Source of the DNA: Halomonas stenophila
GTDB lineage: Bacteria > Pseudomonadota > Gammaproteobacteria > Pseudomonadales > Halomonadaceae
Length of the DNA stretch: 64,000 nt
Direction of reading: 5' to 3'
NCBI RefSeq assembly: GCF_014192275.1
Contig: NZ_JACHXR010000008.1
Coordinates: 1 to 64,000 of the forward strand
Every line of letters starts with the position of its first letter. Within the stretch, counting starts at the first letter, position 1. This document shows positions 1 to 64,000 of the stretch, one piece after another. The notes below the pieces were generated by a model. It was given only the letters and a program-made list of their open reading frames with translations, searched no databases and had not been told where the DNA came from. A program made the translations under genes and the position numbers.

Positions 1-218
1 AGCCTTTTCAAAAACTCTCGAAGAAACAAGCACTTCTGCCACTCATCACCGCCTGCAACGTTGCCCGTCGCCGGCAGCGGATGCGTACTTTACGGCTTAT
101 CCGGGGCCCACGCAAGCCCTTTGTAAAGAAAATCTTCCCACCCTCGGCCCCGGCTATCCACACCCTCCGGGGCAGGCGACCCGTCGTGGATAACCGGGCG
201 CCTCGGCCAGAAACGCGA

Positions 219-239
219 ACGCCCGCCAGGGGCGGGCGT
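219..239 (-). terminator. Hairpin terminator downstream of pssA
   Basis: A perfect 9-bp stem (219-227 with 231-239) and 3-nt loop lie 26 bp past the pssA stop. The leftward strand continues with a weak T-rich stretch, so the U-tract is poor. Confidence 0.6.
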
Positions 240-264
240 CGCGAAGCGCAGCGGAAATGTTTGC

Positions 265-1092
265 TCAGGGCGTCTTGCGCAACTTGCGCAACACTGCCAG
301 TACCGGCCCGGAAACCACGTAGGTACCGAACAACAGCAGCAGCATGACCGAAGGCTCGATGGAGATGACCACGAAGCCGAGCACGATGGCCAGCAGCATG
401 ACGAAGGGCACCGGTCCCTTGAGGTCGACATCCTTGAAGCTGTAATAGCGGATATTGCTGACCATCAGGATGCCGGCGGCCCCCACCACGAACAGCATCA
501 GCAGCTTGAAGCCGAATGCCTCGGCATCGAAGCTGTGGAAGGTCCAGACGCTAGCGGCCACCACCGCCGCCGCCGAGGGACTCGGCAGGCCGATGAACCA
601 CTTCTTGTCGACGCTACCGAGTTGGACATTGAAGCGCGCCAGGCGCAGGGCGGCACAGGCCACATAGAGAAAGGCCACCACCCAGCCGGTCTTGCCGACA
701 TCCTGGAGGATCCAGGTGAAGGCCACGAGCCCTGGCGCCACGCCGAAGGACAGCATGTCGGATAGACTGTCGTACTCGGCGCCGAAGGCGCTCTGGGTGT
801 TGGTCAGGCGCGCCACGCGACCGTCCAGGCCATCGAGCACCATGGCGATGAAGATGGCGACGGCCGCGGCGGTGAAGTCACCGTTGATGGCGGCCACCAC
901 GGCGAAAAAGCCCGAGAACAGCGCTGAAGTGGTCAGGAGATTGGGCAGCAGATAGATCCCCTTGCGGCGCACCTTCTTGCCGTCTTCCACGGCCTCCTCG
1001 ACCACCTCCGATTCGCGGACGAACGTCGTGGCCAGGTCGTCGTCTTTTGCCTCGTGCGTCTCGTTCTCGCTGTTGCGGGGGTCCTGGCTCAT
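265..1092 (-). CDS. pssA: CDP-diacylglycerol--serine O-phosphatidyltransferase
   Basis: This enzyme makes phosphatidylserine from CDP-diacylglycerol and L-serine, the committed step to phosphatidylethanolamine, at the inner membrane. The 275-residue protein has an acidic, hydrophilic N-terminus of about 45 residues and then several hydrophobic helices. The CDP-alcohol phosphotransferase signature D-G-x2-A-R-x8-G-x3-D-x3-D is complete at D90, G91, A94, R95, G104, D108 and D112. This is the membrane-embedded type II PssA. It lies downstream of ilvC on the same strand but behind a terminator, so it is probably a separate unit. The ATG follows a GGATGTGA-like ribosome site. Confidence 0.93.
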   Translation of the reverse strand: MSQDPRNSENETHEAKDDDLATTFVRESEVVEEAVEDGKKVRRKGIYLLPNLLTTSALFSGFFAVVAAINGDFTAAAVAIFIAMVLDGLDGRVARLTNTQSAFGAEYDSLSDMLSFGVAPGLVAFTWILQDVGKTGWVVAFLYVACAALRLARFNVQLGSVDKKWFIGLPSPSAAAVVAASVWTFHSFDAEAFGFKLLMLFVVGAAGILMVSNIRYYSFKDVDLKGPVPFVMLLAIVLGFVVISIEPSVMLLLLFGTYVVSGPVLAVLRKLRKTP

Positions 1093-1180
1093 CGGTCACA
1101 TCCGTTGCGGCTTGGGGGTGCCCCCCATTCTACACACTCGGCCGGCGATGGCTCACCGGCCATCGCGATGACCAAACGCA

Positions 1181-1207
1181 ACGAGGGCGCGGAAAGCGCG
1201 CCCTCGT
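1181..1207 (-). terminator. Terminator of ilvC
   Basis: An 11-bp perfect stem (1181-1191 with 1197-1207) closes a GAAAG-type loop, followed leftward by TGCGTTTGG. It lies 23 bp past the ilvC stop and separates ilvC from pssA. Confidence 0.8.
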
Positions 1208-1229
1208 CGATACTACTGGCGTGAATCGA

Positions 1230-2282
<1,053 letters not shown>

Positions 2283-2360
2283 TCAGCGTCGATGGCCACC
2301 CGCGCCGTCTGTCGCGGCGCTGGGCGTCTTGCCTCGGGTGTCTCACCCGACGATGTCTCG

Positions 2361-2404
2361 ACTCTACGCCAGGCCCTGCATTGCGTAAAACGCTATATTT
2401 GCAA
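2361..2404. promoter_or_regulatory. ilvC promoter and candidate IlvY operator in the ilvC-ilvY intergenic region
   Basis: Reading leftward, TTTACG (2384-2389), a 17-bp spacer and TAGAGT (2361-2366) form a plausible ilvC promoter. Overlapping its -35 is GCGT-AAA-ACGC (2383-2393). A TTGC (2381-2384) and GCAA (2401-2404) pair also flanks it, which fits a LysR-type activator contacting the -35 region. The promoter assignment is by eye, and the operator is inferred from position. Confidence 0.5.
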
Positions 2405-2436
2405 CACAACATCCCGAGATGTGAAATAATCAGTCC

Positions 2437-3327
2437 ATGGACATGCGCCCCCTCAAGCACTTCCTGACCCTGGCCGACACCCTGCACTTCGGCCGCGCCA
2501 GCGAAGCCTGCCACGTCAGCCCCTCGACCCTCTCCCGCTCGATCCGCCAGCTCGAGGAGAGCCTCGGCGTGCGGCTCTTCGAGCGCGACAACCGGCATGT
2601 GGTGCTGACCCGCCACGGGCAGAGCTTTCACGCCTATGCCCGGGATACCCTGGAACAGTGGGAGCAGATGCGACAGTCGCTGATGAGCGAGGCACTGACC
2701 CTCACCGGCGAGATCAGCATCTACTGCTCGGTCACCGCCAGCTACAGCTTCCTCTACGACCTGCTCAGCGAGTTCCGCACCCGCTACCCCGGCATCGAGC
2801 TCAAGCTGCACACCGGCGACCCCGCCCAGTCGATGTCCCGGGTGCTGGGCGGCGAGGAGGACATGGCGATCACCTCCCGTCCCCGCCAGTTGCCCGAGGC
2901 CCTGGCCTTCAAGTCGCTGACTCGCTCGCCGCTGGTGTTCATCGCCCCGCGGGATGGGGCGCCCTGGGTGCCGCCCGACCCGCGGAGTCCCAGCGCCGCC
3001 CAGTGGCGGGACGTGCCCATGGTGCTCTCCGAAGCGGGACTATCCCGGGAGGTCAGCGACACCTGGTTCAAGGCCCTCGGGGTGACGCCGCGCATCTATG
3101 CCCAGGTCGCCGGGCACGAGGCCATCGTCAGCATGGTGGGCCTGGGGTTCGGCGTCGGCGTGGTGCCGCGCATCGTGCTGGAGGCGAGCCCGCTCGTGGA
3201 GCGCGTGCGCATCCTGCCGGTCAAGCCCGAACTGCCCCACTACGACGTGGGGCTGTGCGTGCTCAACCGTCGCCTCAAGAGCCCGCTGATCAACGCGCTG
3301 TGGGACGAGGTCGAGGAACGCGGCTGA
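2437..3327 (+). CDS. ilvY: LysR-family activator of ilvC
   Basis: This is a LysR-type regulator of 296 residues. The N-terminal winged helix-turn-helix occupies about residues 1-62 (with HVSPSTLSRSIRQLEESLG), followed by a periplasmic-binding-protein-like effector domain. The sequence follows E. coli IlvY closely at many points, including the FGR-A---HVSPSTLSR stretch, the CSVTA-YS stretch, and GGHEA/AGHEAIVSMV before the C-terminal domain. Together with divergence from ilvC this supports the name. IlvY senses acetolactate or acetohydroxybutyrate and activates ilvC while repressing itself. Confidence 0.92.
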   Translation: MDMRPLKHFLTLADTLHFGRASEACHVSPSTLSRSIRQLEESLGVRLFERDNRHVVLTRHGQSFHAYARDTLEQWEQMRQSLMSEALTLTGEISIYCSVTASYSFLYDLLSEFRTRYPGIELKLHTGDPAQSMSRVLGGEEDMAITSRPRQLPEALAFKSLTRSPLVFIAPRDGAPWVPPDPRSPSAAQWRDVPMVLSEAGLSREVSDTWFKALGVTPRIYAQVAGHEAIVSMVGLGFGVGVVPRIVLEASPLVERVRILPVKPELPHYDVGLCVLNRRLKSPLINALWDEVEERG

Positions 3328-3336
3328 GCGGCCACG

Positions 3337-3360
3337 AAAAAGCCGCCCCGTAGGGCGGCT
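3337..3360 (-). terminator. Terminator of the ilvIH operon
   Basis: An 8-bp stem AGCCGCCC/GGGCGGCT (3341-3348, 3353-3360) is followed on the leftward strand by TTTTCG. It sits between the convergent ends of ilvY and ilvH and may also serve ilvY weakly. Confidence 0.82.
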
Positions 3361-3386
3361 CGTGCTCGACTGGCCGGGGAGTCGAT

Positions 3387-3878
3387 TCAGAGGGACAGCA
3401 CCTTGTCCCCCCGGGCGATCCCCGACACCCCGGTCCGCGCCACTTCCAGGATGCCTACCGGCGCCATGGCCTGGAGGAAGGCATCGAGCTTCTCGGCGTC
3501 GCCGGTGATCTGCACGGTGTAGAGGCTCGGCGTCACGTCGACGACCTGCGCGCGGAAGATGTCCACCGTGCGCTTGACCTCGTCGCGGGCCGCCCCCAGG
3601 GCCTTGACCTTCACCAACATCAACTCGCGCTCGATATGGCTGCCCTCGGTCAGGTCCACCAGTTTGACCACGTCGATCAGCTTGTTGAGGTGCTTGGTGA
3701 TCTGCTCGATCACCCGGTCGTCGCCCACGGTGGTCACGGTCAGCCGCGACAGGGTCTCGTCCTCGGTGGGCGCCACGTTGAGGGTTTCGATGTTGAAGTT
3801 GCGCTGGGAAAACAGCCCCACCACGCGTGACAGAGCGCCCGGTTCGTTTTCCATCAGAATCGAGATGATATGGCGCAT
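3387..3878 (-). CDS. ilvH: Acetolactate synthase small (regulatory) subunit
   Basis: This is the regulatory subunit of acetohydroxyacid synthase III. It confers valine feedback inhibition and full activity on IlvI. The 163 residues carry an N-terminal ACT domain starting with the conserved pattern ISILMENEPGALSRVVGLF and a second ACT-like C-terminal domain, the usual length for IlvH. Its ATG overlaps the ilvI stop by one base (TGATG at 3876-3880), indicating translational coupling. Confidence 0.96.
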   Translation of the reverse strand: MRHIISILMENEPGALSRVVGLFSQRNFNIETLNVAPTEDETLSRLTVTTVGDDRVIEQITKHLNKLIDVVKLVDLTEGSHIERELMLVKVKALGAARDEVKRTVDIFRAQVVDVTPSLYTVQITGDAEKLDAFLQAMAPVGILEVARTGVSGIARGDKVLSL

Positions 3879-5602
3879 CAGGTCCGCTCCGTCTTGGAAA
3901 GCAGCATGTCACGCATGGAGCCCAGGGGCACCTGCATCGGATAGACGTGCTCGTGCGGGTCCACGGCCACGTCGAGGAACACCAGCTCGTCCTTGTCGGC
4001 AAAGGTGCGTTCCAGTGCCGGCTCGAGCTCCTCCATCGTCTGCACCTTCAGGGCGGTGAAGCCATACGACTCGATGAGTTTCTGGAAGTCGGGCAGCGAC
4101 TCCATGTAGGAATGTGCATGCCGGGACTTGTAATTGAGGTCCTGCCACTGGCGCACCATGCCAAGCGAGGCGTTGTTCAGGTTGACGATCTTCACGCCGC
4201 CGCCGAACTGCTTACAGGTCGACAGCTCCTGCATCATCATCTGGAAACTGCCCTCGCCGGTCACGCAGACCACCTGCTCGTCCGGGAAGTTCTGCTTGAT
4301 GCCCATGGCCGCCGGGAAGCCGAAGCCCATGGTGCCAAGGCCGCCGGAGGTGATGAAGCGGTTGGGCTTGTCGAACTTGTAGTACTGGGCCGCGAACATC
4401 TGGTGCTGGCCCACGTCGGTGGTCACGTAGGCCTCGCCGCGGGTCTGCCGGCAGATCGCCTCGATGACCTCCTGGGGCTTGATCGTCTCGCCGGGCTTCG
4501 ATGGCTCGTAGAGCTTGCCGCGGCGCTCCTCGCGCCAGCCCTCGATGGTCCGCCACCACTCCTCTAGCGCATCGGGATTGGCGATCTCCTTGCCCTGCAG
4601 CAGGCTGATCATCTCGTTGATCACGCTCTGGGCCGGGCCGACGATGGGCACGTCGGCGCGTACGGTCTTGGAGACCGAGCTGGGATCGATGTCCACGTGG
4701 ACGATCTTGGCCGTGGGGCAGAACTTGGAGGTGTTGTTGGTCACCCGGTCGTCGAAGCGCGCGCCGATGGCGATGATCAGGTCGGCATGGTGCATCGCCA
4801 TGTTCGACTCGTAGGAGCCGTGCATGCCGAGCCAGCCGAGACACTGCTGGTCGCTCTGCGGATAGGCGCCGATCCCCATCAGGGTGGTGGTGATCGGGTA
4901 GCCCAGGCGCTTGACCAGGTCGGTCAGCCCCTCGCAGGCCCGTCCGGTCACCACGCCGCCGCCGGTATAGAACACCGGACGCCGGGCCTTGAGCATCAGC
5001 TCCACGGCCTTCTTGATCTGGCCGGTATGGCCGCGGGCGACCGGGTTGTAGGAGCGCAGCTTGACCTTCTTCGGATAGACGTACTCGTAGCGCTCGGTGG
5101 GCGCGGTCATGTCCTTGGGAATGTCCACCACCACCGGGCCCGGCCGCCCGGTCGAGGCCAGGTAGTAGGCCTTCTTGAGGACCTCCGGGATCTCGGTCGG
5201 GTGCCGGATCGAGAAGCTGTGCTTCACGATGGGGCGGGTCACGCCGATGATGTCGGTTTCCTGGAAGGCGTCGTCGCCGATCAGGTGGCTCATCACCTGA
5301 CCACACAGCACCACCATGGGAATCGAGTCCATGTAGGCGGTGGCGATGCCGGTGACGGCATTGGTGGCGCCGGGACCGGAGGTCACCAGGACCGTGCCGG
5401 GCTTGCCGGAGGCCCGGGCATAGCCGTCGGCGGCATGGGTGGCGGCCTGTTCGTGGCGCACCAGGATGTGCTTGACCTTGTCCTGACGGAACAGGGCGTC
5501 ATAGATATGCAGCGCCGCCCCGCCTGGATAGCCATAGATGTATTCGACGCCCTCGTCCTGAAGGAAGCGGGCGATCATGTCCGCGCCGGAAAGCAATTCC
5601 AC
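3878..5602 (-). CDS. ilvI: Acetolactate synthase large (catalytic) subunit
   Basis: This is the thiamine-diphosphate enzyme that condenses pyruvate with pyruvate or 2-ketobutyrate in the first step of branched-chain amino acid synthesis. I chose the GTG at 5602, giving VELLSGADMIARFL. It has AGGGGAG 7 nt upstream and yields 574 residues, the usual IlvI length. An in-frame ATG at 5656 would add 18 unconserved residues. The catalytic Glu sits in [14 protein letters not shown]. The ThDP/Mg motif reads G-E-G followed by N-N instead of the commoner G-D-G, a variant known in other proteobacterial IlvI. It is the first gene of ilvIH. Confidence 0.95.
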   Translation of the reverse strand: MELLSGADMIARFLQDEGVEYIYGYPGGAALHIYDALFRQDKVKHILVRHEQAATHAADGYARASGKPGTVLVTSGPGATNAVTGIATAYMDSIPMVVLCGQVMSHLIGDDAFQETDIIGVTRPIVKHSFSIRHPTEIPEVLKKAYYLASTGRPGPVVVDIPKDMTAPTERYEYVYPKKVKLRSYNPVARGHTGQIKKAVELMLKARRPVFYTGGGVVTGRACEGLTDLVKRLGYPITTTLMGIGAYPQSDQQCLGWLGMHGSYESNMAMHHADLIIAIGARFDDRVTNNTSKFCPTAKIVHVDIDPSSVSKTVRADVPIVGPAQSVINEMISLLQGKEIANPDALEEWWRTIEGWREERRGKLYEPSKPGETIKPQEVIEAICRQTRGEAYVTTDVGQHQMFAAQYYKFDKPNRFITSGGLGTMGFGFPAAMGIKQNFPDEQVVCVTGEGSFQMMMQELSTCKQFGGGVKIVNLNNASLGMVRQWQDLNYKSRHAHSYMESLPDFQKLIESYGFTALKVQTMEELEPALERTFADKDELVFLDVAVDPHEHVYPMQVPLGSMRDMLLSKTERT

Positions 5603-6192
5603 AGATGTTTCTCCCCTGGAGGTCTCGAGTGCGATCCGCATCCCCTCTCGGGACACGGGGTCGAGTGCGGCGGTATGCCGCTGCCGGTCACGCCGGCACC
5701 TGATGCCAAACCCTGGCGTATTAGGGCCCTGGTAGGGCCAGCACTCTCATCACGGCGGATCACCGCGTCGGGGCGTTGGCCAGGCCGGGCGGTTGGCCCG
5801 GACCCGGAAGTCCTACGGCGGGTAGAGGCCCACGGCCTACCCTTCGCGCGGGAGTGGGGGGTTGCCCGCTAGTGTCCGCGCCCGTCAGTCAGGAACCGTC
5901 AAGATTCCAATAGCCCCCGAAGAGTGTCAACCACCCCCCACCTCGAGACGCCGATTTGCCGGGGGACATGGCCGTCCGATCCCGCTGACCACGACCAAAG
6001 TCTACCATCCTCGACTCGCGGCTTGGACGCGATACTGCTTTAATGTCGCCAGGTGACACGATTCAGCTTACTGGTGATATCCCCTATGGGGCCGAACTCG
6101 CCGATCAAGCCCAAGCGGCGTTCTCTTTCGGCCACCAGGTGAATCGATTCACTTCCAACAACCAGACAACGCCTCACCAGAGGAGACGCACC
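5603..6192. other. Intergenic region between ilvI and the MFS transporter gene (590 bp)
   Basis: It holds the divergent control regions of ilvIH and the transporter. A 6-bp perfect hairpin (5725-5730 with 5734-5739) lies in the ilvI leader but has no T-run. A 14-bp perfect palindrome lies near the right end. I found no convincing protein-coding gene or RNA here. Confidence 0.6.
6139..6152. promoter_or_regulatory. LacI-family-type operator upstream of the MFS sugar transporter
   Basis: GTGAATCGATTCAC is a perfect 14-bp palindrome with a central CG, the hallmark of LacI/GalR-family operators. It ends 40 bp before the transporter start codon, suggesting sugar-responsive repression. No LacI-family gene is present in this window, so the regulator must be encoded elsewhere. 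Confidence 0.65.
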
Positions 6193-7578
6193 ATGTCACG
6201 CATCGTGCAATGGTCCATCACCGTGGCCCTGGCCGGCTTCCTGTTCGGCTTCGATACCGCGGTCATCTCGGGCGCCGACAAGCCCATCCAGACGCTGTGG
6301 GGACTGAGCGACCTGCAGCATGGCTTGCTGATCATGTCCATGGCCCTGTGGGGCACCGTGATCGGCGCGATCTTCGGCAACTGGCCGACGGACCGCCTCG
6401 GCCGGCGCGCCACCCTGCTGATGATCGGCGTGCTCTACCTGGTCTCCGCCGTCGGCTCGGCGCTGGTCACCGACCCCACGCTGTTCGCCCTCTTCCGCCT
6501 GGTCGGCGGCATCGGCGTGGGGATCTCCTCGGTGGCCGCCCCCACCTACATCTCCGAGATCGCGCCGCCCCGCTATCGCGGCCTCCTGGTCGCCATGTAC
6601 CAGTTCAACATCGTCTTCGGCATCCTGATGGCGTTCGTGTCGAACTACCTCATCGGCAGCCTCATCCTCGACGAGACCGCCTGGCGCTGGATGCTCGGCA
6701 TCGAGGCCGTGCCGGCGCTGCTCTACACCCTGATGATCACCCGGGTGCCCCGCAGCCCGCGCTGGCTGATCCTCAAGCGCAATGACGTCGCAGAGGCCAG
6801 CCGGGTGCTGCGCCTGATCAAGCCCGATGCCGACATCGACGCCGAGATCGCCACCATCCGCGCCGCCGAGGACGAGGAGCGCAATGCCCACGCGCCCTTC
6901 TTCTCGCGCCGCTACCGCCTGCCGATCCTGCTGGCCTTCCTGATCGCCTTCTTCAACCAGCTCTCCGGCATCAACTTCATCATCTACTACGCGCCACGAG
7001 TGCTCGAGGCCGCCGAGCTCGGCAGCCAGGTGGCGCTGCTCTCCACCGCCGGCATCGGACTGGTCAACCTGGTGTTCACCATGCTCGGCATGGCGCTGAT
7101 CGATCGTCTGGGCCGCCGCACCCTGCTGTACATCGGCTCGGCCGGCTACCTGGTGTCGCTGGTGCTGATCTCGCGGGCCTTCTTCCAGAGCGAGCTCGGC
7201 GGGCTCGAGGTGCCGCTGCTGCTGGGGCTGTTCATCGCCGCCCACGCGATCAGCCAGGGGGCGGTGATCTGGGTGTTCATCGCCGAGGTGTTCCCCAACC
7301 ACGTGCGCGCCCGCGGCCAGTCCTTCGGCAGCTCGATCCACTGGATCTGCGCCGCGCTGATCACCCTGGTGATGCCCTGGGTGCTGGGGACCTTCAGCGG
7401 CGGCCCGGTGTTCGCCTTCTTCGCGGTGATGATGCTGCTGCAGCTGGTCTTCGTGATGTTCCTGATGCCCGAGACCAAGGGCGTCTCCCTCGAGGACCTG
7501 CAGCATCACCTGGTCGGCGACAACGTCAGCCTGCGCCGGGTCCACCTGTCGCGGGCCCGGGTGCGCGCCCGGGGCTGA
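6193..7578 (+). CDS. MFS sugar porter-family transporter
   Basis: This is a sugar/H+ symporter of the major facilitator superfamily (sugar porter family), 461 residues with about 12 membrane helices. Family motifs are visible: FGFDTAVISG near the N-terminus, D-R-L-G-R-R in both halves (after TM2 and TM8), the PESPRWL-like sequence RVPRSPRWLILK at mid-protein, QLSGIN in TM7, and PETKGVSLE at the C-terminus. The ATG at 6193 follows AGGAGACGCACC. The open frame continues upstream but without conserved sequence. The substrate cannot be read from the sequence. The gene stands alone behind a LacI-type operator. Confidence 0.9.
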   Translation: MSRIVQWSITVALAGFLFGFDTAVISGADKPIQTLWGLSDLQHGLLIMSMALWGTVIGAIFGNWPTDRLGRRATLLMIGVLYLVSAVGSALVTDPTLFALFRLVGGIGVGISSVAAPTYISEIAPPRYRGLLVAMYQFNIVFGILMAFVSNYLIGSLILDETAWRWMLGIEAVPALLYTLMITRVPRSPRWLILKRNDVAEASRVLRLIKPDADIDAEIATIRAAEDEERNAHAPFFSRRYRLPILLAFLIAFFNQLSGINFIIYYAPRVLEAAELGSQVALLSTAGIGLVNLVFTMLGMALIDRLGRRTLLYIGSAGYLVSLVLISRAFFQSELGGLEVPLLLGLFIAAHAISQGAVIWVFIAEVFPNHVRARGQSFGSSIHWICAALITLVMPWVLGTFSGGPVFAFFAVMMLLQLVFVMFLMPETKGVSLEDLQHHLVGDNVSLRRVHLSRARVRARG

Positions 7579-7594
7579 CTGGCCGACACGAGAA

Positions 7595-7621
7595 GGCCCG
7601 CCGGGATGCACCCGGCGGGCC
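7595..7621. terminator. Terminator between the transporter and clpB
   Basis: An 11-bp perfect stem (7595-7605 with 7611-7621) lies 16 bp past the transporter stop. The leftward strand continues with TTCTCGT, so it may serve both convergent genes. Confidence 0.7.
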
Positions 7622-7645
7622 AGGGGCCAGCACCGGCCCGGTTCA

Positions 7646-7684
7646 CGCTCGCCCGCGCCGCACACCTTCCGGCGCGGGCGAGCG
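7646..7684. terminator. Strong hairpin immediately past clpB
   Basis: A 14-bp perfect stem (7646-7659 with 7671-7684) and 11-nt loop end 3 bp from the clpB stop codon. Neither side has a long T-run. It could be a terminator or a 3'-end stabilising hairpin for either convergent transcript. Confidence 0.55.
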
Positions 7685-7687
7685 GTT

Positions 7688-10270
<2,583 letters not shown>

Positions 10271-10343
10271 TCGCTTTCCTCCGTCGGGGTAACGGCGCGG
10301 TTTGACGCGCCGCCTGGCCCGGTGTCATGGGTCTTGACATCTT

Positions 10344-10372
10344 CAATGGAGCCAGGATGGCCGGCTTTCAAG
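10344..10372 (-). promoter_or_regulatory. Sigma-32 (heat-shock) promoter of clpB
   Basis: On the leftward strand, CTTGAAA (10366-10372), a spacer of about 14 bp and CTCCATTG (10344-10351) match the RpoH consensus CTTGAAA-N13-17-CCCCATNT with only one or two deviations. It lies 74 bp before the clpB ATG. This is expected for clpB and strongly supports heat induction. Confidence 0.85.
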
Positions 10373-10426
10373 GTAGGGGCCATCGGAAAGCGAAGGGGAT
10401 TGATGTGGGTCAAGGGGCGAAGGGCA

Positions 10427-11182
10427 TCAGCGCAGCCAGATCATGCTGGCCATGCGGCCGGTGATGCCGTCGTCGCGGCGGTAGGAGTAGAAACGCGGCT
10501 CGCAGGCGGTGCAGAAGTGGCCGCCGCTGATATGGGCCAGGCCGAGTCGCTCGAGACGCAGGCGCGCCAGCTTGTAGAGGTCGGCCATGTAGTGACCGAG
10601 CCGGTAGGGACTGGGATCGAAGGCCTCCAGGGCCTCGGGGTGCACCGCCACGAAGGCCTGGCGCACCTCCGGGCCCACCTCGAACTGGGCATTGGAGATG
10701 GCCGGCCCCAGCCAGGCCATCTGGGCCTCGGCCGGGACGCCCATGGCCGCCACCGTGGCCTCGAGCACCCCGCCGGCCAGGCCGCGCCAGCCGGCATGGG
10801 CCAGCCCGACGCGCTGGCCGGCGCGGTCGCAGAAGAACACCGGCAGGCAGTCGGCGGTCAGCACCACGCAGGCGTGGCCGTGGTCCAGGGCCACCGAGGC
10901 GTCGGCCTCGGGCGCCTCCCCGGAATAGACCTGCTGGACCCGGGCGCCATGCACCTGGTCGAGCCACAGCAGCGGGCGGTCGTCGCCGACCTCCTTGTGC
11001 AGCTGGCGACGGCACAGCGCCACATGGGCCGGGTTGTCCCCCACGTGCAGGGCCGGATTGAAGGCGGCGAAGTCGCCCTGGCTGGGGCCGGTCTCCCGGG
11101 TGGTGACGAAGGCCGCCACCGAGGGCGGCGCCGGCCAGTCCGGACGGATCAGCGTCGGGCGCAGGTCGAGGGCATCGCTCAT
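10427..11182 (-). CDS. pgeF: Peptidoglycan editing factor PgeF (multicopper/laccase-domain YfiH family)
   Basis: This YfiH/DUF152-family protein has 251 residues. The E. coli member is reported to remove wrongly incorporated serine from muropeptide stems. Family motifs are visible: an H in the LDQVHGARV segment, the Cys of VVLTADCLPVFFCDR, and an H in GLAHAGWRGLAGG (the zinc-binding Cys/His set). The C-terminal ACEPRFYSYRRD pattern is also typical. The ATG overlaps the rluD stop by 4 bases (ATGA at 11179-11182), so the two genes are co-transcribed. Confidence 0.93.
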   Translation of the reverse strand: MSDALDLRPTLIRPDWPAPPSVAAFVTTRETGPSQGDFAAFNPALHVGDNPAHVALCRRQLHKEVGDDRPLLWLDQVHGARVQQVYSGEAPEADASVALDHGHACVVLTADCLPVFFCDRAGQRVGLAHAGWRGLAGGVLEATVAAMGVPAEAQMAWLGPAISNAQFEVGPEVRQAFVAVHPEALEAFDPSPYRLGHYMADLYKLARLRLERLGLAHISGGHFCTACEPRFYSYRRDDGITGRMASMIWLR

Positions 11183-12138
11183 CGCATCGTCTCGCAGTCG
11201 TCGCGCAGGAAGTCGAGCAGCATCAGCAGGTCGTCGGGCAGGGCCACACGAAACGTCAGGGTCTCGCCGCTGCCGGGATGCACGAAGGCCAGCTTGCGGG
11301 CGTGCAGCGCCTGGCGGGGAAACTCGCGCAGTACCTCCTTGAGGGGCTCCCCCGCCCCGGCGGGCAGCTTCAGGCGACCGCCGTAGACCGGGTCGCCGAT
11401 CAGCGGATAGCGCAGGTGCGCCAGGTGCACGCGGATCTGGTGGGTGCGCCCGGTCTCCAGGCGGCAGCGCACATGGGTATGGGCGCGGAAGCGCTCGACC
11501 ACCCGGTAGTGGGTCACCGCCGGCTTGCCGGAAGCGTTCACCGCCTGGCGCTTGCGGTCCCGGGGGTGGCGGCCGATGGGCGCATCCACGGTGCCGCCGG
11601 CGGTCATTACCCCGACCACCACGGCGTCATACTCCCGGGACACGCTGCGCGCCTGCAGCTGCTCCACCAGCGTGGTCTGGGCGGGCAGCGTCTTGGCCAC
11701 CACCATCAGGCCGCTGGTGTCCTTGTCCAGGCGGTGGACGATGCCGGCCCGGGGGATCGCCGCCAGCTCGGGGCAGTGGTGCAGCAGGCCGTTGAGCAGC
11801 GTGCCGTCGGGGTTGCCGGCGGCCGGGTGCACCACCAGGCCAGGCGGCTTGTTGACCACCAGCACCTGGTCGTCCTCGAAGACCACCTCCAGGGGAATCG
11901 CCTCGGGCTCGAAGCGGGCGTCGTCCTCGATCTCGGCGGCGAGTGCCAGCGCCTCGCCCCCGTAGACCTTGTCCTTGGGCTTGGCGGGACTGCCGTCGAC
12001 GGTCAGGGCACCGTCCTTGATCCATCCCTTGAGGCGCTCCCGGGAGAAGTCGGCGAAGAGTTCGGCGGCGGCCTGGTCGAGGCGCAGGCCTGCCATGCGC
12101 TCGGGAACGCGGTGCTGGGCTTCGAGGGTCTGGGACAT
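11179..12138 (-). CDS. rluD: 23S rRNA pseudouridine(1911/1915/1917) synthase
   Basis: It isomerises three uridines in helix 69 of 23S rRNA. The protein has 319 residues, with an S4-like RNA-binding domain at about 18-80 and the RluA-family catalytic domain after it. The catalytic aspartate is D138 in HRLDKDTSG, and the C-terminal RTHQIRVHLAHL motif is present. Length and the divergent bamD neighbour support RluD rather than RluA or RluC. pgeF follows with a 4-base overlap. Confidence 0.95.
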   Translation of the reverse strand: MSQTLEAQHRVPERMAGLRLDQAAAELFADFSRERLKGWIKDGALTVDGSPAKPKDKVYGGEALALAAEIEDDARFEPEAIPLEVVFEDDQVLVVNKPPGLVVHPAAGNPDGTLLNGLLHHCPELAAIPRAGIVHRLDKDTSGLMVVAKTLPAQTTLVEQLQARSVSREYDAVVVGVMTAGGTVDAPIGRHPRDRKRQAVNASGKPAVTHYRVVERFRAHTHVRCRLETGRTHQIRVHLAHLRYPLIGDPVYGGRLKLPAGAGEPLKEVLREFPRQALHARKLAFVHPGSGETLTFRVALPDDLLMLLDFLRDDCETMR

Positions 12139-12298
12139 GGGCTCGTCGATGGGTCCGTCTGGAGGGTGGCGACGCCCGTAGGCGACCTGTCATCACGGCC
12201 GGCGCGATGACTGCGTTTTACCGCAAGGTGCTTTATAGTGGGCGATTCCTGGCCGATTCTAGCACGGCCGCCCAGGGTTGTTTGACACGAGGATCACG

Positions 12299-13108
12299 AT
12301 GCGCGTTATCACGACCGGGACTCGCCTGGCCGCCATGCTGCTGGCGACCACCCTGCTGGCCGGCTGCGCCAGCACCGGTGACGAGGAGGCCCCCGACCTG
12401 CAGGAGCGCCAGCTCTACGAGGAAGGCCGCGCCGCGCTGGAAAGCGGCCGCTATACCACCGCCATCAACCGGCTCGAGGCCATCGACACCCGCTTCCCCT
12501 TCGGCGATACCGCGGAGCAGGCCCAGCTGGAACTGATCTACGCCTACTACGAGACCGATGACTGGGAGAGCGCCCGGGCCGCGGCCAGCCGCTTCATCCG
12601 CCTGCATCCGGACCACCCCCAGGTCGACTATGCCTACTACATGCGCGGCCTGGCGGCCTGGCAGGCCGGTCGCTTCAGTCTCGAGGCCCTGCGCCTGATC
12701 GACATCTCCAAGCGCGACCTGGGCGCGAGCCGCGACGCCTACTCCGACTTCCGCGAGCTGGTCCAGCGCTTCCCCGACAGCCAGTATGCCGCGGATGCCC
12801 GCCAGCGCATCGTCTACCTGCGCAACCTGCTGGCCCGCCATGAGCTGCAGGTGGCCGACTTCTACCTGCGCAAGGGCGCCTACCTGGCCGCCGTCGAGCG
12901 CGGCCGCTGGGTCATCGAGAACTACCCGCAGGCCGACGGCACCCGGGACGCCCTGGCGGTGATGGTCGAGGGCTACCTGGGCCTGAACATGACCGACCGC
13001 GCCCGGGAGTCCCTGAAGGTACTGATCGAGAATGCGCCGGACCACGAGCGGCTGAACGGCCGCACCTTCGACCCCCGCTACGTGGACGCGCCGGCCCTCT
13101 CGGCCTGA
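12299..13108 (+). CDS. bamD: Outer membrane protein assembly lipoprotein BamD
   Basis: This is the essential lipoprotein of the BAM complex that inserts beta-barrel proteins into the outer membrane. The 269-residue protein has a signal peptide and lipobox L-L-A-G-C, with the acylated Cys at residue 23. Five TPR-like repeats follow, typical of the YfiO/ComL family. I chose the ATG at 12299, with CGAGGAT upstream. An upstream TTG would add 7 residues before the signal peptide. A possible promoter (-10 TATAGT at 12234-12239) lies in the rluD-bamD divergent gap. Confidence 0.95.
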   Translation: MRVITTGTRLAAMLLATTLLAGCASTGDEEAPDLQERQLYEEGRAALESGRYTTAINRLEAIDTRFPFGDTAEQAQLELIYAYYETDDWESARAAASRFIRLHPDHPQVDYAYYMRGLAAWQAGRFSLEALRLIDISKRDLGASRDAYSDFRELVQRFPDSQYAADARQRIVYLRNLLARHELQVADFYLRKGAYLAAVERGRWVIENYPQADGTRDALAVMVEGYLGLNMTDRARESLKVLIENAPDHERLNGRTFDPRYVDAPALSA

Positions 13109-13144
13109 CCCGACCCGGCTGACGGCCCCCACCCAGATGTAACA

Positions 13145-13175
13145 ACCGGCGCTGCCAGAAGCAGCGCCGGTTTTT
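13145..13175 (+). terminator. Rho-independent terminator of bamD
   Basis: An 11-bp perfect stem (13145-13155 with 13161-13171) and 5-nt loop lead directly into TTTTT (13171-13175). This is a textbook rightward terminator 37 bp past the bamD stop. Confidence 0.95.
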
Positions 13176-13179
13176 CTTC

Positions 13180-13207
13180 GAGCTTTCGGCTTCAAGCTTT
13201 CCGCTTC
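13180..13207. repeat. Two tandem 14-bp units at the nadE 3' end
   Basis: GAGCTTTCGGCTTC and AAGCTTTCCGCTTC are adjacent imperfect copies with two differences. They lie between the bamD terminator and the nadE stop. Similar AAGCTTGAAGC-like intergenic strings are, from memory, common in halomonad genomes. No function is assigned. Confidence 0.4.
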
Positions 13208-14837
13208 ATTCCCCCGGCTGCCAGCCGTTGACGATGGGGTAGCGGCGGTCACGCCCGAAGCCGCGCCGGGTGACCCGCACGCCCACCGGGGCCTGGCGGC
13301 GCTTGTACTCGCAGCGGTCGACCAGCCGCACCACCTGATAGACGTCGTCCCGGTCGAAGCCCGCGGCGATGATCGCCTCGGCGCTCATGTCGCCCTCGAT
13401 GTAGCGCACCAGGATGGCGTCCAGGGTGTCGTAGTCGGGCAGCGAGTCGCTGTCCTGCTGGTCCGGCGCCAGCTCGGCGGACGGCGGCCGCTCGATGACC
13501 CGCTCGGGGATCGCCGGCGACTGGGTGTTGCGCCACCGGGCCAGGCGATAGACCCAGGTCTTGTAGACGTCCTTGATGGCGTTGTAGCCGCCCACCATGT
13601 CGCCATAGAGCGTGGCGTAGCCCACCGCCATCTCGCTCTTGTTGCCGGTGCTCAGCACCATCAGGCCCTTCTTGTTGGAGATCGCCATCAGCAGCACCCC
13701 GCGACACCGCGACTGCAGGTTCTCCTCGGTGGTATCGCGCTGGGTGCCGGCGAAGCTGTCGGCCAGGGTCTCCATGAAGGCCTCGACCATCGACTCGATG
13801 GGCAGTACCTCGTAGCCGACGCCGAGGAGCCTGGCCTGCTCGGCGGCATCCTGCCGGGAGATGTCGGCGGTGTAGTGATACGGCATCATCACCGCATGGA
13901 CGCGTTGCGGTCCCAGGGCATCCACGGCGATGGCCAGCGACAGGGCCGAATCGATGCCCCCGGACAGCCCCAGCACCACGCCCTCGAAGCCGCTCTTGTT
14001 GACGTAGTCGCGAAGCCCGGTCACCAGCGCGCAATAGAGGTTCTCCTCCGGCGCCACCTCGGGGTCGGTCTCCCCGGCCTGGGGGGTCCAGTGGCCCCGC
14101 TCGCGGACGAACTGGATCGGCATCAGGCCCACCGCCCAGTGCGGCGCCTGCACCCGCAGCTCGCCCTCGGCGTCGACACAGGCCGACCCGCCGTCGAACA
14201 CCAGCTCGTCCTGGCCACCGATCTGGTTGACGTAGACGATCGGCAGCGCCACCTCGGAGGCCCGCTGCGTGAGCAGCGCCAGGCGCTCGGCCGGCTTGTC
14301 CTGATGGAAGGGCGAGGCATTGAGGGTGACGAGGATCTCGGCCCCGGCCTCCCGCGCCTGGCGCACCGGGGCCTCCGCCCAGATGTCCTCGCAGATCAGG
14401 ATGCCCAGCCTGGCTCCCTTGTGCTCGACCACCAGCGGCTCGCTGCCGACCGCGAAGTAGCGCTGCTCGTCGAAGACCTCGTAGTTGGGCAGGGCCTGCT
14501 TGGCATACTCGTCGAGCCACTCACCGTTGTAGAGCACCCCGGCGAGGTTCCAGTTGCGCCCCTCGCGCCGCCCCGGATAGCCGACGATCACCATGACGTC
14601 GCGCACCATCTTCTCGGCCATGCGAGCCCGGGCATGGCGCAGGCGGGTCTCCATGGAGGGGCGCAGCAGCAGGTCCTCCGGCGGATAGCCGGTGAGGAAG
14701 AGCTCCGGCAGCACCACCACGTCGGCACCATGCTCGATGCGCGCCTCGCGTACCGTCTCGATGGCTCGGTCGGTGTTGCCGGGGATATCCCCGACCAGCG
14801 GGTCCAGCTGAGCCATCACCAGCGTCAGGTCTTGCAT
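13206..14837 (-). CDS. nadE: Glutamine-dependent NAD+ synthetase
   Basis: It converts deamido-NAD to NAD+ using ammonia from glutamine, the last step of NAD synthesis. The 543-residue protein joins an N-terminal nitrilase-fold glutaminase domain (triad E45, K113, C149) to a C-terminal NAD synthase domain with P-loop S-G-G-I-D-S at 292-297. The start at 14837 (MQDLTLVMAQLDP) puts the first beta strand of the nitrilase fold at the N-terminus. The longer frame from 14921 adds 28 unconserved residues. It is divergent from the PP0621-family gene. Confidence 0.95.
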   Translation of the reverse strand: MQDLTLVMAQLDPLVGDIPGNTDRAIETVREARIEHGADVVVLPELFLTGYPPEDLLLRPSMETRLRHARARMAEKMVRDVMVIVGYPGRREGRNWNLAGVLYNGEWLDEYAKQALPNYEVFDEQRYFAVGSEPLVVEHKGARLGILICEDIWAEAPVRQAREAGAEILVTLNASPFHQDKPAERLALLTQRASEVALPIVYVNQIGGQDELVFDGGSACVDAEGELRVQAPHWAVGLMPIQFVRERGHWTPQAGETDPEVAPEENLYCALVTGLRDYVNKSGFEGVVLGLSGGIDSALSLAIAVDALGPQRVHAVMMPYHYTADISRQDAAEQARLLGVGYEVLPIESMVEAFMETLADSFAGTQRDTTEENLQSRCRGVLLMAISNKKGLMVLSTGNKSEMAVGYATLYGDMVGGYNAIKDVYKTWVYRLARWRNTQSPAIPERVIERPPSAELAPDQQDSDSLPDYDTLDAILVRYIEGDMSAEAIIAAGFDRDDVYQVVRLVDRCEYKRRQAPVGVRVTRRGFGRDRRYPIVNGWQPGE

Positions 14838-14937
14838 GGGCGTAGAAATCTCTCGAGAATCCGTTGATACGTGCATTGTCCCGCAAGGGCGGTCGAGTGG
14901 CAAAGGCGGCCGACCCCACACAGGGAGTCACCTGAGG

Positions 14938-15195
14938 ATGAACCTGTTGCTGATCCGCCTGATCATCTTCGCCGTGCTGTTCTTCGCCGGCCTCAAGCTG
15001 TATCGCATGTACCGCGAGTGGAAGCTCGACCGCGAGGAGGCCGCCCAAGGCAGCCCCCAGGGCAACCAGATGGTGCGCTGCGCCTGGTGCCAGGTGCACC
15101 TCCCGGAGGACGAGGCCCTGCGGGAGAAGGGCCAGTGGTTCTGCTCGCCCGACCACCGCAACAAGTACCTGGAAGAGCAGCATCACGGGGAGTGA
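14938..15195 (+). CDS. PP0621-family small membrane protein with Cys pairs
   Basis: This 85-residue protein has one N-terminal transmembrane helix (about residues 4-22) and a basic/acidic linker. A cytoplasmic segment follows with C-x2-C (MVRCAWCQVHLP) and a third Cys in WFCSPDH, suggesting a small zinc-binding knuckle. It matches the uncharacterised PP0621 family of pseudomonads and relatives, in which the HLP-DEA-----WFCS pattern recurs. Function is unknown. The start at 14938 follows CCTGAGG closely. The longer frame from 14836 would overlap the nadE start. It is convergent with thiO. Confidence 0.8.
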   Translation: MNLLLIRLIIFAVLFFAGLKLYRMYREWKLDREEAAQGSPQGNQMVRCAWCQVHLPEDEALREKGQWFCSPDHRNKYLEEQHHGE

Positions 15196-15217
15196 CCCCA
15201 CCTTCCCCGCCGGCGCG

Positions 15218-16315
15218 TCAGGCCGGCAGCCGCCCCGCCAACCGGTAGGGCGCCGGATCGACGATCGGCTCGCGCCCCAGCAGCTCATCGACCAGCAGGC
15301 GTGTCGAGGCCGGCGCCAGCACCAGGCCATTGCGGTAGTGGCCGGCATTCACATGCAGGTTGTCGATGCCCGGTAGCGCACCGATGAAGGGCACCCCGTC
15401 CGGCGAGCCCGGGCGCAACCCCGCCCAGTGGTGCTCCACCTCGCACTCGGCCAGGGCCGGGACGATCCGGGTCGCCGAGTGCCAGAGGGATTTGCGGGCC
15501 TCACCGGACACGGACTTGTCGAACCCCGCCTCCTCCAGGGTCGAGCCGGCCAGCACCCGGCCGTCGGCCCGGGGGATCACGTAGCGCCCGTCCATCAGCA
15601 CCACTCGGCTAACCAGCCCCGGAGGCGCCTTGAAGAGGATCATCTGCCCCTTCACCGGCCGCACCGGCAGCGCTACCCCCAGCGGCGCCAGCAGGCCGGC
15701 CGCCCAGGCGCCGCCGCAGACGATGACCTGCTCCCCGCCGACGATGCCCGCCGTGGTCTCCACCCCCGAGACGCGCCCCCCCGCGAGGCGCAGGCCCGTG
15801 ACCTCGCTGCCTTCCCGCAACGACACGCGCCCCATCTCGACCAGGCGGCGGCGCAGCGCCCGGGTCAGCCGCGGGTTGCGGATGCTGCCGAGCGTCGGCA
15901 TCCACAGCGCCTCGCGGCAGCCGGGCGCCGCCTCGGGCTCCTTGGCATAGAGGAAATCGGCGGAGACCCGCTCCAGGGGCTTGCCGACCTCGCGGGCCCA
16001 GTCCATGGCCCGCGCCTCGTCGTCGACCCGCAGGTAGAGCAAGCCCTTCTGGCGATACTCCGGATCGATGCCGGTTTCCTCCAGCAGGCGCAGGGCCAGC
16101 TCCGGATAGAAGCCCTCCGACCAGGTGGAGAGGCGCGAGATCGGCGCGCTGTAGCGCCAGGGATAGAGCGGCGAGACGATCCCGCCGCCGGCCCAGGAGG
16201 CCTCGCGGCCGCACTGGCCGCGCTCGAGAAGGGTCACCGAATGGCCGGCATCGGCCAGTTGCAGCGTCGTCATCATGCCGATGACGCCACCGCCCACAAC
16301 GAGAAAATCACTCAC
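15218..16315 (-). CDS. thiO: Glycine oxidase ThiO
   Basis: This FAD-dependent oxidase converts glycine to dehydroglycine (iminoacetate), supplying the C2-N3 unit of the thiamine thiazole ring. The 365-residue protein starts with the Rossmann motif VVGGGVIGMMTTLQLADAGH and an ERG acidic strand end. It has the DAO-family C-terminal motif W-A-G-L-R-P-G-S-P-D-G-V-P near residue 310. The C-terminal NAGHYRNG motif is typical of ThiO. In Pseudomonas thiO also borders the minor pilin cluster. Other thiamine genes are not in the window. Confidence 0.9.
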   Translation of the reverse strand: MSDFLVVGGGVIGMMTTLQLADAGHSVTLLERGQCGREASWAGGGIVSPLYPWRYSAPISRLSTWSEGFYPELALRLLEETGIDPEYRQKGLLYLRVDDEARAMDWAREVGKPLERVSADFLYAKEPEAAPGCREALWMPTLGSIRNPRLTRALRRRLVEMGRVSLREGSEVTGLRLAGGRVSGVETTAGIVGGEQVIVCGGAWAAGLLAPLGVALPVRPVKGQMILFKAPPGLVSRVVLMDGRYVIPRADGRVLAGSTLEEAGFDKSVSGEARKSLWHSATRIVPALAECEVEHHWAGLRPGSPDGVPFIGALPGIDNLHVNAGHYRNGLVLAPASTRLLVDELLGREPIVDPAPYRLAGRLPA

Positions 16316-16407
16316 GAGGCGTGTCCGCTATCGCTTACGGAGAGAGCGCGGCACCTGTCTAGCTTGAAGGGACACCCACGAAAACGGGTACTCGAGGGAG
16401 ACGCGGC

Positions 16408-16971
16408 ATGGGACAGGACACCACCGAAGGCCATCAGCTTACCGGCAGGCCACCGGGCCTGGCAAAGCCCGCCCAGCGGGGCTTCACACTGATCGAGTTG
16501 CTGGTGGCGCTCGCCGTGATGATCCTCATGGCCACCTGGGGCATCCCCAGCTTCCAGCAGTTCGCCGCCCGCAACGAGGTCGCCGCGGAGGTCATGCGCA
16601 TCAAGACCGCCTTGGCGCTGGCGCGGAATACCGCCGTGATGCGACGCACCACTATCTCCGTCTGCGCCAGTGCTGGGCCGCCCTATGAGACCTGCACCTT
16701 CGATGACTGGGACCAGGACTGGGTCATCGTGGAGGGCGAGGCAACGGGAGGAAGCCTGGCGGGAAACAAGGTACTGCGTGTTTTGGCAGAATCGGACAGT
16801 GTCGATGTCAGTTTCAATAGAAGCGACCGCCCGGTGCGCTACTCCTCTCGTGGTTGGTCGCAGGGATTTAATGGAACATTCGCTGTTTGCTCCCTCAAAG
16901 AGGAAAGCGCAGCCATCATCATCAACAACATGGGAAGAGCAAGGAGCGAAGATACAAGTTCAAGCTGCTGA
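16408..16971 (+). CDS. fimT: GspH/FimT-family type IV minor pilin
   Basis: This is a type IV prepilin-like protein of 187 residues. A long leader ends in the PilD site R-G25/F-T-L-I-E30, with Glu at mature position +5, followed by a hydrophobic helix. The GspH-like body includes YSSRGWSQGFNGTFAVC near the C-terminus. It is opposite in strand to the other pilins and next to thiO. The first half is GC-rich like the genome, while the second half (from about 16,780) becomes AT-rich. A GGGAGACGCGGC ribosome site precedes the ATG. Confidence 0.85.
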   Translation: MGQDTTEGHQLTGRPPGLAKPAQRGFTLIELLVALAVMILMATWGIPSFQQFAARNEVAAEVMRIKTALALARNTAVMRRTTISVCASAGPPYETCTFDDWDQDWVIVEGEATGGSLAGNKVLRVLAESDSVDVSFNRSDRPVRYSSRGWSQGFNGTFAVCSLKEESAAIIINNMGRARSEDTSSSC

Positions 16972-17012
16972 CTGAACTTCACCACTCCCTTGCTTCAACC
17001 CGTGAGACTCAA

Positions 17013-18785
17013 TCAGCCATCGATAACCACTTTTTCGCTCCACGTGGCCAGACCGTACTCATAACTTCCATCTAGCTGCGCCTGCCCAACCAGCCAAGCC
17101 AAAAGAGATTCTCCGTTAAAGTATTCGAAAGCCGTCAGCAGAGAGTCATAGCTGTAATTATAGTCTTGATTACCACCACCACTGACATCCAGACCAACGG
17201 GATCAAACGTCCTGTTAGCAACCAGGCCGCCCACTTCCTCACCTTCAATCATGTCCATGGTAGCAAGTTCGTTCGGCGAATCCGCGGCCCCAGGCTCAGT
17301 CGTCCACCCTCCATCCGATCCAACATAGACTTTTGAACCATCGGCAGTTTCAAAATGCAGAAACTCTCCTGTTGTGGAATCATACTGAGGATTCAGATCA
17401 CCCCATGTGCCATCTGCAGCCTCATACTCATAATGCTTGCTATACGGAGCCGAGATGATAGCCCCGGTAAAAGGTTCGTTGCCACTGCCATCGATGGTAT
17501 AGTCACCCATTACGATGATGAGGCCATCAAACTCAGGATTTCCTTTGAACTCGACATCCCCATCGACAATCAGCACACCGCTACCCGAAAAATTCCCACT
17601 TCCCACTTCAAATAGCGGCCTGCTGAGTCGCTGGCCATCCTCTTGCAGGTTGTCGGGGTCATACACAGGCGCGCCATAATCATCAGCATCCTCAACGACG
17701 AAACCATCCTGCCCATAATATTCATCTTCGGCCACCTTGTCGGTGACAAAATGGACACCAGCGCCAAAATCCTGGGCAACATTATTCGTCCACTTGGAGG
17801 CTTCATTGTCATCTGCAGTACTAGTGTCATCCTGCTGCCTAACGAGCGCGTTAATGAAGACATGAAACTGTTCCGGATTATACAGGATGGGCGTACCTAG
17901 TTCGGAAGCGATGCCGCCCTTGTAGTTGCACAAGTCATTGTTAGCAGTAGTGCAATTGTCATAGTTCCCTTCATACTCAGCGGGATCTCCTGTCACCACA
18001 TCCTTGGCATGGTATACACCTTCAGTATCGGGCCCACAGTCATCATGGCCAGTACATCCCTGGCCAGTCTCTGGAACGAAGACCGCGAAGTCATTGATAT
18101 TCTTGCTATCCCCGATAATATCCTGAACAATCTTTTCCGCCTCGGCCTTGCTGCTTACCGATATTGCCGGATTGAGATAGCCATCTACCTCTTCGCCAGA
18201 AACATCCGCCTGTGAGTTGATGCCATCATAATCGGCAATGACACCTGTCAGGTTGAATGGAGAGAGAGCTTCCCCCAACATCGCCCCCCAACCCATAGAG
18301 ACCTGGCGTCGCGCGATCACTTCATCGGGAGTGCCATCACTATCCGCATCAGCGTCCCCTGAATGCACAACCCCATCTACGAGGATTGAAACCAGGTCGT
18401 CTGATGGAGAAGACACATTGACACGATAGCACGCATTGGAGAGAGATATATCGACTTCCACACAACTGCTGACAAAATCCTGACCCTCGGCCCAACCTTT
18501 CAAAGCCAGAAGAATTTTCTCCATATATTGATCGACCGTATCACCAGACTCAAGGGCATCCGGGACAATACTCGCCCCTTTTACCCGATGCCAAAAATCC
18601 GATGCCCCGTACTCTGCAGCCATCATCGCCAAATTACTGGCCCGTTGATTACCGGCCATGGCCTCCTCATTCCGAGCATTCTGGAAGCCTGTCACCCCCA
18701 GCAGCAGCGCCACAACTAGCAGCACCAGAGTCACTATCAAAGCCGCTCCGCTCTGCCTTTTTAAGTCGCCAAATCCCCTATTCAT
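17013..18785 (-). CDS. pilX: PilX-like pilus assembly protein, unusually long
   Basis: The N-terminus MNRGFGDLKRQSGAALIVTL plus a hydrophobic helix and the EEAMAGNQR segment match the PilX N-terminal domain of type IV minor pilins. At 590 residues it is about three times the usual PilX length of under 200 residues. The extra sequence is acidic and Asp/Gly/Asn-rich. It contains a repetitive strand region around residues 395-440 (SGVLIVDGDVEFKGN, then FDGLIIVMGDYTIDG) that looks like a beta-helix, and several Cys. No pilY1 follows, so the extension may replace the PilY1 tip adhesin, which is an inference. Local base composition is AT-rich. Confidence 0.75.
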   Translation of the reverse strand: MNRGFGDLKRQSGAALIVTLVLLVVALLLGVTGFQNARNEEAMAGNQRASNLAMMAAEYGASDFWHRVKGASIVPDALESGDTVDQYMEKILLALKGWAEGQDFVSSCVEVDISLSNACYRVNVSSPSDDLVSILVDGVVHSGDADADSDGTPDEVIARRQVSMGWGAMLGEALSPFNLTGVIADYDGINSQADVSGEEVDGYLNPAISVSSKAEAEKIVQDIIGDSKNINDFAVFVPETGQGCTGHDDCGPDTEGVYHAKDVVTGDPAEYEGNYDNCTTANNDLCNYKGGIASELGTPILYNPEQFHVFINALVRQQDDTSTADDNEASKWTNNVAQDFGAGVHFVTDKVAEDEYYGQDGFVVEDADDYGAPVYDPDNLQEDGQRLSRPLFEVGSGNFSGSGVLIVDGDVEFKGNPEFDGLIIVMGDYTIDGSGNEPFTGAIISAPYSKHYEYEAADGTWGDLNPQYDSTTGEFLHFETADGSKVYVGSDGGWTTEPGAADSPNELATMDMIEGEEVGGLVANRTFDPVGLDVSGGGNQDYNYSYDSLLTAFEYFNGESLLAWLVGQAQLDGSYEYGLATWSEKVVIDG

Positions 18786-18812
18786 GATATACCCCCTATG
18801 AAATGTGAGGCA

Positions 18813-19388
18813 TTAGTGGAGAATATTATTCCGCCTCGCCACCATGAAACTATATTTCCTCTTGCTAACAGGCTCTCCAGACATTATCGCGGGGAAGGTA
18901 ACCTCCACTTTGACGAAAAGCCCCTCGGCCGCAGAAAGAGATGGATCCAAGGCAAACTGCATGCTTTCAATACCGTTTACCAAAGAACCTCCAGAGGAAG
19001 CAGAGCCGCAAACCACTTGAACCTGAAGATCTTGGTCAGCAAAGCTATATGTAACATCGTTTAGCTTGTTCGCTCCCGCACAATATGGATCATTCTCCCT
19101 TACCCCACTGCCATAGCTCATATGCAAAACACTCTGGTCAGCGCTATTATCTGTGATGTCTGATGACGTCCTGATATCAAGTGAAATCAGGTCTGTTATC
19201 GCACGCAAGGCCTCTTGCCGCTCCGCCAGCGCCTCCATCTGATTATAGCTCTGCTTGGACGTCAGGAAGAGCTGCCCGGCTCCGAGCACAATCAGCAGCC
19301 CGATTACCAGCGCAATCATCAGCTCCACCAGGGAAAACCCACTCTCCCTTTTTTTAAAGTCTTGCATTTTTTCAGCATGGAGTTTCAT
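18813..19388 (-). CDS. pilW: Type IV pilus minor pilin PilW-family protein
   Basis: This 191-residue prepilin has the PilD motif E-S-G17/F-S-L-V-E, then a hydrophobic helix (LMIALVIGLLIVLGAGQLF). The TSKQSYNQMEALAERQEALR segment is characteristic of PilW. Met8 is an alternative start giving a shorter leader. It is shorter than many PilW proteins. The gene lies between pilX and pilV in the usual order and is AT-rich like them. Confidence 0.83.
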   Translation of the reverse strand: MKLHAEKMQDFKKRESGFSLVELMIALVIGLLIVLGAGQLFLTSKQSYNQMEALAERQEALRAITDLISLDIRTSSDITDNSADQSVLHMSYGSGVRENDPYCAGANKLNDVTYSFADQDLQVQVVCGSASSGGSLVNGIESMQFALDPSLSAAEGLFVKVEVTFPAIMSGEPVSKRKYSFMVARRNNILH

Positions 19389-19391
19389 GGC

Positions 19392-19790
19392 TCACTTCTT
19401 CGGCAGCTTGATACGATATTCGAGAGTCGAGACATCTTCACCTTCGAAACGATCATCCACCCAGCCCACGGTGATACCATACTCACAGTAGGTGGAATCT
19501 TCGGTGATTGTCGTGACGTCCCTCAGCGACAGATGGGTACTCCAATCGGCTTTCCAATTGGCAGGGTCTGCATCGGGACACGCTTGTACGCTGTTCTCAC
19601 CCAGCGTCACCCAGAGCCGCTCCACGGCATCCTGAGCCGCCATGGAGGCAATGGTCCGCTGGTGGGAGACATGGGAACTCTGTAATGCCTTGAGTTGCAT
19701 GGCAGCCACTCCCAAAAGGCCAATCGATAGCACAAGCACAGCCACCAAAGCCTCAATCAAGGTGAACCCTCTAACTCCGGATATTCTCAA
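19392..19790 (-). CDS. pilV: Type IV pilus modification/minor pilin PilV
   Basis: This 132-residue prepilin has the leader MRISGVRG8/FTLIE and the PilV-type helix LVAVLVLSIGLLGVAAMQLKALQSS, whose GLLGVA-MQ pattern is diagnostic for PilV. Two Cys occur in the short globular domain. It ends 3 bp before pilW, implying one operon. Confidence 0.86.
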   Translation of the reverse strand: MRISGVRGFTLIEALVAVLVLSIGLLGVAAMQLKALQSSHVSHQRTIASMAAQDAVERLWVTLGENSVQACPDADPANWKADWSTHLSLRDVTTITEDSTYCEYGITVGWVDDRFEGEDVSTLEYRIKLPKK

Positions 19791-19815
19791 CTAACCCTCC
19801 TTCCATCTGTATTAT

Positions 19816-20334
19816 TTAGGGTCTCGTGATATTGCCGAGAGCATTGATATTAAGAGTTTCCGGGCTTCCTGTAAGGTTCTCGTGCTCGAGAGAAATCGAG
19901 CAGGGTGTGCCCAGCGGGCAGGAGGAGGACGCCCTCCCTAACTGGTTAAAGGTCACCTTACCGCTACCGCTTCCTGTCGTGACACTGACATTGACTGCGG
20001 AGTCATTTTCATTCATCACCTTCCAGCAGCCAGCATCAGTAGGGCAAGAAACAGCCGTGCTGCCATCCCCTTCCCAAACCTCGAGTTTCCACCCATCTCC
20101 ATCGGCACCCGACGTCATTACCACGGTAACCGGTTTACGACTCTTGATCGCCTCGCTTCGCGCATAATGGATACCCGTCAACACCTGATTAAAGTCGGTG
20201 GTCAATTGATTACGAATCATCATGCCCTGAAAACTGGGCACCGCCATGGTCGCGAGTATCGCGACCATGGCTATAGCGACCAAAAGCTCGATCAGTGTAA
20301 ACCCTGAATGGCGTTTTTTATCACCAGCATTCAT
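19816..20334 (-). CDS. fimU: GspH/FimU-type minor pilin
   Basis: This prepilin has the PilD site H-S-G11/F-T-L-I-E and a hydrophobic helix (LLVAIAMVAILATMAVPSF). Its GspH-like body includes HYARSEAIKSRKPVTVVM and VTFNQLGRASS. I chose the ATG at 20334, which gives a normal short leader of 11 residues and only a 14-bp overlap with pilE. The in-frame start at 20367 would lengthen both. The position between pilE and pilV corresponds to FimU/FimT in Pseudomonas. Confidence 0.82.
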   Translation of the reverse strand: MNAGDKKRHSGFTLIELLVAIAMVAILATMAVPSFQGMMIRNQLTTDFNQVLTGIHYARSEAIKSRKPVTVVMTSGADGDGWKLEVWEGDGSTAVSCPTDAGCWKVMNENDSAVNVSVTTGSGSGKVTFNQLGRASSSCPLGTPCSISLEHENLTGSPETLNINALGNITRP

Positions 20335-20773
20335 CAATCGTGGTCCCATCATTTTGTTCGTTTCCACGCATGCCTTGATGATTCAGGGTAAAGTTGCTGC
20401 AGTCATCCCCTGCTTGCGCACCCTGTGGGGCTGCCTTCAACGTATAGGTGGAGGAAGTGAGGGTCGTGGCCGTGACCGAATAGAACCCCTCATCCGATGT
20501 GACAGGAAACGTCACACAGCCACTTGAGCTACCATCATCCGTATAGTCGCTCGACACCGTATAGCAACGCTCTAGCCGACTGGCGACACTCCCCAAGGCA
20601 GACATCGCGTCCGTGCGCCGGGCCTTCTGGACATACTGCGTATAGCTGGGATAGGCGATGGCGGCGAGGATCCCGATCACCGCCACCGTGATCATCAGCT
20701 CGATCAGCGTGAAGCCGGCCTGGTGCCGGGCATGGTCTTCAGGGCCATTCGGCCGATGTCGTCTGCGGGTCAT
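20321..20773 (-). CDS. pilE: Type IV minor pilin PilE
   Basis: This 150-residue prepilin has the leader ending H-Q-A-G20/F-T-L-I-E, then LMITVAVIGILAAIAYPSYTQYVQKARR. That strongly PilE/major-pilin-like helix is followed by a C-terminal disulfide region (C-x-N-F-T-L-N---- to DECW). The start is uncertain. AGGGGAG lies about 9 nt before a GTG at 20779, while ATG codons lie at 20773, 20788 and 20806. It is the first gene of the leftward pilin operon, just past the ispH terminator. Confidence 0.84.
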   Translation of the reverse strand: MTRRRHRPNGPEDHARHQAGFTLIELMITVAVIGILAAIAYPSYTQYVQKARRTDAMSALGSVASRLERCYTVSSDYTDDGSSSGCVTFPVTSDEGFYSVTATTLTSSTYTLKAAPQGAQAGDDCSNFTLNHQGMRGNEQNDGTTIDECW

Positions 20774-20857
20774 GGTCACGCGGCGCATCTCCCCTGCGTA
20801 CGTCACGATTTGTTTCAGTATGTATCAGGACTGTCGTTTCCGACAGCCGATAGTCAC

Positions 20858-20882
20858 AAAAAAACCGGACAGGGTCCGGTTT
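20858..20882 (-). terminator. Terminator of the ispH operon
   Basis: A stem AAACCGGAC/GTCCGGTTT (20862-20870, 20874-20882) is followed on the leftward strand by a run of seven T (complement of 20858-20864). It ends the ribF-ileS-lspA-fkpB-ispH unit before pilE. Confidence 0.93.
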
Positions 20883-20941
20883 GCTTGCTCCTACGAAAGC
20901 CTGAGGCGCCCGCTGAGCGCCAGGCTCACGGTTCTACAGGG

Positions 20942-21895
20942 CTAGTCGCTGGCGATCACTCGCTCGCGGAGTTCGCGCGGCATGGAGAAGGTAATGGTCT
21001 CCTCGCGGCCCGCGAGCTCCTCGGGCGCACTGGCGCCCAGGGCCTGGAGCCGCTCGATCACCCCCTTGACCAGCACCTCGGGGGCACTGGCGCCGGCGGT
21101 GACCCCCACTGCGTTCACGCCCTCCAGCCAGGCCGGATCGACCTGCTCGGCGCTATCCACCAGGTGGGCGGGCGTCCCGACGCGCTCGGACAGCTCGCGC
21201 AGGCGGTTGGAGTTGGAGCTGTTGGGGCTGCCCACCACCAGCACCAGGTCACAGCCGGCCGCCAGCTCGCGCACGGCGTCCTGGCGGTTCTGGGTCGCGT
21301 AGCAGATGTCGTCCTTGCGCGGCCCAGCGATCTCGGGGAAACGCTCGCGCAGGGCATCGATCACCCTGGCGGTGTCGTCCATGGAGAGCGTGGTCTGAGT
21401 CACGAAGGCCAGGCGGCTCGGGTCCTCGACCTCCAGGTTGGCCACGTCCCCCTCGTTCTCGACCAGGTAGATCCGCCCCCCGTGGGAGGTATCGTAGCGC
21501 CCCATGGTGCCCTCCACCTCCGGATGGCCCTCGTGGCCGATGAGGATGCACTCCTGGCCGCGCCGCGCGTAGCGCAGCACCTCCATATGGACCTTGGTGA
21601 CCAGCGGGCAGGTGGCGTCGAAGACCTTCAGGCCACGCCGCTCGGCCTCCTCCTGAACGGCCCGGGAGACGCCGTGGGCCGAGAAGATCACGATGACGTC
21701 ATCCGGCACCTCGTGCAGTTCCTCGACGAAGACCGCGCCCCGCTCGCGCAGGCTGTCGACCACGAAGCGGTTGTGCACCACCTCGTGGCGCACGTAGATG
21801 GGCGGATCGAAGACGTCCAGCGCGCTGTTGACGATATCGATGGCGCGATCGACGCCGGCGCAGAAGCCGCGGGGATTGGCCAGCTTGATTTGCAT
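20942..21895 (-). CDS. ispH: 4-hydroxy-3-methylbut-2-enyl diphosphate reductase
   Basis: This is the last enzyme of the MEP isoprenoid pathway. It reduces HMBPP to IPP and DMAPP with a [4Fe-4S] cluster. The 317-residue protein has the three cluster cysteines in [11 protein letters not shown] (C12), DATCPLV and [10 protein letters not shown], and the catalytic Glu/Thr region [12 protein letters not shown]. It is the last gene of the ileS operon, 36 bp after fkpB, as in E. coli and Pseudomonas. Confidence 0.97.
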
Positions 21896-21931
21896 GATTT
21901 GCCTTGCCTTGATGCTCGAGCATCCGTTCGA

Positions 21932-22393
21932 TCAATGAGTCGTGGCGGGCTTCACGTCTACGACATCGACCTCGAAGGTCAGGGTACGCCCCGCCAGGGG
22001 ATGATTGAAGTCCACCTCGACCCGCTCGTCGTCGACGCGCTTGATCACCCCGGGCAACTCGCCGCCGGCGGCATCGGCGAAGGACATCACCATGCCCACC
22101 TCGGGAGCGTCGCTGTCGAACTCCTCGCGCTTGAGCACCTGGATGTTCTGGGGGTTGTGCTGGCCGAAGCCATGCTCGGGGCTGATCTCGAAGCTGCCGG
22201 ACTCGCCGGGGCCCATGCCCTTGAGCGGCTGCTCGAAGCCCGGCGGCAGGTTGCCGTCGCCGACCTGGAAGGTGGCCGGCGCCTTGTCGCGGGTGGAATC
22301 CACCTCGGTGCCATCCTCCAGCTTGAGGCTGAAGTGCAGGGTGACTTCCATGCCCTCGTCGATGCGGTGGCCTTGCGCGTGTTGGTCGCTCAT
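21932..22393 (-). CDS. fkpB: FKBP-type peptidyl-prolyl cis-trans isomerase (SlpA/FkpB type)
   Basis: This is a prolyl isomerase and chaperone of the SlyD/FkpB class with 153 residues. It shows the FKBP signature FSLKLEDGTEVDST at the N-terminus, an inserted IF domain around residues 75-115, and C-terminal VDFNHPLAGRTLTFEVDVVDV. It lacks the His-rich metal tail of SlyD, so FkpB is the better fit. Its place between lspA and ispH is the conserved one. Confidence 0.94.
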   Translation of the reverse strand: MSDQHAQGHRIDEGMEVTLHFSLKLEDGTEVDSTRDKAPATFQVGDGNLPPGFEQPLKGMGPGESGSFEISPEHGFGQHNPQNIQVLKREEFDSDAPEVGMVMSFADAAGGELPGVIKRVDDERVEVDFNHPLAGRTLTFEVDVVDVKPATTH

Positions 22394-22466
22394 GTGCTCT
22401 CTCGAAGCTGTGGTGATGGTCGCGTAGGAGCTGGTGGCTTGGATGACGCGGCGCGCCCTGGGTTCC

Positions 22467-22994
22467 TCAGCGGCCGCGTCGGGCCCGGCGACGCTCGCCG
22501 AACACCGACTCCCAGATCAGCCCGATGGCGCCCAGGGTGATGCCGATATCCGCCACGTTGAAGGCCGGGTAATACCAGCCGGCGACATGAAAGGAGAGGA
22601 AGTCCACCACATAGCCATGCACCAGCCGGTCGTAGAGGTTGCCCAGGGCGCCGCCGATGATCAGCGCCAGGGCGCCGCCGAGGAGCTTCTCGTCGGCCCT
22701 CAGGCGGCGCATCCAGAGCGTCAGCCCCACGCTGGCCACCACCGCGATGGCGGCGAAGAACCAGCGCTGCCAGCCGGGATGGTCGGCCAGGAAGCTGAAG
22801 GCCGCACCGGTGTTGTGCAGCAGGGTCAGATTGAAGAACGGCAGCACCACCACCGGCTGGGCATAGGTCAGCAGGCTCGAGGCCAGCGCCTTGGTGCCCA
22901 GGTCCAGGGCCACCACGGCCACGGCGAGCCACAGCCAGCGCAACGGCTTGTGCATGGGCGCCGCCTTGGCGGCGCCCTTCGGGGTCTCCGGCAT
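22467..22994 (-). CDS. lspA: Lipoprotein signal peptidase (signal peptidase II)
   Basis: This is the aspartyl protease of the inner membrane that cleaves prolipoprotein signal peptides. It has four membrane helices. The two catalytic aspartates lie in NLYDRLVHGYVVDF and FNVADIGIT. I chose the ATG at 22994 because GAGGT lies about 7 nt upstream. An earlier in-frame ATG at 23012 overlaps the ileS stop by 8 bp. Lipoproteins in this window that need this enzyme include BamD and the phospholipase-D-like protein. Confidence 0.93.
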   Translation of the reverse strand: MPETPKGAAKAAPMHKPLRWLWLAVAVVALDLGTKALASSLLTYAQPVVVLPFFNLTLLHNTGAAFSFLADHPGWQRWFFAAIAVVASVGLTLWMRRLRADEKLLGGALALIIGGALGNLYDRLVHGYVVDFLSFHVAGWYYPAFNVADIGITLGAIGLIWESVFGERRRARRGR

Positions 22995-23004
22995 GCTGTC
23001 CACC

Positions 23005-25839
23005 TCATGCATAGTGACGGGCCTCGCCGGGGCCGTCCGGCAGGTTGCTCACGCACCGGCCACAGAGGTCGTCATGGCCGGCATGGCTGCCCACGTCCTC
23101 GCGGTGGTGCCAGCAGCGCTCGCACTTCGCGTGGGCGCTGGCCGCCACGGCGACCCTCAGCCCCTCGAGCTCGGTGGCCTCGGCCTCCCCGCCCTCGGCC
23201 AGCGGCCTGAGGGTCACCTCGCTGGTCAGCATCACGAAGCGCAGCTCGTCGCCGAGCTTGGCCAGGGTGGCCTGCAGGGCATCGTCGACGTAGAGGGTCA
23301 CCTCGGCGGCCAGGCTGCCCTTGATGGCCTTGGCGTTGCGGGCGTCTTCCAGGCACTTGTTGACGGCCTGCTTGACCTCCAGCACCTGCTCCCAGAAGCC
23401 GCGACCCAGGTCGGCGTCCTCGGCCAGGGTGCCGAGCCCGGCGTAGTACTCCTCGAGCAGCACGCTGTCGCCGCGGCGGCCGGGGATGTGCTCGAAGATC
23501 TCCTCGGCGGTGAAGGAGAGGATCGGCGCCACCCAGCGCACCAAGGCCTGGATGACGTGATAGAGCGCGGTCTGGGCGCTGCGCCGAGCCACGGAATCGG
23601 CCTGGGTGGTGTACTGGCGATCCTTGATGACGTCCAGGTAGAAGCCACCGAGCTCCCGGGCACAGAAGCCGTGCACCTGCTGGTAGACGTCGAGGAAGCG
23701 GTACTCCTCATAGGCGGTCTCGATGCGCGCCTGCAGTTGGGCGGCGCGGTCGACCACCCACTGGTCCAGGGCCAGCAGGTCGTCGAAGGCCAGGCCGTCG
23801 CGCTCCGGGTCGAAGCCGTTGAGGTTGGCGAGCAGGAACCGCGAGGTGTTGCGGATCCGCCGGTAGACGTCGGCGGTGCGCTTGAGGATCTCGTCGGAGA
23901 CCGCCATCTCGCCGCCGTAGTCGGTGGAGGCCACCCACAGGCGCAGGATGTCGGCGCCGAGCTTGTCCATCACCTCCTGGGGCGCCACCACGTTGCCCAT
24001 GGACTTGGACATCTTGCGGCCGTGGGCGTCCACGGTGAAGCCGTGGGTCAGCAGGCCGCGATACGGCGGATGGCCGTCCATGGCGCTGCCGGTGAGCAGC
24101 GAGGAGTGGAACCAGCCGCGGTGCTGGTCCGAGCCTTCCAGGTAGAGATCCGCCCGGGGGCCCTGCTCGTGGCCATGGGGATGCGAGCCGCGCAGCACGT
24201 GGCGATGGGTGGTGCCGGAGTCGAACCACACGTCCAGGGTATCGGTGACCTTGTCGTAGTCGGCGGCCTCCTCGCCCAGCAGCTCGGCGGGGTCGAGGCG
24301 GAACCAGGCGTCGATGCCCTCGCGCTCGACGCGCCAGGCGGCTTCCTCCATCAGCGCCACGGTGCGCGGGTGCAGCTCGCCGGTGGCCTTGTGCAGGAAG
24401 AACGGAATCGGCACGCCCCAGTTGCGCTGGCGGGAGATGCACCAGTCGGGGCGGTTGGCGATCATGGCGTGCAGCCGCGCCTTGCCCCACGCCGGGGTGA
24501 AGGTGGTGGCCTCGATGCCCGCCAGCGCCTTGTCGCGCAGGGTCCGGCCATCGTGGCCGGCCAGGTCCATGCCCACGAACCATTGGGCGGTGGCGCGGTA
24601 GATCACCGGCGTCTTGTGGCGCCAGCAGTGCATGTAACTGTGGGTGATGGTCTTGTGGGCCATCAGCGCGCCCACCTCGTCGAGCTTGGCGACGATCTGC
24701 AGGTTGGCCTTCCAGATCAGCTGGCCGCCGAAGAACGGCAGGTCGTCCACGTAGACGCCGTTGCCCTGCACCGGGCTCTCGATCTCGCTGAACGCCATGC
24801 CATGGGCGCGGCAGGTCACGAAGTCGTCCACCCCGTAGGCCGGGGCCGAGTGGACGATACCGGTGCTGCCCTCGTCGACCGCGACATAGTCGGCCAGGTA
24901 GATCGGCGAGCGACGCTCGTAGAAGGGATGGGCGAACGCGATGCCGTCCAGGCGCTCGCCGGTGGCGGTGGCGATGATCTCGCCCTCGAGCCCGAAGCGT
25001 GCCAGGCACGACTCCACCAGTTCCTCGGCCAGCAGCAGCAGGCGCTCGCCGGCACCCACCAGGGCATAGGTGAACTCGGGATGGACGTTGAGCGCCTGGT
25101 TGGCCGGGATGGTCCAGGGGGTGGTGGTCCAGATCACCACGGCGGCGGGCTTGGCCAGCGCCTCGAGGCCGAAGGCCGCGGCCAGCTTGTCGTCCTCGGC
25201 ACAGGGGAAGGCCACGTCGATGGCATCGGACTGCTTGTCGGCGTACTCCACCTCGGCCTCGGCCAGGGCCGAGCCGCAGTCGAAGCACCAGTTCACCGGC
25301 TTGAGCCCCTTGAAGACGTAGCCGCCCTCGACCATCTCGGCCAGGGCGCGGATCTCGCCGGCCTCGTTGGCGTAGTCCATGGAGCGGTAGGGGTTGTCCC
25401 AGTCGCCGATCACGCCCAGGCGCACGAAGTCGGACAGCTGCCCCTGGATCTGCTCGGCGGCATACTCGCGGCACAGTTCGCGGGCCGTCGCCGGCTCCAG
25501 GTGCTTGCCGTGGGTGGTCTCCACCTTGTGCTCGATGGGCAGGCCGTGGCAGTCCCAGCCCGGCACATAGGGCGCATCGAAGCCGGCCAGGTTCTTCGAC
25601 TTGACGATGATGTCCTTGAGGATCTTGTTGACGGCGTGACCGATGTGAATGCTGCCATTGGCGTAGGGAGGGCCGTCGTGGAGCACGAACAGCTCGCGGC
25701 CGCGACGCGCCTCGCGCAGGCGATGGTAGAGGTCCATCTCCTGCCACTGCGCCACCCGGGCGGGCTCGCGCTTGGGCAGCATGCCGCGCATCGGGAACTC
25801 GGTTTCTGGCAGATTCAGAGTGTGCTTGTAGTCGCTCAT
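23005..25839 (-). CDS. ileS: Isoleucine--tRNA ligase
   Basis: This class I aminoacyl-tRNA synthetase has 944 residues. It shows the HIGH motif at 65-68 (NGSIHIGH), the CP1 editing domain, and KMSKS near residue 607 ([10 protein letters not shown]). A C-terminal zinc finger carries CERCWHH and LCGRC, diagnostic of bacterial IleS. It follows ribF by 10 bp and precedes lspA, the standard operon. Confidence 0.98.
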
Positions 25840-25849
25840 ATCCTGGGGG

Positions 25850-26875
25850 TCAGCCGTCGTCTTGGTCGGCGGGAAACCCCGCCGAGGAATCGGAAGTCAC
25901 GGTCTCGCGCGCCAGCGGCGCCGATGCCAGAGGAAGGGGGTCGCCGGCGGCCTCGGCGAAGAAGCGCCGGGCGCGCGCCTGATCGGCAGCGATCTGCGCC
26001 TTCAGCTCGTCGAGGCTCTCGAACTTCACCTCGCCACGCAGCTTGGCGCAGGGCAGCACCGAGAGGCGCTGGCCGTAGAGGTCGCCGTCGAAGTCGAACA
26101 GGTGCACCTCGAGCACCGGGCGATGGCTGCCGACCGTGGGCCGCCAGCCGATGTTGGCCACGCCCTCGGCACAGCGCCCGTCGGGCAGCGTGGTGGTCAC
26201 CGCGTAGACGCCCTGCAGGGCCAGCGAACGCGCGGGCTGGGGCAGGTTGGCGGTGGGCACGCCGATGGTGCGGCCGAGCTGGCGGTCGCGCACCACCCGC
26301 CCCCCGAGGCGGTAGGGGCGCCCCAGCATGCGCGCGGCCTGGGCGAAGTTGCCGCTGGCCAGCAGGGTGCGCACCCGGGAGCTGGAGACCCGCTCGCCAT
26401 CCAGCAGGAAGGTCCGGGTGTGCTCGACCCCGAAGCCCTGCTCGGCGCCCACCGCCTCCAGCAAGGCGAAGTCCCCGAGGCGGTCGCAGCCGAAGCGGAA
26501 GTCGTCGCCCACCACCAGGTGACGCACGCCGAGCCCGCGCACCAGCACCAGGTCGATGAACGCCCGGGCGGTGAGGCTACGCAGGGCATCGTTGAACGGC
26601 AGGCAGAGCACCCGGTCGGCGCCGAGCTCGGCCAGCAGCTCGACCTTGTCGCGCAGCCGCGTCAGCCGCGGCGGCGCCTGGTCGCCGGCGAAGAACTCGC
26701 GGGGCTGGGGCTCGAAGACCACCACGGTGACCGGCAGCGACAGCGTGCGAGCCCGCTCGCGCAGCTGATCGAGGATCGCCTGATGGCCCCGATGGACGCC
26801 ATCGAAGTTGCCGATGGTCGCCACGCAGCCACGATGCTCGTCGCGCAGGTTGTGCAGTCCTCGAATCACTTGCAT
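25850..26875 (-). CDS. ribF: Bifunctional riboflavin kinase / FAD synthetase
   Basis: It makes FMN and FAD from riboflavin. The N-terminal adenylyltransferase domain has the nucleotidyl-transferase motif [12 protein letters not shown], and the C-terminal riboflavin kinase domain includes GVPTANLP. With the start at 26875 ([16 protein letters not shown]) it has 341 residues, a little longer than most RibF. ATG 26884 is equally possible. The frame extends to 27025, but that part overlaps the TPM gene and is not conserved. The Ala/Pro-rich C-terminal tail is extra. Confidence 0.94.
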
Positions 26876-26966
26876 GGGCGTCATCGCGAGTGGGTAAAGG
26901 GATCGATTATAACGGACCGGCGGCCCCTTGACAGCCGGCGCGGCTTGGCCATTGTCAGGCATCTGC

Positions 26967-28061
26967 CTACGGCGTCCGCGGATAGCCCCGGGAATCGAAG
27001 CGGATCCCGGCGAATCCGAAGTCATACGGGCCGAGGGCCTCGCGCTCCAGCCGCCAGCTGTTGTCGCGACCGAAGCGCACGGCCTGCATCATGGTGACCA
27101 GGTCGAGCCGCCAGACGCCTTCCTCCTGAATCAGGAAGTACGGCGGACACTGGCGCTCGGCCAGGGGCGCCAGCAGTACGGCCCGCCGCTCCCGGGCATC
27201 GGTCAGTTCACGCGCCACGGGGCAGCCGGCCAGGCTGCGCGCCATGTTGTCCATCTGCGCGGGAGTCATCACCCAGTCCGCCAGCATATCGCGCGTGCCG
27301 TGGCTGTAGATCGCGAGTTCGGGGTTGTCGTTGCGCGCCGCCATGGCGCCCCGATAGGCCGCCAGCACGTCACGGGGCGAGCCCCCCTCGTCGACCGTCA
27401 CCTGGGCCTCGCGGGGCCCCGCTCGTCCCTCGCCGAGACGCGCCGGCAGACGCGCCCCGGCACCGCCACTGCCGGCGATGGCCGGCACCAGCTCGCCCTC
27501 GGCCTGCTGGGCCTGGGCCACGATCAGCTCGGTGCTGGCCAGGATACCATCGGCGACCCGCCCCACGGCGAAGAACTCGGTCATCTGGCGCGCCTCCAGA
27601 TAGGCGACGAAGGCATCGACGAACTGCCCCTCCAGGCCATGCCCCACCTCCAGGCGCACCTGGTCGGCCGAGACGTCCAGCACCAGCAGCAGCCCCCGGC
27701 CCTGGTCGCCCCCGACGCCATGACGACGCACATGGTCGACGGCGAAGCGATCGAGATCGCCCAGCTCACGGTCGATCACCACCCGGTAATCGATATCGTG
27801 GTCGGCCGCCAGCAGGGCGTGATATTCCGCCAGGCGTTGGCGCTCCGCCTCGTCAAGCAGGTCGATCCTGTCGTCGACTCGCTCGAAGCGGTCCGCTACC
27901 CGCTCGGGCCCACCTGCCCACCAGAGGCCGCCCACCACCAGCACACCGGCCAGGACGGCCAGCCACCCGGGCAGGCGTAGCCCCAACCGGACCAGCAGCC
28001 AGCTCAGCAGCAGCAGGCCGAGCCCGACCAGCAGGCCATTCGCCACCGGAAGGTCGATCAT
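26967..28061 (-). CDS. TPM-domain membrane protein
   Basis: This 364-residue protein starts with two membrane helices (about 7-50) and continues with a TPM-type domain (about 65-190) containing YRVVIDRELG and GRGLLLVLDVSADQVRLEVGHGLEG. The C-terminal half has ESAT-like helices and no domain I recognise. TPM domains in bacteria are membrane-associated and often paired with LemA proteins, as here (12 bp from lemA). The role may be envelope quality control or photosystem-II-repair-like, but it is unproven. Confidence 0.8.
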   Translation of the reverse strand: MIDLPVANGLLVGLGLLLLSWLLVRLGLRLPGWLAVLAGVLVVGGLWWAGGPERVADRFERVDDRIDLLDEAERQRLAEYHALLAADHDIDYRVVIDRELGDLDRFAVDHVRRHGVGGDQGRGLLLVLDVSADQVRLEVGHGLEGQFVDAFVAYLEARQMTEFFAVGRVADGILASTELIVAQAQQAEGELVPAIAGSGGAGARLPARLGEGRAGPREAQVTVDEGGSPRDVLAAYRGAMAARNDNPELAIYSHGTRDMLADWVMTPAQMDNMARSLAGCPVARELTDARERRAVLLAPLAERQCPPYFLIQEEGVWRLDLVTMMQAVRFGRDNSWRLEREALGPYDFGFAGIRFDSRGYPRTP

Positions 28062-28073
28062 GCCCGCCGGCCC

Positions 28074-28694
28074 CTAGTCGAACGCCACGGGGACCGGCTC
28101 CTCCGCCCCGGGCCGCGCCTCGAAGTAGTCACGGGGCACCAGCCCCAGCGAGCCCGCCACCCAGCGCCCGATGAAGCCGCGCAGGGCGCCGTTGTAGTCG
28201 CGCACCGCCGCGTTGTAGCGCAGGCGGGCCACATTGATGCGGTTCTCGCTACCTTCCAGTTGGGCCTGCAAGCGCAGGAACTGATCGCCGCTGCGCAGCG
28301 CGGGATGCTCGCCGGCCTGGCGCATCAGGCGTGCCAGTTCCCGGGAGAGGGCCGCCTCCAGTCCGGCGAACCGCGCAGGGTCCGCCCCGTCCCGGGCGGT
28401 CGCCAGGGCGTCGCTCAGGGCGTCGGCGCGCTCACGAACCAACCGCACCATCGTCTCGCTCTCGTAGCTCATGTGCTGCTGGACGCTGCGCACCAGGTTC
28501 GGCACCAGGTCGGCCCGGCGTTGCAGGGTACTCTCGACGTCCGCCCAGGCCGCCGCCACACGCTCCTCGCTGTCGACCAGGCGGTTATGGGTCAGCCAGG
28601 GAACGGCGATCAGCACCGCCCCCAGCAGCACGATGATCAGCAGGCGGACGGTGCCACCATCGATACGACGACTACTGCCCTGCGATTCGTCCAT
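28074..28694 (-). CDS. LemA-family protein
   Basis: This 206-residue protein has one N-terminal membrane helix (about 17-36) followed by the LemA four-helix fold. The conserved segments AWADVESTLQRRADLVPNLV and NAAVRDYNGALRGF are clear. LemA proteins are of uncertain function. They accompany TPM proteins, and the pair here (lemA then TPM, 12 bp apart) is a common membrane module. It is inserted between murJ and ribF, where many relatives have the two genes adjacent. Confidence 0.88.
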   Translation of the reverse strand: MDESQGSSRRIDGGTVRLLIIVLLGAVLIAVPWLTHNRLVDSEERVAAAWADVESTLQRRADLVPNLVRSVQQHMSYESETMVRLVRERADALSDALATARDGADPARFAGLEAALSRELARLMRQAGEHPALRSGDQFLRLQAQLEGSENRINVARLRYNAAVRDYNGALRGFIGRWVAGSLGLVPRDYFEARPGAEEPVPVAFD

Positions 28695-28765
28695 GCCGCG
28701 TCCTCCGATGTCATTACCTCAGCCAGCATAGACGCTCCCGGCAGGCCTGAAGGCGAGGGAAGCGG

Positions 28766-30382
28766 CTAGCCTCGCATCCGGAAGTGGCGCAGGCGGACGC
28801 CGAAGGCGGCCAGCCAGGCGAAGTAGACCAGCGCGCCGGCCACCACCAGCAGCGCCAGCCAGCCGATCCGGTGCCACAGCGACCAGTCAAGCCAGGCCTG
28901 CCAGGCGGGCGACAGCCAGGCCAGCCCCAGCCCCATCACCGCGCAGCCGCCGACGAGCTGAACGCCATAGCGCCCCCAGCCGGGCTGGAAGACCAGTACG
29001 CCCTGCTGGCGCAGCAGGTAGCCCAGCAGGCCGGCATTGAGGAAGGCCGAGAGCGCGGTGGCCAGCGCCAGGCCGGCATGGGCCAGCGGCCAGATCAGGA
29101 TCAGGTTGAAGACCATGTTGGCGACCATGGCGATGATGCCGACCTTCACCGGCGTCCTGGTGTCCTGGCGGGCGAAGAACCCCGGGGCCAGCACCTTGAT
29201 CAGCATGAAGGCCACCAGCCCCACCGCATAGGCGCGCAGGCTCATCGCCGCCATGGCGATATCGTGGTCGGTCATGGCGCCGTAGTGGAACAGCGTGATC
29301 AGCAGCGGCTCGGCCAGCACCACCAGCGCCAGCGCCGCCGGCAGGCCCAGCAGCAGCACGGCGCGCAGCGCCCAGTCGAGCATGGCGGCGAAGTGCTCGC
29401 CGGACTGCTCGGCGTGACGCTTGGACAGCGCCGGCAGGATCACCGTGCCGATGGCGATGCCGAACACCCCCAGGGGCAGCTCCACCAGCCGGTCGGAGTA
29501 ATACAGCCAGGACACGCTGCCCGCGGCCAGCAGCGAGGCCAGCACGGTGTCCAGCAACAGGTTGATCTGCGACACCGAGACGCCGAACAGAGCCGGCGCC
29601 ATCAGTCGCAGGATGCGCCGCACCCCCTCGTGGGCGAAGCGCGGCCAGGGCCGCGGCAGCAGCCCCAGCCGGGCCAGGAACGGCACCTGGAAGAGCAGCT
29701 GGGCCGCTCCGGCGATCAGCACGCCCCAGGCCAGCGCCAGGGCCGGCTCGCTCATCAGCGGCGTCAGCGCGAGGGCCGCGCCGATCAGCGAGAGATTGAG
29801 CAGTACCGGGGTGAAGGCCGGCACCGCGAAGCGGTTCCAGGTGTTGAGCACGCTCCCGGCGAAGGCCGTCAGCGAGATCAGCAGCAGGTAGGGGAAGGTC
29901 AGGCGCAGCATGTCGGCGGTGAGCGCCAGCTTCTCGGGGTCGCGGCCGAACCCCGGCGCGAAGGCCCACACCAGCCAGGGGGCCGCCAGCATGGCCAGCG
30001 CCGTGATCAGCAGCAGCACGGCGGTGAGACTGCCGGCCACGGCATCGAGCAGCTCGCGCACCTCCTCCCGGGTGCGCCGGGTGGCATACTCCGAGAGCAC
30101 CGGCACGAAGGCCTGGTTGAAGGCGCCCTCGGCGAACAGCCGGCGCAGGAAGTTGGGGACCTTGAAGGCGACGAAGAAGGCATCCGCGCCCTGGCCGGCC
30201 CCGAACAGGGCGGCGATCACCACGTCACGGGCCAGGCCCATCACCCGGGAGAGCATGGTCATGGCGCTGACGATCATCCCCGAGCGCATCAGCCCGCCGC
30301 CGCGAGGGGCCACCGCGCGGGTCGACCCGTCGGGCGTCGTCGGGATGCTGTCGGAGGCTTGCTGAGGATCGGGATCGGTCAC
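28766..30382 (-). CDS. murJ: Lipid II flippase MurJ
   Basis: This MATE/MOP-superfamily flippase moves lipid II across the inner membrane for peptidoglycan synthesis. It has about 538 residues and 14 helices, with the MurJ segments SRVMGLARD and FVPVLSEYATR. I chose the GTG at 30382, preceded by AAGGAAGAG. The frame also opens at a GTG at 30424, but that lies inside the rpsT terminator. The N-terminal 30 residues are a hydrophilic Pro/Ser/Thr-rich extension. Confidence 0.93.
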   Translation of the reverse strand: MTDPDPQQASDSIPTTPDGSTRAVAPRGGGLMRSGMIVSAMTMLSRVMGLARDVVIAALFGAGQGADAFFVAFKVPNFLRRLFAEGAFNQAFVPVLSEYATRRTREEVRELLDAVAGSLTAVLLLITALAMLAAPWLVWAFAPGFGRDPEKLALTADMLRLTFPYLLLISLTAFAGSVLNTWNRFAVPAFTPVLLNLSLIGAALALTPLMSEPALALAWGVLIAGAAQLLFQVPFLARLGLLPRPWPRFAHEGVRRILRLMAPALFGVSVSQINLLLDTVLASLLAAGSVSWLYYSDRLVELPLGVFGIAIGTVILPALSKRHAEQSGEHFAAMLDWALRAVLLLGLPAALALVVLAEPLLITLFHYGAMTDHDIAMAAMSLRAYAVGLVAFMLIKVLAPGFFARQDTRTPVKVGIIAMVANMVFNLILIWPLAHAGLALATALSAFLNAGLLGYLLRQQGVLVFQPGWGRYGVQLVGGCAVMGLGLAWLSPAWQAWLDWSLWHRIGWLALLVVAGALVYFAWLAAFGVRLRHFRMRG

Positions 30383-30424
30383 CGCACTCTTCCTTGCCAG
30401 ACCTGTGGGGATATCATCGGGCAC

Positions 30425-30450
30425 AAAAAAACCGGCCGCAGCCGGTTTTT
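30425..30450 (-). terminator. Terminator of rpsT
   Basis: A stem of up to 10 bp (30427-30436 with 30441-30450) has core ACCGGC/GCCGGT, a CGCA loop and a leftward T-run. It lies 51 bp past rpsT and just before the murJ start. Confidence 0.93.
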
Positions 30451-30500
30451 CGATGGTGTGCCCACGTCAGGCGCGGGCACCCATTAGGCGTCCGGCGCGC

Positions 30501-30767
30501 TTACGCCGCCAGGGCCTTGATGCGCTTGTTCAGGCGGCTCTTCAGGCGAGCGGCCTTCTTCTTGGACAGCACGTCCTTGTCGGCGATGCGGTCGATGACC
30601 GGCTGCGCCTGCTTGAAGGCATCCATGGCCTGGGCATGGTCACCGCCCTTGATGGCAGTGATGACGCGCTTGATGTAGGTGCGGACCATGCTGCGCTGGC
30701 TCGCCTTCAGGACACGACGGCCTTCTGCCTGACGGGCGCGCTTGCGGGCTTGCTTGCTGTTAGCCAC
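30501..30767 (-). CDS. rpsT: 30S ribosomal protein S20
   Basis: This 88-residue, highly basic S20 protein starts MANSKQARKRARQAEGRR. It has the family helix KGGDHAQAMDAFKQAQPVIDRIADKDVLSKKKAARLKSR-type pattern and the usual length. An AAGGAGA precedes the ATG. It stands as a single-gene unit with its own promoter and terminator. Confidence 0.98.
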   Translation of the reverse strand: MANSKQARKRARQAEGRRVLKASQRSMVRTYIKRVITAIKGGDHAQAMDAFKQAQPVIDRIADKDVLSKKKAARLKSRLNKRIKALAA

Positions 30768-31133
30768 TGACTGTCTCCTTGGAGAAAGTTGTCACCGCCG
30801 ACTCGGGCGGCTTTTGATAACGGTTTGATCCAACAGGGAAATCGAGAAATCCCCGTCGGCTTGGCCATCCGGCCGACCGCGGCTCGGGGACGCAGTCGCT
30901 ACGGGCCGTGTCTGAGAGGATGGCGTATCCTATCACGCGACCCGGCGGCTTGCCAGCCTCGCCATGGGCCAGCCCGCGCCACGCCTGGCTAAGGGGCAGA
31001 CGATTTACGTCATGAGCGAAGAGAGGCTGGTCGCCGCCGGAACGCAGGCACCGCAGTTTACAAGCCGGGTAAATGAGGATGACGAGTACCGCCGGCGACC
31101 AGGATATCGAGCGCAATAGAAAATCGACGCCCC
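30768..31133. other. Intergenic region between rpsT and proB (366 bp)
   Basis: It holds the rpsT promoter and leader. A small stem GCCGCC/GGCGGT lies about 30 bp before the rpsT ribosome site and could be the autoregulatory leader structure known for S20. The remainder shows no gene I can support. Confidence 0.5.
30927..30955 (-). promoter_or_regulatory. Candidate rpsT promoter
   Basis: On the leftward strand TGGCAA (30950-30955), a 17-bp spacer and TAGGAT (30927-30932) lie about 160 bp before the rpsT ATG. The match to sigma-70 is moderate and the call is by eye. Confidence 0.45.
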
Positions 31134-32273
31134 TTACAGCACCACCAGGTTGTCGCGGTGGATAAGCTCCGGCGCCTCCATGTAGCCGAGGATGGCCTCG
31201 ATGCGGTGGCTGGGCTGGCCCAGCAGCCGCTGCGCCTCGTCGGCGCCATAGTTGACCAGCCCCTTGGCCACCCGCTGCCCCTGCTCGTCGACGCAGAGCA
31301 CCATGTCGCCCCGCACGAAGTCGCCGGACAGCGCCTTGACCCCCACCGGCAGCAGGCTCGAGCCGCTGCCACGCAGCACCTTCACCGCCCCGGCATCCAG
31401 GGTCAGGCTGCCGCGCACCTGGAGCTGTCCCGCCAGCCAGCGCTTGCGCGCCGCCATGGGGGCCCGCTCGGGGGTGAGCAGCGTGCCCAGGCGCTCGCCG
31501 TCGGCCAGCCGCTGCAGCACGGCCGACTGGCGGCCACTGGCGATGACGGTGACCGCACCGGAGCGGGCCGCCAGCCGGGCCGCCCGCACCTTGGTCGCCA
31601 TGCCGCCTCGCCCCAGCGCCCCGCCCCCGCCGGCCACCGCGGCCAGCCGGGCGTCGTCGGCACGCCCCTCGGCGATCAGCCGGGCATGCGGGTCGTGACG
31701 CGGGTCGGCATCGAAGAGCCCCTCCTGGTCGGTGAGGATGACCAGGGCGTCGGCCTCCAGCAGGTTGGCCACCAGGGCGCCGAGGGTGTCGTTGTCGCCG
31801 AAGCGGATCTCGTCGGTGACCACGGTGTCGTTCTCGTTGACCACCGGCACCACCCGCATGTCCACCAGGGTGCGCAGCGCCGAGCGGGCATTGAGGTAGC
31901 GCTTGCGGTTCGAGAGGTCGTCATGGGTCAGCAGGACCTGGGCGGTGATCAGGCCGTGGCGGGCGAAATGCCCCTCATAGCACTCGGTGAGGCCGTTCTG
32001 CCCCACCGCGGCGGCGGCCTGCAGGGCGTGCACCGCCGAGGGGCGCACCTGCCAGCCCAGCCGCACCATGCCCGCGGCCACGGCCCCGGACGAGACCAGC
32101 ACCACCTCCACGCCGCGGCGGTGCAGCGCGGCGATCTGGTCGACCCAGCCGCCGATGGCGGCCTCGTCGAGGCCACGGCCATCGTTGGTCAGCAGGGCGC
32201 TGCCGATCTTCACCACCACCCGCCGCATGGCCTTGAGGGCCTCGCGGCCGGGTACCCGTTCGCTGCTCTCCAT
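31134..32273 (-). CDS. proB: Glutamate 5-kinase
   Basis: This is the first enzyme of proline synthesis. It phosphorylates glutamate and is normally feedback-inhibited by proline. The 379-residue protein has an amino-acid-kinase domain ([13 protein letters not shown] near residue 21, then SSGAVAAGM) and a C-terminal PUA domain (about 285-370). proA is not adjacent. It follows the order rpsT-proB-obgE seen in Pseudomonas. Confidence 0.96.
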
Positions 32274-32327
32274 CCTATCCTCGGCTCGAGCCTTTGCAGA
32301 TTAGACCTCGCGAACTGAGCGAGCGAT

Positions 32328-32413
32328 GGCCAGACAAGGCAAAAATTGGCGAATAGCGCGGAGTTTGCCGATGCAAATGAGCATCTTGAGCCAATTTTTA
32401 ACGCCGTATGGCC
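32328..32413. repeat. Foldback intergenic repeat between obgE and proB
   Basis: The left arm 32328-32350 and right arm 32390-32413 are imperfect inverted repeats that share GGCCA, AC and an uninterrupted AAAAATTGGC core. They enclose about 39 bp with an inner GATGC/GCATC hairpin. The AATTTTTAACGCCGTATGGCC end resembles a dispersed REP/MITE-like element I recall from halomonads and related genomes. No second copy occurs in this window. Confidence 0.6.
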
Positions 32414-32437
32414 GAGCGCAGCCAGTTCCCCTCCACA

Positions 32438-33625
32438 TCAGGGGGCGTACTCGACCTCGACATCATAATCATCGTCGTCGAAGTCGTCGTCATCCTCGTC
32501 GTCCCGCTTGCGCTTGCGACCCAGGCGCGCCTCGGTGCGCGCCACCGCCTCGCCCTCCATGCGCCGGCGCATCTCGCGCTCGCGCTCGGCGGCTTCCTCG
32601 TCCTCATTCTCCAACTGGCGCTGCTCGGTCAGCCAGCGATAGGCCGCCTGCACCAGGGCCCCGGTACCCTCGCCGCTGATCGCCGAGACACGGAACACCG
32701 GACCGTCCCAGTCCAGGCGCCGCACGATCTCGTCGGCCACCGTCTCGCGCTCCTCCGCCGGCAGCAGGTCGAGCTTGTTGAGCACCAGCCAGCGCGGGCG
32801 CTCGGCCAGCGTCGGCGAGAACTGCCCCAGCTCGTGGACGATGGCCTCGGCGGCCGCCACCGGATCGGACTCGTCGAAGGGCGCCACGTCGACGACGTGG
32901 AACAGCAGCCGGGTGCGGGTCAGGTGCTTGAGGAAGCGCAGCCCCAGGCCCGCACCGTCGGAGGCGCCCTCGATCAGCCCGGGGATATCGGCCATCACGA
33001 AGTGCTCGTGCTGACCGATCTTCACCACGCCGAGGTTCGGCACCAGGGTGGTGAAGGGGTAGTTGGCCACCTTGGGCTTGGCCGCCGAGACCGAGCGGAT
33101 CAGCGTCGACTTGCCGGCGTTGGGCTGCCCCAGCAGGCCCACATCGGCCATCACCTTCATCTCGAAGCGCAGGTTGCGCCGCTCGCCCTCGGTGCCCGGC
33201 GTGGTGCGTCGCGGCGCGCGGTTGGTGGAGGACTTGAAATGGATGTTGCCGAGCCCCCGGCGACCGCCCTGGGCCACCAGCACGACCTGGCCGATCTCGG
33301 TGACGTCGGCGATCACCTCGAGGGTGTCCTCGTCGATCACCGTGGTGCCGACGGGCACCTTGACGTGCAGGTCGTCGCCGGCCCGCCCGCTCATCTGCCG
33401 CCCCTGGCCGGGCTGGCCATTCTGCGCCTTGTAGAAGCGCTGGTACTTGAAGTCGATGAGGGTGTTGAGGGCATCGTCACCGATCAGGTAGACGCTGCCG
33501 CCGTGGCCGCCATCCCCTCCGTCGGGACCGCCCTTGGGCACGTACTTCTCGCGGCGGAAGCTCAGGCAGCCGTTACCGCCCTTGCCGGCTTCCACGATGA
33601 TCGAGGCTTCGTCGACGAACTGCAT
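32438..33625 (-). CDS. obgE: Obg-family GTPase (ObgE/CgtA)
   Basis: This conserved GTPase acts in 50S subunit assembly and the stringent response. The 395-residue protein has the glycine-rich Obg fold (about 1-158) and a G domain with G1 [10 protein letters not shown]3 DIPGLIEGA and G4 NKLD. Its C-terminal tail is intensely acidic (from about residue 372, nearly all Asp/Glu). AGGAGAG precedes the ATG. It is encoded downstream of rplU-rpmA as usual, but past a strong hairpin. Confidence 0.97.
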
Positions 33626-33662
33626 CTGTCACTCTCCTGGCGGTGCATGCCGCCATGATACA

Positions 33663-33690
33663 AGAAGGCCCCGCCATGGCGGGGCCTTCT
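33663..33690 (-). terminator. Terminator between rpmA and obgE
   Basis: A 13-bp perfect stem (33663-33675 with 33678-33690) and AT loop make a 28-bp palindrome, followed leftward by TTGTATC. It lies 20 bp past rpmA and probably attenuates read-through into obgE. Confidence 0.75.
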
Positions 33691-33710
33691 CGCGACAAGT
33701 CGTGGCGGTC

Positions 33711-33968
33711 TCAGGCGGAGACGACGCTCACGAACTTGCGGTTTTTCGGGCCCTTGGTCTCGAACTTGACCACGCCTTCGTCCAGGGCGAACAGGGTGTG
33801 GTCCTTGCCGATACCGACGCCGGTGCCGGCGTGGAACTTGGTGCCACGCTGACGGACGATGATGTTGCCCGGGGTCACGGCCTGACCGCCGAACAGCTTC
33901 ACGCCAAGGCGCTTGGATTCGGAATCGCGACCGTTACGTGTGGAGCCCGCTGCCTTCTTATGAGCCAT
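33711..33968 (-). CDS. rpmA: 50S ribosomal protein L27
   Basis: L27 has 85 residues and starts [24 protein letters not shown], the invariant N-terminal arm that reaches the peptidyl-transferase centre. The remaining sequence ([19 protein letters not shown]) is typical. It follows rplU by 34 bp. Confidence 0.98.
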
Positions 33969-34002
33969 TGCAAATACCTCGCTCGTTCAGGGGAACTGAC
34001 GC

Positions 34003-34314
34003 TTACGCGGAGATCCCGGTGATCTTGACTTCAGTGAACCACTGGCGGTGGCCCTGACGCTTCATGCTGTGCTTGCGACGACGGAACTTGATGATGGTGA
34101 CCTTGTCGCCACGGCCGTGGGAGACGACCTCGGCCGCCACCTTGGCACCGTCGACGGTCGGGGCGCCGACCTTGACGTCGTCATCGCTGCCCACCAGCAG
34201 GACCTCATCGAACTCGATGGTGTCGCCGGTCGGCACTTCCAGCTTCTCGAGCTTGAGAGTCTGGCCTTCCTGAACGCGGTACTGCTTGCCACCGCTCTTG
34301 ATAACTGCGTACAT
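34003..34314 (-). CDS. rplU: 50S ribosomal protein L21
   Basis: L21 has 103 residues when started at 34314 ([17 protein letters not shown]), the same length as E. coli L21, with GGAGA 7 nt upstream. The in-frame ATG at 34335 would add 7 residues and lacks a ribosome site. The C-terminal [21 protein letters not shown] pattern is canonical. It is the first gene of rplU-rpmA. Confidence 0.98.
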
Positions 34315-34418
34315 GCTTGTCTCTCCGGTACTCATCGGGGTTGGCTCTTCATCGGCCTGCTTCGAGTGGCGCCCCTTCCGGCAACCATCTGACAGGGAGC
34401 GAGATGAGTGGGTCGCGG

Positions 34419-34447
34419 ATTATAACCGCACCGCCCCGACCACACAA
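34419..34447 (-). promoter_or_regulatory. rplU-rpmA promoter
   Basis: On the leftward strand TTGTGT (34442-34447), exactly 17 bp, then a perfect TATAAT (34419-34424). It lies about 105 bp before the rplU ATG, in the rplU-ispB divergent gap. Confidence 0.78.
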
Positions 34448-34619
34448 CCCGCAACCCGCCCCGCTCGCCGGCAGGCCGGCCGGGGCTGACGCCCGGACGG
34501 CGCCTGCCTTGACGCCCCCCCGGGGGGCCCATAGCATGACCGGCAACCCCAGGTCGGCGCGACAGGCGAAGACGCCCGTTCCGGCCCCCACCTATTTTCT
34601 CTTCGTCGATACCGCCTCC

Positions 34620-35627
34620 ATGCCAGCCACCCCTTCGTCGCCACAGCTAGACGCCGCCATCCCCGCATCGCCCATCCATGCGGTGGTCGCCGAGGACTTC
34701 GCCGCGGTCAATCGAACCATCCTGACGCAGCTGGCCTCGCGGGTGCCGCTGGTGGAGACCATCGGGCAATACATCATCGGGAGCGGCGGCAAGAGGCTGC
34801 GTCCGCTGCTGGTCCTGCTGGCCGCCCGCTCGCTGGGTTACCAGGGCGACCGCCACGTGACGCTCGCCACCCTCATCGAGTTCATGCACACCTCGACCCT
34901 GCTCCACGACGACGTGGTGGACGAGTCCCACATGCGGCGGGGCAAGGCCACCGCCAACAACGCCTGGGGCAATGCCCCCTCGGTGCTGGTCGGCGACTTC
35001 CTCTACTCCCGCTCCTTCCAGATGATGGTGGACGTGGGCTCGATGAAGGTCATGGAGGTGCTCTCGGCGGCCACCTGCACCATCGCCGAGGGCGAGGTAC
35101 AGCAGTTGACCAATGTCGGCAACCCCGACGTCGAGGAGGACGCCTACTTCGAGACCATCCAGGGCAAGACCGCCATGCTCTTCGAGGCGGCTTCCCACTG
35201 CGGCGCGATCATCGCCGACGCCACGCCGGAGCAGGAGGCCGCCCTGCAGGCCTACGGCCGCTACCTGGGCCTGGCCTTCCAGCTGATCGACGACCTCCTC
35301 GACTACCAGGGCGACGCCGAGGCCATGGGCAAGAACGTCGGCGATGACCTGGCCGAGGGCAAGCCGACCCTGCCACTGATCCAGGCCATGGCCGTGGGCA
35401 CGCCCGACCAGGCCAGGGTGGTGCGCCGCGCCATCCGCCAGGGCGGCCTGGAACAACTCGACGCGGTGCTGGCCATCGTCAACGACACCGGCGCGCTCGA
35501 CTACACCCGTGCCCGGGCCGAGGAGATGTCGGCCAAGGCCCTGGCCCAGCTCGATCTTCTGCCCGAGTCCGCCTTCCGCGACAGCATGGCCGAGCTGGCC
35601 CGCCTGGCGGTGGAGCGGAGCAACTGA
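34620..35627 (+). CDS. ispB: Octaprenyl (polyprenyl) diphosphate synthase
   Basis: It makes the long polyprenyl diphosphate side chain of ubiquinone. The 335-residue protein has the first Asp-rich motif LLHDDVVDESHMRRG and the second QLIDDLLDYQGD, plus GGKRLRP near the N-terminus. I chose ATG 34620. The frame runs upstream to 34317, but that part is a low-complexity Pro/Ala/Arg stretch over the rplU promoter. No strong ribosome site is visible. It is divergent from rplU, the normal arrangement. Confidence 0.94.
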   Translation: MPATPSSPQLDAAIPASPIHAVVAEDFAAVNRTILTQLASRVPLVETIGQYIIGSGGKRLRPLLVLLAARSLGYQGDRHVTLATLIEFMHTSTLLHDDVVDESHMRRGKATANNAWGNAPSVLVGDFLYSRSFQMMVDVGSMKVMEVLSAATCTIAEGEVQQLTNVGNPDVEEDAYFETIQGKTAMLFEAASHCGAIIADATPEQEAALQAYGRYLGLAFQLIDDLLDYQGDAEAMGKNVGDDLAEGKPTLPLIQAMAVGTPDQARVVRRAIRQGGLEQLDAVLAIVNDTGALDYTRARAEEMSAKALAQLDLLPESAFRDSMAELARLAVERSN

Positions 35628-35653
35628 TTTTTTCTGGGAGCCAGCTTCGGGGC

Positions 35654-35681
35654 TTGCACCCGGCATTCGTTTACGTATAAT
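35654..35681 (+). promoter_or_regulatory. Promoter of tRNA-Pro
   Basis: TTGCAC (35654-35659), 16 bp, perfect TATAAT (35676-35681), then a GC-rich discriminator (GCCCATCCG). This is typical of stable-RNA promoters under stringent control. It ends 34 bp before the tRNA. Confidence 0.85.
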
Positions 35682-35715
35682 GCCCATCCGTCGCCCCGAG
35701 AGGCGCGGCGAATAT

Positions 35716-35792
35716 CGGAGTATAGCTCAGCTTGGTAGAGCGCTGCCTTCGGGAGGCAGAGGTCGTAGGTTCGAATCCTGCTACTCCGACCA
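35716..35792 (+). tRNA. proK: tRNA-Pro (anticodon CGG)
   Basis: A full cloverleaf of 77 nt with encoded CCA. The acceptor CGGAGTA pairs with TACTCCG. The D-arm is GCTCAGCTTGGTAGAGC. The anticodon stem is CTGCC/GGCAG with loop TTCGGGA, hence anticodon CGG reading CCG. The T-arm contains GTTCGAATC. C1-G72 with discriminator A73 is characteristic of proline tRNAs. Confidence 0.97.
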
Positions 35793-35806
35793 CAGAATTC
35801 CATGAG

Positions 35807-35844
35807 AAACCGCCGTTTACGGAACCTTCCGAGCGGCGGTTTTT
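35807..35844 (+). terminator. Terminator of tRNA-Pro
   Basis: A stem AAACCGCCG/CGGCGGTTT (35807-35815, 35834-35842) has an inner GGAA/TTCC pair and is followed by TTTCTTTG. It also lies past the convergent BRCT gene and may serve both. Confidence 0.9.
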
Positions 35845-35862
35845 CTTTGTGCGCGCGATGGG

Positions 35863-36513
35863 TCAACGATACAGCCAGGCGGCCCAGTGTTGCTCACTGA
35901 CAAGGTGGATCGGCAAGCCCTGGTCACGCAGTTCCACGGCATGCTGGATCTTGCGCCCATAGTTGGATTGCGCCCAGTCGGAACTTCCGAGGTTGCCGAT
36001 CACCAGGAAGTGCGTGGCTCGGGTGGGTGCCTGCTGCGGAGCCGCCCCTCGGGCGGCCAGTTCAGCCTCGCATTCACGGCACGTGCCGGTGATGAACTTT
36101 CCGGTGAGCACGAAGTTACAGCCTTCGAACTCGACCTCCGGCGCCGGCTGGCAGAGGGGCAGCGTGCTGGCCTGCCGGCTGGCAGTGGTGTCGCCATCGA
36201 GGCTCCCGCCACCGATGTAGTCCAGCAACAACCCCATCAGCTCAGCCTCCTCCTCGGCATCCAGGTGCCGGTCTGCGAGCATCTCCTGCAGACGCTGGAA
36301 CAGCACGTCGAACGGCCAGACGCTGAGTGACTCCGGATGTTCCTCGAGCCAGCGAAGCAGGTATTCGGCTTCGGACTGATTCAGGGTGCCATCGGCCAGC
36401 ATGCCGCGGGCCAGACCACACAGCTCGTTGGCATCGCGAGTGGCGTTTCGGGCAAGCGCCAGCCGCCGGTTGACGGGCTGGCCGTAGGCATCGGTGAGTG
36501 TTGTTCTGCTCAT
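35863..36513 (-). CDS. BRCT-domain protein
   Basis: A protein of 216 residues when started at 36513, where AGGGAGC precedes the ATG. The N-terminal two thirds is helical and acidic (LARGMLADGTLNQSEAEYLLRWL; EEEAELMGLLLDYIGGG), with TerB-like spacing. The C-terminal part (about 130-205) resembles the BRCT domain of NAD-dependent DNA ligase (FVLTGKFITGTCRECEAELAARGA, then THFLVIGNLGSSDW). Similar stand-alone BRCT proteins occur in gammaproteobacteria. The role is unknown, possibly DNA-damage-related binding. Confidence 0.8.
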   Translation of the reverse strand: MSRTTLTDAYGQPVNRRLALARNATRDANELCGLARGMLADGTLNQSEAEYLLRWLEEHPESLSVWPFDVLFQRLQEMLADRHLDAEEEAELMGLLLDYIGGGSLDGDTTASRQASTLPLCQPAPEVEFEGCNFVLTGKFITGTCRECEAELAARGAAPQQAPTRATHFLVIGNLGSSDWAQSNYGRKIQHAVELRDQGLPIHLVSEQHWAAWLYR

Positions 36514-36709
36514 GTATTGCTCCCTTTGTCGTTCCCCTGGCACAAGAGCCAGGTTCAGTGTGGCAAAGGAAAGCGAAGAGCAGTGGGAGAGTGCGACAGC
36601 GCTTCGTCGACCCGCTCGAGCGCGTCGGCCTAGCCAGTTCCAGTCAAGCACGTCCCAAGGAGCGGGCGATGCCAAGCGCGGGTGGAGGAGCGACTCCGGA
36701 GGCAGGGGC

Positions 36710-36996
36710 CTAGATGGGGGCCTTGTGCGCAGGCCGAGGAGCGAGCCAAGCGAAGCCCGTCATGGCATGGGATACAGAGCCGGCAGCGACCCAGAGGATA
36801 GCCTGGCGAGCGTGCAGCACGTCGAGAATGGTGATGCGGTCCGAGGCGACGCGGTAGATCACCAGGTAGTTGGGGTGAACGACGGCCTCGCGAGTGCCGG
36901 CGACGCGCCCGGGGCGTAGTGATTGCGGTCACCCAGGTAATCGAGGATGGTCCACAGCGACTGTCGGGCCTTGGGCCATCATTCAACCGGCAGCAT
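36710..36996 (-). pseudogene. Degenerate ParE/RelE-type toxin
   Basis: Reading leftward from ATG 36996, the peptide begins MLPVE. It then meets TGA (36979-36981) where related toxins have a residue such as Trp. It continues in frame with WPKARQSLWTILDYLGDRN and YAPG, and then shifts frame into RVAGTREAVVHPNYLVIYRV and ITILDVLHARQ, the diagnostic ParE/RelE C-terminus. The stretch between DRN and GRVAGTRE is about 25 residues too short, so an internal deletion probably caused the frameshift. The normal end after HARQ is lost, and a tail runs to TAG at 36710. The start overlaps the antitoxin by 14 bp, as in intact loci. Confidence 0.8.
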
Positions 36997-37171
36997 GGCG
37001 CCGCTTGGTGTCGAGCAGCTCGCGCATCTCGGCCATCACGTCGTCGTGCGGTACCGAAGGGCGGGGATCCTCGAGGCTCTCGCGAATCTGCTCACGAAAC
37101 CAGCGGTCATAGCTGTCCGCCTGTTCCTGGGTCTCGAACTCGGAGACGATCGGATCCAGCGGGGTGGTCAT
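36983..37171 (-). CDS. Antitoxin of a ParE/RelE-type toxin-antitoxin pair (stability determinant family)
   Basis: This intact 62-residue protein starts MTTPLDPIVSEFETQEQADSYDRWFR and continues with VPHDDVMAEM. It matches the small antitoxins annotated as stability determinants that precede ParE/RelE toxins. It should fold as an N-terminal DNA-binding or dimerisation unit with a C-terminal toxin-binding helix. The partner toxin downstream is broken, so the gene may be decaying or retained as an anti-addiction factor. Confidence 0.75.
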   Translation of the reverse strand: MTTPLDPIVSEFETQEQADSYDRWFREQIRESLEDPRPSVPHDDVMAEMRELLDTKRRHAAG

Positions 37172-37186
37172 GATATGGGCTCCGGG

Positions 37187-37528
37187 TCAGGCCCGCGCCA
37201 CCTTCACGGCGGTCCCTGTGGCCACCAGGAACAGCATCGACTTGCCACCGCCGGAGATCTCGCTGTAGTCGAGATCCACCGCGATCACGGCGTTGGCGCC
37301 CAGCGCCTCGGCCTCCCGGCGCAGTTCGTCCAGGCAGGCGACCCTGGCATCACGCAGCGCATCCTGGGAGGACTTGTTGCGGCCACCGAAGAAGTCGCGC
37401 AGCCCGGCGAACATGTCCTTGAGCACGTTCATGCCGAACACGCACTCCGCGGAGACGATGTCGAGATGTTCGGTGACGCGATAGCCCTCGAGATGGGACG
37501 ACGTGGTCAGCAGCAGGCGGTCGGACAT
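37187..37528 (-). CDS. YbjQ/UPF0145-family heavy-metal-binding-domain protein
   Basis: This 113-residue protein of the YbjQ (UPF0145) family has the motifs [23 protein letters not shown] and [17 protein letters not shown], with the usual length. Family members form small oligomeric beta-rich proteins of unknown function. It stands alone between the toxin-antitoxin remnant and the sigma-54 regulator. Confidence 0.88.
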
Positions 37529-37626
37529 GGGCGTTCCCTCGGGTCAGCATTGCCATGAGGCAGCCCTGCGGAGGGCCGATGAATGTCATCAGGGTAGGCG
37601 GCGCGCGCGGCCCGTACAACGACCGG

Positions 37627-39078
37627 CTAGTCCCCGGGCGAGGCATCCCGGCCGATCCGTAACCCATGCTGGCGGAGCTTGCGGACCACGCTGGGCTGGC
37701 TGATGCCCAGGCGCTCGGCGATCGCATAGGTCGAGGTCCGCTCGCCGCACAGCTCGGCCAGGATGGCCCGCTCGGTGCGCGCCAGGGCCGCCTTGAGCGT
37801 TTCCCCGTCGCGCAACCCCGCGCCGTCGGGCGCCGTGGCCGTCATGCCGTTGCCGCCCGCCCCGGCTGTGCCCCCCGTCGAGTCGCGAGGATGCCCGGTG
37901 CCGGCCTGTCCGTCGGCGCGAATGACATCATCCGCCGCCGACAGCCAGGCTCGCTCGAGCCAGTTCTCCAGTTCGCGTACGTTGCCGAGCCAGTCCCGGC
38001 CCATCAGTTGCTGCCAGACATCCCGTGCCATGATCTTGTCGCGCCCATAGCGGCCATTGAGGCGCTTGAGCTGGCGCTCGACCAGCCCGGGGATATCCTC
38101 GCGGCGCTCGCGCAGCGGCGGCAGCGTCACGGGAATGACATTGAGGCGATAATAGAGATCCAGGCGGAACTGGCCGACCTCCACGAGGCGCGCCAGGTCC
38201 TGGTTGGTTGCCACCACCAGGCGGAAGTCGACGCGTCGCGGCCGGGTATCGCCGAGCCGCGTGACGCTGCTGTCCTGGATGACCTTGAGCAGCTTGGTCT
38301 GCATCGCCAGGGGCAACTCGCCGATCTCGTCGAGGAACAGCGTGCCCCCCTCGGCCTGCTCCATCAGCCCCGCCTTGCCCCCCGGCGCGGCGCCGCTGAA
38401 GGCTCCATGCCGGTAGCCGAACATCTCCGACTCGAACAGGCTCTCCGGGATCGCCCCGCAGTTGACGTCGATGAAGGGGCCGGCCTGGCGGGGGCTCCAG
38501 CGATGCAGCTGCCGCGCGAAGGCGGTCTTGCCGACGCCGGACTCGCCGAGCATCAGCACCGTGGCATCCGTCGGCGCCACGCGCTTGAGCAGCAGTGCAA
38601 TCTCGCGCATCACCCCGCTGCGCACTTCCAGGTCGTCCAGCTCGGCCTCGAGTCCCGGCTCGTCGGCGACGCCGCTGCGCCGCAGGTGATCGCTGAAGCG
38701 CCGCTGCAACAGGGCATATTCCTCCTGCAGCAGCTGCAGGTCGGTCAGGTCCATGGAGCGGCTGACCACGGCGGCCAGCCTGCCGTCACGAAACACCGGG
38801 TGGGCCTGGGCGATGACCCGCCGTCCGGTGCCCGTCACCTGCATCACCTGGGCGGGCTTGCCGGTGCGCATGACCTCCAGGCTGATGGACGGTTTCAGCA
38901 CTCCCCGAGCCTCGAGCTCTTGCACGGTGGTCCGGCAGAGCGCCTCCCGGGACATGCCGTACACCGCCGCCGCCGAGGGGCTGACGTCACGCACCCGGCC
39001 GTCGGCATCGACCACGAAGAAGTGGTCATGAGCGGTGTCGATGATGGTGCGCAGGATCTCACCGTCGATGTCGCCCAT
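37627..39078 (-). CDS. PAS-AAA+ sigma-54-dependent transcriptional activator
   Basis: This bacterial enhancer-binding protein has 483 residues from Met at 39078 or 493 from ATG 39108. A PAS domain (about 15-125) senses a signal. The AAA+ domain has Walker A GESGVGKT near residue 180, Walker B GGTLFLDEIGELP, and the sigma-54 loop written GAFSGA rather than GAFTGA. The C-terminal helix-turn-helix is TYAIAERLGISQPSVVRKLRQHG, of TyrR type. It is divergent from gbuA, whose promoter has a near-perfect -24/-12 element. It probably activates the guanidino/ketoarginine operon in response to a pathway compound. Confidence 0.9.
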   Translation of the reverse strand: MGDIDGEILRTIIDTAHDHFFVVDADGRVRDVSPSAAAVYGMSREALCRTTVQELEARGVLKPSISLEVMRTGKPAQVMQVTGTGRRVIAQAHPVFRDGRLAAVVSRSMDLTDLQLLQEEYALLQRRFSDHLRRSGVADEPGLEAELDDLEVRSGVMREIALLLKRVAPTDATVLMLGESGVGKTAFARQLHRWSPRQAGPFIDVNCGAIPESLFESEMFGYRHGAFSGAAPGGKAGLMEQAEGGTLFLDEIGELPLAMQTKLLKVIQDSSVTRLGDTRPRRVDFRLVVATNQDLARLVEVGQFRLDLYYRLNVIPVTLPPLRERREDIPGLVERQLKRLNGRYGRDKIMARDVWQQLMGRDWLGNVRELENWLERAWLSAADDVIRADGQAGTGHPRDSTGGTAGAGGNGMTATAPDGAGLRDGETLKAALARTERAILAELCGERTSTYAIAERLGISQPSVVRKLRQHGLRIGRDASPGD

Positions 39079-39100
39079 TCGGCCGCTCCCGATACAGAAG

Positions 39101-39148
39101 TGGATCATTGATGCAGCAGTGTATCACCTCCGGCGAGGCAATGATCCA
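39101..39148. promoter_or_regulatory. Candidate enhancer site (UAS) for the sigma-54 activator
   Basis: TGGATCATT (39101-39109) and AATGATCCA (39140-39148) form a perfect 9-bp inverted repeat with half-site centres 39 bp apart. It lies about 50-100 bp upstream of the sigma-54 promoter, the normal enhancer distance. If the regulator starts at 39078, both arms are intergenic. The function is inferred. Confidence 0.55.
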
Positions 39149-39198
39149 TTTATGCATCGTCGCGACGTAAAATCCTCACATATCAGAATGTTACAAGC

Positions 39199-39214
39199 TG
39201 GCACGTTTCCTGCT
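39199..39214 (+). promoter_or_regulatory. Sigma-54 (-24/-12) promoter of gbuA operon
   Basis: TGGCACG-TTTC-CTGCT matches the consensus TGGCACG-N4-TTGCW with one change. GG and GC are separated by exactly 10 bp. It ends 39 bp before the gbuA GTG, next to a divergent sigma-54 activator gene. Confidence 0.9.
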
Positions 39215-39252
39215 TGAAATACAGGACATCCATTGGCGAGACGGAGCCTTAC

Positions 39253-40203
39253 GTGAGCGACTTCAATCAACCCCTGGGCGGCAACGAGATGCCGCGCTTC
39301 GGCGGCCCCGCCACCATGATGCGCCTGCCCACCCAGGCCGATGCCGCCGGCCTCGACGCCGCCTTCATCGGTGTGCCCATGGACATCGGCACCTCCAACC
39401 GTCCCGGCACCCGGCTCGGACCGCGCCAGATCCGCGACGAGTCGCGCATGCTGCGCCCCTACAACATGGCCACCCGCGCCGCCCCCTTCGACAGCCTGCA
39501 GGTCGCCGATATCGGTGACGTGCCGATCAACACCTTCAACCTGCCGAAGAACCTCGACATCATCACTCGCTACTACGACGAAGTGCTGTCCCATGGCTGC
39601 GTACCGCTGACGCTCGGCGGCGATCACACCCTGACCTGGCCGCTGCTGCGGGCCATCGCCCGGAAGCACGGCCCGGTCGGGCTGATCCACATCGATGCCC
39701 ACGCCGACGTCAACGAGCACATGTTCGGCGAGGAGGTCGCCCACGGCTGCCCCTTCCGCCGCGCCCAGGAGGAGGGGCTGCTGGACAGCCAGCGCGTGGT
39801 GCAGATCGGCCTGCGCGGTACCGGCTACGCCGCCGACGACTTCGACTGGTGCCGCGATCAGGGCTTCCGGGTCGTCACCGCCGAGCAGTGCTGGTACAAG
39901 TCGTTGGCCCCGTTGATGGCCGAGGTACGCGAGCAGATGGGCGACGCCCCGGTCTACATCTCCTTCGACATCGATGGCCTGGACCCCTCGGTGGCCCCCG
40001 GCACCGGCACCGTCGAGATGGGCGGCCTCACCGGCCAGCAGGGCCTGGAGATCGTGCGCGGTGCCTGGGGCCTCAACGTGGTCGGCGGCGACCTGGTGGA
40101 AGTCGCGCCGCCCTACGACCCCAGCGGCAACACCGCGCTGATGGGCGCCACCCTGCTCTACGAGATGCTCTGCGTGCTGCCCGGCGTCCGGCGCCGTGAC
40201 TAG
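39253..40203 (+). CDS. gbuA: Guanidinobutyrase (ureohydrolase, agmatinase family)
   Basis: It hydrolyses 4-guanidinobutyrate to GABA and urea with a di-Mn centre. The metal ligands are in GGDHTLTW, HIDAHADVNEHMFG and SFDIDGLDPSVAPGTGT. Residues follow Pseudomonas GbuA closely (QPLGGNEMPRFGG, then CDLVEV/GDLVEV-PPYD). I chose the GTG at 39253, with GGAG upstream, giving 316 residues. Agmatinase or guanidinopropionase activity cannot be excluded, but the neighbouring ketoarginine decarboxylase and aldehyde dehydrogenase point to 4-guanidinobutyrate. Confidence 0.85.
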   Translation: MSDFNQPLGGNEMPRFGGPATMMRLPTQADAAGLDAAFIGVPMDIGTSNRPGTRLGPRQIRDESRMLRPYNMATRAAPFDSLQVADIGDVPINTFNLPKNLDIITRYYDEVLSHGCVPLTLGGDHTLTWPLLRAIARKHGPVGLIHIDAHADVNEHMFGEEVAHGCPFRRAQEEGLLDSQRVVQIGLRGTGYAADDFDWCRDQGFRVVTAEQCWYKSLAPLMAEVREQMGDAPVYISFDIDGLDPSVAPGTGTVEMGGLTGQQGLEIVRGAWGLNVVGGDLVEVAPPYDPSGNTALMGATLLYEMLCVLPGVRRRD

Positions 40204-40276
40204 GCTCGACGCCCCCTCGTGACACCCCGGCCCCGGGCCGGGTTCGACGATTACAATGTCAACAAGGGTAACTGCC

Positions 40277-41662
40277 ATGCCGTCCCCTCTCGATTCCGCC
40301 TCGGCCCTCGCCGCCGAGACCACCCCGCTCAGCCGCCACGGGCTGCTGAAGTTCCTGATCCCCTCGCTGCTCGGCGTGGGCCTGTTCCTGGTGCCCTTCT
40401 CCACGGGCGACACCATCAATATCGGCATGGGCCTGATGGCCGATGGTCTCAAGGCCCTGCTCGGCGAGGCGCTGCCTGCCATCGCCACCCTGGTGCTGTG
40501 CCTGTCGGTGCTGTTGACCGGCATCGTCAAGCTCACCCGGCCCGGCTGGGCCCGGGAGGGCATGCTGCGCGAGCTGTTCGACGTGGCCCCCCTGTGGGTG
40601 ATCATGCGCTCCCTCGGCGCCCTCTTCGCGCTGATGACCTTTTTCCAGGTCGGCCCGACGGTGATCACCGCCTCCTTCACCGGCGGCGTGATGCTCAACG
40701 ACCTGGCGCCAGTGCTGCTGACCTTCTTCTTCTTCGCCGCCATCCTGCTGCCCTTCCTGGTCGACTTCGGCTTCATGGAATTCATCGGCAGCCTGGTGCG
40801 CACGCCCTTCCGCATCATCTTCGGGCTGCCGGGGCGCAGCGCCATCGACGCCACGGCCTCCTGGATGGGCTCCGGCACCGTCGGCGTGCTGATCACCACC
40901 CAGCAGTACGAACAGGGCTTCTACAACCGCCGCGAGGCCTCGGCGATCGCCACCAACTTCTCGATCGTCTCCATCGCCTTCGCGCTGCTGGTCACCAGCT
41001 TCATCGGCATCAACCACCTGTTCGTGCCCTTCTACCTCACCGTGGTCGTCGCCGGCCTCGTCGCCGCCGTGATCGTGCCGCGGCTGCCGCCGCTGTCGCG
41101 CAAGCCGAACAGCTACCACGAGCCGGTCGGCTGCCAGATCCAGGAAGAGAACACCGGCAACCAGAACCTGCTGCGCTACAGCCTGGGCATGGCCGTGGCC
41201 CGCGCCGAGCAGGCTCCCGGCCCGCGCCAGCTGCTGCGTCACGCCCTCTTCAACGTCGCCGACATCTTCTTCGGCCTGCTGCCCCTGGTGATCGCCATCG
41301 GCACCGTGGCCCTGGTGCTGGCCGAGTTCACGCCGCTGTTCACCTGGCTGTCCACGCCCATGGTGCCGGTGCTGGAGTGGATGCGGGTGCCCGAGGCCGA
41401 GGCGGCCGCCCCGGCGACCCTGGTCGGCTTCGCCGACATGTTCCTGCCGGCGGTGCTGGCCAGCGACATCGAGAGCGAGCTGACGCGCTTCGTGATCGCC
41501 TGCCTGTCGCTGACCCAGCTGATCTACATGTCCGAGATCGGCGCGCTGCTGCTCAAGTCGAAGATCCCGCTCAAGCTCTGGGAGCTGATGGTCATCTTCC
41601 TGCTGCGCACCGCCATCACCCTGCCGATCATCGTGGTCATGGGCCACTGGCTGGTGGGCTGA
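40277..41662 (+). CDS. YjiH-family (Gate-domain) membrane transporter
   Basis: This 461-residue protein has about 10-11 membrane helices. It belongs to the YjiH family with nucleoside-recognition (Gate) domains; FLVDFGFMEFIGSLVRTPFR and the C-terminal PLKLWELMVIFLLRTAITLP are typical. It starts at ATG 40277, with AAGGGTAAC upstream. It sits between gbuA and aruI in one transcription unit. It may therefore import or export a guanidino compound, 2-ketoarginine, GABA or urea, an inference from context only. The substrate of this family is not established. Confidence 0.8.
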   Translation: MPSPLDSASALAAETTPLSRHGLLKFLIPSLLGVGLFLVPFSTGDTINIGMGLMADGLKALLGEALPAIATLVLCLSVLLTGIVKLTRPGWAREGMLRELFDVAPLWVIMRSLGALFALMTFFQVGPTVITASFTGGVMLNDLAPVLLTFFFFAAILLPFLVDFGFMEFIGSLVRTPFRIIFGLPGRSAIDATASWMGSGTVGVLITTQQYEQGFYNRREASAIATNFSIVSIAFALLVTSFIGINHLFVPFYLTVVVAGLVAAVIVPRLPPLSRKPNSYHEPVGCQIQEENTGNQNLLRYSLGMAVARAEQAPGPRQLLRHALFNVADIFFGLLPLVIAIGTVALVLAEFTPLFTWLSTPMVPVLEWMRVPEAEAAAPATLVGFADMFLPAVLASDIESELTRFVIACLSLTQLIYMSEIGALLLKSKIPLKLWELMVIFLLRTAITLPIIVVMGHWLVG

Positions 41663-41696
41663 GGACATGCCCATGCCCCTGAACGGAGAGACACCG

Positions 41697-43310
41697 ATGA
41701 CCTGCGCCGAGCTGCTGATCCGCCTGCTGCGCGACACCTATGGCACCGACACCGTGTTCGGCATTCCCGGCGTGCACACCGTGGAGCTCTACCGCGGAAT
41801 GGCGGGCGGCGAGGCGAGCGGCCTGCGCCACGTGACCCCGCGCCACGAACAGGGCGCCGGCTTCATGGCCGACGGCTACGCCCGGGCCACCGGCCGGCCC
41901 GGGGTGTGCTTCATCATCACCGGCCCCGGCATGACCAACATCGCCACCGCCATGGGCCAGGCGCTCGCCGACTCGGTGCCGATGCTGGTGATCTCCAGCG
42001 TCAGCCGCCGCGACACCCTGGGCCGTGGCCAGGGACGGCTGCATGAGCTGCCGAGCCAGCAGCAGCTGATCGCCGGGGTCGCCCGCTTCAGCCAGACGCT
42101 GCTCGACCCCGATGCCCTGCCGGAGACCCTGGCCCGGGCCTTTGCGGTGTTCGAGGGGGCCCGGCCGGGGCCGGTGCATATCGAGATCCCCATCGACCTG
42201 TTCGACGCCCCGGTGCGCGCCCTGCGCACCTGGCAGCGGCGTTCCCTGGCGCCAGCCGCCCCGGCCGAGGCGGCGCTGGCCCAGGCCGCCGACTGGCTCG
42301 GTGCCGCCGAGCGTCCGCTGGTGCTGCTCGGTGGCGGCTGCGTGGATGCGCCCGGGGCCGCCCGCACGCTGGTCGAGGCCCTGGACGCGCCCACCGTCAC
42401 CACCATCAACGCCAAGGGCCTGCTCGGCCGCGACCACCCCCTGGACCTGGGCGCCAATGCCTCGCTGCCGGCGGTGCGCGCGCTGGCCCGGGAGGCCGAC
42501 GTGGTGCTGGCCATCGGCACCGAGCTCGGCGAGACCGATTACGATGTGGTCTTCGACGACGGCTTCCGCCTGGACGGCCGGCTGATCCGGGTGGATGTCG
42601 ACCCCCAGCAGCTCGCCCGCAACCAGGCCGCCGACCTGGCCCTGGTGGCGGACGCCGGCCAGACCCTGGACGCCCTGGCGGCGCGCTTCGCCGGCGTGCG
42701 CCTGGCGCGTGACGGAGCCCCCCGCACCCGCGCCGCCCTCGCGGCCCTGGACCTGCCCCGGGATCCGGCCTTCGCCGCCTATGTACCGCTGTTCGCGACC
42801 CTGCGCGAGGCGCTGCCCGAGGCGATCCTGGTCGGCGATTCCTGCGCCACCACCTACGCCGCCAACCACCTGGTCGCCCAGCCGGCCCCGCGGCGGTTCT
42901 TCAACGCCTCCACCGGCTACGGCACCCTCGGCTACGGCCTGCCGGCGGCCCTGGGCGCCAGCCTCGCCCGACCCGACCTGCCAGTGGTCGCGCTGGTCGG
43001 CGACGGCGGCATCATGTTCACCCTCGGCGAGCTGGCCTGCGCGGTGGAGGAAGGGCTGCCGGTGGTGATCCTGCTCTGGCACAACCAGGGCTACGAGGAG
43101 ATCCGCCGCTTCATGGACGACGCCGGCGTCACCCGCCTGGGCGTCGACATCCGGGCCCCGGACTTCCTGACCGTGGCCCGGGGCTTCGGCTGCCTGGCCA
43201 CCCGCGTCGCCGCGCCCGCCGAACTGGCCCACGCCCTGGCCACCCGACCCTCGGATGGCCCCTTGTTGATCGAGATCGATGCCGCCGCCTGGCAGGCCGC
43301 CGTCGACTGA
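41697..43310 (+). CDS. aruI: 5-guanidino-2-oxopentanoate (2-ketoarginine) decarboxylase
   Basis: This thiamine-diphosphate enzyme of the acetolactate synthase superfamily has 537 residues. It starts MTCAELLIRLLRDTYGTDTVFGIPGVHTVELYRGM. The catalytic Glu is in PRHEQGAGFMADGYARATGRPG, and the ThDP motif is GDGGIMFTLGELACAVEEGLPVVILLWHNQGYEE (G-D-G through N). The VHTVELYRG segment and the gbuA/ALDH context match AruI of the arginine transaminase pathway rather than acetolactate synthase. The start at 41697 has GGAGAG upstream. The product would be 4-guanidinobutyraldehyde. Confidence 0.85.
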   Translation: MTCAELLIRLLRDTYGTDTVFGIPGVHTVELYRGMAGGEASGLRHVTPRHEQGAGFMADGYARATGRPGVCFIITGPGMTNIATAMGQALADSVPMLVISSVSRRDTLGRGQGRLHELPSQQQLIAGVARFSQTLLDPDALPETLARAFAVFEGARPGPVHIEIPIDLFDAPVRALRTWQRRSLAPAAPAEAALAQAADWLGAAERPLVLLGGGCVDAPGAARTLVEALDAPTVTTINAKGLLGRDHPLDLGANASLPAVRALAREADVVLAIGTELGETDYDVVFDDGFRLDGRLIRVDVDPQQLARNQAADLALVADAGQTLDALAARFAGVRLARDGAPRTRAALAALDLPRDPAFAAYVPLFATLREALPEAILVGDSCATTYAANHLVAQPAPRRFFNASTGYGTLGYGLPAALGASLARPDLPVVALVGDGGIMFTLGELACAVEEGLPVVILLWHNQGYEEIRRFMDDAGVTRLGVDIRAPDFLTVARGFGCLATRVAAPAELAHALATRPSDGPLLIEIDAAAWQAAVD

Positions 43311-43365
43311 TCCCCGTCTGTCTCTCCCAGGCCGTCCCACCGGTCGGCCCAACCGGAGCCTTGCC

Positions 43366-44814
43366 GTGCAACGACTGACCACGCAGTTTATCGACAATCA
43401 ATGGATCCCCTCCCGAGGGGCGCGCTCGCTCGCGGTGACCGATCCCTATCGCCAGGTGCCGATCGCCGAGCTCACCGCCGGCGATGCGGCCGATGTCGAC
43501 GCCGCGGTGGCCGCCGCGCGTCGCGCCCTGCCCGCCTGGCAGGCCCTGGGCGGCGAGCGCCGGGCCGCCTACCTCGAGGCCTTCGCCACGGTACTCGTCG
43601 AGCGACGCGAAGAACTGATGCGCCTCTCGTCCACCAACAACGGCAAGGCGCTGGCCGAGGCCGGCATCGACCTGGACGATGCCATCGCCTGCTACCGCTA
43701 CTACGCCGGCCAGGCCCGGGCGCTCGAGGCGCGCCAGGGGCGCCTCGTCGAGCACGGCATGGACGGCATCGAGGCCCGTAGCTACGAGGATCCCGCGGGG
43801 GTCGTGGGCCTGATCACCCCCTGGAACTTCCCGCTGGTGACCAGCGCCTGGAAGATCGCCCCGGCGCTGGCCGCCGGCTGCACGGTGGTGTTCAAGCCCT
43901 CCGAGGTGACGCCGCTGCCCGAGCAGGCGCTGGCGGAGATCGCCCTCGAGATCGGCCTGCCCGCGGGGGTGCTCAACCTGGTGCACGGCGACGGCGAGGG
44001 CATCGGCGCGCCGCTCACCGCCCACCCCGGCGTCGACAAGCTGTCCTTCACCGGCAGCAATGCCGTGGGCGAGAAGGTCATGCGCGCCGCCGCCGAGGGC
44101 GTGCGCGGGGTGTCGCTGGAACTCGGCGGCAAGTCGCCGATCCTGGTGCTCGACGACGCCGACCTCGAGGCGGCCGCCGACTGGGTGATGGCCGGCATCT
44201 ACTTCAACTCCGGCCAGATCTGCTCGGCCACCTCGCGGCTGATCGTCCACGCGTCGCTGGCCGAGGCGCTCTATGCGGCACTCGCCACGCGCATCGACGC
44301 CCTCCGCCTGGGCGACCCGCTGGATGCCGCCACCGACATGGGGCCCATGACCAGCGCCCGTCAGCGCCAGGCCGTGGAGGGCTACCTGGCCGTGGCCGGC
44401 GAGGAGGGCCTCGTCGCGGTGCGCGACGCCCGCCATCGCGAGCTGCCCACCCAGGGCGAGTTCGTCGCCCCGACCCTGTTTCGCGACGTGCCCAACGAGA
44501 GCCGCCTGTGGCGCGAGGAGATCTTCGGCCCGGTGCTCTGCGCCCGCAGCGTCGAGAGCGACGCCGAGGCCATCGCGCTGGCCAACGATTCCGCCTTCGG
44601 CCTGGCCGCCACGGTGATCTCGGGGGATACGCAACGTGCCCGGCGCGTCGGCCGCGCGCTTCGGGCCGGCAGCATCTGGTTCAACAGCGAGCAGCTGGTG
44701 ATGCCGGAAGCCAGCTGGGGCGGCTTCGGGATCAGCGGCATCGGCCGCGAGCTCGGCCCCTGGGGACTCTCCGCCTATCTCGAGGTCAAGCACCTGATCG
44801 GTCCGGCGGACTAA
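43366..44814 (+). CDS. Aldehyde dehydrogenase, probable 4-guanidinobutyraldehyde dehydrogenase
   Basis: This NAD(P)-dependent aldehyde dehydrogenase has 482 residues, starting at the GTG at 43366 with GGAG upstream. The catalytic Cys is C286 in NSGQICSATSRL, and the active-site Glu is in LELGGKSP. ITPWNFPL marks the cofactor site. The family is close to betaine- and aminobutyraldehyde dehydrogenases. Being last in gbuA-yjiH-aruI-aldh, it most likely oxidises 4-guanidinobutyraldehyde to 4-guanidinobutyrate (the KauB step), although such enzymes are often broad. Confidence 0.83.
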   Translation: MQRLTTQFIDNQWIPSRGARSLAVTDPYRQVPIAELTAGDAADVDAAVAAARRALPAWQALGGERRAAYLEAFATVLVERREELMRLSSTNNGKALAEAGIDLDDAIACYRYYAGQARALEARQGRLVEHGMDGIEARSYEDPAGVVGLITPWNFPLVTSAWKIAPALAAGCTVVFKPSEVTPLPEQALAEIALEIGLPAGVLNLVHGDGEGIGAPLTAHPGVDKLSFTGSNAVGEKVMRAAAEGVRGVSLELGGKSPILVLDDADLEAAADWVMAGIYFNSGQICSATSRLIVHASLAEALYAALATRIDALRLGDPLDAATDMGPMTSARQRQAVEGYLAVAGEEGLVAVRDARHRELPTQGEFVAPTLFRDVPNESRLWREEIFGPVLCARSVESDAEAIALANDSAFGLAATVISGDTQRARRVGRALRAGSIWFNSEQLVMPEASWGGFGISGIGRELGPWGLSAYLEVKHLIGPAD

Positions 44815-44887
44815 GCGCCCCCTGGCGCGGGGACCGGCGACGCCCCGCGTGGACACCGGGCCACCCCTCGGCAAGGAGCGGAAGCGA

Positions 44888-45409
44888 CTAGGGAAGATCC
44901 GCCGGCAACTCCCGCACCCGCTGGATCTCGACCAGGCGCGCCTTCCCGGCGCCGAGCGACGACCAGGGCCCGTCGAGCGTCAGGCGGGCCAGGCTGGCGG
45001 TGGGCAGCAGCTTGCCATCGTCGGGCACGGGGGGCGATTCGGGCAGCAGCCAGACCAGCAAGGCCTCGAGGCCGGGGTTGTGGCCGACCACCATCAGTCG
45101 CGAGACCGCGGCGGGGCAACACGCCACCGCCTGCACCAGCGCCTCGGGACCGGCCTCGTAGAGGCTCGCCTCGATCACCACGGCGTCACGGGCCAGCCCC
45201 ATGGCCTTGGCGCACGTCTCCGCGGTGGCCCGGGCGCGCTCGGCGGGCGAGGTCAAAATCCGCTCCGGCACCCGGCCCTCCCGGGCGAGCCAGGCCCCCA
45301 TCCGTCGCGAACCGCGCTTGCCGCGCTGCTTCAGCGGCCGCGCCATGTCGCAGACCGGTTTCGACCAGTCGGACTTGCCGTGGCGCAGCAGTAGCAGTTC
45401 TCGGGGCAT
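44888..45409 (-). CDS. sixA: Phosphohistidine phosphatase SixA-family protein
   Basis: This is a short histidine phosphatase of 173 residues. The RHG motif LLLRHGKSDWS is at residues 5-15 and the second catalytic His is in VVGHNPGLEALL. The SPAERARATAE motif is typical of SixA, which dephosphorylates His-phosphorylated proteins (PTS-Ntr NPr in E. coli). I chose ATG 45409, with GGAGG upstream. The frame stays open to 45883 without conserved sequence. It is convergent with the aldehyde dehydrogenase. Confidence 0.88.
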   Translation of the reverse strand: MPRELLLLRHGKSDWSKPVCDMARPLKQRGKRGSRRMGAWLAREGRVPERILTSPAERARATAETCAKAMGLARDAVVIEASLYEAGPEALVQAVACCPAAVSRLMVVGHNPGLEALLVWLLPESPPVPDDGKLLPTASLARLTLDGPWSSLGAGKARLVEIQRVRELPADLP

Positions 45410-45857
45410 GACGTGCCTCCTTGACGATGGCGAGGCCTCTCGACGGCTCGGAGGCGTCGCCAGAGGGCCTGCCTCGCCGCATGGCGCGGCCGGGCTGGCA
45501 TCCGACGCGAGTGATTTCAGGATAGCCACCAGCCGGGCCACGGGCGCCCCCTCGGGTCTACGGCACCGGCCATCACCATGGCATCCCCTACCCCGCCAGG
45601 AATGTTGCGCGCCTTTTCCCCGCCAGGCGTATCGCCTCTTTCCGGAGAACCCGCCTGTTCGGCCCCTGGATCCCGTCGCCGGCGGCTCGACCCTGGCGCC
45701 GGAATGCCACTTCTTGCCATCTTCGCGGTCCAATCCTGCCACAACGACATGGCCTGTCCGCATGCGGCGGGCCAACCCGGCATCGACAGGCGACAAGGCC
45801 AGCACAACGAGATAACGTCGCCAGCCAGGCAGGCACCCAAGCCGAAGGAAAGGATGC
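45410..45857. other. Intergenic region between sixA and the CofD-like gene (448 bp)
   Basis: It is a divergent gap that must hold promoters for both genes. Open frames here are short, Pro/Arg-rich and unconserved in appearance. I see no gene, tRNA or clear palindrome in it. Confidence 0.45.
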
Positions 45858-47051
45858 ATGATGGATATCCGGCCGCCCCGCACCGACCAGGTGCTCGACC
45901 CACTGCGAGTCCGACGCTATCGGCAGGCCCCGGAACGGGGCCCCAGGCTGCTGTTCTTCAGCGGCGGCTCGGCCCTCGAGGGCATCTCGCGCCGACTGCA
46001 GCGCTACAGCCACAACACCATCCACCTGGTGACGCCCTTCGATTCCGGCGGCAGCTCGGCCACGCTGCGCGACGCCTTCGGCATGCCGGCCCTCGGCGAC
46101 CTGCGCAGCCGGCTGATGGCCCTGGCGGACGAGACTGTCCCGGGCCACTCGCAGGTCCACCGGCTGTTCACCCACCGCCTGCCGAAGGAGGCCGGGTCGG
46201 ACACCCTGCGGGCCACCCTGGACGCGCTGGCGAGCGGACACCACCCCCTGATCGACGACATTTCCAACCCCATGCGCCGCTTGATCTGCCATCGGCTCGG
46301 CGTCTTCCGGGCGGCCATGCCCGACGACTTCGACCTGCGCGGCGCCAGCATCGGCAACCTGATCCTGGCGGGCGGCTACCTGGACGGCCGACGGCAGCTC
46401 GACCCCCTGGTCCGGCGAGTCTCCGAGCTGGTCCACGTGCGGGGCACCGTGCGTGCGGTGGTCGGCGATGACTATCACCTGGCGGCCACCCTGGCGGACG
46501 GCCGTCGGGTGCTCGGCCAGCACCGCATCACCGGCAAGGAGGTTCCGCCACTGGACACCCCCATCGCACGGGTCGACCTGTCCGCCAGCGGCGAGGCGCA
46601 CGTCCCGGTCACGGCGGCGCTGCCCGAGGAGAACCGCCGGCTCATCGCCTCCGCCGACCTGATCTGCTATCCCCCCGGCAGCTTCTATTCCAGCGTGCTC
46701 GCCAACCTCCTTCCCGCCGGGGTCGGCCGGGCCATCCGCGATACCCCCTGCCCGAAGGTGTTCATTCCCAACCCGGGACATGACCCCGAACAGGTCGGCC
46801 GGGACCTGCCCGGCCTGGTCACGACCCTGGTCGAGACCCTGCGCCGCGATACCGGCGAGGCCTGTCCCGCCTCGGCGCTGCTCGACGTCATCCTCATCGA
46901 CAGCCGGCACGGCGACTATGTCGGGCACCTCGACGCCGACTTCCTGGCCGAACTGGGGGTGACCCTGATCGACACCCCCCTGGTCAGCGAGCGCAGCGCC
47001 CCTCACTTCGACGAGGACCTGCTGGTGGCCGCCCTGCTGTCGCTCGCCTGA
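45858..47051 (+). CDS. CofD/YvcK-superfamily protein (GAK-system CofD-like type)
   Basis: This 397-residue protein has the CofD/YvcK-type N-terminal nucleotide/substrate loop FFSGGSALEGISRRL and then HLVTPFDSGGSSATLRDAF. Later it has ASIGNLILAGGYL (the GN-L-A family motif) and SADLICYPPGSFYSSVLANLLPAGVG. CofD transfers 2-phospholactate in F420 synthesis, whereas YvcK is a UDP-sugar-binding regulator. The closest type I recall is the CofD relative of the uncharacterised GAK system. None of its usual partners (ATP-grasp, HprK-like kinase) is nearby, so it is an orphan here. The reaction is unknown. AAGGAAAGG precedes the start. Confidence 0.75.
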   Translation: MMDIRPPRTDQVLDPLRVRRYRQAPERGPRLLFFSGGSALEGISRRLQRYSHNTIHLVTPFDSGGSSATLRDAFGMPALGDLRSRLMALADETVPGHSQVHRLFTHRLPKEAGSDTLRATLDALASGHHPLIDDISNPMRRLICHRLGVFRAAMPDDFDLRGASIGNLILAGGYLDGRRQLDPLVRRVSELVHVRGTVRAVVGDDYHLAATLADGRRVLGQHRITGKEVPPLDTPIARVDLSASGEAHVPVTAALPEENRRLIASADLICYPPGSFYSSVLANLLPAGVGRAIRDTPCPKVFIPNPGHDPEQVGRDLPGLVTTLVETLRRDTGEACPASALLDVILIDSRHGDYVGHLDADFLAELGVTLIDTPLVSERSAPHFDEDLLVAALLSLA

Positions 47052-47052
47052 C

Positions 47053-47217
47053 TCAGCGCCCGGCGGCGGCGTCTGGCCGCAGCGACTCGACCACGAAGGC
47101 CTCCATGGCCTGGACGGCCGGCGACAGGCTGCGCCGCCCGGGGCGCAGCAGGCCCAGCTCGCACTCGACCAGGGGGACGAAGCGCAGCCGCTCGTACTTG
47201 GTGCGGCTCCCGTCGCA
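47053..47217 (-). pseudogene. Remnant of a LysR-family regulator (C-terminus only)
   Basis: The leftward frame ends with LRFVPLVECELGLLRPGR, then SLSPAVQAMEAFVVESLR and a stop at 47053. This is the typical tail of a LysR effector domain. Upstream of about 47217 the reading frame no longer resembles LysR and runs antisense into the amidase promoter region. No helix-turn-helix is present. It looks like the relic of a regulator that was once divergent from the amidase or beside the CofD-like gene. Confidence 0.6.
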
Positions 47218-47362
47218 GGAGGATAACCACGGCATGGACCCGACGGCAGAGACATGCCGGAGACGCGCCCCATCGTCCACACTGATGGGAGACGCCGTCC
47301 CGGCAGACTTGGAGGGGCCGGAGCGGCATCGCCGAACGTCACCCATGCCGAGGAGTGCCACC

Positions 47363-48796
47363 ATGTCCTCCCTCCGGCCGGCCGAAGACCTCGCTTCCCT
47401 GACTGCCGCGGAGGCCCTGTTCCGTTTCCGCCGCGGCGCCCTCTCGCCGCTGACACTGGTCGAGGACTGCCTGGCTCGCATCGAACGCGAGAACCCCGCG
47501 ATCAATGCCTTCGCCCATGTGGCTGCGGCATCGGCTCGCGCGGCGGCCCGGGCCTCCGAGGCCCGCTGGCGGGCCGGGACGCCTTGCGGTCCCCTGGACG
47601 GGATCCCGGTCACCCTCAAGGACATGACCCGCACCGCCGGCATGCCGACCCGGCTGGGCTCGCTCACCACGCCGGAGGAAGGCCCCTGGCGGGACGACGC
47701 TCCCATCGCGGTGCAGCTGCACGAGGCAGGAGCGGTGATCCTCGGCAAGACCACCACCCCGGAATACGGCTGGAAGGCCGTCACCGACTCGCCGTTGACC
47801 GGCGTGACCCGCAACCCCTGGGACACGCGGCTCACGCCGGGCGGCTCCTCGGGCGGGGCGGCGGCCGCGGCGGCGCTCAACCTGGGGCTGCTGCACCAGG
47901 GCAGCGATGCCGGCGGCTCGATCCGCATCCCCTGTGCCTTCACCGGTACCGTCGGCCTCAAGCCAACCTTCGGCTGGGTGCCCCAATGGCCGGCCAGCCC
48001 CATGGGCACCCTGTCGCACCTGGGTCCGATCGCCCGCCGCGTCGAGGACGTCGCCCTGATGCTGGAGACCCTGGCCCGGCCCGATCCCCGGGACGGCTAC
48101 CTGGGCAATCCTCGCCGTCCCGACTGGCTGACGCCGCCGCCTCCCGACCTGCGAGGCTGGCGGGTCGCCCTGAGTCTCGACCTGGGCTACGTCGAGGTGG
48201 CACCGGACATCGCCTCACGTGTCCGGGAAGCGGCGGAACGGCTCCGGGAACTCGGCGCCCGTGTCGAGGAGGTGACGCCCGGGTTCGCCTGCCCCCTGGA
48301 GCCATTCAACACCCTGTGGTTCGCCGGCGCCTCCCAGTTGCTTGCTTCCTGGAGCGCGGCCCAGCGACGGCTGCTGGACCCCGGGCTGCTCGATATCGCC
48401 CTGCGCGGCGCCGCCCTCACCCTCGCCGACTACCTCGCCGCCTGCCGGGCCCGGGAGCGGCTGACCGCGCAGCTGGCAGACTTCCACCGGCGCTTCGACC
48501 TCCTGGTCACGCCGAGCCTGCCGCTCTCGCCCTTCACCGCGGGCCACGACGTGCCGCCCGGCGGCCCCTATCGGGAATGGATGGAATGGACGCCCTTCAG
48601 TTACCCCTTCAACCTCACCCAACAACCGGCCATCTCGCTACCCTGCGGCCTCGATGACCATGGCCTGCCAGTCGGCCTGCAACTGGTCGGCGCCCGGTTC
48701 GATGACTTGCGGCTGATCCAGGCCGCCCGCCTGCTGGAGGCCCGGTTGCCGAGGCAGTTCCCCGAGACGGCCCGCCGGACGGCCGAAGACGACTAG
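47363..48796 (+). CDS. Amidase-signature-family amidase
   Basis: This 477-residue amidase has the Ser-cisSer-Lys triad. The Lys is in GIPVTLKDM, the cis-Ser is in the GGSSGGAAAA stretch, and the nucleophile is in SDAGGSIRIP. It hydrolyses a carboxamide, but the substrate is not predictable and no GatB/GatC partner is present, so it is not the tRNA amidotransferase. The start at 47363 has AGGAG 7 nt upstream. The frame opens earlier (47105) without conserved sequence. Confidence 0.87.
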   Translation: MSSLRPAEDLASLTAAEALFRFRRGALSPLTLVEDCLARIERENPAINAFAHVAAASARAAARASEARWRAGTPCGPLDGIPVTLKDMTRTAGMPTRLGSLTTPEEGPWRDDAPIAVQLHEAGAVILGKTTTPEYGWKAVTDSPLTGVTRNPWDTRLTPGGSSGGAAAAAALNLGLLHQGSDAGGSIRIPCAFTGTVGLKPTFGWVPQWPASPMGTLSHLGPIARRVEDVALMLETLARPDPRDGYLGNPRRPDWLTPPPPDLRGWRVALSLDLGYVEVAPDIASRVREAAERLRELGARVEEVTPGFACPLEPFNTLWFAGASQLLASWSAAQRRLLDPGLLDIALRGAALTLADYLAACRARERLTAQLADFHRRFDLLVTPSLPLSPFTAGHDVPPGGPYREWMEWTPFSYPFNLTQQPAISLPCGLDDHGLPVGLQLVGARFDDLRLIQAARLLEARLPRQFPETARRTAEDD

Positions 48797-48831
48797 GCCG
48801 GGGAGCCTCCGTGGAGTCGCCAGGACGTGAA

Positions 48832-49752
48832 TCACCCCTCCACCCGCTGGCCCAGCTCCTCGAGATAGCTTTCCAGGACCCGATTGGGCGGGGCCCCCTT
48901 GCGGGTGATGGCGCTGTAGCGGGTGACGTAGCGGCAGGTGTCCGGGTTCAGGGCGCGCAGCTTGCCGTCACGCACCCAGCGCTCGGCGAAATGGGTCGGC
49001 AGGTAGCCGATATAGCGGCCGGTGAGGATCAGGAAGGCGATGCCTTCCCGGTCCGTGGCCGAGGCGGTGGCCTCGAGGGGTTCATGCAGCGCCTTGATCT
49101 CCGGGCTCTGGGCATAGGCCGGCGTCACCGCATCGCTGCTCGCCAGTTGCTCATCCGTCACGGTCTCGGCATCGAACAGCGGATGGTCGCCGGCGCAGTA
49201 GAGCTGCGACGTCTCCTCGTAGAGCGAGAGGTAGTCAAGCCCGGGCAGGGTCTTGATCGCGGGCACCACCCCGGTGTGCAGGCGGCCGTCCAGCACGGCG
49301 AGCTCGATATCGTGGGGCGGGATCATGCGGATGTTGATGCGCACGTCGGGGCCGCGCTCCTTCAGCGCGCTGAGGGCATCGGTGATGTGCATCTGCGGCA
49401 TGGTCACCAGGTTGTCGGTGATGCCGATGTTGAGCTCGCCCTTGAGCCAGGCATGCAGGCTGTTGACGCGGGTGCGAAAGCCCTCCGTCGCCGCCAGCAA
49501 CTGCAGGGTGGCCTCATAGACCTCGGCGCCCTCGTCGGTCAGCGCGAAGCCGCTGCGGCCGCGTTGGCACAGCCGCAACCCCAGCCGCGTCTCCAGATCG
49601 CTCATCGCCATGCTGATGGCGGCACGGCTGATGGTCAGCTCCACCTCGGCGGCGGAGAAGCCACCGCATTCCACGACCTTGCGATAGATGCGCAGCAGCC
49701 GCAGGTCCGCATCACTGAGCTGCCCCGTCAGGGCCTCCTTGCGGCGTGTCAT
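48832..49752 (-). CDS. LysR-family regulator, probable regulator of bauA-mmsA
   Basis: This 306-residue LysR protein has its winged helix-turn-helix at about 12-72 (LTISRAAISMAMSDLETRLG) and a LysR effector domain after residue 95. It is divergent from the beta-alanine operon and separated by 169 bp containing a TAAGC/GCTTA operator-like repeat. It probably senses beta-alanine, propylamine or malonate semialdehyde, which is an inference. Its effector domain is not the usual BauR sequence as far as I can judge. Confidence 0.85.
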   Translation of the reverse strand: MTRRKEALTGQLSDADLRLLRIYRKVVECGGFSAAEVELTISRAAISMAMSDLETRLGLRLCQRGRSGFALTDEGAEVYEATLQLLAATEGFRTRVNSLHAWLKGELNIGITDNLVTMPQMHITDALSALKERGPDVRINIRMIPPHDIELAVLDGRLHTGVVPAIKTLPGLDYLSLYEETSQLYCAGDHPLFDAETVTDEQLASSDAVTPAYAQSPEIKALHEPLEATASATDREGIAFLILTGRYIGYLPTHFAERWVRDGKLRALNPDTCRYVTRYSAITRKGAPPNRVLESYLEELGQRVEG

Positions 49753-49808
49753 GGCCTCTCCCCCCGCGGTGATGGGTCTCCTGCAGCCTATGCCGGACGA
49801 GCCAGAAA

Positions 49809-49826
49809 GTTAAGCCATCGCTTACA
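49809..49826. promoter_or_regulatory. Candidate LysR operator upstream of bauA
   Basis: TAAGC-CATC-GCTTA (49811-49824) is a perfect inverted repeat fitting the T-N11-A LysR box. It lies between the divergent LysR and bauA genes, about 100 bp before bauA. Confidence 0.6.
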
Positions 49827-49921
49827 TGAAATTCAACACGTCTAGATTTAACTTATCGCCGCCCTAGACCACGCTTCCCTGCACAGCCACCAACAAGACG
49901 ATGACCAGAGAGGGTGCTGCC

Positions 49922-51277
49922 ATGTCAGATCGTTCTCTCCAGCAGACCGCGGGCCTGACCGCCGAGCAGCTGGATGCCTACTGGATGCCCTACTCCGGCA
50001 ACCGCCAGTTCAAGCGCGACCCGCGGATCATCGTCGGTGCCGAGGACAGCTACTACACCGCGGCCGACGGTCGCCGGATCTACGATGGCCTCTCCGGCCT
50101 GTGGACCTGCGGCGCCGGCCATGGCCGCCCCGAGATCACCGAGGCCGTGGCCCGGCAGCTGCAGCAGCTGGACTATGCCCCGGCCTTCCAGTACGGCCAC
50201 CCCAAGGCCTTCGAACTGGCCCACCGGATCCGTGAGCTGACACCGGCGGGTCTCGATCACGTGTTCTTCACCGGCTCCGGCTCCGAGAGCGCCGACACCG
50301 CGCTGAAGATCGCCCGGGCCTACTGGCGCAAGAAGGGCAAGCCCACCAAGACCAAGCTGATCGGCCGCGCCAAGGGCTATCACGGGGTCAACTTCGGCGG
50401 CACCAGCCTGGGCGGCATCGGCGCCAACCGCGCCCTGTTCGGCCAGGGCATCGATGCCGACCACCTGCCGCATACCCTGCTGAAGGAAAACGCCTTCACC
50501 CGTGGCATGCCCGAGCGCGGGGCCGAGCGCGCCGACGAGCTGCTGGAGCTGATCGCCCTGCACGATGCCTCCAACATCGCCGCGGTGATCGTCGAGCCCC
50601 TGGCCGGATCGGCCGGGGTGATCCCGCCGCCCCGGGGCTACCTCGAGCGCCTGCGCGAGATCTGTGATGCCCACGACATCCTGCTGATCTTCGACGAGGT
50701 CATCACCGGGTTCGGCCGCATGGGGTCGATGACCGGCGCCGAGGAATTCGGCGTAGTGCCGGACATCATGAACGTCGCCAAGCAGCTGACCAACGGGGTG
50801 GTGCCCATGGGCGGGGTCATCGTGCAGGGAGAGATCTACCAGACCTTCATGGCGCAGGGCGGTCCCGACTACATGATGGAGCTGCCCCATGGCTACACCT
50901 ACTCGGGCCACCCGGTGGCCTGCGCCGCGGCCCTGGCCACCCTGGACGTGCTCGAGCAGGGTCGCCTGATCGGCCGCGTGCGTGAGATGAGCCCGGTCTT
51001 CGAGGACGCCCTTCATTCTCTCAAGGGCGGCCTCAAGGACAGCCGCCATGTCAGCGATATCCGTAACTACGGCCTCGCCGGCGCCCTGCAGATCGAACCC
51101 TACCCCGGCGAGCCGGCTCGCCGTCCCTTCGAGATCGCGATGAAGTGTTGGGACAAGGGGTTCTACGTGCGCTATGGCGGCGACACCCTCCAGCTCGGCC
51201 TGCCCTTCACCGTCGAGCGCGACGAGATCGACCGACTCATCAACGCCCTTGGCGATGCCATCGGCGAACTGGATTGA
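49922..51277 (+). CDS. bauA: Beta-alanine--pyruvate transaminase (class III omega-aminotransferase)
   Basis: This PLP enzyme converts beta-alanine and pyruvate to malonate semialdehyde and alanine. It has 451 residues and long stretches close to the Pseudomonas omega-transaminase (SGLWTCGAGHGRPEI; TSLGGIGANRALFGQ; DEVITGFGRMG). The PLP lysine lies in NVAKQLTNG near residue 288. The start at 49922 has AGAGAGGG upstream. It is co-transcribed with mmsA 11 bp downstream, which would oxidise its product. Confidence 0.92.
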   Translation: MSDRSLQQTAGLTAEQLDAYWMPYSGNRQFKRDPRIIVGAEDSYYTAADGRRIYDGLSGLWTCGAGHGRPEITEAVARQLQQLDYAPAFQYGHPKAFELAHRIRELTPAGLDHVFFTGSGSESADTALKIARAYWRKKGKPTKTKLIGRAKGYHGVNFGGTSLGGIGANRALFGQGIDADHLPHTLLKENAFTRGMPERGAERADELLELIALHDASNIAAVIVEPLAGSAGVIPPPRGYLERLREICDAHDILLIFDEVITGFGRMGSMTGAEEFGVVPDIMNVAKQLTNGVVPMGGVIVQGEIYQTFMAQGGPDYMMELPHGYTYSGHPVACAAALATLDVLEQGRLIGRVREMSPVFEDALHSLKGGLKDSRHVSDIRNYGLAGALQIEPYPGEPARRPFEIAMKCWDKGFYVRYGGDTLQLGLPFTVERDEIDRLINALGDAIGELD

Positions 51278-51288
51278 GAGGATTCACC

Positions 51289-52779
<1,491 letters not shown>

Positions 52780-52811
52780 TGCCATGACCGGCAGTCACGT
52801 CCTGCCGACGA

Positions 52812-52844
52812 CACGGCCGAACCAGGCTGCCTGGTTCGGCCGTG
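52812..52844 (+). terminator. Terminator of bauA-mmsA
   Basis: A 15-bp perfect stem (52812-52826 with 52830-52844) and 3-nt loop are followed by TTCGTC. It lies 33 bp past mmsA. Confidence 0.82.
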
Positions 52845-52931
52845 TTCGTCGGGATCGACGGGGGAGGTCCGAAGGGTCGAGGCGGGCCACCGGGCCTCCG
52901 CCGGATTCGGTGTCATGCGTGTACCCGGGCG

Positions 52932-53384
52932 TCAGGCCACGGTGATGACCGTGCACTCGGCGACATGGCTGACCTTGTGGGAGGTGCTGCCGAAGAGCAT
53001 GCCGCGCATGTCACTGACCCCGCGACTGCCCATCACGATGGCATCGACGCCGCGATGCCTGGCCTCATGGAGGATGCCCTCGGCCGGCGCCCCCTGGCGG
53101 ATCACCTCCTCGACCTCGATACCCTGCAGGTCGACGCTGTCCCGGACCTTCCTCAGGGCCGCCTCGGCATCCTGCTTGAGGGAGTCGGACACCTTGCCCC
53201 AGTCCTCCGCGGTGAAGGGTTCGGGGGTGCCGCCGGTGAACAGCCCCATGTTGCCGGGCGGATACTCGGCCACGGTCAGCAGGATGAGGGACGCGGACGA
53301 GGCCCGCGCCAGCTGGGCCGCGACGCCCAGCGCCTTGGCGGAATGCTCGGAGCCGTCGACGGGCGCGAGGATCGACGTGTACAT
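52932..53384 (-). CDS. Universal stress protein (UspA family)
   Basis: This 150-residue UspA-fold protein starts MYTSILAPVDGSEHSAKAL. It has the ATP-binding motif G-x2-G-x9-G-S/T in MGSRGVSDMRGMLFGSTSH, so it is probably an ATP-binding type. The ATG at 53384 follows AGGGGGTGATC. A GTG two codons upstream is less likely. It forms a single gene, convergent with mmsA. Confidence 0.9.
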   Translation of the reverse strand: MYTSILAPVDGSEHSAKALGVAAQLARASSASLILLTVAEYPPGNMGLFTGGTPEPFTAEDWGKVSDSLKQDAEAALRKVRDSVDLQGIEVEEVIRQGAPAEGILHEARHRGVDAIVMGSRGVSDMRGMLFGSTSHKVSHVAECTVITVA

Positions 53385-53507
53385 GATCACCCCCTGGCAG
53401 GATGCGATGGGAAGGGCCCGGCATAGGCCCTGCTTATAAGCCTAGTCGCTTCCGCCTCGCCGGCAACGCCGGACGCCGTCGGCTTGACCGGGATCAAGCC
53501 GACGGCA

Positions 53508-55079
53508 CTAGAGCCAGATCTCGAGGCCCAGCAGGCGACTCAACCAGGAGCCCAGCCGCTGCTTCAGGGAGCCCGGCTCCCGGTCGAGGCGCACCAGCCG
53601 GTCGTCGAGCTCGGTGAGCCAGTAGAGGCGCCCCTCGCCGTCGAGGCCGGGCAGGTAGCTCAGCGACGGGGTCATGCCCGCCTCGGCGAACTCGAGGAAC
53701 TCGGCCACCAGGGACTCGCTCTCGACCAGCACCCCGATCTCGGTGTTCCAGATGACCGAGCGCGGGTCGGCGTTGAAGGAACCGATGAACACCAGGTCGT
53801 CGTCGAAGCTCACCGCCTTGCTGTGCAGCGAGGAGAGCGAGGTGCCGGGGATGCCGATCTCGGCTTCCTCGCCGTGCTGCTGGCGGCCACGCAGCTCGTG
53901 CAGCCGCACGCCGCTCTCCAGCAGCGCCCGGCGACGCCCGGCATAGGCGCCGTGGACCAGGGACAGGTCGGTGGCCTCCAGGGAGTTGGTGATCACCTCG
54001 ACCCGGATGCCCGACTCGGCCAGCCGCGTCAGCAGCGCCGTTCCCCGTTCGGCGGGAACGAAGTAGGACGAGACGATCACCAGCCGCGACTCCAGCTCCG
54101 GGAGCTGGTCGAGCAGGGCCCCGAACAGGGTCCGCTTCAGCGGCGAGCGCTCACTGCCGGCGATCTTGCCCGGCGGATCCCACAGGGCCTGGCCCGGGGC
54201 CCAGTGCAGGTCGCGGAACAGCTTGTTTTCGGCGGCCGCCCCGTAGCGGGCCCGCAGGGCCACGAAGTAGGGAGAGTCGCTGTCGCGCTGCTCGGCCAGC
54301 TGGCGCGCCAGGCTCGTGGCCAGTTCACGCCAGGCCTCGGGCGCGGCGGTGTGGTAGCGCGCGAGGGGCTGGCTGAGGAAGTGGTTCCAGTAGAGGTCGA
54401 AGCTCAGCGACAGGGCATCGACCACGTCGCCCACCGCCAGCAGGTCGACATCGGCGAAGTTGCGGGGCTCGCTGGCATTGAAATACTCGTCGTCGAGATT
54501 GCGCCCACCGGTGATGGCCACGGCGTTGTCGACGATCCAGGTCTTGTTGTGCATGCGCCGGTGCTGGCGGGCCAGGGCGGGCAGCGACAGCACCACCCGG
54601 CTGACCAGGTGCTCGCGGCCGAGGGGCCAGGGGTTGAAGACCCTGACCTGGATGTTCGGGTGGCTGTCCAGCGCCGCCAGCTGGTCGCCCTGCCCCGACG
54701 CCGTGAGGTCGTCGAGCAGCAGGCGGACCTCGACGCCGCGCTGGGCGGCGCCGATCATGCGATGCAGCAGGACCTGGACCGTCTGCCCCTCCCCCAGCAG
54801 GTAGGTCTGGACGTCCAGGCGCTTGCTGGCTTGCTCGACCAGGTTGGCGCGCAGGGCGAAGGCCTCCTCGGCCTTGGCCAGCAGGGCAAAGCCGCTCAGG
54901 CCGGCATGGTCGGCGGCGGCCTGGCGGGCCCACTGGCCCAGCCAGGTGCTGCGGATCTCGGCATCGCGCAACGCCAGCCCGTGCTCCCGGGGCACGGCCG
55001 GGCCAACGCAGCCCGCGAGCAGGGCCAGCACCAGCCATCCGGCCAGCAACCATGGGCCCCTCCGGGCGAGCCTAGTCAT
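53508..55079 (-). CDS. Phospholipase D-family lipoprotein (ClsC-like)
   Basis: A protein of 523 residues when started at 55079. A signal peptide with lipobox L-L-A-G-C indicates an outer- or inner-membrane-anchored lipoprotein. Two HKD motifs are present: RRMHNKTWIVDNAVAITGGRN, and LHSKAVSFDDDLVFIGSFN further on. The architecture resembles the YmdC/ClsC cardiolipin synthases, although those are not lipoproteins in E. coli. A nuclease or phospholipase role is also possible. The start overlaps the small upstream gene by 8 bp, indicating coupled translation. Confidence 0.82.
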   Translation of the reverse strand: MTRLARRGPWLLAGWLVLALLAGCVGPAVPREHGLALRDAEIRSTWLGQWARQAAADHAGLSGFALLAKAEEAFALRANLVEQASKRLDVQTYLLGEGQTVQVLLHRMIGAAQRGVEVRLLLDDLTASGQGDQLAALDSHPNIQVRVFNPWPLGREHLVSRVVLSLPALARQHRRMHNKTWIVDNAVAITGGRNLDDEYFNASEPRNFADVDLLAVGDVVDALSLSFDLYWNHFLSQPLARYHTAAPEAWRELATSLARQLAEQRDSDSPYFVALRARYGAAAENKLFRDLHWAPGQALWDPPGKIAGSERSPLKRTLFGALLDQLPELESRLVIVSSYFVPAERGTALLTRLAESGIRVEVITNSLEATDLSLVHGAYAGRRRALLESGVRLHELRGRQQHGEEAEIGIPGTSLSSLHSKAVSFDDDLVFIGSFNADPRSVIWNTEIGVLVESESLVAEFLEFAEAGMTPSLSYLPGLDGEGRLYWLTELDDRLVRLDREPGSLKQRLGSWLSRLLGLEIWL

Positions 55080-55299
55080 CGCTGTGCTGTCGCGCCCAGG
55101 CCTTGCGCGCCTTGTTGCGCCGGTACAGGCGCACCAGCGCGATCCACAGCGCGGCCACCACCATGGCGGCCAGGGTCCAGCCCTGCCAGGGCCGGGCGGC
55201 GTCGCCCATGACGGTTTCCAGACTGATGATGAGGATGAAGCCCAGGGCCTGGCTGGCGATGGCCAGGGCCCGCAGGGTATCGAAGGCCGGTCTTGCCAT
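55072..55299 (-). CDS. Small two-helix membrane protein
   Basis: This 75-residue protein starts MARPAFDTLRALAIASQ. It has two membrane helices (about 8-28 and 38-58), a short loop and a basic C-terminal tail (RLYRRNKARKAW). I do not recognise a family. It overlaps the phospholipase-D gene by 8 bp and is likely co-expressed with it. GGGAGCAATC lies before the ATG. Confidence 0.55.
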   Translation of the reverse strand: MARPAFDTLRALAIASQALGFILIISLETVMGDAARPWQGWTLAAMVVAALWIALVRLYRRNKARKAWARQHSDD

Positions 55300-55419
55300 G
55301 ATTGCTCCCGCTGGATGACAGCCCCGCCTACCGACAGTAGGCTTGGCGAAACGAACGCATCCAGTGTAACCGGTCCGGCGCCGGCGCCGAACCCGACTCT
55401 CGGGAGAGCCCACCACGAC

Positions 55420-56220
55420 ATGGACGCCATCGCCCTGGGGCCCGTGCTCCTTCCCCTGCCGCGCCTCTATGCCCTCGCCGTCGCCCTGCTGCTGCTGGCG
55501 GCCAGTGCCTTCCTGCTCGGCCTGCCCAGGCGGCGCCACGCCCGCTGGTTCAATGGCCTGGTGATCGCCTGGCTCGCCGGGGCCCGGATCGGTCACGTGG
55601 CCACGCACCTGCCCAGCTATCTCGACGCACCGCTGGATGCCCTCAAGCTCTGGCAACCGGGCTTCCATACCCTCTGGGGCCTGCTGGCGGCACTGGCCTG
55701 GAGCGCCTGGACGCTACGCCAGCGCCTCGGCGCCATGCTCGGCGCCCTGGGACTGACGCTCGGCGCCTCGCTGCTGTGGCTGGCGCTGGTGACCCTGGCG
55801 CCGCTGGGCGGCGGCATGGCCCTGCGCGAGCTCCCCGAGCTGACCCTGGACAACCTCGAGGGCGAACCGGTGGCACTGGCCTCCCTCACCGGCCAGACCG
55901 TGGTGATCAACCTCTGGGCGACCTGGTGCCCGCCGTGCCGGCGCGAGATGCCGCTGCTGGCCGAGGCCGACGCCCGGGACGACGTCACCGTGGTGGTGAT
56001 CAACCAGGGCGAGGACCTGCTGCCGGTGGTGCGCTACCTCGACGACCAGGGGCTCGCCTTCGAGCACGCCCTGCTCGACCCGCGCCAGTCGATGCTGGTG
56101 GCGAGTGGCGCCCCGGGGTTGCCCACCACCCTGCTGTTCGATGCCGAGGGTCGCGCCCGCGAACAGCACGTGGGCGAGCTGACCCGGGCGACCCTCGACG
56201 CCTGGCTGGGGGAGCGCTGA
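55420..56220 (+). CDS. Membrane-anchored TlpA-type thiol-disulfide protein with Lgt-like N-terminal region
   Basis: This 266-residue protein has about four N-terminal membrane helices (residues 8-130) followed by a TlpA/ResA thioredoxin domain with active site WATWCPPCRREMP (CPPC near residue 170) and the cis-Pro in GLPTT. The membrane part shares spacing with prolipoprotein diacylglyceryl transferase (GARIGHVATHLPSYL, then LKLWQPGFHTLWGLLAAL), but the Lgt catalytic His/Arg residues are not evident. It probably acts as a periplasm-facing disulfide reductase. The start at 55420 has GGGAGA rather far upstream. Confidence 0.75.
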   Translation: MDAIALGPVLLPLPRLYALAVALLLLAASAFLLGLPRRRHARWFNGLVIAWLAGARIGHVATHLPSYLDAPLDALKLWQPGFHTLWGLLAALAWSAWTLRQRLGAMLGALGLTLGASLLWLALVTLAPLGGGMALRELPELTLDNLEGEPVALASLTGQTVVINLWATWCPPCRREMPLLAEADARDDVTVVVINQGEDLLPVVRYLDDQGLAFEHALLDPRQSMLVASGAPGLPTTLLFDAEGRAREQHVGELTRATLDAWLGER

Positions 56221-56246
56221 CAGGGCAATCACGGTTGGTTTGTCGG

Positions 56247-56439
56247 GGGCGCCGGGGACAGGTCGAAGAGGGGGTCCTACGCCATGGGTGAGGAGGATTC
56301 CTCCGAACGGGCTGGCCATGGAGGGCCAGCACCGGTCCTGCAAGCGGAGCAGGATGCGAGAGCGCTGCAGGGCGTCGGAAGCGCCCATGGAGGGGTTCAC
56401 AGCGCCCCCTCGCAGACCTGTCGACGGATCAGCCCCAAG
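56247..56439. repeat. Dispersed intergenic repeat, copy A (full-length, upstream of rapA)
   Basis: Two blocks recur in reverse complement downstream of rapA. Block 56247-56287 (41 bp) is identical to 59630-59670. Block 56371-56439 (69 bp) differs from 59559-59627 at 3 positions. The 83 bp between them (56288-56370) are present only here. Both ends carry a related GACAGGTC-N3-GAGGGGG motif in opposite orientation, so the element is a foldback, as expected of a non-autonomous mobile repeat. TTGTCG/CGACAA borders this copy. The rapA promoter must lie within or just after it. Confidence 0.88.
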
Positions 56440-56584
56440 CGACAACCAAACTCCGATAGCCCTGGGAGCGCTGAGAAGAGGCTTAAGCCGCGCCCGGCTT
56501 TGCTGTAAGATACCGCGCCCTGCCGCCGCGGGGCCGGGCGCGGCCAGCGGCGCGAGAACCGATCCCAAGCATCCCCGAGGCACC

Positions 56585-59518
56585 ATGAGCGACTTCTCTC
56601 CCGGCCAGCGCTGGATCAGCGATGGCGAGGCCGAACTCGGCCTGGGCACCATCCTCAACTGCGACCCCCGCAGCGTCACCGTCCTCTTCGGCGCCAGCCA
56701 GGAAACCCGTACCTACAGCAGCCAGCACGCCCCCCTGACCCGGGTCATCTTCGGCAGCGGCGACCGCATCGAGTGCGCCGAGGGCTGGCAGATGACCGTC
56801 GACGACAGCAAGGAGGTCGGCGGGCTGATCGTCTACATCGGCGAGAGCGATGCCGGCGAGCTGTGCGAGCTGCCCGAGGCGAAGCTCGCCGACACCATGC
56901 AGTTCGACCAGGCCCGCGACCGGCTGCTGACCGGCCAGGTGGACCGCAACGACTGGTTCGACCTGCGCTTCCGCACCCTGCACCACCATCACCGGGTCGA
57001 GCAGAACCCGGCGCTGGGCCTGGCCGGTCCGCGCATCGACCTGATCCCGCACCAGCTCTACATCGCCGACGAGGTCGCCCGCCGCCATGCCCCGCGGGTG
57101 CTGCTGGCCGACGAGGTGGGCCTGGGCAAGACCATCGAGGCCGGCCTGATCCTGCACCGGCTGCTGCTCACCGGACGCGGCGAACGGGCGCTGATCCTGG
57201 TGCCGGCGAGCCTGACCCACCAGTGGCTGGTGGAACTGCTGCGCCGCTTCTCGCTGGAGGTCACCCTGCTCGACGAGCAGCAGAGCCTGGCCCACGGCGG
57301 CGGCAACCCCTTCGAGGCCGGTCAGCTGGTGCTGGCGAGCCAGGACTGGCTGTTCGCCAACCCCCATCGCCAGGCCCAGGCCGAGGCCTGTGACTGGGAC
57401 CTGCTGATCGTCGACGAGGCCCATCACCTGGAGTGGTCGGCCGAGGCGGTCGGCCCCGGCTACGGCTGCGTGGAGCGCCTGGCCGCCACGGCCCCCGGGC
57501 TGCTGCTGCTCACGGCGACGCCGGAGCAGATGGGCCAGGAGAGCCACTTCGCCCGGCTGCGCCTGCTCGACCCGGACCGCTACCAGAGCCTCGCCGCCTT
57601 CCAGGAGGAGGAGCGCCACTACGTCGAGGTGGCCGCCGCCATCGATGCCCTGGAACGCCTGCCCGGCGAGGCGGCCGACCGCGAGACCGTCGCCGCCGTG
57701 ATCGACGACCCCGACAGCCTCGCCCTGCTGGACACCCTCGCCGATCCCGAGGGCGCCGCCGGGCAGCACGGCGCGGCCCGGGACCAGCTGCGCGACCAGC
57801 TGCTGGACCGCCACGGCACCGGCCGGGTGATGTTCCGCAACAGTCGCCGCCACGTGGGCGGCTTCCCCGAGCGCCGGCTGCAGGTCGCCCGCCTCGAGCT
57901 GCCCTCCTCCTACCGCCGGGTGCTGCGCCGCCTGGCGCGGGACGAGGACTACCTGGACGAGCTGCTGATCGAGACCGGCCTCGACCACCCCGAGGTGCTG
58001 GTCTACCTGGACACCATGTACCGGGCGCTCCCCGACGATCCCCTGAACACCGAGCCCTGGTGGCAGTTCGACCCGCGGGTGACCTGGTTGCTCGAGCGGC
58101 TCACCGAGCTCGGCGACGACAAGGTGCTGGTGATCGCCCACGACCGGGAGACGGCCCTGGGCCTGGCCGAGGGCCTGCGGGTGCTGGGCGGCATGCACGC
58201 CCCGGTGTTCCACGAGGGCCTGTCGCTGGTCGAGCGCGACCGCGCCGCGGCGGCCTTCGCCGACGAGGAGGACGGCTGCCAGGTGCTGGTGTGCTCGGAG
58301 ATCGGCTCGGAGGGCCGCAACTTCCAGTTCTGCCGTCACCTGGTGATGTTCGACCTGCCGCTGCACCCCGACCAGCTGGAGCAGCGCATCGGCCGCCTCG
58401 ATCGCATCGGCCAGCGCCATGCCATCGAGCTGCACGTGCCGGTGTTCGCGGGCAGCCCCGGCGAGCAGTTGCTGCGCTGGTACCACGAGGGCATGGAGGC
58501 CTTCAGCGCGCCCCACGGCCTGGGCAGCGAGATCTTCGAGGCCTTCGGCGATGCCCTGGCCGACGCCCTGCTCGACGACGAGAGCCTCGACGAGGTGATC
58601 GGCGAGACCCGCGAGCTGTTCGACAGCCGACTGGCGGAACGCGACGCCGGCCGCAACCGCCTGCTGGAGCTCAACGCCTGCCGCACGGAGCGCGCCGAGG
58701 CGACCATCGCCGCGGTCCGCGAGCTGGATGCCGACAGGGCGCTGACCCGCTACCTGGACCAGGCCCTGGACATCTTCGGCGTCGACAGCCAGGATCTCGG
58801 CGGCGGCATTCAGCACCTGCAGCCGAGCCCGCAGATGCTCGACGGCCTGCCGGGGCTGGTGAAGGGCGAGGAGGGCTTCTCGGCCACCCTCTCCCGGGAG
58901 CGTGCCCTGGCCCGGGACGACGTCCAGCGGCTGTCCTGGGAGCACCCCCTGACCCGGGAGATGATGGGACGCATCCTCGACGGCACCATGGGCAACACCG
59001 CCCTGGCCCTGCTCAGGCATCCCTCGATCCCCGGCGGCCGGCTGATGGCCGAGCTGGTCTTCCGCACCCACTGCCCGGCGCCGAAGCGCCTGCACCTCAA
59101 TCGCTTCCTGCCGCCCACCGCGGTGCGGGTGCTGCTCGACGAGTCCGGCGCCAACCTGACCGCCAAGGTCTCCTTCACCGGCCTGTCGAAGAACCTGCAA
59201 AAGGTCAAGAAGGCGGTGGCCCGGGACCTGATCAAGAGCCGCCACGACCAGCTCCGCGAGTTGCTCGACCGGGCCGAGGCGGAGGCCGAGCGCGAGCTGC
59301 CGAGCATCGTCGAGGCCGCCCAGGCACGCATGCGCGACGAGCTCGACGCCGAGCTGACCCGCCTGGAGGCCCTGGCCAGGCGCAACCCGGCGGTGCGCGA
59401 GGACGAGCTGACCGCGCTGCGCGAGGAACGCGCCGCCCTGGATGCGGCCATCGAGGGCACGCGGCTGCGCCTCGACGCCGTGCGGGTCATCGTCACCGTG
59501 GACGAGACCACCCGGTAG
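56585..59518 (+). CDS. rapA: RNA polymerase-associated ATPase RapA
   Basis: This is a Swi2/Snf2-family ATPase that binds RNA polymerase and promotes its recycling. It has 977 residues, close to E. coli RapA. The N-terminal Tudor-like domains come first. Walker A DEVGLGKT is near residue 178 and the DEAH box DEAHHLEW near 277. The helicase C-domain has EGRNFQFCRHLVMFDLPLHPDQLEQRIGRLDRIGQ, and the RapA C-terminal region follows. I chose ATG 56585. The upstream frame translates only the repeat element. Confidence 0.97.
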   Translation: MSDFSPGQRWISDGEAELGLGTILNCDPRSVTVLFGASQETRTYSSQHAPLTRVIFGSGDRIECAEGWQMTVDDSKEVGGLIVYIGESDAGELCELPEAKLADTMQFDQARDRLLTGQVDRNDWFDLRFRTLHHHHRVEQNPALGLAGPRIDLIPHQLYIADEVARRHAPRVLLADEVGLGKTIEAGLILHRLLLTGRGERALILVPASLTHQWLVELLRRFSLEVTLLDEQQSLAHGGGNPFEAGQLVLASQDWLFANPHRQAQAEACDWDLLIVDEAHHLEWSAEAVGPGYGCVERLAATAPGLLLLTATPEQMGQESHFARLRLLDPDRYQSLAAFQEEERHYVEVAAAIDALERLPGEAADRETVAAVIDDPDSLALLDTLADPEGAAGQHGAARDQLRDQLLDRHGTGRVMFRNSRRHVGGFPERRLQVARLELPSSYRRVLRRLARDEDYLDELLIETGLDHPEVLVYLDTMYRALPDDPLNTEPWWQFDPRVTWLLERLTELGDDKVLVIAHDRETALGLAEGLRVLGGMHAPVFHEGLSLVERDRAAAAFADEEDGCQVLVCSEIGSEGRNFQFCRHLVMFDLPLHPDQLEQRIGRLDRIGQRHAIELHVPVFAGSPGEQLLRWYHEGMEAFSAPHGLGSEIFEAFGDALADALLDDESLDEVIGETRELFDSRLAERDAGRNRLLELNACRTERAEATIAAVRELDADRALTRYLDQALDIFGVDSQDLGGGIQHLQPSPQMLDGLPGLVKGEEGFSATLSRERALARDDVQRLSWEHPLTREMMGRILDGTMGNTALALLRHPSIPGGRLMAELVFRTHCPAPKRLHLNRFLPPTAVRVLLDESGANLTAKVSFTGLSKNLQKVKKAVARDLIKSRHDQLRELLDRAEAEAERELPSIVEAAQARMRDELDAELTRLEALARRNPAVREDELTALREERAALDAAIEGTRLRLDAVRVIVTVDETTR

Positions 59519-59558
59519 CCCTAGCAATCTCGTCCAGTAAAGTTCGCTTTGCACGCCA

Positions 59559-59670
59559 CTTGGGGCTGAACCGGCGACAGGTCTGCGAGGGGGCGCTGTG
59601 AACCCCTCCCTGGGCGCTTCCGACGCCATCCATGGCGTAGGACCCCCTCTTCGACCTGTCCCCGGCGCCC
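59559..59670. repeat. Dispersed intergenic repeat, copy B (short, inverted, downstream of rapA)
   Basis: This is the reverse complement of copy A with the central 83 bp missing; only AT (59628-59629) joins the two blocks. It lies 40 bp past the rapA stop and 20 bp past the convergent TIGR01777 gene end. Its hairpin-forming ends may also act as a bidirectional terminator. Confidence 0.88.
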
Positions 59671-59690
59671 CTGGGAAAGATGTGGGTCCA

Positions 59691-60596
59691 TCAGCCCAGG
59701 ATATCGTCCAGCGCCTCGTCCAGGGTCGGGAAGCGGAACACGAAACCGGCCTCCTCGAGCCGCCGGGGGCGCATGTCCGCCCCGGTCAACAGCAGCCGCG
59801 ACATCTCGCCGAAGGCGCTCTCCAGTACCAGGGCCGGCACCGGCAGCATCGCCGGCCGGTGCAGGTGGCGAGCCAGGCTGCGGGTGAACTCGGCGTTGGT
59901 CACCGGATTCGGCGCGCTGCCGTTGAAGGGGCCGTCCAGGTCGTCCCGCTCGATCAGGAAGAGGATCATGCTGACCAGGTCCTGGCGATGCACCCAGGGC
60001 ATGTACTGGCGACCGTGGCCGAAGCGTCCCCCCAGGCCCAGCTTGAAGGGCGGCAGCATCTTCTGCAGGGTGCCGCCGCCGGCATCCAGCACCAGCCCGA
60101 GACGCAGTATCGCCAGCCGGGTACCGAAGGTCGTGACCTCGCCGGCCACCTCTTCCCAGCGCGCACACAGCCGGTGGGCGAACTCGTCGTGGGGCGGCGT
60201 GTCCTCGGTGACCAGGCGCTCGCCCTGGTCGCCGTAGAAGCCCATCGCGGAGGCCGAGACCATCACCGACGGCGCCCGCCCCCGGGTGGCCGTGAGCTGC
60301 TCGCAGAGCATCGCCAGATCGCGGGTGATGTTGACCCGCGAATCGATCAGCCGCTCCTTCTGGGCATCGCTCCAGCGCCGGGCGGCGATGGACTCGCCGG
60401 CCAGGTTGACCAGGGCATCGGGGGGCGTATCGACGAAGTCGAGCACCGAGCGGCGGATGTCCGTGCCTGCCGGCAGGCGATCGCGGACCCCGTCCGGATC
60501 GCGGGACACCACCAACAGGCGGTGGCCGGCTTCCTCGAGTCGCCGGCACAGCGCCTGCCCGACGAACCCACTGCCTCCGGTGATCAATACACGCAT
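59691..60596 (-). CDS. TIGR01777-family SDR oxidoreductase (YfcH-like)
   Basis: This NAD(P)-binding extended SDR/epimerase-like protein has 301 residues, starting at 60596 (MRVLITGGSGFVGQ) with GGGGAGG upstream. It has ALVNLAGESIAARRWSDAQKERLIDSRVN and the C-terminal DUF1731 tail (LLLTGADMRPRRLEEAGF), which define the TIGR01777 family. The biochemical substrate is unknown. It is divergent from the renalase-like gene across a CarH-type operator, so it probably belongs to the same light/stress regulon. Confidence 0.9.
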   Translation of the reverse strand: MRVLITGGSGFVGQALCRRLEEAGHRLLVVSRDPDGVRDRLPAGTDIRRSVLDFVDTPPDALVNLAGESIAARRWSDAQKERLIDSRVNITRDLAMLCEQLTATRGRAPSVMVSASAMGFYGDQGERLVTEDTPPHDEFAHRLCARWEEVAGEVTTFGTRLAILRLGLVLDAGGGTLQKMLPPFKLGLGGRFGHGRQYMPWVHRQDLVSMILFLIERDDLDGPFNGSAPNPVTNAEFTRSLARHLHRPAMLPVPALVLESAFGEMSRLLLTGADMRPRRLEEAGFVFRFPTLDEALDDILG

Positions 60597-60620
60597 TCGA
60601 CGCCTCCCCTGCATCTTCGT

Positions 60621-60642
60621 GTTATACAGCTGTTGTACACGT
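60621..60642. promoter_or_regulatory. Two abutting 11-bp CarH/LitR-type operator repeats
   Basis: GTTATACAGCT (60621-60631) is followed directly by GTTGTACACGT (60632-60642). Each fits nnTnTACAnnn, the 11-bp direct repeat described for the Thermus CarH operator, and they are exactly in register. They lie between the divergent TIGR01777 and renalase-like genes and overlap plausible promoter elements of both. The matching regulator gene is 1.6 kb away. Confidence 0.75.
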
Positions 60643-60685
60643 CTGCTAGTCTAGCGGTAAATCCCGATTACTGCATGAGACTGCC

Positions 60686-61738
60686 ATGATACCGCACCCC
60701 GACTCCACCGCCGTCATCGGTGCCGGCATCGCCGGCCTGGCCTGCGCCCGGGCGCTCGCCGACGCCGGTCGTCCGGTGGCGGTCTTCGACAAGGGCCGCG
60801 GCCCGGGCGGCCGGATGTCCAGCCGCCACCTGACCGGCGCGGTGGTCGAGCTGGGCGCTCAGTACTTCAGCGTGAGCGACGCGACCTTCCGCGAGCGGGT
60901 GGCGGGCTGGCAGCGGGCCGGCGTGGTGGCGCCCTGGCCGGCGGCCGTCTGGCGACTGGCGGCCGGCGATGCCGCCCGGCGAGTCGACGATCGGCCCCGC
61001 TTCACCGGAGCCCCCCGCATGAGCGCCCTGCTGCGCCATCTGGCCGACGACCTGCCCCTGCACACCGCGACCCGGATCGTCGCTCTGGAGAACGCCGCCG
61101 ATGGCTGGCGCCTGGTCAGCGAGGCGGGGACCCGACACGGCCCCTTCCGGGCGGTCGCGCTGGCCCTGCCCACGCCCCAGGCGGAGGCCCTGGTCGCCCC
61201 CCATGACGCCGCCCTGGCCGAGGCCTGTCGCGGCATTCCCCAGCGGGCCTGCTGGGCCGGATGGGCCCAGTTCGATGCCCCCCTGCCGGCGCTGCCGGGG
61301 CTCGCGGCCGACTGGCAGGCGCTGGAGCCGGCCGAGGGCCCGCTGCGGCTGGTCACCCGCAACCAGACCAAGCCGGGCCGCGAGACCCAGGGCGAGAGCC
61401 TCACCCTGCTGGCCCGCCTGGCCTGGAGCGAGCAACACCTGGAGGAGGACGCCGGCAGCGTGACCGCGCGGCTGCTCGATGCCCTGCAGGCGGCCCTGCC
61501 CGAAGGCATCACCCTGCCCATGCCGCGCCACAGCGGTGCCCACCGCTGGCGCTTCGCCCAGCCGGCGCCGCCGACCGAACGCGGCGCCCTCGACTTCCGC
61601 CTCGGCGAGGGCGGCCTGGCCCTGTGCGGCGACGCCTGGCGCGACGCCCGGGTCGAGGATGCCTGGCTCTCCGGCCATCACCTGGGCCTGGCCCTGACCC
61701 GCCGACACCCCACTCCCCACCCGACGGAGACCGCCTGA
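60686..61738 (+). CDS. Renalase-like FAD-dependent oxidoreductase
   Basis: This flavoprotein has 350 residues. The FAD-binding motif AVIGAGIAGLACARALADAG comes first, then VFDKGRGPGGRMSSRHLTGAVVELGAQYFSV. That order and the GRMSS/GAQYF pair are the pattern of bacterial renalases, which oxidise misreduced (1,2- and 1,6-dihydro) NAD(P)H isomers. The C-terminal FAD contact is LALCGDAWRDARVEDAWLSG. It is the first gene of a unit with cbiX, the MerR regulator and phr. The substrate is inferred from resemblance. Confidence 0.8.
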   Translation: MIPHPDSTAVIGAGIAGLACARALADAGRPVAVFDKGRGPGGRMSSRHLTGAVVELGAQYFSVSDATFRERVAGWQRAGVVAPWPAAVWRLAAGDAARRVDDRPRFTGAPRMSALLRHLADDLPLHTATRIVALENAADGWRLVSEAGTRHGPFRAVALALPTPQAEALVAPHDAALAEACRGIPQRACWAGWAQFDAPLPALPGLAADWQALEPAEGPLRLVTRNQTKPGRETQGESLTLLARLAWSEQHLEEDAGSVTARLLDALQAALPEGITLPMPRHSGAHRWRFAQPAPPTERGALDFRLGEGGLALCGDAWRDARVEDAWLSGHHLGLALTRRHPTPHPTETA

Positions 61739-61739
61739 C

Positions 61740-62114
61740 ATGCGCAGCGCCCTGATCCTGCTGGCCCACGGCTCCAGCGACGCCCACTGGCGAGCCCCCT
61801 TCGAGAACCTGGCCGCGGCCCTGGCCGACCGGCTGTCTACCCCGCTGCGCCTGGCCTACATGGAGCTCTGCGAGCCGTCGCTGGGGACCACCGTGGCGGA
61901 GCTGGAGGCCGCCGGCATCGAGCGGGCCGAGATCCTGCCGCTGTTCTTCGCCGCCGGCCGTCATCTGCGCAAGGATGTCCCCGGCCAGGTGGCCGCCCTG
62001 GGCGAGGCCCATCCGGACCTGGCCCTGACGCTGCTGCCGCCGGTGGGCGAACACCCGGCCTTCGTCGAGGCCTTGGCGGCGGTGATCGCCGAGCAGGCGG
62101 GGGAAGCGAGCTGA
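61740..62114 (+). CDS. cbiX: CbiX/SirB-type sirohydrochlorin chelatase
   Basis: This small single-domain chelatase has 124 residues, starting MRSALILLAHGSSDAHWRAPF. His10 in LLAHGSSD is a conserved metal/active-site residue, and a second region EILPLFFAAGRHLRKDVP carries the other conserved His. This length matches CbiXS-type enzymes that insert Co (or Fe) into sirohydrochlorin. The start lies 1 bp after the renalase-like stop. Its presence beside a CarH-like gene suggests a cobalamin or siroheme connection. Confidence 0.88.
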   Translation: MRSALILLAHGSSDAHWRAPFENLAAALADRLSTPLRLAYMELCEPSLGTTVAELEAAGIERAEILPLFFAAGRHLRKDVPGQVAALGEAHPDLALTLLPPVGEHPAFVEALAAVIAEQAGEAS

Positions 62115-62123
62115 CGGGCGCGT

Positions 62124-62153
62124 TGTACATCGCCGCATTTTTGTACAAAATCG
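62124..62153 (+). promoter_or_regulatory. TGTACA pair and probable promoter of the MerR/CarH-like gene
   Basis: TGTACA occurs at 62124-62129 and 62142-62147, 18 bp apart. TTGTAC and TACAAA(AT) can be read as -35 and -10. The sites match the CarH core TnTACA, though not at 11-bp spacing, and suggest autoregulation. They lie 67 bp or more before the ATG. Confidence 0.5.
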
Positions 62154-62213
62154 TCCCATCACCGCCCCGGCAGCCACCGGCCACCGCCCCCCACCATCGA
62201 GGCAAAGGCGCGC

Positions 62214-63128
62214 ATGAGCGATCAGGCGAACCACCCGACCGATACGCCGCTCTATCCGATTCGCGAAGTCTCCCGCCTGACCGGCGTCAACGCGGTGACC
62301 CTGCGCGCCTGGGAGCGCCGTTATGGCCTGATTCGCCCGCGACGCACGCCCAAGGGGCACCGCCTCTATGCCCGGGAGGACATCGAACGGGTCGAGCGGA
62401 TCCTGCAGTGGCTCAACCGCGGCGTGCCGGTCAGCCAGGTTCGCGAACTGCTCGAGCAACCCGATGCCGTGGAGGCCCCGCCGCCCGCTGCGGGGGACTG
62501 GGAAAGCCAGCGACGCCAGCTGATCGCCGCCGCCGAGGCCCTGGACCTGGCCCGCCTCGAGGCGCTGTTCAACCAGGGGCTGTCGCTCTACCCGGTGGCG
62601 ACCTGCATCGACGAGCTCTGGCAGCCGGTGATCCGCGAACTGGAGGAGAGCTGGGATGACCGGCTCGGCGCCGACCTGCAGCGCCGCGCCCTGGAGGCCT
62701 TCCTGCGCACCCGCATCGGCACCCGGCTCTACCATGCCAACCCCCTGGCCGCCGGGCCGCAGTTGCTGATCGTGCCGATGCCCGACGACGCCGGCCCCCT
62801 CTGGGGGCTGCTCGCCGCCCTCGCCGCCAGCGACCGGGGCTACCGGGTCCAGCTGCTCGATGCCCCCCTGCCGGTGCAGGAGCTGCCGCTGGCCGTGGAG
62901 CGCTTCCACGCCGACGCCCTGCTGCTGGCCAGCGGCAAGGCCGAGAAGGCCGACCTGGTACGCCGCCAGCTGCCCCGGCTGGCCGAGCAGCTCGATGTGC
63001 CCCTGACCCTGTGCGGCCCTGTCGCGCGGATCCGCGCGGCCGACCTGGACGGCACCGGGGTGGAGGTCCTCGGCGACGACCTGCCCCGGGCCATGACCCG
63101 CCTGCAAGCTCTCACCCAGGCCGCCTGA
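62214..63128 (+). CDS. MerR-family regulator with CarH/LitR-like architecture but altered cobalamin ligands
   Basis: This 304-residue protein has a MerR helix-turn-helix (about 14-82; REVSRLTGVNAVTLRAWERRYGL, then GHRLY). A four-helix segment (about 97-172) and a Rossmann-like domain (about 180-300) follow, the layout of the AdoCbl photoreceptor CarH/LitR. CarH binds cobalamin through W-x9-E-H and E-x-H-x2-G. Here W147 is followed nine residues later by R157-R158, and the second motif aligns to A193-G-P195-L-W-G198. The ligand residues therefore look replaced. A BluR-like mode of control (protein partner rather than B12) is an alternative. Confidence 0.8.
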   Translation: MSDQANHPTDTPLYPIREVSRLTGVNAVTLRAWERRYGLIRPRRTPKGHRLYAREDIERVERILQWLNRGVPVSQVRELLEQPDAVEAPPPAAGDWESQRRQLIAAAEALDLARLEALFNQGLSLYPVATCIDELWQPVIRELEESWDDRLGADLQRRALEAFLRTRIGTRLYHANPLAAGPQLLIVPMPDDAGPLWGLLAALAASDRGYRVQLLDAPLPVQELPLAVERFHADALLLASGKAEKADLVRRQLPRLAEQLDVPLTLCGPVARIRAADLDGTGVEVLGDDLPRAMTRLQALTQAA

Positions 63129-63141
63129 ACGGGAGCGTCCC

Positions 63142-64000
63142 ATGGCCCCCAGCCTGGTCTGGTTCCGCAGCGACCTGCGCATCCACGACAACACCGCCCT
63201 GACCGCGGCCGCCCGCCGGGGGCCGGTGGTGGCCGTCTTCCTGCGCAGCACCGCCCAGTGGCGCGCCCATGGTCACGGCGCCAACAAGCTGGACTTCTGG
63301 CGACGCGGGGTCGCGGCACTGTCCGAATCGCTGGCGGAGCTCAATATCCCCCTGCTGCACCGGGACGCCGAGACCTTCGCGACGGTCCCCGAGACGCTGC
63401 TCGCCGTGGCCCGAGAGGTCGGTGCCGACGCCCTGCACTTCAACCGCGAGTATCCCCTCGACGAGGCCCGTCGCGACGCCCGGGTGATCGAGGCCTTCAC
63501 TGCCGCCGGCCTCGCCGCCACCGGCCACCATGACGCCGTGGCCTTCGCCCCCGGCGAGCTGCTCACCGGCAAGGGCGACGTCTACGGGGTCTTCACGCCC
63601 TTCGCCCGCGCCTGGCACCGCCAGGTCACCGCCGAGCGCCTGGCCCTGCGCGACACCCCCGGTCCCCAGGCGCCCCTGACCATCCGCGCCGAGCCGCTGC
63701 CCGAGCTGCCACCGCTGGAGGACACCCCCGTGGACAGCCGCCAGTGGCCCGCCGGCGAGGGACCGGCCGCCGACCGCCTGGAGCGCTTCCTGCGCTTTCG
63801 TGGCCGCCACTACGCCGACCAGCGCGACTACCCGGCGATTCGCGGCACCAGCGAGCTGTCGCCCTACCTGGCGCTGGGCATGCTCTCCCACCGCCAGTGC
63901 CTGCAGGCGGTGCTCGCCGGGAACGGCGGCGCCCTGGCCGACGGCGATGCCGGCCTGACGGCCTGGGTCGGCGAGCTGATCTGGCGGGAGTTCTACCAGC
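63142..64000 (+). CDS. phr: Deoxyribodipyrimidine photolyase (partial, runs off the right edge)
   Basis: This DNA photolyase repairs cyclobutane pyrimidine dimers with blue light. The first 286 residues are present. The N-terminal antenna-binding alpha/beta domain starts MAPSLVWFRSDLRIHDNTAL. The FAD domain begins after about residue 200 with LERFLRFRGRHYADQRDYP, GTSELSPYLALGMLS and WVGELIWREFYQ. GGGAG lies 7 nt before the ATG at 63142, and the gene starts 13 bp after the MerR gene, so the two are co-transcribed. Cryptochrome or CPD class I cannot be fully separated from the visible part. Confidence 0.93.
   Translation, partial: MAPSLVWFRSDLRIHDNTALTAAARRGPVVAVFLRSTAQWRAHGHGANKLDFWRRGVAALSESLAELNIPLLHRDAETFATVPETLLAVAREVGADALHFNREYPLDEARRDARVIEAFTAAGLAATGHHDAVAFAPGELLTGKGDVYGVFTPFARAWHRQVTAERLALRDTPGPQAPLTIRAEPLPELPPLEDTPVDSRQWPAGEGPAADRLERFLRFRGRHYADQRDYPAIRGTSELSPYLALGMLSHRQCLQAVLAGNGGALADGDAGLTAWVGELIWREFYQ

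Follow-up and report, generated by a model that had tools for sequence, protein, structure and literature searches.

A conserved tandem 11-bp repeat before a Halomonas renalase-like gene and its predicted reading by a class II LitR regulator

Which regulator reads a pair of abutting 11-bp repeats placed between two divergent genes of Halomonas stenophila, and which genes would it place under the control of light? The window analysed here, i.e., the whole stretch of 64,000 nucleotides, had first been interpreted by a model from its letters. This sequence-only reading proposed a CarH-type operator that controls a renalase-like gene and a TIGR01777 gene as members of a light-response regulon. Our analysis leads to a different assignment: the pair is, with good probability, an operator of a class II LitR regulator that retains a CarH-like tandem geometry, as predicted from sequence.

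The repeat pair and its gene setting

Repeat 1 (gtTaTACAgct, 60621-60631) and repeat 2 (gtTgTACAcgt, 60632-60642) directly abut, confirming the first observation of the sequence-only reading. The window has a single match to TNTACA-N5-TNTACA, at 60623-60639, and 100 dinucleotide shuffles of it have none. The genome-wide scan for paired repeats suggested at the outset, carried out on both strands of the 4,338,385 bases, returned five exact matches against 0 for the reversed-pattern control. Both units fit the CarH repeat nnnnTnnACAn (PMC9304148), and the pattern nnTnTACAnnn used in the first reading is slightly stricter. CarH operators contain three repeats in Thermus and four in Bacillus megaterium (PMC9304148), three or four tandem repeats being a feature of class I CarH/LitR operators, whereas the present site has two, and inspection by eye found neither a third tandem repeat nor an N12 partner in register at 60621-60642. 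The site itself also does not match the class II LitR consensus T(G/A)TACA-N12-TGTA(C/T)A (PMC9758184).

Table 1. Features of the window around the tandem repeat pair
Feature	Coordinates	Strand	Basis or remark
TIGR01777-family oxidoreductase (SDR-like), divergent	59691..60596	-	NCBIfam TIGR01777 323.2 bits, cut-off 207.35
Tandem pair, proposed LitR operator	60621..60642	+	Repeat cores TATACA 60623-60628, TGTACA 60634-60639
Conserved block GTTATACAgcnGTTGTACAcnTCTGCTAGTCTAGCg, ~35 bp	60621..60656	.	Information content; possibly overlapping divergent promoters
Renalase-like FAD enzyme	60686..61738	+	PDB 4zcc renalase, E 2.1e-54, residues 8-337
CbiX-family short chelatase	61740..62114	+	Pfam CbiX 87.8 bits; 1-base gap after renalase
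Class II LitR box TGTACA-N12-TGTACA	62124..62147	.	Consensus match, before litR
LitR-type MerR regulator, class II-like, without B12 ligands	62214..63128	+	CarH 5c8d, E 7.9e-29
DNA photolyase	63142..64000	+	Runs beyond the window; 472 aa in the genome

The pair lies in an intergenic gap of 71-89 bp, depending on whether the divergent TIGR01777 gene starts at 60596 or 60614, with the renalase-like gene starting at 60686 on the other side (Table 1). The renalase-like identity of this second gene product held up against 4zcc, and the protein is 90% and 85% identical to its named relatives in Halomonas maura and H. nitroreducens, respectively. The renalase, CbiX-family, LitR and photolyase genes all lie on one strand, with the LitR start 1.57 kb and the photolyase 2.5 kb from the repeats. 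The proposed link to a nearby CarH/LitR-like regulator and a photolyase stands, although not the CarH nature of that regulator (see below). A second site, TGTACATCGCCGCATTTTTGTACA at 62124-62147 before litR, had escaped the first reading; it matches the class II LitR consensus exactly and is the sole exact match in the genome.

Beyond the repeats, conservation extends over the whole block of Table 1. In 49 genus windows dereplicated below 80% identity, the block carries 1.44 bits per column, compared with 0.19 and 0.22 in its flanks. Since these windows were chosen by the tandem pair itself, more weight falls on the columns outside the selection, which carry 0.93 bits between the cores and 1.25 and 1.23 bits in the two parts after them. 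An 11-bp palindrome, GCTAGTCTAGC, occupies 60645-60655 within the block. The minus strand of repeat 1 contains a -10-like TATAAC that is possibly part of a divergent promoter, and the plus strand of the block contains a -10-like TAGTCT that may be another promoter element. A sigma-70 scan of the block detected no promoter, a result that we count against the reading of the site as a LitR operator.

Conservation of the site within the genus

Stretches from TIGR01777 to litR, or the available part of them, were obtained from 87 genomes, making 88 with the window. The sequence-only reading had made its claim depend on the recurrence of the pair in orthologous promoters, and the pair is indeed present in 84 of the 88 stretches, in 74 of them exactly as TNTACA-N5-TNTACA. 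The four stretches without it are those of G034, which has no LitR match, of G059, whose contig starts inside the stretch, and of G011 and G076. Among the 84 pairs, half-site 1 is TATACA in 78 and TGTACA in 6, and half-site 2 is TGTACA in 69, TGTACG in 8, TATACA in 5 and TATACG in 2; thus the TATACA and TGTACA core types swap while the 11-bp step stays fixed. Taking a renalase match of at least 150 bits as substantial, the pair is found in 49 of the 50 stretches that have such a match and in 35 of the 38 that do not. For 37 genomes with the tandem pair, neither of two class II box patterns matched in the stretch, so that the tandem-pair promoter may be the sole LitR-type site before litR-phr there.

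By eye, litR is apparently the first intact gene downstream of the promoter in G035, G080, G069 and G079, directly after it in the first two, and is preceded by the same repeats; remnants of the renalase start are visible in G069, G073 and G079. In all five genomes (G035, G069, G073, G079 and G080; loci L075, L108, L112, L118 and L119), renalase is absent or reduced to such a remnant, the operator is kept and litR follows, again judged by eye. This is in our reading gene loss under a kept promoter.

Five further genomes bear on the target genes. In G044, G045 and G056 the pair adjoins renalase and lies >100 bp from the TIGR01777 start, and G018 and G038 have it on the cbiX side, likewise >100 bp from TIGR01777. 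These positions argue that control is constant on the renalase/litR side and occasional for TIGR01777. Of the two targets originally proposed, renalase is retained in a modified form, as the promoter appears to drive a renalase-cbiX-litR-phr block, not renalase alone; control of TIGR01777, suggested by the overlap, is the weaker case.

Among the nearly complete genomes of the genus, G034 is the only one to lack a LitR match; it retains CTAGTCTAG and repeat 1, and its repeat 2 reads CCTACA. This one case cuts both ways for a further explanation, in which the block consists of conserved overlapping core promoters and the TRTACA cores are -10/-35 elements with no operator role. The retention of CTAGTCTAG without LitR fits that explanation, as does the TATAAC that repeat 1 forms on the minus strand, yet it is the promoter-like parts that G034 retains and repeat 2 that is altered. 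Moreover, TRTACA cores recur in other settings, in folE promoters and upstream of the renalase genes of other families (see below), and the sigma-70 consensus was absent in the scan. Core promoters without an operator role are, in our judgement, very unlikely to account for the site.

LitR class and a candidate photosensor partner

The window LitR contains LRAWERRYG, and thus the RxWERRY recognition helix of class I CarH/LitR, and its residues 4-244 align with Thermus CarH. However, the ligands for B12 are missing. In the Wx9EH motif the Trp is kept and EH is replaced by RR, and the residue aligned with the lower axial His of D/ExHxxG is Gly. The same holds for all 38 LitR sequences taken from the fetched loci (34 genomes after merging gene copies; four from another genus of the family), in which EH is RR, RL or RV and the aligned stretch has no axial His. 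Against two B12-binding Pfam models the window LitR reaches 16.7 and 17.1 bits, both below cut-off, the higher score being that of B12-binding_2 (the 4-helix domain) with a cut-off of 23 bits. A structure prediction made from three near-identical sequences reached a mean pLDDT of 49.8, with values >70 in the HTH part only. Class II LitR proteins are described as having no usable B12 site and a short LOV photosensor as partner (PMC9758184), whereas they are called B12-dependent in PMC11417400. The window regulator resembles class II LitR, with a LitR-type HTH and a C-terminal region predicted to be unable to bind B12.

On these grounds a CarH/AdoB12 sensor was rejected. The corresponding reading of the DNA, as a classical CarH site that is bound in the dark by an AdoB12 tetramer and freed by light-driven cleavage of the Co-C bond, a LOV partner not being involved, can draw on the 11-bp tandem repeats, on CarH 5c8d as the best solved relative of the LitR, on the CbiX-family chelatase in the block and on the B12 dependence stated in PMC11417400 against PMC9758184. 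Nevertheless, the ligand residues are lost in every LitR sequence compared, the retained Trp notwithstanding, the B12 models stay below cut-off, there are just two repeats, and boxes of class II type stand at litR and folE; we regard a classical CarH site as extremely unlikely. What remains of the operator first proposed is a conserved, operator-like tandem pair; its assignment to the CarH type gives way to a class II-like LitR on two repeats.

A candidate partner is available. The genome encodes a short LOV protein of 144 aa (matched part G000:C4:283257-283658, on a contig other than that of litR) with 66% identity to a query entered as PpSB1-LOV and an E value of 4.1e-56 to PDB 3sw1. In P. 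mendocina, illuminated short LOV binds class II LitR and stops its action in BIAcore and in vitro transcription assays, but in a gel shift the LitR-LOV complex was still on DNA in light (PMC9758184), which we count against release by LOV. With a best E below 1e-50 as threshold, short LOV is present in 71 of 90 genus genomes and absent in 19, and among 18 genomes that lack it and whose stretch was read, 15 keep the repeats. This too counts against the LOV reading and argues that LOV is not the sole input everywhere, with another input or a light-independent role in those genomes. BLUF was considered as an alternative sensor and rejected, with no match in the 90 genomes. As a side observation, no LOV match is listed for G007, G015, G022, G023 and G026 (loci L047, L055, L062, L063 and L066), which have no folE operator and keep the litR-side repeats; G024, with no LOV match either, nonetheless keeps both.

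Related sites, proposed mechanism and known systems

Of the other genomic pairs, one lies upstream of folE (L130:2725-2741 = G000:C1:337224-337240; folE C1:337303-337857), a gene that is modestly light-induced in P. mendocina and is among the PplR-dependent genes of P. putida (both PMC9758184). The gene was found in 89 of 90 genus genomes, and 70 of its promoters (30 loci and 40 stretches) were compared. The pattern TGTACA-N12-TGTAYA-N5-TGTAYA is exact in 22 of the 70 and present with at most one mismatch in 40; in this arrangement the middle half-site belongs to both a class II box and an 11-bp tandem pair. No other sequence evidence points as strongly to the 11-bp pair being read by class II LitR. 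Allowing one mismatch, a pair or box precedes folE in 49 of 51 genomes with short LOV versus 7 of 19 without (Fisher p 3.4e-7, uncorrected for ancestry), and in 5 of 3500 shuffles.

The three remaining pairs are less informative. TGTATA-N5-TGTATA (L131:3141-3157; G000:C3:310640-310656) lies 111 bp upstream of a glyoxalase-like (gloA-like) gene at C3:310751-311281. Exact pairs are found at just 4 of 30 loci of this gene, with near-pairs in a few more, and the gene was not accepted as a regulon member; given so few exact pairs, it may be a recent recruit or the pair a product of chance. The other two, at C3:310524 (116 bp from the gloA-like one) and C25:6619, have no convincing target behind them.

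To extend the comparison beyond the genus, 293 genomes of the order were surveyed, with a renalase match at E<=1e-20 in 125 and a LitR match in 72, two of each belonging to the own genus. Outside the genus, 38 genomes have both, within 5 kb of each other in 32. We compared the 330-bp regions preceding renalase for every one of the 38 LitR-positive genomes and for 50 of the 85 LitR-negative ones, chosen in rank order with three skipped. LitR-type sites are found in 22 of 38 LitR-positive and 0 of 50 LitR-negative genomes, counts that are not independent owing to shared ancestry and that depend on a loose criterion fixed after part of the sequences had been seen. Promoters of the LitR-positive genomes contain on average 2.00 TRTACA half-sites, versus 0.10 for the LitR-negative ones, and block-shuffling the LitR-positive promoters gave a mean of 0.14 hits (max 2) against the real 22. 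Exact 11-bp pairs occur in 5 LitR-positive promoters, all of family f38; the three other f38 genomes have one-mismatch pairs, as do three genomes of family f1. A class II box, exact or with one mismatch, is present in 14 promoters (nine f21, two f27 and three f38 that also have the pair). Within family f38, all 8 renalase promoters found have an 11-bp TRTACA tandem pair (L155, L156, L159 and L165-L169).

The remaining 16 of the 38 have no qualifying site before renalase, which we count against the LitR reading. Among them, several differently spaced half-sites are seen in three f27 promoters and the f29 promoter, GGTACA-N5-CGTACA in three f1 promoters, and nothing clear in the others. In L164 and L170-L174 (f29 and f27), several TRTACA half-sites whose spacing is not 11 lie upstream of a renalase gene next to divergent litR. 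Co-occurrence of renalase and LitR over 291 genomes of the order is weak (odds ratio 1.9, p 0.026); the adjacency of the two genes is the stronger signal.

Two loci show how the arrangement recurs. In the f21 genome G210 (L148), a divergent TIGR01777 gene, a class II box, renalase, two boxes, a RudS-like gene and LitR follow one another, so that this locus, too, has a LitR-type site between divergently oriented TIGR01777 and renalase genes. The L148 renalase is a full-length close relative of 4zcc (E 2.2e-161), from which we deduce that f21 is probably Pseudomonas-like, and the class II box ends 48 bp before its ATG; RudS-like is our own reading of the next gene, which scores 96.8 bits with NCBIfam PRK10167, below the cut-off of that model. 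The f38 locus L155 likewise runs renalase, a similar RudS-like gene and LitR.

These comparisons also bear on whether a different regulator, MerR/BldC-like or unrelated, binds the repeats, the proximity of LitR being coincidental. Published class II sites are spaced differently (PMC9758184), tandem repeats would also suit BldC, and most genomes without short LOV retain the site (15 of 18). Against this stand the half-site common to both geometries at folE, the distribution of sites between LitR-positive and LitR-negative genomes, and the single LitR-like match (E<=1e-20) in the own genome, and we assign such a regulator very little probability. Membership of renalase in a light regulon, by comparison of these promoters, is a well-supported prediction.

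From the parts, their conservation, the gene identities, the loss of B12 ligands, the presence of LOV, the folE half-site and the order-wide association with LitR, we infer a scheme that covers binding, repression, light, LOV as sensor, operon structure and physiological role. In the dark, LitR would occupy the two TRTACA half-sites in head-to-tail orientation, as a dimer or a larger oligomer, masking the promoter of renalase-cbiX-litR-phr and perhaps an overlapping divergent TIGR01777 promoter. Blue light would act via the short LOV, which would bind LitR and strip it off the DNA, so that renalase, photolyase and further LitR could be produced; the box before litR would contribute autoregulation. 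Renalase, in turn, would dispose of the 2- and 6-dihydro isomers of NAD(P)H or of related damage that increases under illumination.

The recurrent placement of renalase behind LitR-type sites near litR points to a link with light stress, and conservation of the site in most relatives examined suggests that renalase is part of the light response of the bacterium. If so, bacterial renalases would gain a physiological role in the removal of NAD(P)H isomers or light-made damage products. The tandem 11-bp site further suggests that a LitR without B12 ligands still binds DNA head to tail like CarH, in which case this way of reading DNA would have persisted while LOV replaced B12 as the light sensor. 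The full generalization, that class II LitR reads both 18-bp N12 pairs and CarH-like 11-bp tandem pairs, joined at folE into a three-half-site operator, and that renalase is a light-induced enzyme conserved across several gammaproteobacterial families, where it disposes of NAD(P)H isomers or of damage products arising in light, has in our estimate an even chance of being correct.

The Halomonas protein is homologous over about 330 residues to PDB entries 4zcc, 4zcd and 5krq, which we take to be those of Pseudomonas renalase; its activity is a prediction from this homology. Renalases oxidise 2-/6-dihydro-NAD(P) isomers. The literature found does not describe the regulation of the crystallised renalase and treats bacterial renalase without regulatory context. 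One gene of the light-induced operon of P. mendocina encodes an FAD-dependent oxidoreductase, PME6625, for which no family is given (PMC9758184). The 19 light-induced genes of P. putida reportedly go back to Sumi 2020 in J Bacteriol, which is the source cited for them. Our search, outside which this primary study lay, returned no paper with both renalase and photolyase.

One of the closest published systems is the RudS-PplR1-PhrB light operon of P. putida (PMC11417400, PMC11014904), which L148 and L155 resemble in running renalase, RudS-like and LitR; the window block differs in having no RudS-like gene, and the passages of these papers do not name renalase. There, PP_0738 to PP_0742, including photolyase PP_0739 and PplR1 PP_0740, are up-regulated together in co-culture, possibly in connection with light stress (PMC11014904), and PP_0741 is RudS in a LitR-controlled operon (PMC11417400). 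By synteny, PP_0742 would in our reading be the renalase. In Pseudomonas-like genomes renalase belongs to a cluster ordered like the published PplR1 cluster, which means that light control of the locus is partly in print, although no paper found names renalase at the PplR1 cluster.

With the CarH operators of Thermus, Bacillus megaterium and myxobacteria (PMC9304148), the Halomonas site has in common the tandem 11-bp TnnACA repeats overlapping promoter elements, the latter predicted here, and a homologous DNA-binding domain of the regulator; it differs in having two repeats instead of three or four, a regulator without B12 ligands and neighbours that are not carotenoid genes. The class II LitR/short LOV systems, PplR1-3 with PpSB-LOV in P. 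putida and PmlR2 with PmSB-LOV in P. mendocina (PMC9758184), are set apart by N12 sites in place of the 11-bp tandem pair, and the Halomonas block adds renalase and CbiX, with the LOV gene on another contig. The two nevertheless have much in common: a regulator predicted to have no usable B12 site, TGTACA-N12-TGTACA at litR, a LOV protein in the genome, a photolyase gene beside litR and LitR-type sites at folE.
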